A stretch of DNA of 43,439 nt, taken from positions 1 to 43,439 of the forward strand of contig PWTC01000087.1 in the NCBI GenBank assembly GCA_003563005.1, in the 5' to 3' direction. The notes under the pieces are model-generated. The model was not told where the DNA came from and made no database searches. It saw only the letters and a list, made by a program, of their open reading frames with translations. Positions 1 through 43,439 of this stretch are shown here, in pieces; position 1 is the stretch's first letter, and every line of letters starts with the position of its first letter. The position numbers and the translations under genes were made by a program. Source of the DNA: Candidatus Acetothermia bacterium (lineage in GTDB: Bacteria; Bipolaricaulota; Bipolaricaulia; Bipolaricaulales; Bipolaricaulaceae).

Positions 1-240
1 GACGGAGAACTCGTGGTTCGCTGCGATGTAGTCGCGCACGAGCACGAGGTCCTCGACCTCGACGCGGCAGCAGAGTTCCTCGGCGCACTCGCGTACCAGC
101 GCCTCGGGCAGGGTCTCACCCGGCTCTTGGCCCCCACCGGGCAGCAGGTAGAACACGCCCTGGTCGTCGCGGTTCTCGGTGACCAGCAGCATCCCGTCCT
201 CGATGATGATCGCCTTGGCGGCGGTGCGGATCGGTCTCAT
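1..240 (-). CDS. NUDIX hydrolase, 3' end cut by window edge
   Basis: The first 80 residues are present; the reading frame stays open to base 1, so the C-terminus lies outside the window. The sequence starts [16 protein letters not shown] and carries a NUDIX box at about residues 37-59, with the GGGQEPGE, then RE, then EE elements that bind the metal-pyrophosphate. The usual glycine late in the box is a cysteine. Members of this family cleave nucleoside diphosphate-X compounds, but the substrate cannot be told from this fragment. A purine-rich GGGGAGGG site lies just upstream of the ATG at 240. The gene is divergent from lemA; a TAGACT -10-like box on the minus strand (279-274) could serve it, but I see no convincing -35. 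Confidence 0.85.
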
Positions 241-320
241 CTTGCCCTCCCCTTCCCTTCAGAGCGTCGGACAAGTCTACCCGGCCCCGAGGGCCCGTGG
301 TGGCTCCGTAGGGCGCCCGG

Positions 321-326
321 TAGAAT
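321..326 (+). promoter_or_regulatory. -10-like box upstream of lemA
   Basis: TAGAAT lies 18 nt before the lemA ATG, followed by a CAGGAGG ribosome site. The same arrangement (GGTAGAATG, a short gap, a G-rich ribosome site, the start) occurs before tldD at 13256. No good -35 is visible, so this rests on the -10 box and on that parallel. Confidence 0.4.
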
Positions 327-344
327 GCTGCTCAGGAGGCGACC

Positions 345-896
345 ATGGTCGGATACATCGTGCTCGGCGTGTTCGTGGTGTTGTTCGTGTTGGTGGCGGT
401 GATCTACAACAAACTGATCCGGCTCCAGGTGCGGGGCGAGGCCGCTTGGCGAGACATCGACGCGCTTCTCCGCAAGCGGGCTGATCTGATCCCGAATCTG
501 GTGGAAACGGTCAAGGGGTACGCAGGACACGAACGGGGGGTATTCGAGAAGGTAGCCGAGGCGCGCTCGGCCTCGCTCAAGGCCTCCACCCCCCGAGAGC
601 AGGGCGAGGCGGACAACATGCTTCAGTCGACACTCAAGAGCCTGTTCGCCGTGGTGGAGAACTACCCCGAACTGAAAGCGAACACGAACTTCACGTCCCT
701 TCAGAACTCGCTCGAGAATCTGGAAGGCGAGATCGCGCGTTCTCGCCGGTACTACAACGCCGTGGTCCGTGATTTGAACACGGGGCTGCAGGTATTCCCC
801 CAGAACCTGATCGCGGGCTTGTTCAGCATCAAACCGCGCGAGTTCTACACCCTTCCCTCCGAGGAGATGCGTGAGCCGCCCAAGGTGGCCTTCTGA
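345..896 (+). CDS. lemA: LemA family membrane protein
   Basis: This 183-residue protein has the usual LemA layout. One membrane helix (about residues 3-22) is followed by a helical domain with the signature DLIPNLVETVKGYAGHE, a block around LKANTNFTSLQ, and a C-terminal YYNAVVRDLN...FPQNLIAGLF segment. LemA proteins have an outward-facing N-terminus and a cytoplasmic coiled coil; their biochemical role is not settled. The start is ATG at 345 with CAGGAGG 5-11 nt upstream. The DUF2207 gene begins 2 nt after the stop. This lemA-DUF2207 pairing is common in bacteria and suggests that the two membrane proteins work together. Confidence 0.93.
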   Translation: MVGYIVLGVFVVLFVLVAVIYNKLIRLQVRGEAAWRDIDALLRKRADLIPNLVETVKGYAGHERGVFEKVAEARSASLKASTPREQGEADNMLQSTLKSLFAVVENYPELKANTNFTSLQNSLENLEGEIARSRRYYNAVVRDLNTGLQVFPQNLIAGLFSIKPREFYTLPSEEMREPPKVAF

Positions 897-898
897 TC

Positions 899-2581
899 AT
901 GCGCCGTTGGATCGTGTCTCTGTTGCTTGTCACGCTCGTCGGCGCGGGTGCCGCGGCACAGACGATCGAGGACTACCACGTGAGCATTCAGGTCCGGCCC
1001 GATGCCTCGGTGTTCATCGTCGAGGAGATCGTGATGCGCTTCGACCTGCCCCGGCGAGGGTTCATCCGTGACATCCCCGTCTCGTACCGTCTGCCCACCG
1101 GTGAGCGCTACAACCTGCGGGTCCGGGTGGAAGCGATCACCGCCGACCGGAGCCCGGTTCCGGTGCGAGAGACTCGCTCCGGCGGGGTGCTCTCGCTCCG
1201 GATTGGGGAGCCCGACCGGCAGGTGCGGGGAGTCGTGCGGTACGCGATCGCTTACGAGATCCAGCGAGCACTTCGCACTTACGATGACGAGGTGGAACTC
1301 TACTGGAACGCCGTCGGGCATGACTGGCAGATGCCGATCCGGCGGGCTTCGGTGGAGATCCCCTTGCCCCCGGACCTCTCCCAGGAGGACGTGCGCTTTG
1401 AGGCGTTTCAGGGGCCTGCTGGGTCGCGGGATCCTTTCGCCCTCGAATGGGTCGACGGCACGCTCGTGGGAACCACGGAGGTCCTTGGCCTGGGGCGCGG
1501 CATCACGGTGGTGCTGCGCCTGCCCAAAGACAGCGTGAGCCTACCGGGCGCGGGGCAGGGGTTTCTCTGGTTCATCGCTGACAACTGGTACGCCGGTATC
1601 CCCTTCCTGGTGCTGGTCAGCATGACCGGCATGTGGTGGTATCGGGGCAAGGACCCGGAGAAGGGCACCATCTCCCCTGTTTTCGTCCGTCCTGAAGGGA
1701 TCGGACCGGCGGAGTCCGGCGTTATCGTGGACGACTCGGCAGACCCACGTGACCTGGCCGCAGGCATCATCGATCTTGCAGTGAAGGGCCACCTCTTGCT
1801 GAAAGAGATCTGGACGGACGAGGGGGCCAGGGAGCCGGAGGATTTCGAGTTCGTCCGCACTGAGGGAACAGCTGCGCCCACGCCGTTCGAGCAGGCCCTG
1901 CTCGACGCGGTGCTCGATGGAGCGGAGAGCCGAAAACTTGCGGATCTCAAGTACAAACTTCACGCGAAGGTCCCCGGACTCAAGGCGAGGCTGTACATGG
2001 ACCTCACCCAGCGGGGGTACTACGACGGCAATCCGGAGCACGTGCGCACGGGCTACCGCACCGCTGGTCTGATGGGGCTCTTCGCGGGGGCAGCCCTGGG
2101 GATCTACCTCTCCTCGCTCTACCTCGGTGGGGCGCTGGCCGTCTCGGGTCTGATCGTAGTTGGGTTCGCACGGATCATGCCTCGCAAGACGCACAAGGGC
2201 ATGGAGGTCCTGCGTGAGGTACTCGGCCTCGAGGAGTACATCGCCCGCGCCGAGGTGCACCGCATGGAGCACGCCGCCCAGGAGCGTCACTTCGAGGAGC
2301 TTCTCCCCTACGCGATCGCGTTCGGACTGACCGAAGTGTGGGCCAAGCATTTCGAGGGACTGCTCCACCACCCGCCCGATTGGTACCAGGGGCGCTTCCC
2401 GACGTTCGGCCCGCATCTGTTCGGAGTGCGCATGCTCGCTTTCCAGCATGCCGCCCGCACTGCCGCGGTCACCGCGCCACGCACCCCATCTTCGGGTGGC
2501 GGATGGCGCGGTGGTTCGGGCTTCGGCGGCGGGGGGTTCTCGGGAGGCGGGATGGGCGGCGGCGGCGGAAGGGCGTGGTGA
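899..2581 (+). CDS. DUF2207 domain membrane protein
   Basis: This is a 560-residue protein with a signal peptide (about residues 1-20, ending GAGAAAQ). An extracytoplasmic DUF2207-type beta domain follows (to about residue 210), then a membrane helix near residues 222-241, and a cytoplasmic part with a helical hairpin around residues 387-423. The C-terminus is a glycine-rich tail (GGGWRGGSGFGGGG...), typical of this family. Function is unknown in general. The gene starts 2 nt after lemA, and the next gene starts 4 nt after its stop, so the three form a tight operon. There is no separate ribosome site, consistent with coupling to lemA translation. The family call rests on the layout and tail; I see no catalytic motif. 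Confidence 0.85.
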   Translation: MRRWIVSLLLVTLVGAGAAAQTIEDYHVSIQVRPDASVFIVEEIVMRFDLPRRGFIRDIPVSYRLPTGERYNLRVRVEAITADRSPVPVRETRSGGVLSLRIGEPDRQVRGVVRYAIAYEIQRALRTYDDEVELYWNAVGHDWQMPIRRASVEIPLPPDLSQEDVRFEAFQGPAGSRDPFALEWVDGTLVGTTEVLGLGRGITVVLRLPKDSVSLPGAGQGFLWFIADNWYAGIPFLVLVSMTGMWWYRGKDPEKGTISPVFVRPEGIGPAESGVIVDDSADPRDLAAGIIDLAVKGHLLLKEIWTDEGAREPEDFEFVRTEGTAAPTPFEQALLDAVLDGAESRKLADLKYKLHAKVPGLKARLYMDLTQRGYYDGNPEHVRTGYRTAGLMGLFAGAALGIYLSSLYLGGALAVSGLIVVGFARIMPRKTHKGMEVLREVLGLEEYIARAEVHRMEHAAQERHFEELLPYAIAFGLTEVWAKHFEGLLHHPPDWYQGRFPTFGPHLFGVRMLAFQHAARTAAVTAPRTPSSGGGWRGGSGFGGGGFSGGGMGGGGGRAW

Positions 2582-2585
2582 TCGA

Positions 2586-3137
2586 ATGGAACTAAGCTTG
2601 GCAGCGGTCCTTGTCGTTGTCGCGCTCGGAGTCGCGCTGTTCGTCTGGAGGTCCAAGCGGGATCTCAGGAGGACCGAGCTTGAGCTCGAAGCGCGATGGC
2701 AAGAGGCGCTTCAGGCGGCACGAGAACGGCGCGAGGCGGCACAGGGCCTGCTGGACGCCCTCAAGCAGGTGGGCTACGCACCCCAGTCGCATGCCCCTAT
2801 CGCGGAGGCGCTCGACGCCATCGCTGAGGCGGAGGGGGGCGGTCCTGCCGCGCTGGCGGAGGCGGACGAGCGGCTGCGCGCCGCGCTCGGCCGGGCCTAT
2901 GCGGCGATGCCGCCCGATCGGATGCGCGACGTGCAGGAGGCGCACGAGCGGTTGGCGGAAGCAGAGGACGAACTGGACCTGTTGCGGCAACGGTACAACG
3001 ATCTCGTGGTCCGCCAAAGCCGCAGACTGGGCAGGTTCCGGTATAGGATGGTGGCACGATGGGCCAAGGTAGGCGCGCACGAGCCCTACGCCTCCAAGGC
3101 TGGTCGTGAGGCGCTGCTGCGCCGTCACAGGCTCTAA
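2586..3137 (+). CDS. Diverged LemA-like membrane protein
   Basis: This 183-residue protein has the same length as the lemA product two genes upstream. It has an N-terminal membrane helix (residues 4-22, MELSLAAVLVVVALGVALFVW) and then a long charged coiled coil. A C-terminal stretch, LRQRYNDLVVRQSRRLGRF, lines up with RSRRYYNAVVRDLNTGLQVF of LemA. The LemA core signature (DLIPNLVETVKGY) is absent, so a standard search may leave it unnamed. I infer an ancient duplicate of lemA in the same operon. The ATG at 2586 was chosen because it starts right at the membrane helix, 4 nt after the DUF2207 stop. The gene is convergent with the BshC-like gene, 23 nt away. Confidence 0.7.
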   Translation: MELSLAAVLVVVALGVALFVWRSKRDLRRTELELEARWQEALQAARERREAAQGLLDALKQVGYAPQSHAPIAEALDAIAEAEGGGPAALAEADERLRAALGRAYAAMPPDRMRDVQEAHERLAEAEDELDLLRQRYNDLVVRQSRRLGRFRYRMVARWAKVGAHEPYASKAGREALLRRHRL

Positions 3138-3160
3138 GCGGATAACTGACAGACCACGAG

Positions 3161-4201
3161 CTAGAGCGCGATGGCACGCAGTGAGGCGGCCACAGGCTCC
3201 GGTTCGTGGAAGAAGAACGGGTAGTCGCGCTCAAGCTCGCGTTGCTCGGCCGAGGGCTCCGGCAGAAGGTACGTACCCACGATCCATCCCCATGGGGGAG
3301 GCTCCACCCCAAGGAGCTCGCGGAACAGGAGGTCTACGGCCGGCTCGTAACCCGCACCGCCCACGCCGTGGATGAAGAAGTCGCACACGAGTGCCCGGAC
3401 GGCCAGGGTGAGCAGGAGCGCCCGGGGAAGGAGCGGGCTCGCGTCCGTCGTGCTGGCCGGGACCCGACGCCCCTCGCGCAGAGTCCACAGGGGGAGGACG
3501 CCACCGGGAAGCGGCGCCAACCCCCCGACCTCAGCGGCTCGGGCGTAGGCATCGGAGGCGCGAGCGCGGTCCTCGAAGAGAAGCTCCAGGAAGGCTCGGA
3601 AAGCCTTGGTGCTGGCCAGCTGGGTCACCGTCAGCGAAGGCACATCCAGTCCCCAAGAAGCGCGCTTGGCTTCTTCGGTCCACTGGCTCCAGGGACCGGC
3701 GGGCGACGGAAAGGCGCCCCAGGTGACCTCGGCGATCTCGCCGATGCGTGGGTTGCGGAGCGTGGCCAGCCGTGGGGCGATCCTTGGCCAGGCCTGCGCC
3801 AGCTCGGGGGGGACGGGCAGTTCGGCGAGGATACGACGCCCAGGGTTATCTGCCAGGACAAGGCTGTGACGCGTGTAGCGGCGCCGCAGGAGCGGCACGG
3901 GGATGGCGACCTCCCGTGGCGCGTCGCTGTCGACGATCACCCACAGGGAAGATAGCTCGCGGCCCAGGCGAGCCAGCAGAAGCTGCCGCAGGAGGATGCC
4001 GGGATGGACCAGCGTCGGCTGGTGCCCAGAGGCGATGATGGGGCGATTTATGTCGAGCCCGAGCTCTTCCCTAGCCTGCGCCCTCAAGCCCTTCAGAGGG
4101 CCGCGATCCAGTGGCGTTGCAGCGCCCAGTGCTCTGTAGAGCCCTCCCTTTCCCCACGAAGCGCGAAGCTCACCGTGACGTTCGGGAACGGATGGTGTCA
4201 T
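3161..4201 (-). CDS. BshC-like conserved protein
   Basis: This 346-residue soluble protein has an N-terminal segment IIASGHQPTLVHPG followed by LWVIVDSDAP. That resembles the nucleotide-fold core of BshC, the putative cysteine-adding enzyme of bacillithiol synthesis, in which a GxQ..L..GP motif and a WVASEDHD motif occupy similar places. Later it has FFIHGVGGAGYEPAVD, seen in related unnamed proteins of other phyla. Known BshC proteins are about 530-540 residues with a coiled coil, so this one is much shorter and may not do the same reaction. The ATG at 4201 overlaps the TGA of the upstream BshB-like gene (ATGA), which favours it over an ATG nine codons upstream. The pairing with a BshB-like deacetylase supports a thiol or glycoconjugate role. 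Confidence 0.5.
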   Translation of the reverse strand: MTPSVPERHGELRASWGKGGLYRALGAATPLDRGPLKGLRAQAREELGLDINRPIIASGHQPTLVHPGILLRQLLLARLGRELSSLWVIVDSDAPREVAIPVPLLRRRYTRHSLVLADNPGRRILAELPVPPELAQAWPRIAPRLATLRNPRIGEIAEVTWGAFPSPAGPWSQWTEEAKRASWGLDVPSLTVTQLASTKAFRAFLELLFEDRARASDAYARAAEVGGLAPLPGGVLPLWTLREGRRVPASTTDASPLLPRALLLTLAVRALVCDFFIHGVGGAGYEPAVDLLFRELLGVEPPPWGWIVGTYLLPEPSAEQRELERDYPFFFHEPEPVAASLRAIAL

Positions 4202-4875
4202 CCCGGCAGCAGCGTGGCCGGGTCCCATATGGCGAGCTCCTCGGGAGCGAAGATCGGCTCTCCGTAGCGGACGCCGATCCGCACCCCATAGAAGCGCGCT
4301 GTCGCTGTCAACGTCTCGCGCACGGCCTCCTCGCGAAGCTCGAACTGCGAGCGATAGCTCAACACGGCGCTGATCTTCCGCTCCAGGGTGTCGCTGATGT
4401 CCACCACGGCCGCGGGCTGGAAGACCTTCCTGAGGTGGCTGGTGGCGAACTGAAGCAGCACCGGCGGGTAATAGGGATCGCCGGCCATGTCCGTCTTGGT
4501 CAGCTTGGCGTAGAAGCGGGCATGCCGGGCTAGCTGGGAGGCGGCGAGGTGGTCCGGATGCTGGTCCCGCCCGAGGGGCGCGAACACGGTGCGCGGCGCG
4601 TGCAGGCGCATGACCTGCGCCAACGCCACGCGTGCCTCGATGGTGTCCATGAGGTAGCGGTTGGGGAGATCGAGCAGCAGCCGGCGCGTGCCCAGGATAT
4701 CCGCGGCGCGTTCCGCCTCGGCCAGGCGCACGTGCCGCTCCCCGCGGGGGGTCGGTTCACCGTCGGTGAGGTCGACGATCCCCACGTCGAGGCCTTCTTC
4801 CGTCCAGCGAGCAATCGTGCCGCCCAGGCCGATCTCCGCGTCGTCAGGGTGCGCAGCTACGACGAGCACATCCAT
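4198..4875 (-). CDS. PIG-L/BshB-type N-acetylglucosaminyl deacetylase
   Basis: This is a 225-residue, full-length LmbE/PIG-L family zinc deacetylase. It begins MDVLVVAAHPDDAEIG, where His and the two Asp of HPDD bind zinc and act as base. The third zinc ligand is in RDQHPDH (about residues 102-108). These enzymes remove the acetyl group from N-acetylglucosamine linked to malate, inositol or lipids; BshB acts on GlcNAc-malate in bacillithiol synthesis. The N-terminus is closest in look to BshB1. A GGAGGTG site precedes the ATG. The gene overlaps the end of the glycosyltransferase gene upstream by 19 nt and the start of the BshC-like gene by 4 nt. No BshA-type GT4 enzyme is in the window. Confidence 0.85.
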   Translation of the reverse strand: MDVLVVAAHPDDAEIGLGGTIARWTEEGLDVGIVDLTDGEPTPRGERHVRLAEAERAADILGTRRLLLDLPNRYLMDTIEARVALAQVMRLHAPRTVFAPLGRDQHPDHLAASQLARHARFYAKLTKTDMAGDPYYPPVLLQFATSHLRKVFQPAAVVDISDTLERKISAVLSYRSQFELREEAVRETLTATARFYGVRIGVRYGEPIFAPEELAIWDPATLLPG

Positions 4876-5567
4876 TCAAGCACCTCCGCTGCTACGTGCA
4901 GGTAATGGGCCAGTCTCTCCTGGGCCGGGCGTGCCCCCACGCCCTTGGTGTAGTCATAATAGATGAGGGGCACGGCGAGTTCTTCGACCCGCAGTCCACA
5001 TCGCCAGGCCTTGAGCCAGAATTCCACCGGGATCCCGTATCCATCTTGCTGAAGCTCCAGACGGTTCACTGCCTCTACTCTGTAGGCACGGAATCCACAG
5101 AACGCGTCTGTGATCGCGTAACCGGTGACCGCGCCGATGAGTGCTGTGATCGCGCGGTTGACCCACGTGCGGTCCTCGGGTGGAGGGGTCTGAGCCAGGC
5201 AGGGCTTCAGATAGCGCGAGCCAGAGATCACGTCCACGTGGTCCCCCATCCGCGCCAGGAAGTGCGGGATGCACGCGGGCTCGTGCTGTCGGTCGGCGTC
5301 CAGGGTGATCGCCCAGGTGAACTCCGAGGCAGCCGCCCAGGCCAGGCCTGTGCGCAACGCGGCGCCGTAGCCTCGGTTCTGCTCGTGTCGCACAGTTGAC
5401 ACGGGAAGCGAGCGCAACAGCTCGGACGTCCCGTCGGTCGAGCCATCATCGACCACGAGCACCTCGCCCTGGAAGTGGCGGCGGGTCGCCTCGATCACCG
5501 AGGCGACTGCAGGGCGCTCGTTGTACACAGGAATCAGCAACACCGTGTCCTGCCTCACGCAGCCCAT
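4857..5567 (-). CDS. Glycosyltransferase family 2 (DPM1/DPG-synthase type)
   Basis: This 236-residue protein is a GT-A fold glycosyltransferase. It has the nucleotide-binding start LLIPVYNE, then EVLVVDDGSTDGT, then the metal-binding LDADRQHEP (DAD as the DxD motif, about residue 91). Further on are GSRYL and FCGFRAYR, as in polyprenyl-phosphate-mannose/glucose synthases. No C-terminal membrane helices are present, so it is a soluble, single-domain form. Substrates cannot be read from the sequence. It is the first of three overlapping genes (GT2, deacetylase, BshC-like), which suggests it makes the glycoside that the deacetylase acts on, or a lipid-linked sugar. No Shine-Dalgarno site is evident before the ATG at 5567. 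Confidence 0.88.
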   Translation of the reverse strand: MGCVRQDTVLLIPVYNERPAVASVIEATRRHFQGEVLVVDDGSTDGTSELLRSLPVSTVRHEQNRGYGAALRTGLAWAAASEFTWAITLDADRQHEPACIPHFLARMGDHVDVISGSRYLKPCLAQTPPPEDRTWVNRAITALIGAVTGYAITDAFCGFRAYRVEAVNRLELQQDGYGIPVEFWLKAWRCGLRVEELAVPLIYYDYTKGVGARPAQERLAHYLHVAAEVLEWMCSS

Positions 5568-5621
5568 CTTAACCGATGGCCGTACATGGGCTGCATGTCG
5601 CTGCCATCCGCCGAGGGTCCC

Positions 5622-6962
5622 TCAGTCGAGGTACCGGTCGAGGATCGGCCGAATGGACACCGGGGCGGCAGATTTGAGTGCGGACAGAAGGTCCTCCCCC
5701 CGGGCTAGTGTCCACCGGTGAGTGTCCAGGTAGCTCGTCAGGGCATCCAGGAAGGGCTCGTCGCCCATGGCGAGGCGGAGCTCGTGGAGCATGAGCGCTC
5801 CCCCTGAGTACACGATACCGCCGTAGCCCGCCCCGTCGGGGAAGGCCCACAGAGGGCTGTCCACACGCGCGTGGGGGTTGCGCTGTCGGCCGGACTCGTA
5901 GGTGCGCGTCCAGTAGGTGTAGATCTCATCCCATCGCCCCACGGCTTCGAAGTAGAGACCCGAGGTGTAGGTTGCCAGGGCCTCGTCGACCCAGGGTTCG
6001 GTCACCTGGTCGTTGCCCACGAGGGCGTACCACCACTGATGGGCGACCTCGTGCGCAAGGATCATGGTGAAGAACAGGGGCTCGCGAGGGTAGGCGTCGT
6101 AGTAGGCCTGGCCAACGAGGATGAGCCCTGGATACTCGACGCCGGCGGCCTGGCGCAATGGGACCTCGACGATGTCCAACGAGGCGAATGGGTAGGGCGC
6201 AAAGAGCCGCCCGTACAGTTGCAGGGCGAGGAGCGAAGTCTCCAGTGCCTCAGCGGCGGGAGCGCTGCGGTGGGGGCGATGCCAACTGCGGACACGGGCG
6301 CTCCCCGCGTCGTCCTCGAGCACCGCATAGTCGCGGACGAGCACCAAGGCGAGTTCGCGCAGACCCTCTCCGGAGATCTCCACTATGCCCGCTTCCAGGA
6401 CACGCTCCTCTCCCCCCGAGATCACCCGCCATTCAGGAGGGACATGGACGCGGGCCCGGTAGTCCGCGACCTCGGCGACCACCGTGTCTCCCCAATCGAG
6501 CACCGGAGGGTTTACCCAGCCGTCTTCCCACACGGCGAGCATGGGATACGCGGCCCCAAGCACCACGGTGTGATCGCTGCGCGCGAACGTCCCGAAGCCG
6601 GGAGCATCGTCGAAACGGGGTACAGAGATCGCATAGCCGATGGTTACGGAGAAATCCTGCTCTGCGTCCAGGGAGCCATGGATGACGAGCGTCCAGGGGT
6701 CGGGCATCCCCCAATCCGCTGCGACAGCATCCCGCTTCACGTCGGTCACCTCGAGGGCGGCTCCGTGGACATTGCGGAAGACGAGTTCAGGCCACGCGTC
6801 GCTGGCTGTGCCCTGGACCGTCAGCTCCCCTTGCAGGACCCACGCTTCCCCGAGCGCGAGCTCCAGTTCGTAGGTCGGGCGGGCCCATGACGGCAGAATG
6901 GAGAGGAAGATCAGTAGCGCAGTAGCAATGAGGCTCCACGCGGGGCGAGGCATCAGGCGCAT
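5622..6962 (-). CDS. M1-family (gluzincin) metallopeptidase, exported
   Basis: This 446-residue protein has an N-terminal signal peptide or anchor (about residues 8-27, ending SWA). A beta-sandwich region follows, then the catalytic domain with HEVAHQWW. After HEVAH, 18 residues separate the second zinc His from the third zinc ligand Glu in WVDEALATY, as in M1 aminopeptidases. The M1 GAMEN-type site seems to be the AAGVEYPG segment. It is shorter than full M1 enzymes because the C-terminal helical domain is reduced. It probably degrades peptides outside the cytoplasm. The ATG lies 3 nt after the ftsZ stop, and its AAGGAGG ribosome site is inside the last ftsZ codons, so the two are co-translated. 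Confidence 0.88.
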   Translation of the reverse strand: MRLMPRPAWSLIATALLIFLSILPSWARPTYELELALGEAWVLQGELTVQGTASDAWPELVFRNVHGAALEVTDVKRDAVAADWGMPDPWTLVIHGSLDAEQDFSVTIGYAISVPRFDDAPGFGTFARSDHTVVLGAAYPMLAVWEDGWVNPPVLDWGDTVVAEVADYRARVHVPPEWRVISGGEERVLEAGIVEISGEGLRELALVLVRDYAVLEDDAGSARVRSWHRPHRSAPAAEALETSLLALQLYGRLFAPYPFASLDIVEVPLRQAAGVEYPGLILVGQAYYDAYPREPLFFTMILAHEVAHQWWYALVGNDQVTEPWVDEALATYTSGLYFEAVGRWDEIYTYWTRTYESGRQRNPHARVDSPLWAFPDGAGYGGIVYSGGALMLHELRLAMGDEPFLDALTSYLDTHRWTLARGEDLLSALKSAAPVSIRPILDRYLD

Positions 6963-6965
6963 CGT

Positions 6966-8297
6966 TCATCCTCCTTGCCGACGGCGCTGGTAGGCGGGGA
7001 TGTCCGTCTGATCGCGGAGCAGGGGCTGGCTTTTCAGGGGCCGCTCGGGGGGAGGGGGGCGCTTCGGCGGCTCCTCCTCGAAGTACGGCTGCCGGAAGTC
7101 GGCGGCGATCAGCGTGATCTGGACCCGTCCGCGGAACTCGTCCCGCACGACCGCCCCGAACGTGAGATCCGCATCGGCTCCGATCGACCGCCGGATCGTA
7201 TCCGTCACCTGCATGACCTCAGTGAGGGTGAGGTCATCGCCGCCAGTGATGTTGACGAGCGCTTTGCGGGCGCCTTTGATCCCCCCCGACTCGAACAGCG
7301 GGTTGGAGGTCGCCGCCTTGGCCGCGCGGAGCGCTCGGTTATCACCCTGAGCCTCGCCGGTGCCCATCATCGCCGTGCCTGCCTGGCGCAGCACGGCGGC
7401 CACATCGGCGAAGTCCAGGTTCACCAGGCCGGGGATGGTGATGAGATCGCTGATCCCTTGGACGCCCGTGAGCAGGACGTCGTTGGCGAGTTCGAACGCT
7501 TTGGTGATCTGCATGTTGGGGTTCATCTCCAGAAGCTTGTCGTTCTTGATCGCGATCAGCACGTCGACCTCGCTCTGCAGGCGCGTCAGCCCCTGTTGGG
7601 CGCACGCCGCGCGGACCGGGTTCTCGAACTCGAAGGGTAGGGTCACCACCCCCACCGTGAGCGCGCCCAGCTCGCGTGCCGCCCGGGCCAGCACCGGCGC
7701 GGCCCCTGTTCCCGTGCCGCCTCCGAGGCCGCAGGTCAGGAAGACGAGGTGAACCCCTTCGAGCAGGCGCTGGACGTCCCACTTGGCCTCCTCGGCGGCC
7801 GCCTCGCCCTTGCCCACGTCACGCCCGGTGCTCCGACCCCGGGTCACCCCGCGCCCGAGCTGGATCTTGTGTTCCACCTTTGAGACGAACAGCTGCTGAC
7901 TGTCGGTGTCGGCGGCCACCAAGCGCACGCCGCGCAGGCGCGCTTCCCGCATTCTGTCCAGCGCGTTGATCCCCCCCGCACCGAGACCCACGACGACGAT
8001 CTGAGCGGTCGAGGGTGGGCCGGCGTCGGCGCGCTCCATCTCCTCGATCAGCGGGAGTTCGCTGATGCGCAGCTCCACCTCGCCGAAGTGTTGCCGTACC
8101 AGCTCGGTGAGCTTGGGGAGCTTGCGGTTGCAGTAATCGCGCTTGAAGTGGGAATCCACCACGAGGACCAACTGGCCTTGCCGGAGCTGGACCTTGTCCA
8201 CGGATGTCGGTAGGCATGCCCGCAGCAAGCGGTCCTGGACCTCCCCCAGGACCTGTCGCCATTTCCCCGCGAGATCGCCACTCCGGTCGCGTTGCAT
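6966..8297 (-). CDS. ftsZ: FtsZ with N-terminal DnaA-domain-I-like extension
   Basis: This 443-residue protein polymerises with GTP as the division ring. The tubulin/FtsZ GTPase begins near residue 98: GLGAGG (104-109), GGGTGTG (192-198), and T7 loop NLDFADV (293-299), which supplies the catalytic Asp. The C-terminus keeps the FtsA/ZipA-binding peptide as TDIPAYQRRR (431-440) after a Pro-rich linker. Two things are odd. Residues about 10-80 form an extra domain that looks like DnaA domain I or the related DnaX domain. The loop after KIQLG, normally TRGLGAGANPEVG, reads TRGRSTGRDVGKG. The gene is far from ftsI/ftsL in this window and sits between a HAD gene (37 nt upstream) and the M1 peptidase gene (3 nt downstream). 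A second FtsZ elsewhere in the genome is possible. Confidence 0.93.
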   Translation of the reverse strand: MQRDRSGDLAGKWRQVLGEVQDRLLRACLPTSVDKVQLRQGQLVLVVDSHFKRDYCNRKLPKLTELVRQHFGEVELRISELPLIEEMERADAGPPSTAQIVVVGLGAGGINALDRMREARLRGVRLVAADTDSQQLFVSKVEHKIQLGRGVTRGRSTGRDVGKGEAAAEEAKWDVQRLLEGVHLVFLTCGLGGGTGTGAAPVLARAARELGALTVGVVTLPFEFENPVRAACAQQGLTRLQSEVDVLIAIKNDKLLEMNPNMQITKAFELANDVLLTGVQGISDLITIPGLVNLDFADVAAVLRQAGTAMMGTGEAQGDNRALRAAKAATSNPLFESGGIKGARKALVNITGGDDLTLTEVMQVTDTIRRSIGADADLTFGAVVRDEFRGRVQITLIAADFRQPYFEEEPPKRPPPPERPLKSQPLLRDQTDIPAYQRRRQGG

Positions 8298-8334
8298 GGT
8301 CTCCCGAGCATTGTGGCGATCGGCGGCGGGCTCG

Positions 8335-9000
8335 TCAACTCGCCGCTTGTTCGATGAACTCGGGTATGCGCGCGAACTCTTCGGTGACGCAGTGTGCTGC
8401 CGCTGCGACGGAGGGGTCCTTGGGCGCGTAGGCGATCCCCAGCCCGACCGCCTGCAGCACCGGGATGTCGTTCAGATGGTCTCCGACGAACGCGACCTGC
8501 GACAGATCTAACCCATAGCGTGCGGCGCATGCCTGCACCTGACCCAGCTTGCCCTCGAGATCCACGTGGATTCGTGCACGACCTGTGAACCGACCGTCGG
8601 CCACCTCGAGTTCGTTGGCCAGCGCGAAGTGCATTCCCAGCTCGTGGCCGACGCGCTCGGCCACCAAGGCCACCCCCGAGGAGACGATTCCCAGTATGTG
8701 ACCTCTCTTGCGTAGGGCACACGCCGCCTCGGGCGCCCCGAGGGCATACGGAGGCGGGAACACGGCTGCTTCGATCCGGGCGAGGTGGACGCCCGCCAGC
8801 AGGCGGGCGTTCTCCTCGACCCAAAGACGGTAGCTGTGAGGTATGCCCAGATAGCGCGAGAGCAGAGCGTCCCACTCCGCGGCCAGCCCCGCCGCAGCGC
8901 CGACGGCGCCCCAGCTGGACTCGTAGGGATAACCGTGGTACCGGACGAGCGTTCCGTCCAGGTCGAAGAACACCGCCCGCAGACGGTCGGCGTTCACCAC
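8335..9000 (-). CDS. HAD-superfamily phosphatase (SerB-like)
   Basis: This is a 221-residue HAD hydrolase with all four motifs. The nucleophile motif is FFDLDGTL (about residues 11-18), motif II is IVSSGVAL, the lysine lies in the LEGKLGQVQ region, and the acidic motif IV is VGDHLNDIP. The SSG and GDHLND forms resemble phosphoserine phosphatase-type enzymes with a helical cap between motifs I and II. The substrate is not certain. The start is GTG, either at 9000 or at 8997; the second would overlap the TGA of the upstream beta-helix gene. No strong ribosome site is seen, so coupling to the upstream gene is likely. Confidence 0.85.
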   Translation of the reverse strand: MVNADRLRAVFFDLDGTLVRYHGYPYESSWGAVGAAAGLAAEWDALLSRYLGIPHSYRLWVEENARLLAGVHLARIEAAVFPPPYALGAPEAACALRKRGHILGIVSSGVALVAERVGHELGMHFALANELEVADGRFTGRARIHVDLEGKLGQVQACAARYGLDLSQVAFVGDHLNDIPVLQAVGLGIAYAPKDPSVAAAAHCVTEEFARIPEFIEQAAS

Positions 9001-10853
9001 CCGATGCGGGTCGGCTCTCCGAGGCCCAAGCGCTCCAGGGTGCCGGTCGGGATCTCCAGGGCGAAGCGGAACGGGCGGTCGATGCTGTACCGCTCCTCAG
9101 CGTCCGGCTCCATCGTCTGCAGGTCAAGGACGGAGCCATCCGATGTCAAGAACAAGAGATCGAGGTTCAGGAAGACGTTCTGCATGTGGAAGCTCGCTTC
9201 GACATCGCGGCCCCAGTCGAACAGGAGGGCCAGGTTCTCGGCCAGTTCCGGCGGGAGACCCTGAAACCCCACGAACCGTGCGTGAGCGCGATCGGCGTCC
9301 AGCGCATCCAGTTGGGCTGTTCGGCCGTCTGTGTCCGTAATCTCGAGCTCCCGGCTGGACAGGGTGCCCAGCAGTCCAGGGATGCCCTTGAGGAAACCCC
9401 GATCCACGAGCGGGGCAGGATCCGTACGCCCGCCGCCCACATCCACCGGCTGATCGCCGATGCCGTCGCCGTCCGTGTCGTCACCTGCGTAGTCTGAGTA
9501 CCAGTTGCCGCGCCCCTGCGGCGCCCAGTTGTTGTCCCCGTTGTCACGCGCTGCCCGTCCGAGGTTCCAGAAGAGGTTCTCGTAGATCCAGTTCTCGCGC
9601 GTGTCGCGTGCAAGGTATACACCCTCGGCGCAGCGGTAGAAGACGTTGCCCCGCATGGAGTTGCCCGTCACAGCCCCCACACCGTACTGCTCGGGGAACT
9701 CGATGCCCCGGTTGGCATGGGTGATGAGGTTGCCCTCGAAACGCCCGTTTGAGCCTGAGATGGACAGCCCCACGCCCGCATCCACCACGGTGCTCGCCCT
9801 GACCACTGCGTGGCTCACACCCCGCTCGACGGCGACGCCGATCTCCACATCGCTGAACGCGCAGGCGTGTACCGTGGGTCCGTAAGCGGACTCCAGCAGA
9901 ACCCCGTAGGTGCTGCTGCGGAACAGGTCACGTCTGATCTCGATCTCGCGTGAGCCCCCGTCGACCCAGACGCCCACAGGGTTGCCCAGGTGGACGTTGT
10001 CCTCGAGCACAACACGGTCTGAGGCGGCCACATGGACGCCGGTGGGGTTCACGTACAGCCCTGTCCTGAGCACCTGGCTGCGATCCGAGAGCCAGATGTA
10101 GACGCCCTCTCTCTCGTTGTTGGCGATCCTCTCGCAGTCGCGGATGACGGTTCTCGGAGAGGACACGACCAGCACGCCCGCGCCCCGGTTCCTGAAGAGG
10201 TCCGCACCCTCGATGATCGTGCGTTCGGAGTGGGCCACGGTGATCCCGTCGCCTCGTTCGACCTTGGCGCCGCGGAGCGTCACGTCTCGGCTTCCGGCCA
10301 CGGTGATGTGCGCGCCCTCGATGCCCTCGAGGACCTCCCCGTCGAGGCCGTAGAAGTAGTGGATCGGCTCCCCGTTGATGGTGTTCGTGGTGCCGATGGT
10401 ATGGTCGTAGTGCTCAGCCTGCATGCCGGTGACCCGCAGGCCGATGCCCTGCACAAACAGGTAGGTGTTCGCCACGGTCACGCCTTGGGACATGGAGATC
10501 ACGAGCCCGTGGCGGCTGTTTCGAACAGTCGTACTGGATATCTCGCCGTTGCGCACGTCCTCCAGCAGGATGGCCGCGCCCTCGGGCACCAGCGCGCCCG
10601 AAACACGGCAGCCCTCGATGACGAAGTGAGCGGTGGTACCGCGGATGCGAATACCGTACTCGCCTCCGGCAGGCACATCGATCTCCCATCCCGAGATACG
10701 GAAAGGATCATCTTCGGTTCCCGAACCGCGTACAACGCCATTTTCCTCTGTGAACGCGTCGTTCGATGTGATCCGGATCGGTGCTCTTGTTTCCGCCAGA
10801 ACGAGCGTCGAAGCCAAGGTACAAACCAGCAACGCAATGCACAGTGATCGCAT
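8994..10853 (-). CDS. Secreted NosD-type beta-helix protein fused to DUF192
   Basis: This 619-residue protein has a signal peptide MRSLCIALLVCTLASTLVLA. A long right-handed parallel beta-helix follows (about residues 60-450), with repeating NosD/CASH-type turns such as GVHVAASDRVVLEDN and GVWVDGGSREIEIRRD. A short acidic DDTDGDGIGD segment (likely calcium-binding) comes next. The C-terminal 109 residues match DUF192: RFVGFQGLP, LALLFDW, FHMQNVFLNLDLLFL, DGSVLD, RFALEIPTG. DUF192 is usually a free-standing secreted domain of about 110-130 residues. The ATG at 10853 was chosen because it begins the signal peptide and has a GGGGGGA site; an upstream ATG at 10883 lies inside the proposed promoter. 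It is the first gene of the ftsZ operon. Confidence 0.85.
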   Translation of the reverse strand: MRSLCIALLVCTLASTLVLAETRAPIRITSNDAFTEENGVVRGSGTEDDPFRISGWEIDVPAGGEYGIRIRGTTAHFVIEGCRVSGALVPEGAAILLEDVRNGEISSTTVRNSRHGLVISMSQGVTVANTYLFVQGIGLRVTGMQAEHYDHTIGTTNTINGEPIHYFYGLDGEVLEGIEGAHITVAGSRDVTLRGAKVERGDGITVAHSERTIIEGADLFRNRGAGVLVVSSPRTVIRDCERIANNEREGVYIWLSDRSQVLRTGLYVNPTGVHVAASDRVVLEDNVHLGNPVGVWVDGGSREIEIRRDLFRSSTYGVLLESAYGPTVHACAFSDVEIGVAVERGVSHAVVRASTVVDAGVGLSISGSNGRFEGNLITHANRGIEFPEQYGVGAVTGNSMRGNVFYRCAEGVYLARDTRENWIYENLFWNLGRAARDNGDNNWAPQGRGNWYSDYAGDDTDGDGIGDQPVDVGGGRTDPAPLVDRGFLKGIPGLLGTLSSRELEITDTDGRTAQLDALDADRAHARFVGFQGLPPELAENLALLFDWGRDVEASFHMQNVFLNLDLLFLTSDGSVLDLQTMEPDAEERYSIDRPFRFALEIPTGTLERLGLGEPTRIGW

Positions 10854-10883
10854 TTGTTCCCCCCTACACATCCGATTGGCCAC

Positions 10884-10912
10884 AGCTTAGCCGTGGCTCG
10901 AGCCTGGGGCAA
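10884..10912 (-). promoter_or_regulatory. Promoter of the beta-helix/ftsZ operon
   Basis: On the minus strand TTGCCC (10912-10907), a 17-nt spacer and TAAGCT (10889-10884) precede the start codon. The expected RNA start leaves a leader of about 24 nt carrying the GGGGGGA ribosome site. Spacing is optimal, and the box style matches other promoters in the window. Confidence 0.6.
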
Positions 10913-11029
10913 CCCCATGCAGATCCGGAGGACGGAGGATGCAGCTTCCAGGGACGGGGGCCAGGGAGGGGGACGCAGATGCGGGTCCTTGGAAGGAGCC
11001 ATACCCTGTGGAGAGGAGCCCTGGTCTAC

Positions 11030-11058
11030 TTGACAGTCTTCCAAAAAGATGCTAGGAT
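11030..11058 (+). promoter_or_regulatory. Strong sigma-70-type promoter ahead of plsY leader
   Basis: TTGACA (11030-11035), exactly 17 nt, then TAGGAT (11053-11058). The region around it is unusually AT-rich for this DNA. RNA would start near 11065, giving a leader of about 287 nt before plsY. This is one of the best promoter matches in the window. Confidence 0.75.
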
Positions 11059-11064
11059 ATTTAC

Positions 11065-11351
11065 GGGATATAGACTCGGCTCAGCGTAGTCATGCTGGGC
11101 CATTGCAGGCGACCGTATGGTCGGGTTGGGGGCGCGTCGACTTTGGGGGAGTCGGCGCGCCCACGCTTCTGCTACGTCCCCCGTTGGCTGCCTTCCCGTG
11201 AACCCGGTGTCGATCGTGGACGTTGGTGCGGAACTCTGCCCTGGTTATGATCGGGCGATGCGATCCTTCAGAGGAGGCAAGGCGTCGCAAGGACACCGGT
11301 CGCCGGAGACGGCGCGGCGGGACGTCCGCGGGAGGTGAGGCCTGACACGCC
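11065..11351 (+). other. Structured leader or small RNA upstream of plsY
   Basis: No convincing gene lies in this stretch between the promoter and plsY. It contains stable stem-loops: 11078-11085 with 11094-11101 (8 bp, one G-U); 11110-11114 with 11119-11123 (5 bp, GTAT loop); and 11130-11141 with 11151-11162 (12 bp, one G-U). GC-rich inverted segments continue to the plsY ribosome site (GGGAGGTGAGG). I do not recognise tmRNA, RNase P RNA, SRP RNA or a known riboswitch. No U-tract follows the large hairpin, so readthrough into plsY is expected. A 73-codon ORF (11117-11338) is present but has no ribosome site or protein-like composition. Confidence 0.45.
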
Positions 11352-11984
11352 ATGACGATTCTGCATTACATGCTGTCCGTGTTGCTGGGGTTTCTGCTGG
11401 GGGGCATGCCCAGTGCGTACGTGGCCGGCCGCCTTCGCGGGATCGACGTGCGCGCTGTGGGTTCGGGCAACATAGGGGCCACGAACGCGCTGCGCGCGCT
11501 CGGTTGGCGCTGGGCGGTGCCCGTGATGGGGGTAGATCTGGTCAAAGGATACGCGGCAGCGGCATGGGTGCCGAGGATCATGAGTTCCGGTGCAGACCCA
11601 ATCTATCTGGCGATTGCGAGCGGGGGAGCTGCCGTGGTGGGGCATGTGTTCACCCCATTCTTGCGCTTCCGCGGGGGGAAGGGGGTGGCCACGGCAGCTG
11701 GTGCGTTGCTTGCGCTCGTGCCATGGGCGGCCTTGGTCTGTGCGTGTGTCTTCGCGGCGGTGGTGGGGGCGACGCGAACGGTGTCCGCGGCGTCGCTGGC
11801 CGCGGCCGGTTCGCTTCCACTTGTGGTCTTTCTGCTCGGCCGATACGGGGGTGTGGTCACGCCTCCGCCGGTGCTCTGGCTCTCGCTCGCGCTCGCTGCC
11901 TTCGTCTTCTGGACGCACCGGACCAACCTGCGCCGGCTGCTTGCAGGCACGGAGAACCGCTTTGGACGCAAAAAGGAAGGCTAG
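11352..11984 (+). CDS. plsY: Acyl-phosphate:glycerol-3-phosphate acyltransferase PlsY
   Basis: This 210-residue integral membrane protein transfers an acyl group from acyl-phosphate to glycerol-3-phosphate, the first step of phospholipid synthesis. It shows the three PlsY motifs: GSGNIGATNALR (motif 1, about residues 38-49), FRGGKGVAT (motif 2, about 105-113) and HRTNLRRLLAGTENRFG near the C-terminus (motif 3). Five hydrophobic segments are visible, as in the family. A GGGAGGTGAGG site lies upstream of the ATG. The gene follows a long leader with its own strong promoter. Its TAG stop shares the palindrome CTAG with the stop of the convergent MFS gene. Confidence 0.95.
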   Translation: MTILHYMLSVLLGFLLGGMPSAYVAGRLRGIDVRAVGSGNIGATNALRALGWRWAVPVMGVDLVKGYAAAAWVPRIMSSGADPIYLAIASGGAAVVGHVFTPFLRFRGGKGVATAAGALLALVPWAALVCACVFAAVVGATRTVSAASLAAAGSLPLVVFLLGRYGGVVTPPPVLWLSLALAAFVFWTHRTNLRRLLAGTENRFGRKKEG

Positions 11985-13192
11985 GGCTCGCCGTCCAGGC
12001 GTAGGGGGGCCTGCTTGCGCACGGGTCTGCGCCGGCGCCACACGGAGGCACCGCCGGCCAGGAATCCGATCGCCAGTACCGCGCCCACGATGCCCATCGC
12101 TCCTCCCAGGTACATGGGGGCCGCGACTCCGGCCAGGTCGAAAGTCACGCCCGCGGCGATGGGACCGAGCATCTGGCCGACGGCGAACGCCGAGTTCTGG
12201 ACCCCCGCCAGGGTTCCCATGCCGTACGAGCGGCCTAGTTGCGTACGGATCGCGAGGATCGACGCACGACCCAACGCGCTGGTGACGCCCATGAACACGG
12301 ATAGCAGAACGACGCCCCACAGCCCCGGTACGAAGGGCACCAACAGCATGGGTATTGGGGACAAGAGGCCGCCGAGCGCGATCTGCGGGAGCCGGCGGAA
12401 GCGGTCGGCGAGGTAGCCGAAGGGAATCTGGAAGATGCCTTCGCCCACTAGGTAACCGGTCAACACGAGCCCGATCGAGGCCTCGGCGTGACCGTAGTGG
12501 TCGGCCAGCAAAGGCCAGAAGGAGTTGAAGGACTGCCGCCAGAGTCCCCGACTGGCGAAGTAGACGACGATGCCGAGGACAGCGGGGGCGCCGAAGGCGG
12601 CACGTAGGTTGGGCAGGGTTCGGGGGACATCGGGAGGCCGCTTGCTTACGTCGTCGGGCACCCAGAACACCACGCCGAGCAGGGCGATCACCGACAGCGC
12701 TCCCATGGCGAAGAAGGGAGTGGAGAACGAGCCCTGCGCCACCAGGTAGCCGCCGAACAACGGCCCCAGGGCCATGCCGGCGAACATCGAGGCATAGAAC
12801 ACGTTGGTGATGCGGCCTTCACGTCCCTCTGGTGTGAGGTCGCCGACGTAGGCCTGGGCGATGGGCGTGACCATGATCGAACCCGCCCCGTGGAGCAGGC
12901 GGAAGAGTCCCAGTTGCCAGAGGTTCTGCGCGACGACGTACAACAATGACACCAAGGCATAGATCGCCAGCCCACCGACGATGAGCTTCTTCCTGCCGAT
13001 CCGGTCCGACAGCATGCCGACAATCGGCCCCAGCGCGAAACGGGAGATGGAGAAGGCGGCGAACACGGCTCCGAGGGCGGCCCCTCCCGCGCCGAACTCA
13101 CGCACGTACAAGGGGAGGATCGGCGCGATGATCCCGAGCCCCATCATGGCGATCGACACGGCCAGAAAGAGTGGCAAGAAGACAGCCAACAT
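11981..13192 (-). CDS. MFS transporter (MFS1)
   Basis: This 403-residue, 12-helix major facilitator has the family signature in the loop between helices 2 and 3: GMLSDRIGRKKLIVGG. A related copy, GYLADRFRRLP, lies in the second half. The substrate is unknown; the sequence resembles drug or metabolite exporters. The start at 13192 was chosen because it begins the first membrane helix (MLAVFLPLFLAV) and because a TATCCT -10 box lies 8 nt upstream of it. The upstream in-frame extension is Pro/Thr-rich and is probably not coding. There is no Shine-Dalgarno site, so a leaderless mRNA is likely. It is divergent from tldD and convergent with plsY. Confidence 0.88.
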   Translation of the reverse strand: MLAVFLPLFLAVSIAMMGLGIIAPILPLYVREFGAGGAALGAVFAAFSISRFALGPIVGMLSDRIGRKKLIVGGLAIYALVSLLYVVAQNLWQLGLFRLLHGAGSIMVTPIAQAYVGDLTPEGREGRITNVFYASMFAGMALGPLFGGYLVAQGSFSTPFFAMGALSVIALLGVVFWVPDDVSKRPPDVPRTLPNLRAAFGAPAVLGIVVYFASRGLWRQSFNSFWPLLADHYGHAEASIGLVLTGYLVGEGIFQIPFGYLADRFRRLPQIALGGLLSPIPMLLVPFVPGLWGVVLLSVFMGVTSALGRASILAIRTQLGRSYGMGTLAGVQNSAFAVGQMLGPIAAGVTFDLAGVAAPMYLGGAMGIVGAVLAIGFLAGGASVWRRRRPVRKQAPLRLDGEP

Positions 13193-13200
13193 GGATGTCA

Positions 13201-13206
13201 AGGATA
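13201..13206 (-). promoter_or_regulatory. -10 box of MFS1, leaderless type
   Basis: TATCCT on the minus strand (13206-13201) lies 8 nt before the ATG at 13192. A weak TGGCCG fits the -35 place with a 17-nt spacer. RNA would begin at or within 1-2 nt of the start codon. Confidence 0.45.
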
Positions 13207-13255
13207 CCGGAGCCCATGTCGGTCGGCCACGTGGCGTCGGGGCGGGGGTGCGGGG

Positions 13256-13261
13256 TAGAAT
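13256..13261 (+). promoter_or_regulatory. -10-like box upstream of tldD
   Basis: TAGAAT lies 22 nt before the GTG proposed as the tldD start, with AAAGGGGGC between them. The layout copies that of lemA. If used, it rules out the alternative ATG at 13260, which lies within the box. Confidence 0.4.
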
Positions 13262-13283
13262 GGGTGTCTCGAAAGGGGGCAGG

Positions 13284-14666
13284 GTGCTGGACCAGCTCAC
13301 GTCCATCCTCGCCGGTTCCCGGTCGGCCACTGCAGATGCGCGGTGGGAGGAGAATCGAAGAGTCGAGATCGTCTACAAGGGGCCTGTGCTCACCGAGTGC
13401 CGCATGTTCTCCACGCAAGGGGGCCACGTGCGGGCGTTCGACGGAGGGGGCAAGGCTCTCGTTTCCGTGTCAGAAACGGAAGACCTGATTGCCGCGCTCG
13501 GGCGAGCGTGTGCCGCGGCACGCGCCGTGGGGCGCGGCCGCCGAGAAGCCATCACGCTGGCCGATGTGCCTCCCGTTGTGGGAGACTACTCCATCCATCC
13601 CCGTACCGATCCCCGAGCCGTCCCGCTGAAGCGCAAGTTGGAGCTGCTGGCGCACTACAACGCCCTAGTGCTTGCGATCCCAGGGATCGCGACCACACAC
13701 GCCACCTACACGGAGTGGACCTCGGAGCGTGCCTTCGCCGCGACGAACGGGACTGCGGTAACCTACGAGATCGTGATCGCCAACGTGGCCGTGAGGGCGG
13801 TGGCACGCCAGCACGGGGTGGTCCAGGAGACGGCGATCGCCTTTGGCGGATCGTCCGACTTCAGTCGCATGGAGGACAGAGATCGGGAACTCGCCGAGAG
13901 AGCGCGTACGGCGGTCGCACTGCTGGAGGCCCCGCAAATCGAGGCAGGACGTTTCCCGGTGATCTTGGATCCCGATGAGGCCAGTCTATTCGTGCACGAG
14001 GCGTTCGGGCATCTGTCCGAGGGAGATGGGATCCAGGACAACCCGAGCTTCCGAGAGCGCCTGAAGCTGGGCACGGAGATCGCCGTGCCGATGTTCTCCG
14101 TGACCGACGATGCCACCCTCCCTGACCTCCCTGGGAGCTACGAGGTCGACGATGAGGGCGTGTTGGCACAGAGAACGGAGCTCATACGAAACGGTGTGCT
14201 CGCCGGACGGCTGCACTCGCGGGAGACGGCGGCGGACTTCGGGGAGCCCACCTCGGGGAACATGCGCGCGGTCGATGCCTTCCACACGCCCATCGTGAGG
14301 ATGTCCAACGTCTTCGTCGAGCCGGGCACGGATAACCTGGCGGACATGTTCGCTGCTGCAGGCGACGGGTACTACCTTATCGGTGCCAAGGGCGGTCAGA
14401 CCTCGGGCGACCAGTTCACCTTCGGTGCCCAGTACGGCTGGAGAATCAAGAACGGCAAGCAGGACCATCTGGTACGGGATGTGAATATGTCCGGGGAGTT
14501 GTTCTCCACACTGCAGCGCATTGCCATGGTGGGCGATGACCTGAAGTTCTCCGAGCGCGGAGGATGCGGCAAAGGAGGCGTGGGTCCCATGCAGCTGAAC
14601 GCCAAGTCGGGCAAGGGGGCCCCCCACGTGCTCATCTCGGAGGTAACCGTGGGAGGTGTGCGATGA
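13284..14666 (+). CDS. tldD: Metallopeptidase TldD
   Basis: This 460-residue member of peptidase family U62 has the zinc site HEAFGHLSEGD (HExxxH), which identifies the catalytic TldD subunit. The C-terminal segment GGCGKGG...LISEVTVGG is also typical. In E. coli TldD and TldE form a heterodimer that degrades unfolded peptides and processes microcin and the CcdA antitoxin. The GTG at 13284 was chosen over the ATG at 13260 because AAGGGGG precedes it and a TAGAAT -10 box covers the ATG. Its TGA overlaps the tldE ATG (ATGA) behind a GGGAGGTG site, so the two subunits are co-translated. Confidence 0.94.
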   Translation: MLDQLTSILAGSRSATADARWEENRRVEIVYKGPVLTECRMFSTQGGHVRAFDGGGKALVSVSETEDLIAALGRACAAARAVGRGRREAITLADVPPVVGDYSIHPRTDPRAVPLKRKLELLAHYNALVLAIPGIATTHATYTEWTSERAFAATNGTAVTYEIVIANVAVRAVARQHGVVQETAIAFGGSSDFSRMEDRDRELAERARTAVALLEAPQIEAGRFPVILDPDEASLFVHEAFGHLSEGDGIQDNPSFRERLKLGTEIAVPMFSVTDDATLPDLPGSYEVDDEGVLAQRTELIRNGVLAGRLHSRETAADFGEPTSGNMRAVDAFHTPIVRMSNVFVEPGTDNLADMFAAAGDGYYLIGAKGGQTSGDQFTFGAQYGWRIKNGKQDHLVRDVNMSGELFSTLQRIAMVGDDLKFSERGGCGKGGVGPMQLNAKSGKGAPHVLISEVTVGGVR

Positions 14667-15955
14667 ACGAGGTCCTCGCGTATGCCGAGCGCCATGGACT
14701 CCAGGCCGAGGTGTACTGGGCGACGCGGAGCCCGTTGAGCACGCGCTACCAGGGGGGGCAGCCCACGGCTGTGATCGACAACAGGGTGGACCAATGCACC
14801 GTGCGTGTGGTGCGTGAGGGAAAACTGGGCGTGGCATGCGGTACACGCCCGACACAGCAGCTTGCGGAGTGGGCTGCGCAGGCGGCTGCAGAGGGGGCGG
14901 ATGCCCCCTTCGGGTTTGCCGAGGAGACTTGCGGACAGGCGGAGGCTGCGGATCCCCCGGAGCGGCCCCACGCGGAGGCGCTGCTCCAGCTGGGCGATAC
15001 GATCCGAGGGTACATCCTCGAGCGGCGCCGTGACCTTGCGCTGGTGGTGGACATCGCTTGCCACGATGAGCACGTGCGTGTCGCCACGACCGAAGGGTTC
15101 TGCGGCCAGGAGCGCGAGTCCTACGTGTCGCTCACGGTGGGAGCACCGTTCGCGCAGTCGGGGACAGGGCTCTGGAAGTCTGCCGTGCATCCGGATGTAG
15201 CACTCGACGCAGCGTCCCTCGCCGAGGAGTTCCTGGAGTGGTACGCCTGGGGAGATCGGGTGGTCACCCCTCCCTCAGGCAGGCTTCCAGTGCTCCTCGC
15301 GCCCGAGGCAGCTTTCCTGTTGGGGTATCCGCTGGGAGCAGCTCTCGCGGGGGACGCCCTGTGGCAGCGTACATCGCCGCTGGAGAGCCGCTTGGGGGAG
15401 CGGGTACTGTGCGAGAACCTGACGGTCTCCGATGCTCCGCTGGATCCCTCCGACCCGCTGGGTCGAACGTTCGACGATGAGGGCACCCTCTGCCGCTCAC
15501 GTGCGCTCGTCGAGCGGGGTGTGCTCAGAGGGTACCTTCTCGATCGAAGGACGGGCGCCTTGCTGGGCCAGGGATCTACGGGGAACGGGTTCAAGCGTGG
15601 GATGTTCGGAGGTGGGCCTTGGGCAGTGCCCACGCCTTGGCCCGCAAGGCTCACCATCCATGAAGGCACGGAGCCGTGGCGGGCCCTCTTGGAGCGGTTG
15701 GACCAAGGGTTGCTCGTCTGCGGAGGGATGGGCTTCCACTCCTCGAACTACCTGCAAGGAAACTTTTCCATCCAGGCGATGGGCTACTACGTCGAGGACG
15801 GTCGAGTCACCGGGCGCCTTACGGGCACCATGCTGGCCGGGAACATCTACGGCGACTTCGTGGGTGTGGAAGTGAGCCAGGAACGCAAGCGGCTGTCGCA
15901 GTTCGTGGCGCCGTACATGCTCATCCCCGAACTCCAGGTAGCGGGCCGGCGCTGA
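14663..15955 (+). CDS. tldE: TldE/PmbA, partner subunit of TldD
   Basis: This 430-residue U62-family protein lacks the HExxxH zinc motif, as expected for the non-catalytic TldE (PmbA) subunit. Family features include the beta-rich segment VRVVREGKLGVACGT and the C-terminal block with GNGFKRGMFG, NYLQGNFSIQAMGYYVEDG and LTGTMLAGNIYGDF. It helps form the enclosed chamber in which TldD cuts peptides. It starts with ATG overlapping the tldD stop. An unknown gene begins 21 nt after its stop and may belong to the same operon. Confidence 0.92.
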   Translation: MNEVLAYAERHGLQAEVYWATRSPLSTRYQGGQPTAVIDNRVDQCTVRVVREGKLGVACGTRPTQQLAEWAAQAAAEGADAPFGFAEETCGQAEAADPPERPHAEALLQLGDTIRGYILERRRDLALVVDIACHDEHVRVATTEGFCGQERESYVSLTVGAPFAQSGTGLWKSAVHPDVALDAASLAEEFLEWYAWGDRVVTPPSGRLPVLLAPEAAFLLGYPLGAALAGDALWQRTSPLESRLGERVLCENLTVSDAPLDPSDPLGRTFDDEGTLCRSRALVERGVLRGYLLDRRTGALLGQGSTGNGFKRGMFGGGPWAVPTPWPARLTIHEGTEPWRALLERLDQGLLVCGGMGFHSSNYLQGNFSIQAMGYYVEDGRVTGRLTGTMLAGNIYGDFVGVEVSQERKRLSQFVAPYMLIPELQVAGRR

Positions 15956-15976
15956 ACGCGCTCAGGTAGGGCCAAC

Positions 15977-16864
15977 ATGAAAATCTCGGACAGAAGAACG
16001 CTGGAATGGTGGGAAGCCCCGGGCATCAACGGCCGGGAGGACTTCGACGAGGAAATCCTGTACCTTGGCAGTCTTGCGGAGGCGCTTCAGGACGTGCCCA
16101 AGTGGGCAATCGCTGTGCGGGATCTCATGCCGCGGTGGGGGTTCGAGCCTTGTGCACATCGTTTTCCCGACGGGCTAGAGCAGGTAGTGACGATGATCGG
16201 GCTGGAGCGAGCGTTTCCTCGGATCGGCGGGTGCGGCGACGTGCCCTTTCCGATCCACCGCGCTCTCGAGTACTGGGGCCGAAGCCTCGTGCGCTGGTCC
16301 CAGAGGGGGCGTGCCAACGGCCCTCTGGCGAACCTCAATGGGGTGTCAGGCTGTGCCCATCCCGAGGCGGCGCTCGCCACGGGTGAGGCGGTGCTCGCCC
16401 TCAGCCGGGGACGCACGGCACTCGACGCCACGCTCGAGGACTGGATCGATCGCGGAAAGGATCCCATGACGCAGTCGATCACCGACGGCGACGACGCACC
16501 GCTCGTACGTGTGCTCCGCCACGCTTGCTGCTTCAACGTGTTCGACAACCTGGCGCATCTGACGCGTGCGTTCGCCCGGGGAGAGACGCCCCAAGTACAG
16601 GTGTGCAGTGCTTCGCTGGCGAATGTTCAGCGACTGGACCCCGATCGGGGGCTCTGGCTCCGGGCGATGGTGCGGGCCCTTGGCCGTTGGATGGAAGGCC
16701 GCCCGCCGAACGACGGTTTCTGTGCTTCCGTGCACGCACGTCTGGGGTCCCAGGATCCCTTGCGCGGATGGCTTGTCGGATCGCTGTACAAGACCCTCAA
16801 GCTCTGGGCCGAGTTCCTCGACCGTGAGTGCGGGCGCCGTCCACGGTACCGTTCCCTCGTCTGA
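15977..16864 (+). CDS. Conserved-looking protein of unknown function
   Basis: I do not recognise this 295-residue protein. It is soluble by appearance, with no signal peptide or membrane helix, rich in Trp, Arg and Leu, and probably mostly helical. It begins MKISDRRTLEWWEAPG and has notable stretches RIGGCGDVPFPIHRALEYWGR, CAHPEAALATGEAVLALSRGRTALD and HACCFNVFDNLAHLTRAF. Several cysteines and histidines are scattered but form no clear metal motif. The ATG has AGGTAGGG 6-13 nt upstream. It is 21 nt after tldE and 38 nt before upp, which has its own promoter, so it is probably the last gene of the tldD-tldE operon. GC and codon use look like its neighbours. Confidence 0.7.
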   Translation: MKISDRRTLEWWEAPGINGREDFDEEILYLGSLAEALQDVPKWAIAVRDLMPRWGFEPCAHRFPDGLEQVVTMIGLERAFPRIGGCGDVPFPIHRALEYWGRSLVRWSQRGRANGPLANLNGVSGCAHPEAALATGEAVLALSRGRTALDATLEDWIDRGKDPMTQSITDGDDAPLVRVLRHACCFNVFDNLAHLTRAFARGETPQVQVCSASLANVQRLDPDRGLWLRAMVRALGRWMEGRPPNDGFCASVHARLGSQDPLRGWLVGSLYKTLKLWAEFLDRECGRRPRYRSLV

Positions 16865-16866
16865 TG

Positions 16867-16894
16867 TTGCACCTGCCGAGCGAGCGAGTACCCT
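16867..16894 (+). promoter_or_regulatory. upp promoter, leaderless type
   Basis: TTGCAC (16867-16872), 16 nt, TACCCT (16889-16894), then 8 nt to the upp ATG. No ribosome site lies between, so the RNA probably starts at or next to the start codon. Confidence 0.5.
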
Positions 16895-16902
16895 AGCCCG
16901 TC

Positions 16903-17526
16903 ATGAACGGACTCGTCATCGTACAGCATCCACTGATCCAGGCGAAGCTCACCAAGCTGCGTGATGGAGCCACGGATAGGCTCCAGTTCAGGCACATCCT
17001 TGAAGAGTTGACGGCACTCATGGTCTACGAGATCACACGCACCTTCCCTGTCCGCCCAGTCCAGGTGAGCTCGCCGCTGGAGCGCACGGAGGGCCATGAG
17101 CTCGCCCGACCGGTGGTGCTCGTCCCCATACTCCGGGCAGGCATCGTGATGCTCGACGGTGTGCTGTCGCTGATCCCGAACGCCCGTGTCGGACACATCG
17201 GGATGTTCCGGGATCCCCAGACACTGGAGCCGGTCGAATACTACGTCAAGCTTCCGCCTAACCTGGCCGAGGCCTTGGTCATCATTGTGGATCCCATGCT
17301 CGCCACAGGCGGGTCAGCGATCCGCGCCACAACGCTCGTGCGCTCCCGAGGCGCATCGGACATCAAGTTCTTGTGTACGGTCGCAGCCCCCGAGGGGGTG
17401 TCACGTTTTCGCGAGGCGCATCCTGACGTGCCGATCTACACGGCGGCGTTGGACCGTCAGCTGAACGACCATGGCTATATCCTTCCAGGGCTTGGCGATG
17501 CGGGAGATCGACTGTTCGGTACATGA
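16903..17526 (+). CDS. upp: Uracil phosphoribosyltransferase
   Basis: This 207-residue enzyme converts uracil and PRPP to UMP (pyrimidine salvage). It shows the family hallmarks: VPILRAGIVMLDG, the PRPP-binding loop IIVDPMLATGGSA (about residues 126-138), and the uracil-binding C-terminus ALDRQLNDHGYILPGLGDAGDRLFGT. Length is normal. The ATG has no Shine-Dalgarno site and lies 8 nt after a -10 box, which suggests leaderless translation. The fabG-type gene follows 17 nt after the stop, with its own strong ribosome site. Confidence 0.96.
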   Translation: MNGLVIVQHPLIQAKLTKLRDGATDRLQFRHILEELTALMVYEITRTFPVRPVQVSSPLERTEGHELARPVVLVPILRAGIVMLDGVLSLIPNARVGHIGMFRDPQTLEPVEYYVKLPPNLAEALVIIVDPMLATGGSAIRATTLVRSRGASDIKFLCTVAAPEGVSRFREAHPDVPIYTAALDRQLNDHGYILPGLGDAGDRLFGT

Positions 17527-17543
17527 ACGACGAAGGAGGACCC

Positions 17544-18281
17544 ATGCGACGGTGTGCGCTTATCACGGGTGGATCACGAGGGATCGGGGCGGCAGCGGCT
17601 CGGAGGCTGGCCCAGATCGGGTACGATGTGGCGCTCACCTACCGTACCCAGCGGCTTCAGGCTGAGGAGGTCGCCGCGGAGGTAGAGCGCCTTGGGAGGC
17701 GGGCCATCGTTATCGAGGCCGATCTGGCCGATCCCGAACAGGCAAGGGCGCTGGTGCGCGAAGGTGCCGAGGCTTTGGGTGGGCTCGATGCGCTCGTCAA
17801 CAACGCGGGCTACGTGCAACGCATGGACTGGCAAGACATCTCCCTGGAGGACTGGGACCGTATGCTACGGGTGGCGCTCACCGCGCCGTTTCTGTGTGCG
17901 CAGGTCGCCGCTCCGTACATGAAAGATGCGGGCTTCGGAAGGATTGTGAACGTGGCTTCGCTGCGCGCGCAGACCGGGGCGCCGCACGGGGCGCACTACG
18001 CAGCCGCGAAAGCTGGCTTGCTGGGGCTCACACGGTCCCTGGCCATGGCGCTCGCGCCGAGTGGGATCACGGTGAATGCTGTATGCCCCGGCTACACGGC
18101 TACGGACATCAACCGAGAAGCGTTGACGACGAAACCCGAGGCCATCACACGACAGATCCCGCTGGGGAGGGCGGCGGAGCCGGACGAAATCGCTGCAGTC
18201 ATCGCGTTCTTGTGCTCCGAGAGTGCCGGGTACATCACCGGGCACACGCTCAACGCCAACGGCGGCATGTTCCTCTCCTGA
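17544..18281 (+). CDS. fabG: 3-oxoacyl-ACP reductase-like SDR (FabG family)
   Basis: This 245-residue short-chain dehydrogenase has the NAD(P)-binding TGGSRGIG, then NNAG, catalytic Ser in NVASLRAQ, and the YxxxK pair in HYAAAKAG. The C-terminus (GHTLNANGGM) resembles FabG, where the motif is usually G..L.VDGG. FabG reduces 3-oxoacyl-ACP in fatty acid elongation, but SDR proteins are numerous and the substrate here is not certain. The ATG at 17544 is preferred because GAAGGAGG lies 5 nt before it; an ATG at 17523 overlapping the upp stop lacks such a site. The next gene begins 7 nt downstream. Confidence 0.82.
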   Translation: MRRCALITGGSRGIGAAAARRLAQIGYDVALTYRTQRLQAEEVAAEVERLGRRAIVIEADLADPEQARALVREGAEALGGLDALVNNAGYVQRMDWQDISLEDWDRMLRVALTAPFLCAQVAAPYMKDAGFGRIVNVASLRAQTGAPHGAHYAAAKAGLLGLTRSLAMALAPSGITVNAVCPGYTATDINREALTTKPEAITRQIPLGRAAEPDEIAAVIAFLCSESAGYITGHTLNANGGMFLS

Positions 18282-18288
18282 GCCGATC

Positions 18289-19083
18289 GTGCGCTACGGA
18301 CTGACGGCGTTTCTCGGCCCGTACCCCGACCCGCGGGGATGGGTGGAACTGGCGAGAGAACTCGGCCTCAGGGCGATCGAGCTGCGTGCCGAGCCTGGCT
18401 TCGCCCATCCGGACGAACTCGGCACCGGCGACCGCCGCTGGCTGCGGCGCGTCCTGGCAGGACTGGAGGTCTCCCTGCACGTCGCGCTCCACGACCTCAA
18501 CCCGGCGAGCCTTGTTCCCCGTGTGGCAACGGCAAGCGTGGCAGAGATCTCGTCCTGTATCGACCTTGCTGCTGACCTGGGTGCGGGTGTGCTTGTGCTC
18601 CATCCCGGCTATGTTCCGGAGGATCAACCGAGCTCCTACCGTGGCCGTGCGGAGGCGCAGATGGCCTTCGCCCTCCAGGTTCTGGCGGATAAGGCACACC
18701 GCCATGGTGTCCGGCTCGCTCTGGAGAACAAGCAACGAGGCCGGGGCGATCACTTCGTGCACACGGCCGACCAGCATGCGGCCTGGATCGACCGTGTCCC
18801 CGGGCTCACGGCCTGCGTCGATGTGGGCCATCTCCATACTCTGGGGCTGGATCCGCAGGTCTACCTGCGCTTTATGGGGGGGCGTGTGGCACACGTGCAC
18901 CTTCATGACAACCGTGGCGCGCACGACGAACACCTTGCCTTGGGCGACGGCACCGTGCCCTGGCCACAGGTCTTCGCCTCGCTTGATGAGCTCGGCTACG
19001 AGGGGACCTCGGTGCTCGAGCTGCCGACGCCCGAGGCGGTGCGGACCAGCCTGCAGCGGCTGTCCGCGTGGGGGGGACGATGA
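18289..19083 (+). CDS. Sugar phosphate isomerase/epimerase-like TIM barrel
   Basis: This 264-residue protein is of the xylose isomerase-like TIM barrel / AP endonuclease 2 superfamily. Metal-binding acidic and His residues are recognisable: LVLHPGY, RLALENKQ (Glu), TACVDVGHLH (Asp, His), VAHVHLHDN (His, Asp) and a final SVLELPT (Glu). Members include sugar isomerases, inositol enzymes and endonuclease IV; the exact reaction is unknown. The GTG start at 18289 begins MRYGLTAFLG, right at the first barrel strand, 7 nt after the fabG stop. Its TGA overlaps the ATG of the MFS gene, so the barrel enzyme and the transporter are probably made together and may share a substrate pathway. Confidence 0.8.
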   Translation: MRYGLTAFLGPYPDPRGWVELARELGLRAIELRAEPGFAHPDELGTGDRRWLRRVLAGLEVSLHVALHDLNPASLVPRVATASVAEISSCIDLAADLGAGVLVLHPGYVPEDQPSSYRGRAEAQMAFALQVLADKAHRHGVRLALENKQRGRGDHFVHTADQHAAWIDRVPGLTACVDVGHLHTLGLDPQVYLRFMGGRVAHVHLHDNRGAHDEHLALGDGTVPWPQVFASLDELGYEGTSVLELPTPEAVRTSLQRLSAWGGR

Positions 19084-20372
19084 ACAGCCGTCGTTGGTAC
19101 TGGTCCTTCTTCGCCGCCAACTCCGTGGCCGGTGCGGCCTCTCCGCTGCTGCCGCTCTACCTCTATCACCTGGGGGGGAGCGCCAGCGATGTGGGCATCA
19201 TGGTCAGTTTCGCCAGTGCCGTGGGCGTCGTGGCCAGCCTTGCGTGGGGGAAGCTTGCCGACCGCACCCAGCGCCGCCGTCCGCTGGTGCTGGTGAGCTT
19301 CGCAGGACTCGCCGTGGCCTACGCGGGACTGCCCTTCGCCGCGCATGCGCAGCATCTGATCTACCTCAACGCTTGCGTGAGCGCGATGTGGATGGCCAGT
19401 GTGACCGTGTCCGTCCTTCTGATCATGGAGTCGAACCCGCGGGTGGACTGGGAACGAGAGATCGGACGCTTCAACGTCTACAACGGTCTGGGTTGGACGA
19501 TCGGTCTGGCGTTGGGCGCGGGTTGGACGAGCCTCATGCTCCCGTTCGTCGGCGAAGGGTGGGGGTTGCGATCGCTCGGCGCGCTCATCGCGGCGATAGC
19601 GGCCGGCGCGGCGCTGCTGGCCGCGCTGTGGCTGCAGGAGTCGCAGATGCGGCTCGAGAGCCGGTCGTTCCGAGGCCTGGCGATCACGGTCGGCACGTTC
19701 CTGTTCGAGCGCTTCCGCTACGCGCCGGCGCACCTCTACCATCTGCTCAGCCCGGCGCAACTGCTAAGGTTTCTGCAAGGAAAGTCACCGCTGGGGCCTG
19801 ACCTCGTGCTCTGGTACTACGGTGCGCTGCTTGCCTTCACTGGCTTTGCCATGGTGTTCGTCCCGCTGCCGGTCTTCTTGCGAGGCCCGCTGGGCTGGCG
19901 CAGCGAGTTCGTCTACCTCGCTTACCTGGCACATCACTCCGTGAGTGTGCTCGCCTTTGCCTGGGCGCAGAGAGCCGTCGCGCAGTGGGGACACCGGGCC
20001 GCGGTGGGGTTCGCCCTGTTCGTGCGGGCACTCGTGTTCGGCCTGTGGGCGCTCGTGGGCACGGTGCTGCCTGGTTGGACGGTGTTCATCCTGTTCCCAC
20101 TGGCGGGCATCACCTGGTCCTTCTTCCAGCTCTCGTCCACGGCGGTGGTGTCCCGTCTGGCGCCGGTCGGGCTCAAGGGGCAGTCACTGGGGATCTACAA
20201 CGCGCTGGCTGGCATCGGGAATGTCACAGGGGCGCTGACGGGAGGTTTCCTCGCCGAGTTCCTGGGGTTTCAGGCATCGTTCTTTGCCGGCGGCGCTCTG
20301 GTACTGCTGTCGCTGCCGATTCTTCTCGTCGAGGGACGGCCGCTGCCTGCGGAGGACCAGGCACCCAACTAG
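19080..20372 (+). CDS. MFS transporter (MFS2)
   Basis: This 430-residue, 12-helix major facilitator begins MNSRRWYWSFFAANSVAGAA and has the loop GKLADRTQRRRPLV after helix 2. It has a larger cytoplasmic middle loop with a helical insert (about residues 185-240). The substrate is unknown. The ATG at 19080 overlaps the TGA of the TIM-barrel gene (ATGA) and follows a run of seven Gs that can act as ribosome site. It is the last gene of the upp-fabG run, followed by a stem-loop. Confidence 0.87.
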   Translation: MNSRRWYWSFFAANSVAGAASPLLPLYLYHLGGSASDVGIMVSFASAVGVVASLAWGKLADRTQRRRPLVLVSFAGLAVAYAGLPFAAHAQHLIYLNACVSAMWMASVTVSVLLIMESNPRVDWEREIGRFNVYNGLGWTIGLALGAGWTSLMLPFVGEGWGLRSLGALIAAIAAGAALLAALWLQESQMRLESRSFRGLAITVGTFLFERFRYAPAHLYHLLSPAQLLRFLQGKSPLGPDLVLWYYGALLAFTGFAMVFVPLPVFLRGPLGWRSEFVYLAYLAHHSVSVLAFAWAQRAVAQWGHRAAVGFALFVRALVFGLWALVGTVLPGWTVFILFPLAGITWSFFQLSSTAVVSRLAPVGLKGQSLGIYNALAGIGNVTGALTGGFLAEFLGFQASFFAGGALVLLSLPILLVEGRPLPAEDQAPN

Positions 20373-20377
20373 GGACA

Positions 20378-20406
20378 CGGGCCCCTCGGCGGTTGCCACG
20401 GGCCCG
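20378..20406 (+). terminator. Stem-loop after MFS2
   Basis: CGGGCCC (20378-20384) pairs with GGGCCCG (20400-20406), with an inner GGC/GCC pair around a GGTT loop. It starts 6 nt after the MFS2 stop. There is no U-tract, so termination is inferred from position and stability only. Confidence 0.4.
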
Positions 20407-20436
20407 CGTTCGTTCGTCGCCTGGAGCTCGGCTGTG

Positions 20437-20465
20437 GGCGGGCACGGACATGCCTGTGCCGCGCC
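20437..20465. terminator. Stem-loop between convergent MFS2 and rpmF
   Basis: GGCG-GGCAC (20437-20445) pairs with GTGCC and CGCC (up to 20465), with small bulges and an ACATG loop. It lies 6 nt beyond the rpmF stop on the minus strand and could end that transcript. There is no clear U-tract. Confidence 0.35.
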
Positions 20466-20471
20466 TCAGGA

Positions 20472-20663
20472 CTAGCTCTTCTTCTCTTTGATCTCGAGGA
20501 TGGGCATGCCGTTGTAGTAACCGCAGTGCGGGCACACCCGATGGGGCAGCCGAAGCTCGTGACACTGGGGGCACGCCCCCGCACGCACCATGTGCGCGGC
20601 CCAGTGGGCGCGCCGCGTGCGGACCTCGCGATGCGATCGTCGTGACTGGGGAACACCTGCCAT
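20472..20663 (-). CDS. rpmF: Ribosomal protein L32
   Basis: This 63-residue protein begins MAGVPQSRRSHREVRTRRAHW, matching the basic N-terminus of L32 (MAVPKRKTSKSRR...). It has a four-cysteine zinc ribbon: CPQC and CPHC around a VRAGACPQCHELRLPHRVCPHCG-type core. The C-terminal YYNGMPILEI is also typical. It is a structural protein of the large ribosomal subunit. An AAGGAGG site sits 6 nt before the ATG. It is the last gene of the tRNA-RNaseH-like-dtd run. Confidence 0.95.
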   Translation of the reverse strand: MAGVPQSRRSHREVRTRRAHWAAHMVRAGACPQCHELRLPHRVCPHCGYYNGMPILEIKEKKS

Positions 20664-20684
20664 GTCGACCTCCTTAGCCGGGGG

Positions 20685-21134
20685 CTATTGTCCCGTCTGT
20701 CGCTCGAGAATCAAGGTCACCGGGCCGTCGTTGACGAGGTCCACCTCCATCATCGCTCCGAACTGGCCGGTGTGGACGGGGACGCCCTGCTCCCGGAGGA
20801 GCGCGACGAACCTGGCGAACGACGTGCAGGCCTCCTCGGGTGGTGCGGCGCCGTTAAAACTGGGTCGCAGCCCTTTGTGGCAGGATCCGTAGAGGGTGAA
20901 CTGGGGCACGCACAGGATCGCTCCTCCTACATCCAGGATCGAACGGTTCATCTTCCCTGCGTCGTCCCGGAACACGCGCAGATGCGAGGTTTTGTGTGCC
21001 CAGAAGGCGAGTTCCTCTTCCGCATCGCCCATCCCGACGGCAACCAGTAGCACGAGTCCCGGGCCGATCGCTCCCACCGAGTGGCCGGCGACGCGCACCT
21101 CGGCACGCGTCACGCGCTGGAGGACGATGCGCAC
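20685..21134 (-). CDS. dtd: D-aminoacyl-tRNA deacylase
   Basis: This 149-residue enzyme hydrolyses D-amino acids (and glycine) mischarged on tRNA. It has the two active-site motifs at the same numbers as the E. coli protein: residues 77-81, here PQFTL instead of the usual SQFTL, and the Gly-cisPro motif NDGPVT (G137, P138). The block KGLRPSF is conserved. The Ser-to-Pro change at residue 77 is unusual. The start is GTG at 21134, 4 nt after the stop of the RNase H-like gene, with a GAGG next to it. Confidence 0.93.
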   Translation of the reverse strand: MRIVLQRVTRAEVRVAGHSVGAIGPGLVLLVAVGMGDAEEELAFWAHKTSHLRVFRDDAGKMNRSILDVGGAILCVPQFTLYGSCHKGLRPSFNGAAPPEEACTSFARFVALLREQGVPVHTGQFGAMMEVDLVNDGPVTLILERQTGQ

Positions 21135-21138
21135 GGCC

Positions 21139-21663
21139 TCAGGGCCCTCTCGGGCGCAGCGAACGGATGTGGGTCAGCGCGTTACGCAGCTGCTCCACTG
21201 GGAGTTCACGCAGCAGTGCCTCAGCCTGCGCACACAACGTGCGGCGCTCTCGTTCCTCGCGGAGTTGCTCGCGAAAGGCCTGCTCGGTGAGGCGCCGCGC
21301 GGCACTGTTGGCATCGCGTTCGATGTGGTTCACGCGCCACTTGGGAAGCTGCTCTAGAAGTCCGCGGGCGATCAGGTTGAGGTGTTGCAGATGGGGCTCA
21401 CGTGTATGCCGAAGCCCGTTGACCTGGTTGGCCACCAGATGGTTGTCCGTCAGGAAGACGGCTTCCTCCGGGTTGTGGGCGAGGGACCGCCGGATGCCTT
21501 CGATCAGGGCCTTGTAGGCGGCGACATTGTTCGTCGCACGCCCGATGCGCTGACCCCATTCCTCCACCACCACGCCATGCTCATCGGTGAGCACGAGGCC
21601 CACCGCCGCCTGGCCGGGATTGCCCCTCGAACCACCGTCTACGTGCACGAACAGCTTGGTCAT
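21139..21663 (-). CDS. RNase H-fold protein, probably catalytically inactive
   Basis: This 174-residue protein has an N-terminal RNase HI fold of the short, YpdQ/archaeal type: LFVHVDGGSRGNPG (Asp9 kept), TNNVAAYKALIEG, LTDNHLVANQ (Asp73 kept), RDANSAARRL. In active members the second motif reads NNxAEY and the last N..AD.LA. Here Glu is Ala49 and Asp is Arg123, so two of the four metal-binding acids are missing. A helical, Arg/Glu-rich tail of about 45 residues follows. It may bind RNA or RNA/DNA hybrids without cutting them. The ATG is only 6 nt (CAGGGG) after the 3' end of a tRNA gene; dtd follows 4 nt downstream. Confidence 0.8.
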   Translation of the reverse strand: MTKLFVHVDGGSRGNPGQAAVGLVLTDEHGVVVEEWGQRIGRATNNVAAYKALIEGIRRSLAHNPEEAVFLTDNHLVANQVNGLRHTREPHLQHLNLIARGLLEQLPKWRVNHIERDANSAARRLTEQAFREQLREERERRTLCAQAEALLRELPVEQLRNALTHIRSLRPRGP

Positions 21664-21669
21664 CCCCTG

Positions 21670-21741
21670 TGGGCCCGGCAGGGTTTGAACCTGCGACCGA
21701 CCGGTTATGAGCCGGCTGCTCTACCCCTGAGCTACGGGCCC
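21670..21741 (-). tRNA. tRNA with CAU anticodon (elongator Met, or Ile2)
   Basis: A 72-nt cloverleaf reads from 21741 to 21670: acceptor GGGCCCG pairing with CGGGCCC, D arm GCTC/GAGC with loop AGGGGTA, anticodon arm GCCGG/CCGGT with loop CTCATAA (anticodon CAT), T arm GCAGG/CCTGC with loop TTCAAAC, discriminator A. CCA is not encoded. The first acceptor pair is G-C, unlike the mismatched pair of initiator tRNA, so it is elongator Met or the CAU-Ile tRNA modified by TilS. Confidence 0.95.
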
Positions 21742-21750
21742 GAGCATCTC

Positions 21751-21779
21751 ATGATAGCCCCGGGCTTGCGGAGGAACAA
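21751..21779 (-). promoter_or_regulatory. Promoter of the tRNA-RNaseH-like-dtd-rpmF unit
   Basis: On the minus strand TTGTTC (21779-21774), 17 nt, TATCAT (21756-21751); the tRNA begins 9 nt after the -10 box. It would drive the tRNA and probably the three genes behind it. Confidence 0.6.
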
Positions 21780-21840
21780 ACGCCATGCCGAGCGCGGACT
21801 CCGCAGCCGTCCCACGACACGGGGCCGTGGCGAGCGATCT

Positions 21841-22326
21841 TCACCTGCGCCCGCAGACGCGTTCTGCGCGCCGCATGAGGCGTGTGAACCAGTGTTCGCG
21901 CGGGTTCAGTGGGGACACGAGAACGGCGTGCATGCCGGCCAGGTGCGCGCCCAGCACGTCAGTGAAGAGCTGATCGCCGATCACGATGCCCTCCTGCGGT
22001 CTGGCGCCCAGCAAGAGGCACGCGCGGCGAAAGGCGCCGGGCAGGGGCTTCCGCGCCCGGAAGATCACGGGGATCCCCAGCATGGCCAGTTGCCGGCGTA
22101 CCTCGCTGCGTCGACGGGGAAGGGCGTTCGACACAACGGCTAGGCGGAAGCCACGGGACTTGAGCTCTGCAAGGAGGGAGGCAGTCTGGGGGTCGAGCGC
22201 CCCCCCCCACAAGGTCAGTGTGTTGTCGAGGTCGAAGAGGAGCGCGTGAAGCCCTGCCGAGCGCAGTGCAACGAAATCGATGTCTCCGACAGTGTTCGCC
22301 GTAGTGTAGGCTCGCAGCCAGCTCAC
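21841..22326 (-). CDS. YqeG-type HAD phosphatase
   Basis: This 161-residue HAD IIIA phosphatase of the YqeG/GEP4 type has motif I LLFDLDNTL (DxDNT), motif II AVVSNA, Lys in RKPLPGAF, and motif IV IGDQLFTDVLGA. The ending PLNPREHWFTRLMRR resembles YqeG. Eukaryotic GEP4 dephosphorylates phosphatidylglycerol phosphate; the bacterial role is uncertain. pgsA is in this window but not next to it. The GTG start overlaps the TGA of the preceding small gene (GTGA). It is the last gene of the rny operon. Confidence 0.88.
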   Translation of the reverse strand: MSWLRAYTTANTVGDIDFVALRSAGLHALLFDLDNTLTLWGGALDPQTASLLAELKSRGFRLAVVSNALPRRRSEVRRQLAMLGIPVIFRARKPLPGAFRRACLLLGARPQEGIVIGDQLFTDVLGAHLAGMHAVLVSPLNPREHWFTRLMRRAERVCGRR

Positions 22327-22589
22327 GGCTCGAGCTGTACCTCCCCGATCAGCCCGTGGGCGCGCATTTTTGCCAGTAGGGCCAGGGCATCGTCTAGATA
22401 GCCGGGGGCGACGAACGCTTTGAAGAGCTTCCGCGCTCCCTGCTCACGATACTCGCGGCGGACGTTGACCCAGCCGTCGGTGGCTGCGAACAGTCCATCC
22501 AGTACGTGCACTGCTTCGTCGCCCGCTTCGACCCAAAGGACTCTGGTTTCGTGGGGTGCCAAGCCTTCAGGGTCTGTCCGATGGGTCAT
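22323..22589 (-). CDS. Small protein, possibly DUF4911-like
   Basis: This 88-residue soluble protein begins MTHRTDPEGLAPHETRVLWVEAG and ends with ARKLFKAFVAPGYLDDALALLAKM and a short strand. The strand-helix-strand pattern suggests a small ferredoxin-like fold such as DUF4911, but I am not sure. The ATG at 22589 has GAGGAGAG 6-13 nt upstream. It overlaps the mazG end by 23 nt and the yqeG start by 4 nt, which supports it as a real gene in a coupled set. Confidence 0.7.
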   Translation of the reverse strand: MTHRTDPEGLAPHETRVLWVEAGDEAVHVLDGLFAATDGWVNVRREYREQGARKLFKAFVAPGYLDDALALLAKMRAHGLIGEVQLEP

Positions 22590-23205
22590 GTGTCTCTCCT
22601 CGCAGCTCATCGAGGTGGGCCCGCAGGGCGAGTTCGGGCTCGACGCGCCATTCGCGTGCCAGAACCGCCACCGCGACGAGCAGTTCGGCGACCCGGTCAG
22701 TGGGGTCCTCGGGCGGTTGCCGGGGCACACCGAGCAGCCGGGCACAGGAATCGACCGTCGGCCCTCCATGGACCTCAAGGTGCTTGCGCAGTGCCAGGAG
22801 GGCCGGACGCTCCAGATCACGACTCGACCCTTCGGAGCGCTTGATCTCGTCCCAGCGAGCTCGTACTTGATCCGCATCCTCGGCACATGCACCGCCGAAG
22901 ACGTGTGGGTGGCGGCGCACGAGCTTCGCCTTCAGCGAGTTCGCCACATCGGCAAGGTCGAATGCGCCGCGCTCCTCAGCGATTCGGGCGTGGAGGCAAA
23001 CCTGTAGCAGCACATCACCGAGCTCGTCCCGCATTTCCCCCGGGTTACCATGGCGGAGCGTCTCCGCCAACTCGTAGGCCTCCTCAAGCAGAAATGGGAC
23101 GAGCGACTCATGGGTCTGAGCACGGTCCCACGGACATCCGTGCGGACCCCGCAGCGTCGCGACCAGCTCCACCAGGGCCTCCAGCGCTTTGGCTGTGCGT
23201 GCCAC
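22567..23205 (-). CDS. mazG: MazG-type nucleoside triphosphate pyrophosphohydrolase
   Basis: This 212-residue protein is an all-alpha NTP pyrophosphatase, which hydrolyses NTPs to NMP and PPi and so removes faulty nucleotides. The family start LVATLRGPHGCPWDRAQTH is clear, followed by the metal site EEAYEL...DELGDVLLQ (EExxE and ExxD). The C-terminal half is shorter and more divergent than in E. coli MazG (about 263 residues). The start is GTG at 23205, with GGAG upstream, 11 nt after the stop of the SurA/TPR gene. Confidence 0.9.
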   Translation of the reverse strand: MARTAKALEALVELVATLRGPHGCPWDRAQTHESLVPFLLEEAYELAETLRHGNPGEMRDELGDVLLQVCLHARIAEERGAFDLADVANSLKAKLVRRHPHVFGGACAEDADQVRARWDEIKRSEGSSRDLERPALLALRKHLEVHGGPTVDSCARLLGVPRQPPEDPTDRVAELLVAVAVLAREWRVEPELALRAHLDELRGETHDPSDRP

Positions 23206-23216
23206 GACCCGCTCCG

Positions 23217-25736
23217 TCAGTCCTCTGACGGTTCTTCCGGCGCTTCCGGATCCTCATCGGGCTCGACCGTGCCGCCCAGGTCCACGAGAAGCTCCCTGAG
23301 TTCGTCGGCGCGGAACGAGGGGTCCTCGTCGTAGATGCGCTGAAGATCGTCACGGGCGCGGCTCTCGTCTCCACGCTCAATATGGATCTGGGCTCGCTGC
23401 CAGAGGGCCTCGTGACCCGCGTGCGTGAGAGGACGCCCGGCGCCCACCCGCGTCTCCTCGCAGGCGACGATCCGCTGGTAGACGAGCAGCCTGTCGGTCT
23501 GCGTGTCGGCGACCTCAAGCGCGCGGTCGTACGCTTCGAGCGCCTTGTCGTACTCCGTCCTGGCGACTTGGGCATCGCCGATCCCAAGCAGCGCGAAGTA
23601 GCTGCCCGGATCTCGCTCCAGGATCGCTTCGTACTGGTCGATCGCCGCACTGTGTTTGTGCTGGTCTCGCAGATATCCGGCCAGCCGGAACCGGGTGTCA
23701 AGATCGTCCGGATCGAGCGCCACGATGCGTCGCGCGATCGTCTCGCGCGCGGCCGCGCCCGGCGCCTGTCGGAGCGCGTGCTGGTATTGCTCGATCGCCG
23801 CATCGACGTCCCCGAGGCCCCGGTAGGCATCGCCAAGCCCGATATATCCATCTTCGCGGTAGGGCTGCAGGCGCACCACGTCTCGGAATGCGCGCCGGGC
23901 ATCCTCCCATCGCTCGAGCGCGGCGAACGCCTGCCCTCGCTTGAGCTGGACGTCGGCTGAGGGAGACCTGCGATGCACCGTGTCATAGCGGGCGAGTGCG
24001 CCCTCGGGGTCGCCCTCGGCCATGAGCAGATCCCCCATCAGCATGAGGACGACGGCATCGTCGTGCTCTTCGATCAGTCTCGTCAGCAGAGGGCGCGCCT
24101 CTTCCAGGTCGCCGTCCCGCACGAGCGCCTCGGCGAGCTTCACCTGGATCGCCCGGCTTCCGGGTTGGAGCTCCAGGGCCTCGCGGTAGTGCGTCGCAGC
24201 CCGGCCGTAAAGGCCCTGTGCCATGGCCAGGTCGGCCAGCCCCGCGTGCGCAGGGGCGAACTCCGGGTCGCGTTCCAGCACTTGGCGGTACTCCCGCTCG
24301 GCTTGGGCGTACTCGCCACGTTCGGCGTACTGGGTGGCCATCCGATAGCGTGCCTGCACGTTGTGGGGATCCAGCCGGAGCACACGTTCGTAGGCGGACG
24401 CATCGGCTTCGCCCGTCTCCAAGAAGGCGAGGTGGGCCTCCAGCGCCTTCGCCGCGTAGCGCTCTTGTTGTGCAGCGAGTTCTGCGAGTTCCGCCTGTTG
24501 TTCGTCAGTGAGCTCCTCGAGGGCCTCCAGCTCACCGCGGCGGGCGTCGAGCTGTGCCCGAAGCGCCTCCCACATGCGCCCGAGGTAGAAGTCCACGTAG
24601 AGATCGCGCGTGGTGCCCTCTTCCTTTGCCTGCTGGAGTATCTCGATGGCGCGCGCTTTGTCGTCACGATGACGGACGAACGCGTGCAGCACAGGTTCGC
24701 GGACGATCGGGTCTGCTTCTGCGCGCTTGGCCCGGTACCACTCGTCCCAGGCGCGGGACTCCCTCTCGCGCACGAGCCCCTCGCGCACTTCGTCGCGGAC
24801 CTCCGCGAGCGACCGCACTTCCTCCTCGCGTCGCTCCAGGAGCTCGATCACGTGGTAGCCGTCGTCTTCAGAGACCAGGCTTACTTGGCCCACGGCCATA
24901 TCGAAGGCCACCCGATCTACTTGGGCCGGCAACCCCGAGTTCCCAAGCGTGAATAGCTCCGTCTGGCCTCCCTGTTCGCGTGTCTGCTCATGAAGGGAGT
25001 GCTCCTCTGCGAGCGCCGTCCAGTCGGCGTCTGGCTGGCGCACTTCCTCCAGGAGCCTGTCGGCCAGGGCGGCGTCCTCCACGAGGATATGGGCGATGCG
25101 TACCTTCTCCGGTTCCTCCACGTACTGGGAGCGGGTTTCCTCGTAGTGCGCGGCGATCTCCTCCTGGGTCGGCTCGATCGCGCCCACGACCGCGCGGCGC
25201 AACGCGTCCTCACGCAGCTCTCGCTCCACACTCTCTCGGAGGGAGGCCTTGTAGGCCTGCAGGGACATGCCCTGCGCCGCGAGGATCTGCTCCAGCCGGG
25301 CCTCGTCGCCGTCGACCTGTTCCAGCACCTGCTGATACCGTGCTGCCGTCGCATCGTCAAGCTGCCCACGGGGCACCGAGATGCGTAGAGCGCGTGCTTC
25401 TCGGCCGATGATGGCCTGTCGGATCAGGCCTTCTGCGGCCTCGGCGCGCAGCTCCTGCATTCGAAAGACGCCATCCGAACCTCGTAGCTCGGCAGCGAAG
25501 TCCATGCCGAACATCTCGTAGAGTTGAGTGTAGTAGTTCACAAGGTTCTGGTACGCGTTGAACACCTGTTCGCGGGTGAAGTCCTGCCCCGCCACCGACA
25601 CCATGATCTCCTCGGGCGTCCCGGGCTGCGCAGGGCTGAGCCACTGGAACAGGCCGACGGCCACGCTTCCAAGCACGAATCCGGCCACCACGATCCAGAT
25701 GATGGCACTCCGGTAGCGATGCAAGAAACTGTTCAT
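23217..25736 (-). CDS. SurA/PpiD-type peptidyl-prolyl isomerase with TPR array
   Basis: This 839-residue membrane-anchored protein has one helix (about residues 10-34), then a SurA_N/PpiD-like chaperone region (about 45-205, starting VSVAGQDFTREQVFNAYQNLV). A PPIC parvulin domain follows (about 215-312, VRIAHILVED ... GYHVIELLERR). The second half is a long array of TPR repeats (about 440-815), for example ARYRMATQYAERGEYAQAEREYRQ-type units, and then an acidic tail. It probably folds and escorts exported proteins; the TPR part adds a large interaction surface. The fusion is unusual. The ATG overlaps the TGA of the AtpZ-like gene (ATGA). The PPIase active-site residues look only partly conserved. 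Confidence 0.88.
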   Translation of the reverse strand: MNSFLHRYRSAIIWIVVAGFVLGSVAVGLFQWLSPAQPGTPEEIMVSVAGQDFTREQVFNAYQNLVNYYTQLYEMFGMDFAAELRGSDGVFRMQELRAEAAEGLIRQAIIGREARALRISVPRGQLDDATAARYQQVLEQVDGDEARLEQILAAQGMSLQAYKASLRESVERELREDALRRAVVGAIEPTQEEIAAHYEETRSQYVEEPEKVRIAHILVEDAALADRLLEEVRQPDADWTALAEEHSLHEQTREQGGQTELFTLGNSGLPAQVDRVAFDMAVGQVSLVSEDDGYHVIELLERREEEVRSLAEVRDEVREGLVRERESRAWDEWYRAKRAEADPIVREPVLHAFVRHRDDKARAIEILQQAKEEGTTRDLYVDFYLGRMWEALRAQLDARRGELEALEELTDEQQAELAELAAQQERYAAKALEAHLAFLETGEADASAYERVLRLDPHNVQARYRMATQYAERGEYAQAEREYRQVLERDPEFAPAHAGLADLAMAQGLYGRAATHYREALELQPGSRAIQVKLAEALVRDGDLEEARPLLTRLIEEHDDAVVLMLMGDLLMAEGDPEGALARYDTVHRRSPSADVQLKRGQAFAALERWEDARRAFRDVVRLQPYREDGYIGLGDAYRGLGDVDAAIEQYQHALRQAPGAAARETIARRIVALDPDDLDTRFRLAGYLRDQHKHSAAIDQYEAILERDPGSYFALLGIGDAQVARTEYDKALEAYDRALEVADTQTDRLLVYQRIVACEETRVGAGRPLTHAGHEALWQRAQIHIERGDESRARDDLQRIYDEDPSFRADELRELLVDLGGTVEPDEDPEAPEEPSED

Positions 25737-25984
25737 CCTTCGTCGTCACCCCCGTCGTCCCTCAGGACGCTCACGATCATCCGGCCAGCGGCCCACAGCC
25801 CACTGGCCAACCCGAACAGAATGCCCACCAGTCGACCAGCTCGGCCGTCGGTGAGTGAGTCAACCCCGTATCCGATTCCATAACCCACAAGCGCGCCGCC
25901 CACAACGGTCAGGCCGAGCTGGCTGATCAACCCTGCCGTCCGCGCGATCTGAAGCCAGGGGCTAGATCCCTTCCCGTTCTTCAG
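25733..25984 (-). CDS. AtpZ/AtpI-like small membrane protein, CTG start proposed
   Basis: This 83-residue protein has two membrane helices: LISQLGLTVVGGALVGYGIG, and VGILFGLASGLWAAGRMI after a short GYGVDSLTDGRAG loop. It matches AtpZ/AtpI-type proteins, which in ATP synthase operons help assemble the c-ring or carry magnesium. No ATP synthase genes are in the window. The frame has no ATG, GTG or TTG near the start of homology. CTG at 25984 lies 8 nt after a perfect AAGGAGG, which makes CTG the best start. It overlaps the spoVS end by 23 nt and the SurA/TPR start by 4 nt. Confidence 0.72.
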   Translation of the reverse strand: MKNGKGSSPWLQIARTAGLISQLGLTVVGGALVGYGIGYGVDSLTDGRAGRLVGILFGLASGLWAAGRMIVSVLRDDGGDDEG

Positions 25985-26291
25985 TGCCGAAGCCTCCTTG
26001 TGGCGTGCTCGGCCGGAGGCGGGCCACGGGCGTGCGCGATCGCACGGTGAACCGCAATGCAGTCTTCGTCTCCTCGCCGATCTCCACGTCGGCGAAGGAC
26101 GGGATGAAGTAGAGATCCAGTCCGCTCGGCGCGACATAGCCCCGGGCGATGGCGATGCACTTCACCGCTTGGTTCACCGCCTTGGGGCCGATGGCCTGCA
26201 TCTCGGCGATGCCTTCCTCACGTATCGTGTTGGCCACCGCGCCTGCGGCAGCACTCGGTTCGGAGCCGGATGCGATCTTCAGGATGTTCAC
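25962..26291 (-). CDS. spoVS: Stage V sporulation protein S (SpoVS)
   Basis: This 109-residue small Alba-like protein begins MNILKIASGSEPSAAAGAVANTIREEG, with QAIGPKAVNQAVKCIAIARGY and LYFIPSFADVEI, closely matching SpoVS (about 86 residues). In Bacillus it affects sporulation and septation, but it is widespread in non-sporulating bacteria. Here it has a C-terminal extension of about 22 residues, whose codons overlap the AtpZ-like gene's ribosome site and start. The start is GTG at 26291 with GGGAGG upstream. It follows rny by 16 nt, as in Firmicutes, where rny and spoVS are also neighbours. Confidence 0.93.
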   Translation of the reverse strand: MNILKIASGSEPSAAAGAVANTIREEGIAEMQAIGPKAVNQAVKCIAIARGYVAPSGLDLYFIPSFADVEIGEETKTALRFTVRSRTPVARLRPSTPQGGFGTEEREGI

Positions 26292-26307
26292 ATCGCCTCC
26301 CTCGTGT

Positions 26308-27828
26308 CTAGTGAGCTGTCTCCACGTACTGCGCCTGCCGTATGACGGTCACTTTGATCTCTCCAGGGTACTGGATCTGTTCCTCGATTTGCCTGGCGAT
26401 ATCATACGCCAGCTTGGCGGCCACCTCATCGGTGGTCTTCTCAGGACGCACCATCCCCCGGCCCTCCCTGCCGGCCTGTACTGCGAAGGCTTCCTTCACC
26501 TGGCCGTACGCACGGCACAGCCGTTCCAGGTCCTGCAGGCGCTGGATATAGCGTTCGTAGGTCTCCTTGCGTGCCCCCGGCCGTGCCGCGGACAGGGTGT
26601 CCGCAGCTTGGATCAGCACGGCGGTGATCGTTCCGGGCTCGACATTCTCGTGATGCGAGGCGATGGCGTTGACGATAGCCCACGGTTCACCGTAACGCCG
26701 CGCCAGGTCCGCGCCGATCAAGGCATGAGGACCCTCCACGTCGTGATCCACGGCCTTCCCGATGTCGTGCAGGATGCCTGCACGCTTTGCTGGCTCCGGA
26801 TCGATGCCGATCTCCTCGGCCAGCAGACGGCTCAGGTGGCACACCTCCAGTGAGTGCTGCAGTTGGTTCTGGCCGTAGCTGGTGCGGAACTGGAGCCGCC
26901 CGACGAGAGCGGTCAGTTCCGGCGAGAGGGTCACTCCCGCCTCGAAAGCCGCATCTTCACCATACTTCCGCATGTCCGCTTCGATGCGCTCTTTGGATTT
27001 GCGGACTTTCTCCTCTATGTGTGCGGGGTGGATGCGCCCGTCTTCGACGAGCCGCTCCATGGCCAGACGGGCAACCTCACGCCGCACGGGGTGGAACGAT
27101 GAGAGCACGACGACCTCGGGCGTGTCGTCCACCAGAACCTCGACGCCGGTCAGGGCTTCGAACATGCGGATGTTGCGGCCCTCTCTGCCGATGATGCGGC
27201 CTTTGAAATCGTCGGATGGTATGGGCACCGCTGTGACCGTCGCCTCTTCGGCGTGTTCGACGGCATACCTCTGCACCGCAGTGGCGAGGATCCTTCTGGC
27301 GCGGCGCTCGGCTTCCTGTTTCGTTCGGCGTTCGACCTCTGCGATCTTGCGGGCGTAGTGCCGTTCGGACTCCGCTTCCACCAATTTGAGCAGGTATTCC
27401 TTGGCTTCCTCTTGGTTCATGCCGGCGAGGCGTTCCATGAGCGTCTGCTGCTCGGTGAGCAGCTGGCGTCCCTTGTCCATCATCTTGTGAAGCTCGGCTT
27501 CGTCCTTGCGCAGGGACTCCTCAACGTCTTCGAGGTGCTCGCTGCGCTTGATGAGACGTTCCTCGCGCTGGAGAACCCGCTCTTCGAGCTGGGTCAGCTC
27601 CGTCTCTTTGCGTCGAAGTCGGTCCTCCTCGCGTGCGCGGGCCTCTTGGATCTCCTGCTGTGCAGTGAGTAGGGTCTCACGACGTAGGCGCTCGGCCTCT
27701 TCGCGTGCCGTGTCCAAGATGGCCTCGGCGCGGCGGCCGAGCATGCGGTTGCGCAACTCCACGATCAAGATTCCGCCGGCAAGCCCCAGGAGAAGCGTGA
27801 TCAGCGCGATCAGGATGTTCGTAAGCAC
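26308..27828 (-). CDS. rny: Ribonuclease Y
   Basis: This 506-residue membrane-anchored endoribonuclease starts mRNA decay. Its domains in order are an N-terminal helix (3-24), a long coiled coil (30-195), a KH domain with GRIIGREGRNIRM (210-222), and an HD domain with catalytic HDIGKAVDHD (354-363) and SHHENVEP. Length and layout are normal. The start is GTG at 27828 with GGGAGGGTGA 8 nt upstream. Its promoter lies at the end of the RND transporter gene. It heads the operon rny-spoVS-atpZ-surA/TPR-mazG-small ORF-yqeG. Confidence 0.97.
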   Translation of the reverse strand: MLTNILIALITLLLGLAGGILIVELRNRMLGRRAEAILDTAREEAERLRRETLLTAQQEIQEARAREEDRLRRKETELTQLEERVLQREERLIKRSEHLEDVEESLRKDEAELHKMMDKGRQLLTEQQTLMERLAGMNQEEAKEYLLKLVEAESERHYARKIAEVERRTKQEAERRARRILATAVQRYAVEHAEEATVTAVPIPSDDFKGRIIGREGRNIRMFEALTGVEVLVDDTPEVVVLSSFHPVRREVARLAMERLVEDGRIHPAHIEEKVRKSKERIEADMRKYGEDAAFEAGVTLSPELTALVGRLQFRTSYGQNQLQHSLEVCHLSRLLAEEIGIDPEPAKRAGILHDIGKAVDHDVEGPHALIGADLARRYGEPWAIVNAIASHHENVEPGTITAVLIQAADTLSAARPGARKETYERYIQRLQDLERLCRAYGQVKEAFAVQAGREGRGMVRPEKTTDEVAAKLAYDIARQIEEQIQYPGEIKVTVIRQAQYVETAH

Positions 27829-27874
27829 GCTTTGTCACCCTCCCTGGGCATCGTTGTAGCCTGTAGGATGCCTC

Positions 27875-27903
27875 ACTTTAGTCCCCACGCCGCCGCCGCT
27901 CAA
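27875..27903 (-). promoter_or_regulatory. rny promoter overlapping the upstream stop codon
   Basis: On the minus strand TTGAGC (27903-27898), 17 nt, TAAAGT (27880-27875). The TAA of the -10 box is the stop codon of the RND transporter gene (27880-27878). The RNA leader would be about 40 nt and include the GGGAGGGTGA ribosome site. Confidence 0.65.
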
Positions 27904-30661
27904 CCCAGAGGCTGGCAGCCGGCAGGACGAAGATGCTCCCGAGCAGAGTGAATCCTAGGCCAACCAGGGCGGATATTCCCAGGAGCCGCAAGCCCGGGGT
28001 CTGGGCGGCCAGCAGGGCGCCGAACACCATCATGGTGGCCACAGCAGTGACTGCAGTGGGGACCGCCGAGGCCGCCGCGCCGCGCGCGACGCTCCCGGGT
28101 CCGCCGGATCGCTCTTCCTCGATGCGGTGGAGGATGTGGATTGCGCTGTCCACACCGAGTCCGATCAGAAGAGGTGAAACGACGATGTTGGTGAAGTTGA
28201 ACGCGATACCGAGCGTGTACATCCCGGCGAGCATCCACACGTAGCCGATGACGAGCGGCATGAGCGCCAGCGCGGCTTCCCGAAGGTTGCGGAAGCTGCG
28301 CCACACGGCGAGAGCGATGAACAACGCGGCGAGCGCAGTGGAGAGAGCGAAATCACGCTTCATGTGGCCCTCGAGGTGAACCGTGATCTCCTGAAGGCCG
28401 AAGTAATCGACATTGAGGGTACGGGTCCAACGGATGAACTCCTCGATGGCCGCGGTACCCGAGAGCCCTGTGTGCATCAGCACACGCATTACGTACCGAC
28501 CCTTAGGTGTGTAGTACTGGCTCCGAAGCTCTGCCGGCAGCACATCGACCAGCTGGCGGATCATCTCGGACTCGGGTGGCAGGGCATCTAGCCCGTCGAG
28601 GAACACGCCCACCTCGGCCAGGTCTTTCTCCAGGGCTTCCATGATGGGGAGCAGCGCGTCGGGCTCGAGGGCGGTCAGGGCATCGCTCAACTGCAGCAGC
28701 CCGGAAGTGCTTCCGGACACCGCCTCGGCCGCGTCGCCCCAACCTCCCAGCACGGCGCGCAGTTCCAGTTGGGAGAGCTGCCGCACGACTGTGTCCAGCT
28801 GAGCAAGGATGTCGTCCAGCTGTGCCAGATCTGTCTGCAACGCGGCCATCGCTCCTGTGACGTCACGAATGGGCAGGTCGGCGAGCGACGCGCGTCCTCG
28901 GAGAAGCTCCTGGGGCAACAGGTTGCGGATGGAGCGGACGGCGCGTACCTCCTCGCGCTCTGCCATCAGGCCCTCGAGGTTCTGGAGTTGATCCGGCGAA
29001 TCGGCGAACAGGACGAAGTACTCGCCGAATTGAAGCTCGAGCTCGAATTCCTCCACGATCTCCTCGGCTGCGGCGCGTGCCCGCGTCGGCGGCGCCAGTT
29101 CTGCCGAGGTGAAGCGGAACTGAACCTGCGTGGCCTGGTAGAGGAGGGCCAGGGTCAGCATGAGGAAGAGACTTACCAGGACACGACGCTGCACGAGCAG
29201 ATGTGTGTACATGGTGTGGAGTCCCCTCTGTCCCCGAGGCACGGACTCCCTGAACCGTTTCTTGAACGTCACATAGGCGAGCGTGATCATCGATGGGGTG
29301 AGCAGCACCGCTGTCAGATAGGTGAGTGCTGTGCCCACCACCATGATGATGCCCATCTCGGCCAGCGCAGTGGAACGCGACACGAGCAGGGACAGGAACA
29401 CGATGCCGGTGGTCAGAGCAGCGGTGAGCGAGGCGTCGCCCTTGGAGTAGATCGCCTTAGCGCAGGCCGCGCCGACCGAACGCCCCCCCGCGCGCTCCTC
29501 TGCGTAGCGCGCCAGCAAGTGCACGGTGAAGTCGATGCCGTAGCCCAGGACGAGCGCAGGGAGGAAAGCGGTCACCAGGTTGAAGCCTCCGACTGCGAGC
29601 TTGGCCCATGCCATGGTGAACAGCGCAGAAACCAGCATGGGAACGAGTGCTACCAGCGTGAGGAACAGGCTTCCGAACATGAGGAGGAGCAGTACCAGCA
29701 CAGCTGCCGAGGCGATCATCGTGGTCACCAGCATGTCGTTTCGGATGACCTGGTCCATTTCGGCTACCGTGGCGTAGGAGCCGGCGACCGCTCCCTTCAC
29801 CCCCCACCGGCCGAGGTCCGCCGCACCCGCTGCCTCGGCGACCAGGCGGCTGATCTCGCGGTTGTAGGCCAAGCTCTCGTGTGCGCCCCGGCGGGGCCAG
29901 ACTTGGACGATGAGGCGGCTGTAGTCGCGTGCGAAGAGAGGCTCGCCGTCGTCCTCGGGGGGGGGGCGCTCGCGGACGGCGCGGATGAGCTGTGCCGCTT
30001 CGCTGAGCAGGGGCTGCACATCGGGAAGCACCCCCAGAGCATCCACCGACCTCCTTCCCGCGCTCACCAGTTCGTCGACGTGGCCGGAAAGCGACAGGAT
30101 CTCCTCCCGTGTGGGCCAGGTTCCGAGGTTCGGACCGACCAGTCCCGCCTCAAGGCCGACCAACCTGCGATCGGGCATCACGGGGAGTTTCTCGATCACC
30201 TCTTCTGCGATCTCCCTTAGGCGTGCCAGCGATTCGGCGTCCAAGATGCGGAATAGCATGAGCTCATCGGGCAGCGAGATTCCTTCGCCCAATCGGTAGG
30301 AGGCCCCGCGAATCTCCTCGTGCTCGAGCTCTTCGATCAGGGCGTCTCCCGCGTCAAACAGCAGCGCGCGGCGCTCCTCCAGCGAAGCAGACGGCGCGTC
30401 CAGCGTCAACACCACGGCCATGTAGTCCACGCCCTCGAGCTCCGCCTGAAGCGCTTCGTAGGTCTCGATCAAGGGATCGTTCTTCGGGAGGAGATCGAGG
30501 TAGTCCGTACGGATGGGCAGGTCCCGGATGTAGAACAAGCTGGCACCCGCAAGCAGGGCCACCACGAGCGCTACCGCCAGCGCCTGGCGACGGGAGAGGT
30601 AGATGATCCCGTCCAGGAACCGATGGCGGGGGGGGCGGCGCTCAGTTGGTCTGGACTTCAT
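27878..30661 (-). CDS. RND-superfamily (MMPL-type) transporter
   Basis: This 927-residue protein has the duplicated RND layout. A first membrane helix (about 28-48) precedes a large extracytoplasmic loop and a block of five helices (about 300-470). A second set follows, with a single helix near residue 500, a loop, and a helix block to the C-terminus. RTDYLDLLPKNDPL after helix 1 and GYGIDFTVHLLARYAEE / GLGVDSAIHILHRIEEE, with the proton-relay Asp, are typical of MMPL/hopanoid-exporter-like proteins. It may move lipids or hydrophobic molecules. It starts with ATG at 30661, overlapping the nusA end by 20 nt, so it belongs to the rimP-nusA operon. Confidence 0.93.
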   Translation of the reverse strand: MKSRPTERRPPRHRFLDGIIYLSRRQALAVALVVALLAGASLFYIRDLPIRTDYLDLLPKNDPLIETYEALQAELEGVDYMAVVLTLDAPSASLEERRALLFDAGDALIEELEHEEIRGASYRLGEGISLPDELMLFRILDAESLARLREIAEEVIEKLPVMPDRRLVGLEAGLVGPNLGTWPTREEILSLSGHVDELVSAGRRSVDALGVLPDVQPLLSEAAQLIRAVRERPPPEDDGEPLFARDYSRLIVQVWPRRGAHESLAYNREISRLVAEAAGAADLGRWGVKGAVAGSYATVAEMDQVIRNDMLVTTMIASAAVLVLLLLMFGSLFLTLVALVPMLVSALFTMAWAKLAVGGFNLVTAFLPALVLGYGIDFTVHLLARYAEERAGGRSVGAACAKAIYSKGDASLTAALTTGIVFLSLLVSRSTALAEMGIIMVVGTALTYLTAVLLTPSMITLAYVTFKKRFRESVPRGQRGLHTMYTHLLVQRRVLVSLFLMLTLALLYQATQVQFRFTSAELAPPTRARAAAEEIVEEFELELQFGEYFVLFADSPDQLQNLEGLMAEREEVRAVRSIRNLLPQELLRGRASLADLPIRDVTGAMAALQTDLAQLDDILAQLDTVVRQLSQLELRAVLGGWGDAAEAVSGSTSGLLQLSDALTALEPDALLPIMEALEKDLAEVGVFLDGLDALPPESEMIRQLVDVLPAELRSQYYTPKGRYVMRVLMHTGLSGTAAIEEFIRWTRTLNVDYFGLQEITVHLEGHMKRDFALSTALAALFIALAVWRSFRNLREAALALMPLVIGYVWMLAGMYTLGIAFNFTNIVVSPLLIGLGVDSAIHILHRIEEERSGGPGSVARGAAASAVPTAVTAVATMMVFGALLAAQTPGLRLLGISALVGLGFTLLGSIFVLPAASLWVERRRRGD

Positions 30662-31583
30662 CGCCGGACGGCGTCCGGATCTGCACTCTGTAACCGCTGA
30701 GCTTCGCCGCGAGCTCCGCGCTCTGGCCGTCGCGGCCTATGGCGAGCGAGATCTCGCTCACCGGGACCACCACAACAGCCGTCCTCTCTTCCTTGTCTAG
30801 CTCGATGGAGCGCACGCTGGCGGGGGCGAGGCAGCCGCGGATCACATCGCGGATATCCTCACTCCAACGGATGATATCGACCTTCTCGCCGGAGAGCTCT
30901 CGGCTCACCGCACGGATGCGACTGCCTCCCGCGCCCACACATGTGCCCACCGGATCGATGCGGGGATCCAGCGCGCGTACGAGAACCTTGCTGCGCACAC
31001 CTGGGATGCGGGCCACGTCAACAACCTCGAGCAGCCCCTGCTCGATCTCGGGGACCTCCAAGCCCAGCAGCCGTGCGATGAACTGCGGATGGGCACGGGA
31101 CACGTAGATGCGGGGGTCTCCTTGTGTCTTCTCCACATCGTAGAGGTAGGCGCGGAGCCTTCTTCCCGGCACGTACCGTTCGCCAGGAATGCGCTCCGAT
31201 TCGGGCATATAGGCCTCGGCTTCGCCGAGGTTGATCCACACGCTGCGACCTTCAAACCTGTGGACAGAACCGTTCAGCAACTCCCCGATCCGCGCGGCGT
31301 ACATGTCGTAGAGGGCTTCGCGGCGATAGCGAAGGATCTCCTGCCGGAAGACCTCCTCGGCCCTGCGGGTCGCGATCCGCCCGAGCGATGCCCAGGAGAG
31401 CCTCTTGCCGTCGACGATCACGTCGCCGCTGGCGCGGTTGATGGAGACCTCCTCAGGCGTTGTCCCGTACTCAAGCAGATATGCCGCCGCGATGCCCTTC
31501 TCCATGGCCACATAGGCTGCCTCACGGTCGATGCCCCGCTCACGGGCCATCTCCTCCAGTGCCTCTAGGAAGTCGATATTCAC
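30642..31583 (-). CDS. nusA: Transcription elongation/termination factor NusA (short form)
   Basis: This 313-residue protein has an N-terminal RNA polymerase-binding domain (about 1-100), an S1 domain (about 107-170, GSVHRFEGRSVWINLGEAEAY), then KH1 and KH2. The hallmark DPRIDPVGTCVGAGGSRIRAV...GEKVDIIRWSED is clear, and KH2 includes SLAIGRDGQSAELAAKL. The protein stops right after KH2, so it lacks the acidic C-terminal repeats of E. coli NusA. The GTG at 31583 was chosen because AAGGAG lies 5 nt before it and it overlaps the rimP stop (GTGA). infB does not follow; an RND transporter does. Confidence 0.95.
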   Translation of the reverse strand: MNIDFLEALEEMARERGIDREAAYVAMEKGIAAAYLLEYGTTPEEVSINRASGDVIVDGKRLSWASLGRIATRRAEEVFRQEILRYRREALYDMYAARIGELLNGSVHRFEGRSVWINLGEAEAYMPESERIPGERYVPGRRLRAYLYDVEKTQGDPRIYVSRAHPQFIARLLGLEVPEIEQGLLEVVDVARIPGVRSKVLVRALDPRIDPVGTCVGAGGSRIRAVSRELSGEKVDIIRWSEDIRDVIRGCLAPASVRSIELDKEERTAVVVVPVSEISLAIGRDGQSAELAAKLSGYRVQIRTPSGDEVQTN

Positions 31584-32050
31584 GTTCGCTCCTTGTCCGG
31601 CTCGAAGACCACCTGCGCCCGTACCACATCGCTGAGCTTGACCGCGATGCGCTCGTGTTGCGTATCGAGCAGGACATCCTCCCCGTCCATCCCGACGAGA
31701 CGTCCTTCGATGCTCGTGCCCCTGTCGCCCTGGGGACGCAGCCGCAACCGGACCTTCCGGCCGGCCGCGCGTTCGTAGTGCCAGGGCTCCCACAGGCGCC
31801 GCTCGATGCCAGGCGAGGACACCTCCAGGACGTAGGCCGTCGTCATCACGTCCTCGCGATCCAGCGCGCCGCCCATCGCACGGCTGGCGCGCTCGCAGTC
31901 CGCCAAGCTGACCCCGTCGGGGCGGTCGATCTGCACGAGCAACCTCGCCCTGCCTCCCTCGCCGGTCAGGTGCCAGTGATACAATTCTACACCTGCTTCG
32001 CGTGCCCCGGCACGCAGCAGCGTGTCGATCTTTTCACGAAACAGCCGCAT
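31580..32050 (-). CDS. rimP: Ribosome maturation factor RimP
   Basis: This 156-residue protein helps mature the 30S subunit. It shows the two-domain RimP pattern: an N-terminal alpha/beta domain with VQIDRPDGVSLADCERASRAMGGALDRED, then YVLEVSSPGIERRL, and a small SH3-like C-terminal domain. The ATG at 32050 has no ribosome site and lies 8 nt after a TATAAT box, so its mRNA is probably leaderless. It heads the rimP-nusA-RND operon and is divergent from the rluD-like gene, with only 26 nt between the two start codons. Confidence 0.95.
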   Translation of the reverse strand: MRLFREKIDTLLRAGAREAGVELYHWHLTGEGGRARLLVQIDRPDGVSLADCERASRAMGGALDREDVMTTAYVLEVSSPGIERRLWEPWHYERAAGRKVRLRLRPQGDRGTSIEGRLVGMDGEDVLLDTQHERIAVKLSDVVRAQVVFEPDKERT

Positions 32051-32058
32051 GTTCTGGC

Positions 32059-32066
32059 ATTATACT
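32059..32066. promoter_or_regulatory. Shared divergent -10 element of rimP and rluD
   Basis: The 8-bp segment ATTATACT gives TATAAT on the minus strand (32064-32059), 8 nt before the rimP ATG, and TATACT on the plus strand (32061-32066), 10 nt before the rluD ATG. The four central bases TATA are used by both. Candidate -35 boxes: TTGTGT (32088-32083, 18-nt spacer) for rimP and GAAACA (32038-32043, 17 nt) for rluD. Neither gene has a Shine-Dalgarno site, so both mRNAs should be leaderless or nearly so. Confidence 0.65.
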
Positions 32067-32076
32067 AGAGGCGCCC

Positions 32077-32988
32077 ATGCCTACACAACGACGATTGCGT
32101 GTGGATCGCATACAGGTGAGCGCGGCGGACAGCGGCGTCCGGCTCGACCGGCTTCTCGCCGGCCAGCTGTCCATCTCCCGTGCGCACGCCCGCCAGCTTG
32201 TGGATGAAGGCGCGGTGGTGTTGTCCGAGCGAAGCCCCCGGGCGGACACACGCCTTCGAGAAGGAGATGAGGTGGTGGTGACGTGGGATGGCGGGGAGCT
32301 TCAGGCGACGCCGCATGCGCTGCCTATTCTGCACCATGACGAGGAGCTGGTGGTCGTGGACAAGCCTTCGGGGATGCCTGTGCATCCGACTTCCCGACAT
32401 GCTCGACGGCTCACGGTGGTCACGGCGCTCCTGGGGACCGTGCCGCTGGCCGGCGGCCCGCCCGAGCGCCCAGGGGTCGTCCATCGCCTGGACGCGGCGA
32501 CGAGCGGCGTGCTCGTGCTCGCGTGCACGGTGCGTGCGCATGGCGAGCTCTCCCGGCAGTTCCGAGCGCGCGAGGTCGAGAAGGTGTATTTGGCAGTGGT
32601 GTCCGGTTGCGTGGAGGTCTCGGAAGGCTCGATCAGCGGTCGCATGGCCCGCGATCCGAAGCGTCCCTGGCGGATGGAGGTGTCCCCTGCGGGACGTGAG
32701 GCGTACACGGAGTTCTTCGTCAGGTCGCGCTCGGAGGACACCACGCTTCTCGAAGTGCGGCCCTCCACCGGACGTACCCACCAGATCCGTGTGCATCTGG
32801 CGGCGATTGGGCATCCCATCATGGGAGATGTGCTGTACGGAACCGAGGCGGAGCGGCTGATGCTCCACGCGTGGCGCCTGGGATTTCGTCACCCGGCCAG
32901 CGGCGAGCCGATGTCCTTCTGCGCCCCTCCGCCCCCTGGGTTCGGCGCGGACGGCCGGCACTTCCCTAGGGAAGGTTCGCGATCCTGA
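32077..32988 (+). CDS. rluD: RluD/RluA-family 23S rRNA pseudouridine synthase
   Basis: This 303-residue protein has an N-terminal S4 RNA-binding domain (VRLDRLLAGQLSISRAHARQLVDEGAVV, about residues 16-43) and a pseudouridine synthase domain. The catalytic Asp is in GVVHRLDAATSGVLVLA. STGRTHQIRVHLAAIGHPIMGD is the usual second motif. Members modify uridines in 23S rRNA, as RluD does at 1911/1915/1917; exact targets are inferred. The ATG at 32077 follows a -10 box by 10 nt with no ribosome site. The 3' end overlaps the convergent CDP-alcohol transferase gene by 23 nt. Confidence 0.9.
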   Translation: MPTQRRLRVDRIQVSAADSGVRLDRLLAGQLSISRAHARQLVDEGAVVLSERSPRADTRLREGDEVVVTWDGGELQATPHALPILHHDEELVVVDKPSGMPVHPTSRHARRLTVVTALLGTVPLAGGPPERPGVVHRLDAATSGVLVLACTVRAHGELSRQFRAREVEKVYLAVVSGCVEVSEGSISGRMARDPKRPWRMEVSPAGREAYTEFFVRSRSEDTTLLEVRPSTGRTHQIRVHLAAIGHPIMGDVLYGTEAERLMLHAWRLGFRHPASGEPMSFCAPPPPGFGADGRHFPREGSRS

Positions 32989-33463
32989 TCCTCAGATAGT
33001 AGAAGCCTGCCGCCATGTGGGCGGCCACGGCCCCCCACATGGCCTGATCGCCCCAACGCGTAAGCAGAACAAGAAACGCGGCCACCGCCGTTGCGAATCC
33101 GGCCGCCTTGCCCGGCCAGCGGGCGCCGAACGCGCCGCGTGCCTTCCAGAAGACGAGCGCTCCGATCGCCATCGCCGCCTGGGGCACGAGGAAGGCTCCG
33201 TAGGCGACCCAGGACAGCCGCCCCAAGGCGGCCATGCCGGCAAAGAAGCCCGCGTAGAAGAGTTTGTCCACGATCGGATCGAGCCACATCCCCAGCGGAG
33301 TGACCTCCTGGCGGATTCTCGCCGCCATGCCATCGAGCACGTCGGTGGCCCCGGCGGCCCCGAGGAAGAAGAACGCTAACCACGGGCGGCCCAGCGCGGC
33401 GGCGGCCAGGGTCGGCCCGAGGAGCACCGCCCTCAACAAGGTGAGCCAATTGGCCAAGGTCAT
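32966..33463 (-). CDS. CDP-alcohol phosphatidyltransferase
   Basis: This 165-residue membrane enzyme has the complete CDP-OH-P signature DVLDGMAARIRQEVTPLGMWLDPIVDKL (two DxxD pairs plus G). The family transfers a phosphatidyl group from CDP-diacylglycerol to an alcohol. It is the second such gene here; the other, at 36021, is closer to PgsA. The acceptor alcohol is unknown. The ATG at 33463 was chosen because it begins the usual N-terminal MTLANWLTLLRAV helix and a TATGAT -10 box is 6 nt upstream. It has no ribosome site, so a leaderless mRNA is likely. It is divergent from the cDPG-synthetase-like gene. Confidence 0.9.
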   Translation of the reverse strand: MTLANWLTLLRAVLLGPTLAAAALGRPWLAFFFLGAAGATDVLDGMAARIRQEVTPLGMWLDPIVDKLFYAGFFAGMAALGRLSWVAYGAFLVPQAAMAIGALVFWKARGAFGARWPGKAAGFATAVAAFLVLLTRWGDQAMWGAVAAHMAAGFYYLRIRIANLP

Positions 33464-33469
33464 GGCTCG

Positions 33470-33499
33470 ATCATACGTCCCTGTGTCGGAGACCGGCAA
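33470..33499 (-). promoter_or_regulatory. Leaderless-type promoter of the CDP-alcohol transferase
   Basis: On the minus strand TTGCCG (33499-33494), 18 nt, TATGAT (33475-33470), then 6 nt to the ATG. The expected RNA start falls on the start codon. Confidence 0.6.
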
Positions 33500-33501
33500 C
33501 C

Positions 33502-33530
33502 TCGCAAGCGCGCGCCTATCTGGGTATACT
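33502..33530 (+). promoter_or_regulatory. Promoter of the cDPG-synthetase-like gene
   Basis: TCGCAA (33502-33507), 17 nt, TATACT (33525-33530). The ATG lies 40 nt downstream behind a GAGGTGAT site, so this mRNA has a normal leader. The -35 is weak, the -10 strong. Confidence 0.5.
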
Positions 33531-33570
33531 CATGCCGAGCCCACCCCCAACAACTCAGTGAGGTGATTAC

Positions 33571-34881
33571 ATGCTTAAGAAACGCGTCATCGTGATGGGA
33601 GCCGCTGGACGCGATTTTCACAACTACAATGTTGTATTCCGTGATGATCCGGCTTACCACGTTGTCGCCTTCACCGCGACGCAAATCCCGGGCATCGAAG
33701 GACGCGTCTACCCGCCGGAACTGGCAGGCTCGCTATACCCTGAGGGGATTCCCATCCACCCGGAGGAGGAGCTGTTTGACCTGATACGTGAACACCAAGT
33801 GGACGTTGTGGTGTTCGCCTACTCCGATGTCCCGCACGCTTATGTCATGGATCGGGCAGCGGTCGCGGCGTCGGCGGGAGCTGACTTCTGGCTCATGGGG
33901 CCGTCGGCGACGCAGATCGAGGCGCGTGTACCGGTCGTTGCTGTGTGCGCGGTGCGCACCGGTGCAGGGAAGTCCCAGACCACACGCAAGGTGGTCGAGT
34001 TGCTAAGGGCGGCCGGCAAGCGCACGGTGGTCGTGCGACACCCCATGCCTTACGGCGACCTGGCGGCGCAGGCCGTCCAGCGCTTTGCCACGTACGAGGA
34101 TCTGGATGCGGCCCATTGCACGATCGAGGAGCGTGAAGAGTACGAACCGCACTTGGACCGTGGGACTGTGGTGTATGCGGGGGTGGACTACGGGGCGATT
34201 CTGGAGCGCGCCCAGAGCGAGGCGGACGTGATCCTCTGGGACGGCGGCAACAACGACTTCCCCTTCTACAGGCCCGATCTTCTGATGGTGCTGGCGGACC
34301 CACTTCGCGCCGGACACGAGCTGTGCTACTGGCCCGGCTCGGTGAACACCCGGGCGGCGCACGTGATCATCATCAACAAGGTGGACTCCGCATCCGCCGA
34401 GCAGGTGACGCAGCTTCGGTCGACGATCGCCAAGGTGAACCCCGAAGCCCTGGTCATCGAGGCGGCCTCTCCCATCACCGTCGACGATCCCTCGCTGATC
34501 CCCGGCAGACGGGTGCTCGTGGTGGAGGATGGTCCTACGGTCACGCACGGCGACATGGCGTTCGGCGCCGGGGCGGTGGCGGCGCGCAAGCTGGGGGGGG
34601 AACTCGTGGATCCTCGCCCCTACGCGACGGGTTCGATCGCCGATGTGTTCGCCCGCTATCCCCATCTCGGTGCGATCCTTCCAGCCATGGGCTACGGCAG
34701 CTTACAGTTGGAGGAGCTGCAGCGGACGATCGACAAGGTGCCCTGTGAGGCGATCGTGGCCGGGACGCCCATCGATCTGAGGCGGCTGGTGAAGGCCTCC
34801 GTGCCGATGACGCGCGTCCGCTATGATCTCCAGGAGATCGGATCTCCGACCCTCGAGGATGCGCTGAAGCACCTTCTCTGA
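33571..34881 (+). CDS. Cyclic 2,3-diphosphoglycerate synthetase-like GTPase (COG2403 type)
   Basis: This 436-residue protein resembles the family that includes archaeal cyclic 2,3-diphosphoglycerate synthetase. It has an N-terminal Rossmann-like domain (VIVMGAAGRDFHNYN...), a P-loop VRTGAGKSQTTRKV (about residues 128-141), WDGGNNDFPFY (about 221-231) and the nucleotide-binding IINKVDSA. In methanogens the enzyme makes a thermoprotective solute; bacterial members are not well studied and may do something else, so I give no gene symbol. GAGGTGAT precedes the ATG. It stands alone, with a GC-rich stem-loop 35 nt after the stop. Confidence 0.82.
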   Translation: MLKKRVIVMGAAGRDFHNYNVVFRDDPAYHVVAFTATQIPGIEGRVYPPELAGSLYPEGIPIHPEEELFDLIREHQVDVVVFAYSDVPHAYVMDRAAVAASAGADFWLMGPSATQIEARVPVVAVCAVRTGAGKSQTTRKVVELLRAAGKRTVVVRHPMPYGDLAAQAVQRFATYEDLDAAHCTIEEREEYEPHLDRGTVVYAGVDYGAILERAQSEADVILWDGGNNDFPFYRPDLLMVLADPLRAGHELCYWPGSVNTRAAHVIIINKVDSASAEQVTQLRSTIAKVNPEALVIEAASPITVDDPSLIPGRRVLVVEDGPTVTHGDMAFGAGAVAARKLGGELVDPRPYATGSIADVFARYPHLGAILPAMGYGSLQLEELQRTIDKVPCEAIVAGTPIDLRRLVKASVPMTRVRYDLQEIGSPTLEDALKHLL

Positions 34882-34916
34882 GCGCGCGCCTGGGGGGCCA
34901 CAGACAAAGGTGTCCG

Positions 34917-34942
34917 GCGGCGGGGACAAAGCGCCCCGCCGC
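34917..34942 (+). terminator. GC-rich stem-loop after the cDPG-synthetase-like gene
   Basis: GCGGCGGGG (34917-34925) pairs perfectly with CCCCGCCGC (34934-34942) around the loop ACAAAGCG. It lies 35 nt after the stop codon. No U-tract follows, so it is only a probable terminator. Confidence 0.45.
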
Positions 34943-35013
34943 TGCCCCCGACGTTCCCTGTCCCGCAGACTCTTGCCAGCTAGCCTCCCTGGGGAGCAAG
35001 GAGGAGGTTGACC

Positions 35014-35928
35014 GTGAGAACTGCGGTGGTGTTGACGGCAGCGCTTGCGCTGCTCGCGGGGGCGACCCTCGCGGAGGAACCTGGGATCAGAGGGAGCCTG
35101 GGGTGGGACGTGCACGTCCGACCCATTCCCCCGGCGACGCTTGACATCACGAGCGACATCACGCTGTCCCTGTCCTTGGGACCGGCATACGTGCTCAGCA
35201 CGACCCGTCTGAGCTGGCTGGCCTTGGAGGGAGCCTACCTGGAGTTGGGCTACGGTTTCGAGACGTTTGCCTTGTCCACAGGGATGAGGTTCGACCCGTG
35301 TTTCTCCATGTACCGTCTCTCTGTCAGGTCCGTCTGCTGCCCGTTCTCCGTGGGGGGACTGCTGCAGCTGGAGAACACAGCACCCTTGTGCGATCCGCCG
35401 GTGTACAGCATGGGCTTCGTACTCGACATGGAGCTCTGGATCGGGGGATGCTTCTGGGCGCGAAGCCTGACCGGGTTCGGGGCATGGGACCTGTACGCGC
35501 TCATCGATGACCGCCACGACACAGACATTGCGCTGGCACCGGGCCTGTGGTTGGAGGAGCAGTTGCTGGGACTCGGCTATCGCGGAGCCTGTTTCTCCGC
35601 TGACGTGGTCATGTTGTTCACCCCACTCGATCTCTGGCCCACATGGACAAGGTACGGGGCTGCCTACCGGTGGCCGGATCCCTTGATCGAAGTTGGGGCC
35701 CGTCTGTGGACGCTCGGCCTGTTCACGTTCGACGCCGCCGATCTGATCCTCCGTGTCGATGTCTCACCGGTCTCCCTCGAGTCGATCACCACGTTCGACC
35801 TGGGCGGCTTCGTACTGCAAGAACTCTACCTGGGTGTCGCCTTCTCGGGCATCGAGGTGTACACGCGGTCGACGTTCGACGCTGTGGGCCTCATCGTCCT
35901 GACCGTGGGCGTGGTGCTGCATTTCTAG
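35014..35928 (+). CDS. Secreted beta-rich protein, probable outer-membrane barrel
   Basis: This 304-residue protein has a signal peptide (residues 1-20, VRTAVVLTAALALLAGATLA). The mature part has alternating hydrophobic strands separated by short turns and ends in LTVGVVLHF, an aromatic C-terminus as in outer-membrane barrels. Strands such as ISLSLSLGPAYVL-like and YLELGYGFETFAL fit this. It has at least seven cysteines between about residues 90 and 195, unusual for a barrel. I recognise no named family. The GTG at 35014 is chosen because AGGAGG lies 6 nt before it; a TTG at 35008 is inside that site. It is a single gene, convergent with pgsA. Confidence 0.7.
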   Translation: MRTAVVLTAALALLAGATLAEEPGIRGSLGWDVHVRPIPPATLDITSDITLSLSLGPAYVLSTTRLSWLALEGAYLELGYGFETFALSTGMRFDPCFSMYRLSVRSVCCPFSVGGLLQLENTAPLCDPPVYSMGFVLDMELWIGGCFWARSLTGFGAWDLYALIDDRHDTDIALAPGLWLEEQLLGLGYRGACFSADVVMLFTPLDLWPTWTRYGAAYRWPDPLIEVGARLWTLGLFTFDAADLILRVDVSPVSLESITTFDLGGFVLQELYLGVAFSGIEVYTRSTFDAVGLIVLTVGVVLHF

Positions 35929-36020
35929 CGGACTCGGCAGTCCTGCGTGGGACCAAGGTGCGTGGGAGGCCTCGGGGGGGGGCTTGCGCACTCCGTTCAG
36001 GGCCTGTGCGTGGCGCTTCC

Positions 36021-36596
36021 TCAGTCCGGCGGCGGGAGCCGCGTGGCGGCGGCGCGCCAGACATGCCGTGTCCGGTAGAAGTACTCCCCTCCGGAGATGA
36101 CAGCGAGGGCCAGGGCGAGGTAGAGGAACACGTCTTTGAGGATCTCGCCGATGGGGCCGACCCCGAAGTACCGCGTCGCCAGGATGAACATGACGAGGCC
36201 AGTATGGGACAACGTCTTGGCCTTGCCCAGCACCGAGGCGGAGATCACGATGCCTTCCTCCGCCACAGCGAGGAGTCTGAGGCCGGTAACGACGAACTCT
36301 CGAGCCAGGATGATGACCACCGGGACCGCCATCAGATCTCCGAGTTGCACGAACGAGACGAGGGCTGCGGTGACCAGCAGTTTGTCGGCGATCGGATCGG
36401 CGAACACCCCGAACGGTGTCACCTGGCGCAAGGAGCGAGCGAGGTAACCGTCGACCACGTCCGAAGCCGCCGCCAACGCGAACAAGGCCAGAGCGAGGAG
36501 CTTGAACACCGTCCCTTCGGCGAAGACGAAGAACATGAACAGGGGTATGGCCAGGATCCGGGCCAGGGTGATCTGGTTAGGGATGGTGAGGGTCAT
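36021..36596 (-). CDS. pgsA: CDP-diacylglycerol-glycerol-3-phosphate 3-phosphatidyltransferase PgsA
   Basis: This 191-residue membrane enzyme has the full CDP-alcohol signature SDVVDGYLARSLRQVTPFGVFADPIADKL and the usual N-terminus MTLTIPNQITLARILAIPLF. It makes phosphatidylglycerol phosphate from CDP-diacylglycerol and glycerol-3-phosphate. AREFVVTGLRLLA in the middle is typical of PgsA. The ATG at 36596 lacks a ribosome site and lies 6 nt after a -10 box, so the mRNA is predicted to be leaderless. Its promoter overlaps the tpiA stop, so it can be expressed apart from tpiA although both lie on the same strand. Confidence 0.93.
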   Translation of the reverse strand: MTLTIPNQITLARILAIPLFMFFVFAEGTVFKLLALALFALAAASDVVDGYLARSLRQVTPFGVFADPIADKLLVTAALVSFVQLGDLMAVPVVIILAREFVVTGLRLLAVAEEGIVISASVLGKAKTLSHTGLVMFILATRYFGVGPIGEILKDVFLYLALALAVISGGEYFYRTRHVWRAAATRLPPPD

Positions 36597-36602
36597 GATC
36601 CC

Positions 36603-36631
36603 AAGCTAGCGTGCTCCTGGGCGTTTGTCAA
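36603..36631 (-). promoter_or_regulatory. Leaderless pgsA promoter overlapping the tpiA stop
   Basis: On the minus strand TTGACA (36631-36626), 17 nt, TAGCTT (36608-36603), 6 nt, ATG. The TGA inside TTGACA is the stop codon of tpiA (36630-36628). It is a consensus -35 with optimal spacing and no ribosome site downstream. Confidence 0.7.
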
Positions 36632-37386
36632 CGCGGGACAGCGGAGCAGGCAATGGTCCAGAACTCCTTTGGGTCAAGAGAGGCTCCCCCGACGAGCGCG
36701 CCGTCGACATCGGGCAGCTGTAGGAAGGCGTCCGCATTGTTGGGTTTCACCGATCCTCCGTATTGAACGGGGATCTCAGCCCCTTCTGACCCGAAGAGCT
36801 CTGTGAGCCAGGATCGGATGTCGTGCGCCATGGACTGCGCGTCCTCGGGTTGGGCGGCCACGCCTGTTCCGATCGCCCACACCGGCTCGTAGGCGACAAC
36901 CAAGCGGTCGGCAGCGTCCGGTCCGATGTCCTTGAGGGCAGCACTGAGCTGTGCCGTGACGACATCCCAAGCGTCTCCCCCGCGGCGCTGTTCTAGCGTC
37001 TCGCCTACACAGAGCACGGGAACGAGGCCCCCGGCGAGCACGGAACGGACCTTCGCGGCGACGGTCGCGTCGTCTTCCCCGAACAGGTGCCGCCGCTCGG
37101 AGTGGCCGCAGAGCACATAAGCCGCCCCCAGATCGGCCACTTGGTTCACAGAGATCTCTCCCGTGTACGCACCTTGGGTCTCCCAGTGCGCGTTCTGTGC
37201 CCCCCAGGCGATGGGGGAGCCCCGCAGCACTTGCGCCACGACGTAGAGGGCCGTGGCGGAGGGGAAGACGATCAGCTCGAACTCCAGCCGTGATGGGACG
37301 AGCTCAAGTAGCTTCTCCACATAGGTGCGCGCCTCGCCGGCTGTCTTGTGCATCTTCCAGTTGGCGGCCACCACCGTTCTGCCCAT
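36628..37386 (-). CDS. tpiA: Triosephosphate isomerase
   Basis: This 252-residue glycolytic enzyme interconverts dihydroxyacetone phosphate and glyceraldehyde 3-phosphate. All active-site parts are present: N11 and K13 in VAANWKMHK, catalytic His in LCGHSERR, catalytic Glu in VAYEPVWAIGTG, phosphate-binding VQYGGSVKPNN and ALVGGASL. Length is normal. The ATG at 37386 follows AAAGGAGGCG. It stands alone rather than with gap or pgk, and is divergent from the slipin gene with interleaved promoters. Confidence 0.97.
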   Translation of the reverse strand: MGRTVVAANWKMHKTAGEARTYVEKLLELVPSRLEFELIVFPSATALYVVAQVLRGSPIAWGAQNAHWETQGAYTGEISVNQVADLGAAYVLCGHSERRHLFGEDDATVAAKVRSVLAGGLVPVLCVGETLEQRRGGDAWDVVTAQLSAALKDIGPDAADRLVVAYEPVWAIGTGVAAQPEDAQSMAHDIRSWLTELFGSEGAEIPVQYGGSVKPNNADAFLQLPDVDGALVGGASLDPKEFWTIACSAVPR

Positions 37387-37401
37387 CGTCGCCTCCTTTC
37401 G

Positions 37402-37431
37402 TTGACATCCGCCATCCTAGGCGCCTATCAT
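37402..37431 (+). promoter_or_regulatory. Slipin promoter
   Basis: TTGACA (37402-37407), 18 nt, TATCAT (37426-37431). The ATG is 31 nt further on, with AAGGAGGGG before it. It interleaves with the tpiA promoter on the other strand. Confidence 0.65.
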
Positions 37432-37442
37432 GGCTCGCGCAA
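37414..37442 (-). promoter_or_regulatory. tpiA promoter
   Basis: On the minus strand TTGCGC (37442-37437), 17 nt, TAGGAT (37419-37414). The RNA leader would be about 20 nt and carry AAAGGAGG. It shares about 18 bp with the divergent slipin promoter, so polymerase binding at the two should be mutually exclusive. Confidence 0.6.
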
Positions 37443-37462
37443 CTGTAGGGAAGGAGGGGACC

Positions 37463-38209
37463 ATGTGGCTTCCGGTCATTATCGTTGGTATCGCCGTCCT
37501 GTTCCTGGCGAGTGCCATCCGCATCGTCCGCGAGTACGAGCGCGGCGTGATCTTCCGCCTGGGTCGACTGGTGGGTGCCAAGGGCCCGGGCCTCTTCTTC
37601 ATCATTCCCATCGTGGACACGATGGTGAAGGTGGACCTGAGGACGATCACCCTCGATGTCCCCCCGCAAGAGGTGATCACCCACGACAACGTGCCTGCGA
37701 ACGTCAACGCCGTGGTCTACTTCCGGGTCATGGACTCCCAGGCCGCGGTGGTGGAGGTGGTCGACTTCATCGAGGCCACCCGTCAGATCTCCATGACCAC
37801 GCTACGGTCGGTCCTCGGACGGGCTGAGCTCGACGAGATCCTCGGCGAGCGGGAGAAGCTGAACCGCCAGCTTCAGGAGATCATCGATGAACACACCGAC
37901 CCGTGGGGGATCAAGGTGATCACTGTAGAGATCAAGGATGTGAAGATCCCTCAGGAGATGCAGCGGGCGATCGCCGCCCAGGCGGAGGCGGAACGTGCAC
38001 GCCGCTCGAAGATCATCCATGCTCAGGCGGAGCTTCAGGCGGCGGAGAAGCTTAGCCAGGCGGCGGACATCATGAACCGGTCGCCGGGCGCGCTCCAGCT
38101 GAGGTACCTGGAGACCCTGTCGGACATCTCCTCGGAGAACGCGACCACGGTGGTGTTCCCCGTGCCCATCGACCTGCTGGCCATGCTGCAGAAGGGAAGC
38201 AGGGATTGA
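37463..38209 (+). CDS. Slipin (stomatin/prohibitin-like SPFH protein)
   Basis: This 248-residue protein has an N-terminal membrane helix (2-19), then the SPFH/band-7 domain with [36 protein letters not shown] and the slipin motif [16 protein letters not shown] coiled coil rich in Ala/Glu and a short C-terminal strand ([13 protein letters not shown]) complete it. Such proteins oligomerise on membranes as scaffolds. The usual NfeD partner gene is not adjacent. The ATG at 37463 has AAGGAGGGG and begins at the membrane helix. The metallo-beta-lactamase gene overlaps its stop. Confidence 0.94.
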
Positions 38210-38943
38210 GGATCTGCGTCCTGGGCAGTGGTTCCTCCGGCAACGCTATCCTCGTCGAAGGGCCGACAGGGCGGCTGTTGATCGATGCGGGGCTCTCCTG
38301 GAGGGAGATCGAGCGCCGAGCGGAGCGCGCCGGGCTATCGACCGCGGGTATCGCATGGGTGCTTCTGACGCATGAGCACTCCGATCACGTACGCGGCCTG
38401 GGACCGTTGATCCGCCGGGGTGTGCGCGTGGCGGCGAGCGCCGGTACGCTGCGGGCGCTGGGCGTGGAGGGTGTTCCGGTGAAGGAAGGGATGGAGGTGT
38501 GCGGCCTGACCCTCTACCCGTTTCCCCTCTCGCATGACGCGGTCGAGCCTACCGGGTTCCGCCTCGCGTGGGACGGAGTGAGCCTGGGTGTGGCCACGGA
38601 CCTCGGCTGCGTCACGCCGGCGGCGACGGAGGCTCTGCGCCGTTGTACGAGCGTGATTATGGAGGCCAACCACGACCCTTCCATGCTCCTTGCTGGCCCC
38701 TATCCGTGGTTCTTGAAGATGCGGGTCCTGGGGCCCAAGGGGCATCTGGCAAACGACGAAGCGGGTAGGGCCCTGGCTACGCTGGCCTCGTCAGAGCTCC
38801 AGACCGTTCTCCTGGCGCACCTCTCTCAGGAGAACAACACCCAGGCCTGCGCGCTGGACACGGTGGCCCGGTCGCTCGCCGACTGGGGGGGGAAGCTCTA
38901 CCTGAGCTACCCAGACCGCCCGTCGGCCGTGGTCACTTCGTGA
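38206..38943 (+). CDS. Metallo-beta-lactamase fold hydrolase (YycJ/WalJ type)
   Basis: This 245-residue protein begins [19 protein letters not shown], as in YycJ-type proteins, and has the metal site [12 protein letters not shown] (HxHxDH). Further metal ligands are in [25 protein letters not shown] and [10 protein letters not shown]. YycJ-family enzymes are thought to be DNA exonucleases; the role here is inferred. The start is TTG at 38206, overlapping the slipin TGA (TTGA) behind GAAGGGAAG. Its 3' end overlaps the convergent ftsI gene by 11 nt. Confidence 0.92.
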
Positions 38944-40612
38944 TGGGGGCGACCACGCCCGCTTCCTCCATCGCCTCGACGATGGTGCGGATCGTCCTTC
39001 CGGCGGTATCTGCGCCCCAGAAGGACTCGCCTTTGGGCTCGTCGTACACTACCAGAAGCACGTAGTCGGGGTCGTCCCAGGGGAAGAACGCCCCGAAGCC
39101 GGCGATGTAGCGACCGGCGACGTACCCTTGTCCGGGGAACGCTTTCTCTCCTGTCCCCGACTTGCCGGCGATCCCGTAGCCGGGGACATCCGCGTGCCGC
39201 GCCGAGGGCAGCCCGGCGGATCGCTGAGGATCGAGTCCCTGGCGGAGGATGGCACGCATCTCCAGGCTGGCCGCCGGAGAGGCCACTTGCCGGGGCATCC
39301 CGCCGCTGCCTTCAACGAGATGAGGGGGCATGTACCTGCCGTGGTTGGCCAGCGCGCCGAAGGCGGCTGCCAACTGGATACCGGTCACGGCCACGCTCTG
39401 GCCGAATGAGGTCATCGCCAGATCGAGTTCGGTCCAGTGTTCGGGGGGATGCAGGATGCCCACGGCCTCCCCCGGGAGTTCGATACCTGTCTTCTCCCCG
39501 AACCCCATGCGAACGAGGTACTCGTGTGTGCGGTCGATGCCCAACCGCTGGGCCACCTGGACGAGGACGACGTTCAACGACTGGTTCATCCCGCGGGAGA
39601 AGGGGACAGATCCGTACTGCTCATAGCGATTGGCGTTGTGCACCGGGATTCCCATCACACGGTACGGTGAGTCCGCATGGATCAGCTCGTCCGCTCGGAC
39701 CACGCGCTGATCCATGGCAGCCAGACCGATCAGCGCCTTGAACGTCGATCCGGGCTCGAATACCTGTGTGACGGCCCAGGACTGGAGGTGCTCGGGAGGG
39801 GAGTGCGGATCATGTGGGTCGAACGAGGGGGCCTGCGCCAGCGCGAGAACTGCACCCGAGCGTGCGTCGAGCACGATGGCGAAGCCGCGGTCGGCCATGA
39901 ACGTCTTCACTCCGTACGCGACGGCCCCTTCGCAGATCTGCTGCAGGGTCGGATCCAGTGTCAGCACGAGGTCTTCTCCGGGCGCTCCTGGATCCTCGAG
40001 CTCGATGTCGACGACGCGCCCGTCACGGCCGCGGAGTACCCGGTACACGGTCGGGCGGCCCGTCAGCACCTCGTCGAAGGCTTGCTCGATGCCGGCCAGG
40101 CCCTCTCCGTCCACACCCACCACCCCCAGCACGTTGAGCGCCATGATGCCCTGTGGATAGCAGCGGGCCCAGGTGTCGAAGAACAGAAGGCCGCGGATGC
40201 CCAGATCGCGCGCGCGCTGCCTCAGACGGTCGCCGGCGGCACGGTCGAGAGCCCGGTCGATCCAGGTGAAGTACGATGCGCGGTAGACGCGGTTGTGGGC
40301 AGCTTCGGAGGAGAGACCGACCTCCTGAACCAGCAAGGATATGAGTAGCTCGGGTTTGGTCATGTGGTGGTTGTCCAGGGCGACCGCATAGGCGGGGATG
40401 TCGCGCGCCAGGGGCAGTCCTCCCGCGCCGTAGATCGTCCCGCGCTGGTTAGGCAACACGATGACGTCCTCGTGGAGCGCCTGGGCGGCCGCGGCCCAGC
40501 GGTCATGCTCGAAGGCTTGCAGTTGCACCAGCCTCCCCAGCACCGCCGCAAGCCCCAGGGCCATGAGGCCGAGCGCGAGTCCGCCCCGCCGCACTGCCTG
40601 AGCCTGAGTCAT
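38933..40612 (-). CDS. ftsI: Peptidoglycan transpeptidase FtsI/PBP2-3 type
   Basis: This 559-residue class B penicillin-binding protein cross-links septal peptidoglycan. An N-terminal helix (about 10-30) is followed by the dimerisation region starting LPNQRGTIYGAGGLPLA, then the transpeptidase domain. Active-site motifs are SxxK in FEPGSTFKALIG, SxN in NQSLNVVLVQ, and the third motif as GKSGTGEK (KSG rather than KTG). No PASTA domain is present. The ATG overlaps the stop of the FtsL-like gene (ATGA), matching the usual rsmH-ftsL-ftsI order of the dcw cluster; mraY, murF and the rest do not follow. Confidence 0.94.
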   Translation of the reverse strand: MTQAQAVRRGGLALGLMALGLAAVLGRLVQLQAFEHDRWAAAAQALHEDVIVLPNQRGTIYGAGGLPLARDIPAYAVALDNHHMTKPELLISLLVQEVGLSSEAAHNRVYRASYFTWIDRALDRAAGDRLRQRARDLGIRGLLFFDTWARCYPQGIMALNVLGVVGVDGEGLAGIEQAFDEVLTGRPTVYRVLRGRDGRVVDIELEDPGAPGEDLVLTLDPTLQQICEGAVAYGVKTFMADRGFAIVLDARSGAVLALAQAPSFDPHDPHSPPEHLQSWAVTQVFEPGSTFKALIGLAAMDQRVVRADELIHADSPYRVMGIPVHNANRYEQYGSVPFSRGMNQSLNVVLVQVAQRLGIDRTHEYLVRMGFGEKTGIELPGEAVGILHPPEHWTELDLAMTSFGQSVAVTGIQLAAAFGALANHGRYMPPHLVEGSGGMPRQVASPAASLEMRAILRQGLDPQRSAGLPSARHADVPGYGIAGKSGTGEKAFPGQGYVAGRYIAGFGAFFPWDDPDYVLLVVYDEPKGESFWGADTAGRTIRTIVEAMEEAGVVAPITK

Positions 40613-40947
40613 CGGTTCCGCGTCAGGTCGATGATCCGATCCTTGTCGTACTCGGCCATCCCCAGGGCGCCTGCGCGCTGCAGGATCTGGTCACGCCGGA
40701 GTGCCAACTCCACCTGGTGCTCCAGGTAGAGCACGTCGCGTCTGAGGTGTTCCACGGACAAGGTGGCGCGGGCGACCTCCTGGCGATAGAGGGCGATCCC
40801 CGCGCCCAGCCAGAGGTACGCCAGCACGAGGGTAGCGACCGCCGCGCCGGCGCCGATCGCCACGAGGCACAGCCGCCACTGTGCGGTGATCTCCCATGCC
40901 CTGTCACGTAACCAGGGCGCGGGCAACGAGTGCACGCGTGTCCTCAT
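40609..40947 (-). CDS. ftsL: FtsL/DivIC-like division protein
   Basis: This 112-residue bitopic membrane protein has a basic N-terminus, one membrane helix (about residues 26-48), and a coiled coil with a leucine zipper pattern (VARATLSVEHLRRDVLYLEHQVELALRRDQI). It ends in AGALGMAEYDKDRII, like the AEKLGM motif of FtsL. FtsL forms a complex with FtsB and FtsQ that activates FtsW/FtsI. The call rests on topology and on the place between rsmH and ftsI; sequence similarity in this family is low. A GGGGGGAG site is next to the ATG. Confidence 0.82.
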   Translation of the reverse strand: MRTRVHSLPAPWLRDRAWEITAQWRLCLVAIGAGAAVATLVLAYLWLGAGIALYRQEVARATLSVEHLRRDVLYLEHQVELALRRDQILQRAGALGMAEYDKDRIIDLTRNR

Positions 40948-41003
40948 GCTCCCCCCTGCCGCAGTGTACGCGCCCCGATGTCCATCCTATGAGGACAGTT
41001 GAC

Positions 41004-41897
41004 CTATGGCAGGCCGACGTGCGGCACCTGGGCTGCGCGCAGCTTCGCTGAGCGTGCGCGCGGGTTCACCACGACCTCCTCGTGGGCAGGGCGAAGCGGT
41101 TTCCTGGTGAGGATCTCCAACCGGCCCTCGGATTGCTCACGGAGGAACGCGCGCTTCACGATCCGGTCTTCGAGAGAATGGAACGCGATCACGACCAACC
41201 TGCCGCCGGGCGCGAGCGCTTCCAGGGCGCCGGCGATACCCTGCTCGAGCGCGGCCAGTTCGTCATTGACGGCGATCCTCAGTGCCTGGAAGGACTTCGT
41301 GGCTGGATGGATCCTCCGTCTGCCTCCTCGGGAAGCAGCGCGGGTGATGATCGCGGCGAGCTCGGACGTGGTGGCGATCGGAGCGTGGTCGCGCGCCCGC
41401 ACGATCGCGCGGGCGATGCCCCTTGCGCGGGGTTCCTCCCCGTATTCGTGGAGGATCCGTGCCAGCTCAGGCTCCGCGAGGCCGTTGACCAGCTCGGCGG
41501 CCGTGACCGGCCCGTGGGGATCCATGCGCATGTCTAGAGGGCCATCCTGTCGAAACGAGAAGCCCCGCTCTGGCCTCTCCAGCTGCAGCGAGGAGACCCC
41601 CAGATCGAGGAGTACGCCGTGCACAGGACCGACGTTGACGCTCGCGAGGAGGCCCGGCAGAACGGCGAAGCTTCCGTGAATCAGGGTGACGCGTTCGGTG
41701 TAGCCCTCCAGGCGGACGGCTGCGTGTGCCAGCGCTTCGGGGTCACGATCCACGCCCACCAGGCGCGCGCCCTGCGACAACATGGCCTCGCTGTGGCCTC
41801 CCAGGCCGACGGTCGCGTCCACGTAGGTGCGTCCCGGCTCGATCCGTAGGAGTTCCAGGACCTCGCGGACCATGACCGGCTCATGCCGCACTGTCAA
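41004..41897 (-). CDS. rsmH: 16S rRNA (cytosine1402-N4)-methyltransferase RsmH
   Basis: This is a 297-residue SAM-dependent methyltransferase, also called MraW. It begins with RHEPVMVREVLELL, then the SAM-binding YVDATVGLGGHSEAML and VGVDRDPEAL, then LLDLGVSSLQLERPERGFSF, and has FQALRIAVNDEL and VVIAFHSLEDRIVK. It methylates C1402 in the ribosomal P site. TTG at 41897 is proposed as start because GGAGGT lies 5 nt upstream; GTG at 41891 is the alternative. It overlaps the end of csaB by 17 nt. Confidence 0.95.
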   Translation of the reverse strand: MTVRHEPVMVREVLELLRIEPGRTYVDATVGLGGHSEAMLSQGARLVGVDRDPEALAHAAVRLEGYTERVTLIHGSFAVLPGLLASVNVGPVHGVLLDLGVSSLQLERPERGFSFRQDGPLDMRMDPHGPVTAAELVNGLAEPELARILHEYGEEPRARGIARAIVRARDHAPIATTSELAAIITRAASRGGRRRIHPATKSFQALRIAVNDELAALEQGIAGALEALAPGGRLVVIAFHSLEDRIVKRAFLREQSEGRLEILTRKPLRPAHEEVVVNPRARSAKLRAAQVPHVGLP

Positions 41898-42801
41898 GCC
41901 AGACCTCCAGTTCGCGTGCACTGACCTGTGCCTCGTCGCGCAACCGGTCGCGTGCGCGGTGTAACCCCCGCGTCCACTCCGGCCCGCGCAGAACCTCCGT
42001 GTCGGCCGGCCAGCGGGGGATGGGAGCGGGGAGATCTCGCTCCACCAGATAGGCGAACGCCTCCGCCTTCCGCGTGCCGGGGACGACCGTGAAGGGTGTG
42101 CCCGACAGCAGCGCCAACTCCAGGGCGTGCAGCCGTGCTGCGATGAGCAGCTCCGCCTGGGCCAGGAGATCTAGCGCTTCCTCAGGCGTGCGCGGGGTAG
42201 CACGCTCGAGGTCACCCAGCACGGCGTCGTCCTCGCCGCGTGCCATCACAAGGCCGACGAGGGGCCGGCCACGGGCCCTCGCCTCGCGCTGGGCCCGATC
42301 GTACGCGGCGCGGCGCAGCATGGCGGGGACCGAAGGGGAGAGGTTAAGCACTACAGGTCCCCGGTGGTTGCCTTTGGCCGGCGGCACTCCGAGGACCGGA
42401 TCCCTGCCCGACTGGGGCGTGGCGCCGACGTCGCTGAGGGCACGGAGGCTCTCAGGGTCACGGCCGGAGATGAAGCGTGCTCCCCGTGCGGCCCACGAGA
42501 GAAGATGGCGGCCGAAGGCAGTGTGCACGTCGACGCCGACCGAGGCGAGCGCGACCGGGCCTCGATGTGCCGCCCAGCGGACGGCAGCCGTGTAGAAGGC
42601 CAGCGAGCGTCGTGACGAGGTATCCTGGAACAGCCCTCCAGTGAACACGGTGGTCCCGCGACCTCGCGGGAGACGTGGGGGCGCCCACAGCTCGGCCTCG
42701 CGGAGCGCCGGGACGAGCTGCCGCCATGCCCAGCAGAGGGATTCGTCCCCCAGGTTGCCGTGACCGAAGTACCCATAGAGCCGGAGTCGCCCGCTACCCA
42801 T
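41881..42801 (-). CDS. csaB: Polysaccharide pyruvyl transferase (CsaB-like)
   Basis: This 306-residue protein has the family start LYGYFGHGNLGDESLCWA, the central GPVALASVGVD and FISGRDPESLRAL, and a C-terminal LIAARLHALELALLSGTPF (R.H motif). CsaB adds pyruvate ketals to cell-wall polysaccharide so that SLH-domain proteins can bind. This suggests an S-layer or SLH-anchored envelope; no SLH protein is in the window. The ATG lies inside the last codons of the HAD gene upstream (8-nt overlap). It precedes rsmH, so it shares an operon with division genes. Confidence 0.87.
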   Translation of the reverse strand: MGSGRLRLYGYFGHGNLGDESLCWAWRQLVPALREAELWAPPRLPRGRGTTVFTGGLFQDTSSRRSLAFYTAAVRWAAHRGPVALASVGVDVHTAFGRHLLSWAARGARFISGRDPESLRALSDVGATPQSGRDPVLGVPPAKGNHRGPVVLNLSPSVPAMLRRAAYDRAQREARARGRPLVGLVMARGEDDAVLGDLERATPRTPEEALDLLAQAELLIAARLHALELALLSGTPFTVVPGTRKAEAFAYLVERDLPAPIPRWPADTEVLRGPEWTRGLHRARDRLRDEAQVSARELEVWLDSAA

Positions 42802-43439
42802 CCGTCCCGCAGCCGATGACCGTGATGCGGCCGAGGTCGGCGATGATGTGGTCGGCGTCTTGGAGACAGCTCTGCGTGCCGATCCCGCAGAGGAGGCCCA
42901 CCACAGGTCGGCACCCTGCGGCTCTTCCGGCGTCCACGTCTGTTCCCGCGTCTCCGGCCATCATGCAGCGATCCGGCCGCACACCCAACTCCGCGCAGGC
43001 GGCAAGCAGGAAATCCGGCGCCGGCTTGGGGCGATGTGCGCCATCGATGCCTACGACGGCGTCCACAAGTCCCTCCCAGCCGAGCGCGCGCAGATGCCGT
43101 CGTGCTGCGGCTGCACTGTCATGGGTGACGATGGCCACCCGTCCTCCCGCGCTGCGCAGCGCCCGCAAGAAGGCCTCGGCTCCGACGGTGGGCCTTAGGT
43201 GGACTTCGAAGGGGAACGCTGCGTCGACCGAGGCGAACACCGTACGAACTAGGTCTGCCGCCTCGGTCGGCGTGAGCTGGGTCATCTCGCTCAGGTATCC
43301 GGCCACCGCCGCCTCGGCCTCGCTGCGGGGTATGGGGATGATCCCCGAGGGTCGGGTACCGGCTTCACCGTTCAGGCCCATGAATGAAAGCAACTGCCGG
43401 CCGGCCGCCGGGGACAACGACAAGGTCGAAGCGAGCCTC
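42794..43439 (-). CDS. HAD-superfamily hydrolase, 5' end beyond window
   Basis: The frame is open to the window end, so the N-terminus with the DxDGT nucleophile motif lies outside. The visible part (about 214 residues) has a helical cap, motif II VTHDSAAAARRHL, the motif III lysine in RPKPAPDFLLAA, and motif IV MAGDAGTDVDAGRAAG, as in phosphoglycolate phosphatase-like HAD proteins. The substrate is unknown. An internal TTG at 43423 is possible but would remove the catalytic motif, so I treat the gene as partial. It overlaps csaB by 8 nt. Confidence 0.88.
   Translation of the reverse strand, partial: RLASTLSLSPAAGRQLLSFMGLNGEAGTRPSGIIPIPRSEAEAAVAGYLSEMTQLTPTEAADLVRTVFASVDAAFPFEVHLRPTVGAEAFLRALRSAGGRVAIVTHDSAAAARRHLRALGWEGLVDAVVGIDGAHRPKPAPDFLLAACAELGVRPDRCMMAGDAGTDVDAGRAAGCRPVVGLLCGIGTQSCLQDADHIIADLGRITVIGCGTDG

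Follow-up and report, generated by a model that had tools for sequence, protein, structure and literature searches.

The window analyzed here, 43,439 nucleotides long, makes up all of contig G000:C104, which belongs to a 1.4-Mb genome of Candidatus Bipolaricaulota assembled from a metagenome; judged by NusA, its nearest named relatives are metagenome-assembled genomes of Candidatus Bipolaricaulota / Acetothermia. The window carries on its minus strand the gene for the ribosome maturation factor RimP (31580 to 32050; Pfam RimP_N, 1.3e-19, and DUF150_C, 2.1e-10), with an ATG at 32050 to 32048 and a stop codon that overlaps the GTG start (31583 to 31581) of nusA, the next gene of the rimP operon (30642 to 31583, minus strand; NCBIfam TIGR01953, 6.8e-86). 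On the plus strand, an ATG at 32077 to 32079 opens a rluD-like gene for a 23S rRNA pseudouridine synthase of the RluA family with an S4 domain (32077 to 32988), which scores above the cut-off of TIGR00005 (6.1e-71) and, in a profile search with PRK11180 RluD, under that model's cut-off (1.9e-43). The start codons are separated by a spacer of 26 nt, GTTCTGGCATTATACTAGAGGCGCCC (32051 to 32076), and share a common core, ATTATACT (32059 to 32066), that reads TATAAT on the minus strand toward rimP (32064 to 32059) and TATACT on the plus strand toward rluD (32061 to 32066). A previous reading made from the letters alone (the sequence-only reading) had described this symmetrical core and the spacer, and both were confirmed on inspection of the sequence.

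The core is an instance of the palindrome ANTATANT, a register in which each strand carries a TANNNT hexamer and the hexamers are offset by 2 bp. In the 43-kb window, ATTATACT occurs once against an expectation of 0.04, and ANTATANT once against 0.33. The 1.6 Mb scanned of a relative, G004, held only 13 ANTATANT sites, among which the rimP/rluD locus alone lies 6 to 12 nt from two divergent open reading frame (ORF) starts. That a core in this register (21 bp, after the predicted distance between transcription starts) is frequent within a single genome was rejected for G004, with its 1 site; other genomes of the family have 1 to 2 more. A stock sigma-70 promoter scan did not report the site, because the -35 regions match TTGACA weakly and the scan's -35 consensus is too strict. 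As evidence against a chance arrangement, we consider conservation across relatives to be the strongest.

RimP was mapped in 40 genomes of the class and later in 100, which provided 54 rimP starts for comparison. ATTATA, the complement of the rimP-facing hexamer, stands upstream of rimP at 53 of these starts, in four families (f1, f3, f5, and f6). The divergent rimP/rluD arrangement is present in 34 genomes from 11 genera of the window's family, and all eight bases of ATTATACT are identical in 34/34; the -10 positions T-12, A-11, and T-7 are thus found on both strands, in overlapping register, in every one of them. By comparison, none of the 17 flanking spacer columns is invariant when one representative is taken for each of the 11 genera, and pairwise identity in the core-anchored alignment is 48% to the left of the core, 37% to the right, and 100% inside. 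The RimP proteins of the 34 core-bearing genomes are mostly 42 to 57% identical to that of the window. Because the loci were aligned by anchoring on ATTATA, only the last two bases of the core (columns 7 and 8, C and T) are tested fully independently by this alignment, and they are kept in 34/34; for the remaining bases, it is the presence of ATTATA at 53/54 loci that speaks in favor of conservation. The sequence-only reading had tied its fate to conservation of the spacer core where gene order is kept, and it survived this check. In the class-wide search, RimP_N was found in most f1, f3, f5, and f6 genomes, and families f2, f4, f7, f8, and f9, the last two with one genome each, gave no match at all; RimP may have been lost, or may be unrecognizable, in the latter families.

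The core could instead be a -10 element of rimP only, with rluD served by a separate promoter (inside rimP, for example) and provided with an ordinary leader. On the rimP side, a perfect TATAAT and a conserved -35, and on the rluD side, the lack of a clear -35, would fit such an arrangement, but the terminal CT, which is relevant only to a rluD -10 and creates no extended -10 (TGn) for rimP, is kept in 34/34 genomes in which rluD is adjacent. Lineages from which rluD has moved away also bear on this point. Genera g2 and g9 have no rluD next to rimP on its upstream side, and their core reads ATTATACC: the rimP TATAAT is intact, and the rluD-facing -7T is replaced by C. In G001 and G008, rluD lies on a separate contig; the G001 contig with rimP breaks off 155 nt upstream of that gene, and in G008 an ogt-like gene (identified by eye from its translation) occupies the place of rluD. 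In G001, TATACT has stayed with the relocated rluD, 7 nt ahead of the ATG. A second g2 genome, G013, gave no rluD when searched, and its copy of the ATTATACC core is 177 nt away from rimP, beyond inserted sequence. The g2 and g9 genera are not sisters in the RimP tree, and it is therefore likely that the base was lost in two events. The raw Fisher p value for this association, uncorrected for kinship, is 0.0016, or 0.00013 if the displaced G013 copy is included. Family f5 has ATTATATC or ATTATACC as its core, and the in-frame rluD start, where seen, is 39 to 49 nt off. Taken together, the g2/g9, f5, and G001 data support assigning the CT of the core to transcription of rluD, and we consider a rimP-only -10 element quite unlikely. 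The claim that one -10 region is common to rimP and rluD is strongly supported, both by conservation and by the loss of the rluD-facing -7T alone after rluD departed. The extra sequence in G013 (L005, 1960 to 2150) amounts to about 170 nt between the rimP start and the ATTATACC core, has TTGAAC repeats at its borders, and may stem from a small insertion or from faulty assembly.

A candidate -35 element for rimP, TTGTGT, is located at 32083 to 32088 on the minus strand, 18 bp from the -10 hexamer and within rluD codons 3 and 4 (ACA CAA). The sequence-only reading overlooked this element, with which the arrangement is, as judged from sequence, asymmetric. A TTG is found 16 to 18 bp from TATAAT, the spacing of a sigma-70 -35, at 48 of 53 loci; it falls within rluD codons 3 and 4 in the window's family. 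On the rluD side, no clear -35 was recognized at 16 to 18 bp, the best match usually being 3 of 6 bases. A -35 element is not obligatory for every sigma-70 promoter. Given the perfect -10 and the TTGnnn -35 on the rimP side and no clear counterpart for rluD, rimP-nusA is probably the stronger direction. The conserved CACAA of rluD codons 3 and 4 might, however, be kept for rluD itself, either for the protein, in which M-x-T-K/T is largely maintained, or for translation, CA-rich downstream sequences being a known aid to leaderless translation. This reading has more difficulty with families f3, f5, and f6, in which the rluD start is farther off and the TTG (the reverse of CAA), mostly outside the rluD codons, still stands at the rimP -35 position, 16 to 17 bp away, in 17/17 loci. 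Both f1 loci from which rluD was lost lack the TTG, but so do three g12 genomes that retain rluD. On balance, we think it somewhat unlikely that CACAA serves rluD rather than the rimP -35.

Both RNAs had been claimed to be leaderless, a prediction that fits rimP well and rluD approximately. The gap between -10 and start codon on the rimP side is 8 nt in the window, within the 6 to 9 nt at which TANNNT precedes leaderless genes, and 7 to 9 nt in 32 of 36 family loci; the exceptions are 12 to 13 nt in three g13/g7 genomes and 3 nt, via a TTG start, in one. From the position of the -10, we infer a rimP transcription start at 32050 to 32052 (minus strand) with a leader of 0 to 2 nt, and the view that rimP is leaderless or nearly so is well supported by these distances. 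On the rluD side, the gap is 10 nt in the window, 8 nt in g5, 8 or 11 nt in g3, and 10 to 12 nt elsewhere, so that most genera, at 10 to 12 nt, fall in the tail of the leaderless peak. The predicted rluD start lies at 32072 to 32077 (plus strand; leader of 0 to 5 nt), and counted canonically, as the seventh base after TATACT, it would fall at 32073. For the window, this makes a leader of about 4 nt likelier than exactly zero, and about 1 to 6 nt would be expected across genera. In g5, with its gap of 8 nt, both mRNAs could be exactly or almost leaderless. Ahead of rluD, the window shows a GAGG resembling a Shine-Dalgarno sequence (32068 to 32071), located upstream of where transcription is predicted to start; as a Shine-Dalgarno sequence, AGAGG was rejected because it is not conserved. 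Two genomes have no standard rluD start at the aligned ATG (ATA in L017 of G012 and ACG in L153 of G049), which may reflect a non-standard start, a shifted start, or a sequencing error.

Starts adjacent to a -10 appear to be a habit of the group, as in G004 (1.6 of 1.7 Mb) TANNNT before operon-first genes peaks at gaps of 6 to 9 nt, with 31, 26, 23, and 22 occurrences, compared with about 5 per position as background. A smaller, separate group is present at 18 to 21 nt. This profile was obtained with a home-made gene finder whose gene starts are approximate and which lost rluD in G004; the genome to which the window belongs shows the signal as well. Elsewhere in the window, TATACT at 33525 to 33530 and GAGGTGAT directly before an ATG at 33571 provide a contrasting case and suggest an ordinary leadered gene with a Shine-Dalgarno sequence.

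The rimP/rluD locus is not the only place at which such a core separates divergent genes. In ORF-flank scans with controls, the pattern CAT-gap-ANTATANT-gap-ATG gave 31 matches in 40 family genomes versus 2 for the reversed control, and these included rimP/rluD, flavodoxin/TIGR00375-family, and flavodoxin/CoA-transferase III pairs. ATTATACT stands between flavodoxin and TIGR00375-family genes in g2, g3, and g6 (loci among L177, L178, L179, and L184), and in the g6 pair each start codon stands exactly 6 nt from its own -10; at L176 (g8), only the TIGR00375-like side was confirmed. The window's genome contains a second ATTATACT core (G000:C25:494-524, L175) between genes for a flavodoxin (gap 8) and a family III CoA-transferase (gap 9), and genes for LigT-like phosphoesterases also adjoin the core under a looser pattern. 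That cores of this kind precede such unrelated genes argues against ATTATACT being the operator of a transcription factor, a role that its near-palindromic form and strict conservation might otherwise suggest. At only 8 bp, it has no symmetric arms beyond the core, where the flanks vary, and its distance from a start codon is always that of a -10, with a -35 standing 16 to 18 bp away; we regard an operator as highly improbable. In the 18-bp register (TANNNTA), TATCATA is found in G004 (C1:1054629-1054656, L144) between genes for a PLD-domain protein and a LonB-like protease, 8 and 9 nt from the two starts, and a similar match is present in 12/12 listed g5 genomes, the orthology of the other 11 being judged from the match sequence alone. 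Overall, the 18- and 23-bp patterns exceed their controls only modestly (194/156 and 255/116), and most such matches are therefore attributable to chance.

We consider it very likely, on the comparative evidence, that ATTATACT is a single, deeply conserved sigma-70-type bidirectional promoter core driving two leaderless or nearly leaderless mRNAs. RNA polymerase would load in either orientation on overlapping -10 hexamers with a common central TATA, TATAAT serving rimP-nusA and TATACT serving rluD. Toward rimP, it would find a perfect -10 with a TTGnnn -35 at 16 to 18 bp, within the first rluD codons in the window's family; toward rluD, it would find a -10 with one mismatch and no clear -35. 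Transcripts would begin a few nucleotides past each -10, so that the mRNAs would be leaderless or carry a few untranslated nucleotides and would both be translated without a Shine-Dalgarno sequence. The predicted separation of about 21 bp between the two starts counts against this model, as it differs from the E. coli optima of 18 (or 10 and 23) bp (PMC12825309); the distance from -10 to start is flexible.

Bidirectional promoters with symmetric -10 elements have been recognized only recently, mostly through start-site maps of E. coli and Salmonella, and the divergent RNA is often a non-coding antisense transcript; bacterial examples were reportedly described by Warman et al. in 2021. The class is defined by starts 7 to 25 bp apart, of which 18 bp is the commonest distance and 10 and 23 bp are also common (PMC12825309, PMC10268837). 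The proposed rimP/rluD promoter resembles these in that one -10 region would be read on both strands, with the two orientations of polymerase exclusive, and in that its distance of about 21 bp, predicted from the -10 positions, would fall in this range. It differs in that the hexamers overlap as ANTATANT, rather than as TANNNTA (18 bp) or, by geometry, ANNNTANNNT (23 bp), in that both products are housekeeping mRNAs with almost no leader, and in that the core is fixed across many genera. Leaderless genes are known in bacteria (PMC3160421), and Deinococcus-Thermus has leaderless genes adjacent to a -10, with TANNNT directly before the start codon and no room for a Shine-Dalgarno sequence, as at rimP/rluD (PMC12340547). 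In those genes the motif lies 6 to 7 bp from one ORF, whereas here one motif would serve two, at 7 to 9 and 8 to 12 nt; divergent or bidirectional use is not mentioned in that paper (PMC12340547). Our literature search on shared leaderless bidirectional promoters and on leaderless genes of Bipolaricaulota returned nothing directly on point, and the combination of leaderless and bidirectional, in a 21-bp register and conserved to such depth, was absent from the papers searched. The transposon tetR/tetA genes likewise have overlapping divergent promoters and a leaderless mRNA; in contrast to what is proposed for rimP/rluD, they are controlled by a repressor and are leaderless on one side only.

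The sequence-only reading also held that expression of the two genes would be mutually competitive, a see-saw of RimP/NusA against RluD that would add to the bidirectional promoter rather than replace it. Exclusion is sterically plausible, as overlapping -10 elements could not be occupied in both orientations simultaneously, and when one side of such a promoter is strongly activated in E. coli, the other is repressed (PMC12825309). At basal activity, however, 5/5 tested E. coli promoters showed no effect, being too weak to compete (PMC12825309), and no regulator site was identified at the rimP/rluD locus; competition is a possibility to which we give rather less than even weight, and hold to be doubtful.

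At this locus, both RNAs would be housekeeping mRNAs behind a core that has stayed fixed across a deep span of the phylogeny, and the natural loss of one gene reveals which base serves which direction. Comparative genomics and simple assays of transcription in vitro can now address whether such promoters are selected for and whether they couple expression, and the findings suggest leaderless gene expression in the phylum. A broader proposition, the chances of which we put at about even, is that in Bipolaricaulota selection maintains the palindromic -10 (ANTATANT) as a heritable type of promoter from which two leaderless mRNAs run outward from one melted region, held at rimP/rluD for the depth of the class with one gene's -35 in the other's codons, and tying ribosome maturation by RimP/NusA to 23S rRNA modification by RluD.

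Other sequences came to light incidentally in the relatives. A long, nearly perfect palindrome, CATGGTGTGTACTAGTATACTAGTACACACTATG, is present at G006:C265:6797-6830, and repeats resembling CRISPR repeats, CATTTTGGTCTGATTTTAAT and AAAATCAGACTATTTTAGGATTGAAATG, were seen in G048:C89 (6385, 8057, and 8395) and G020:C9 (2524 and 6788).
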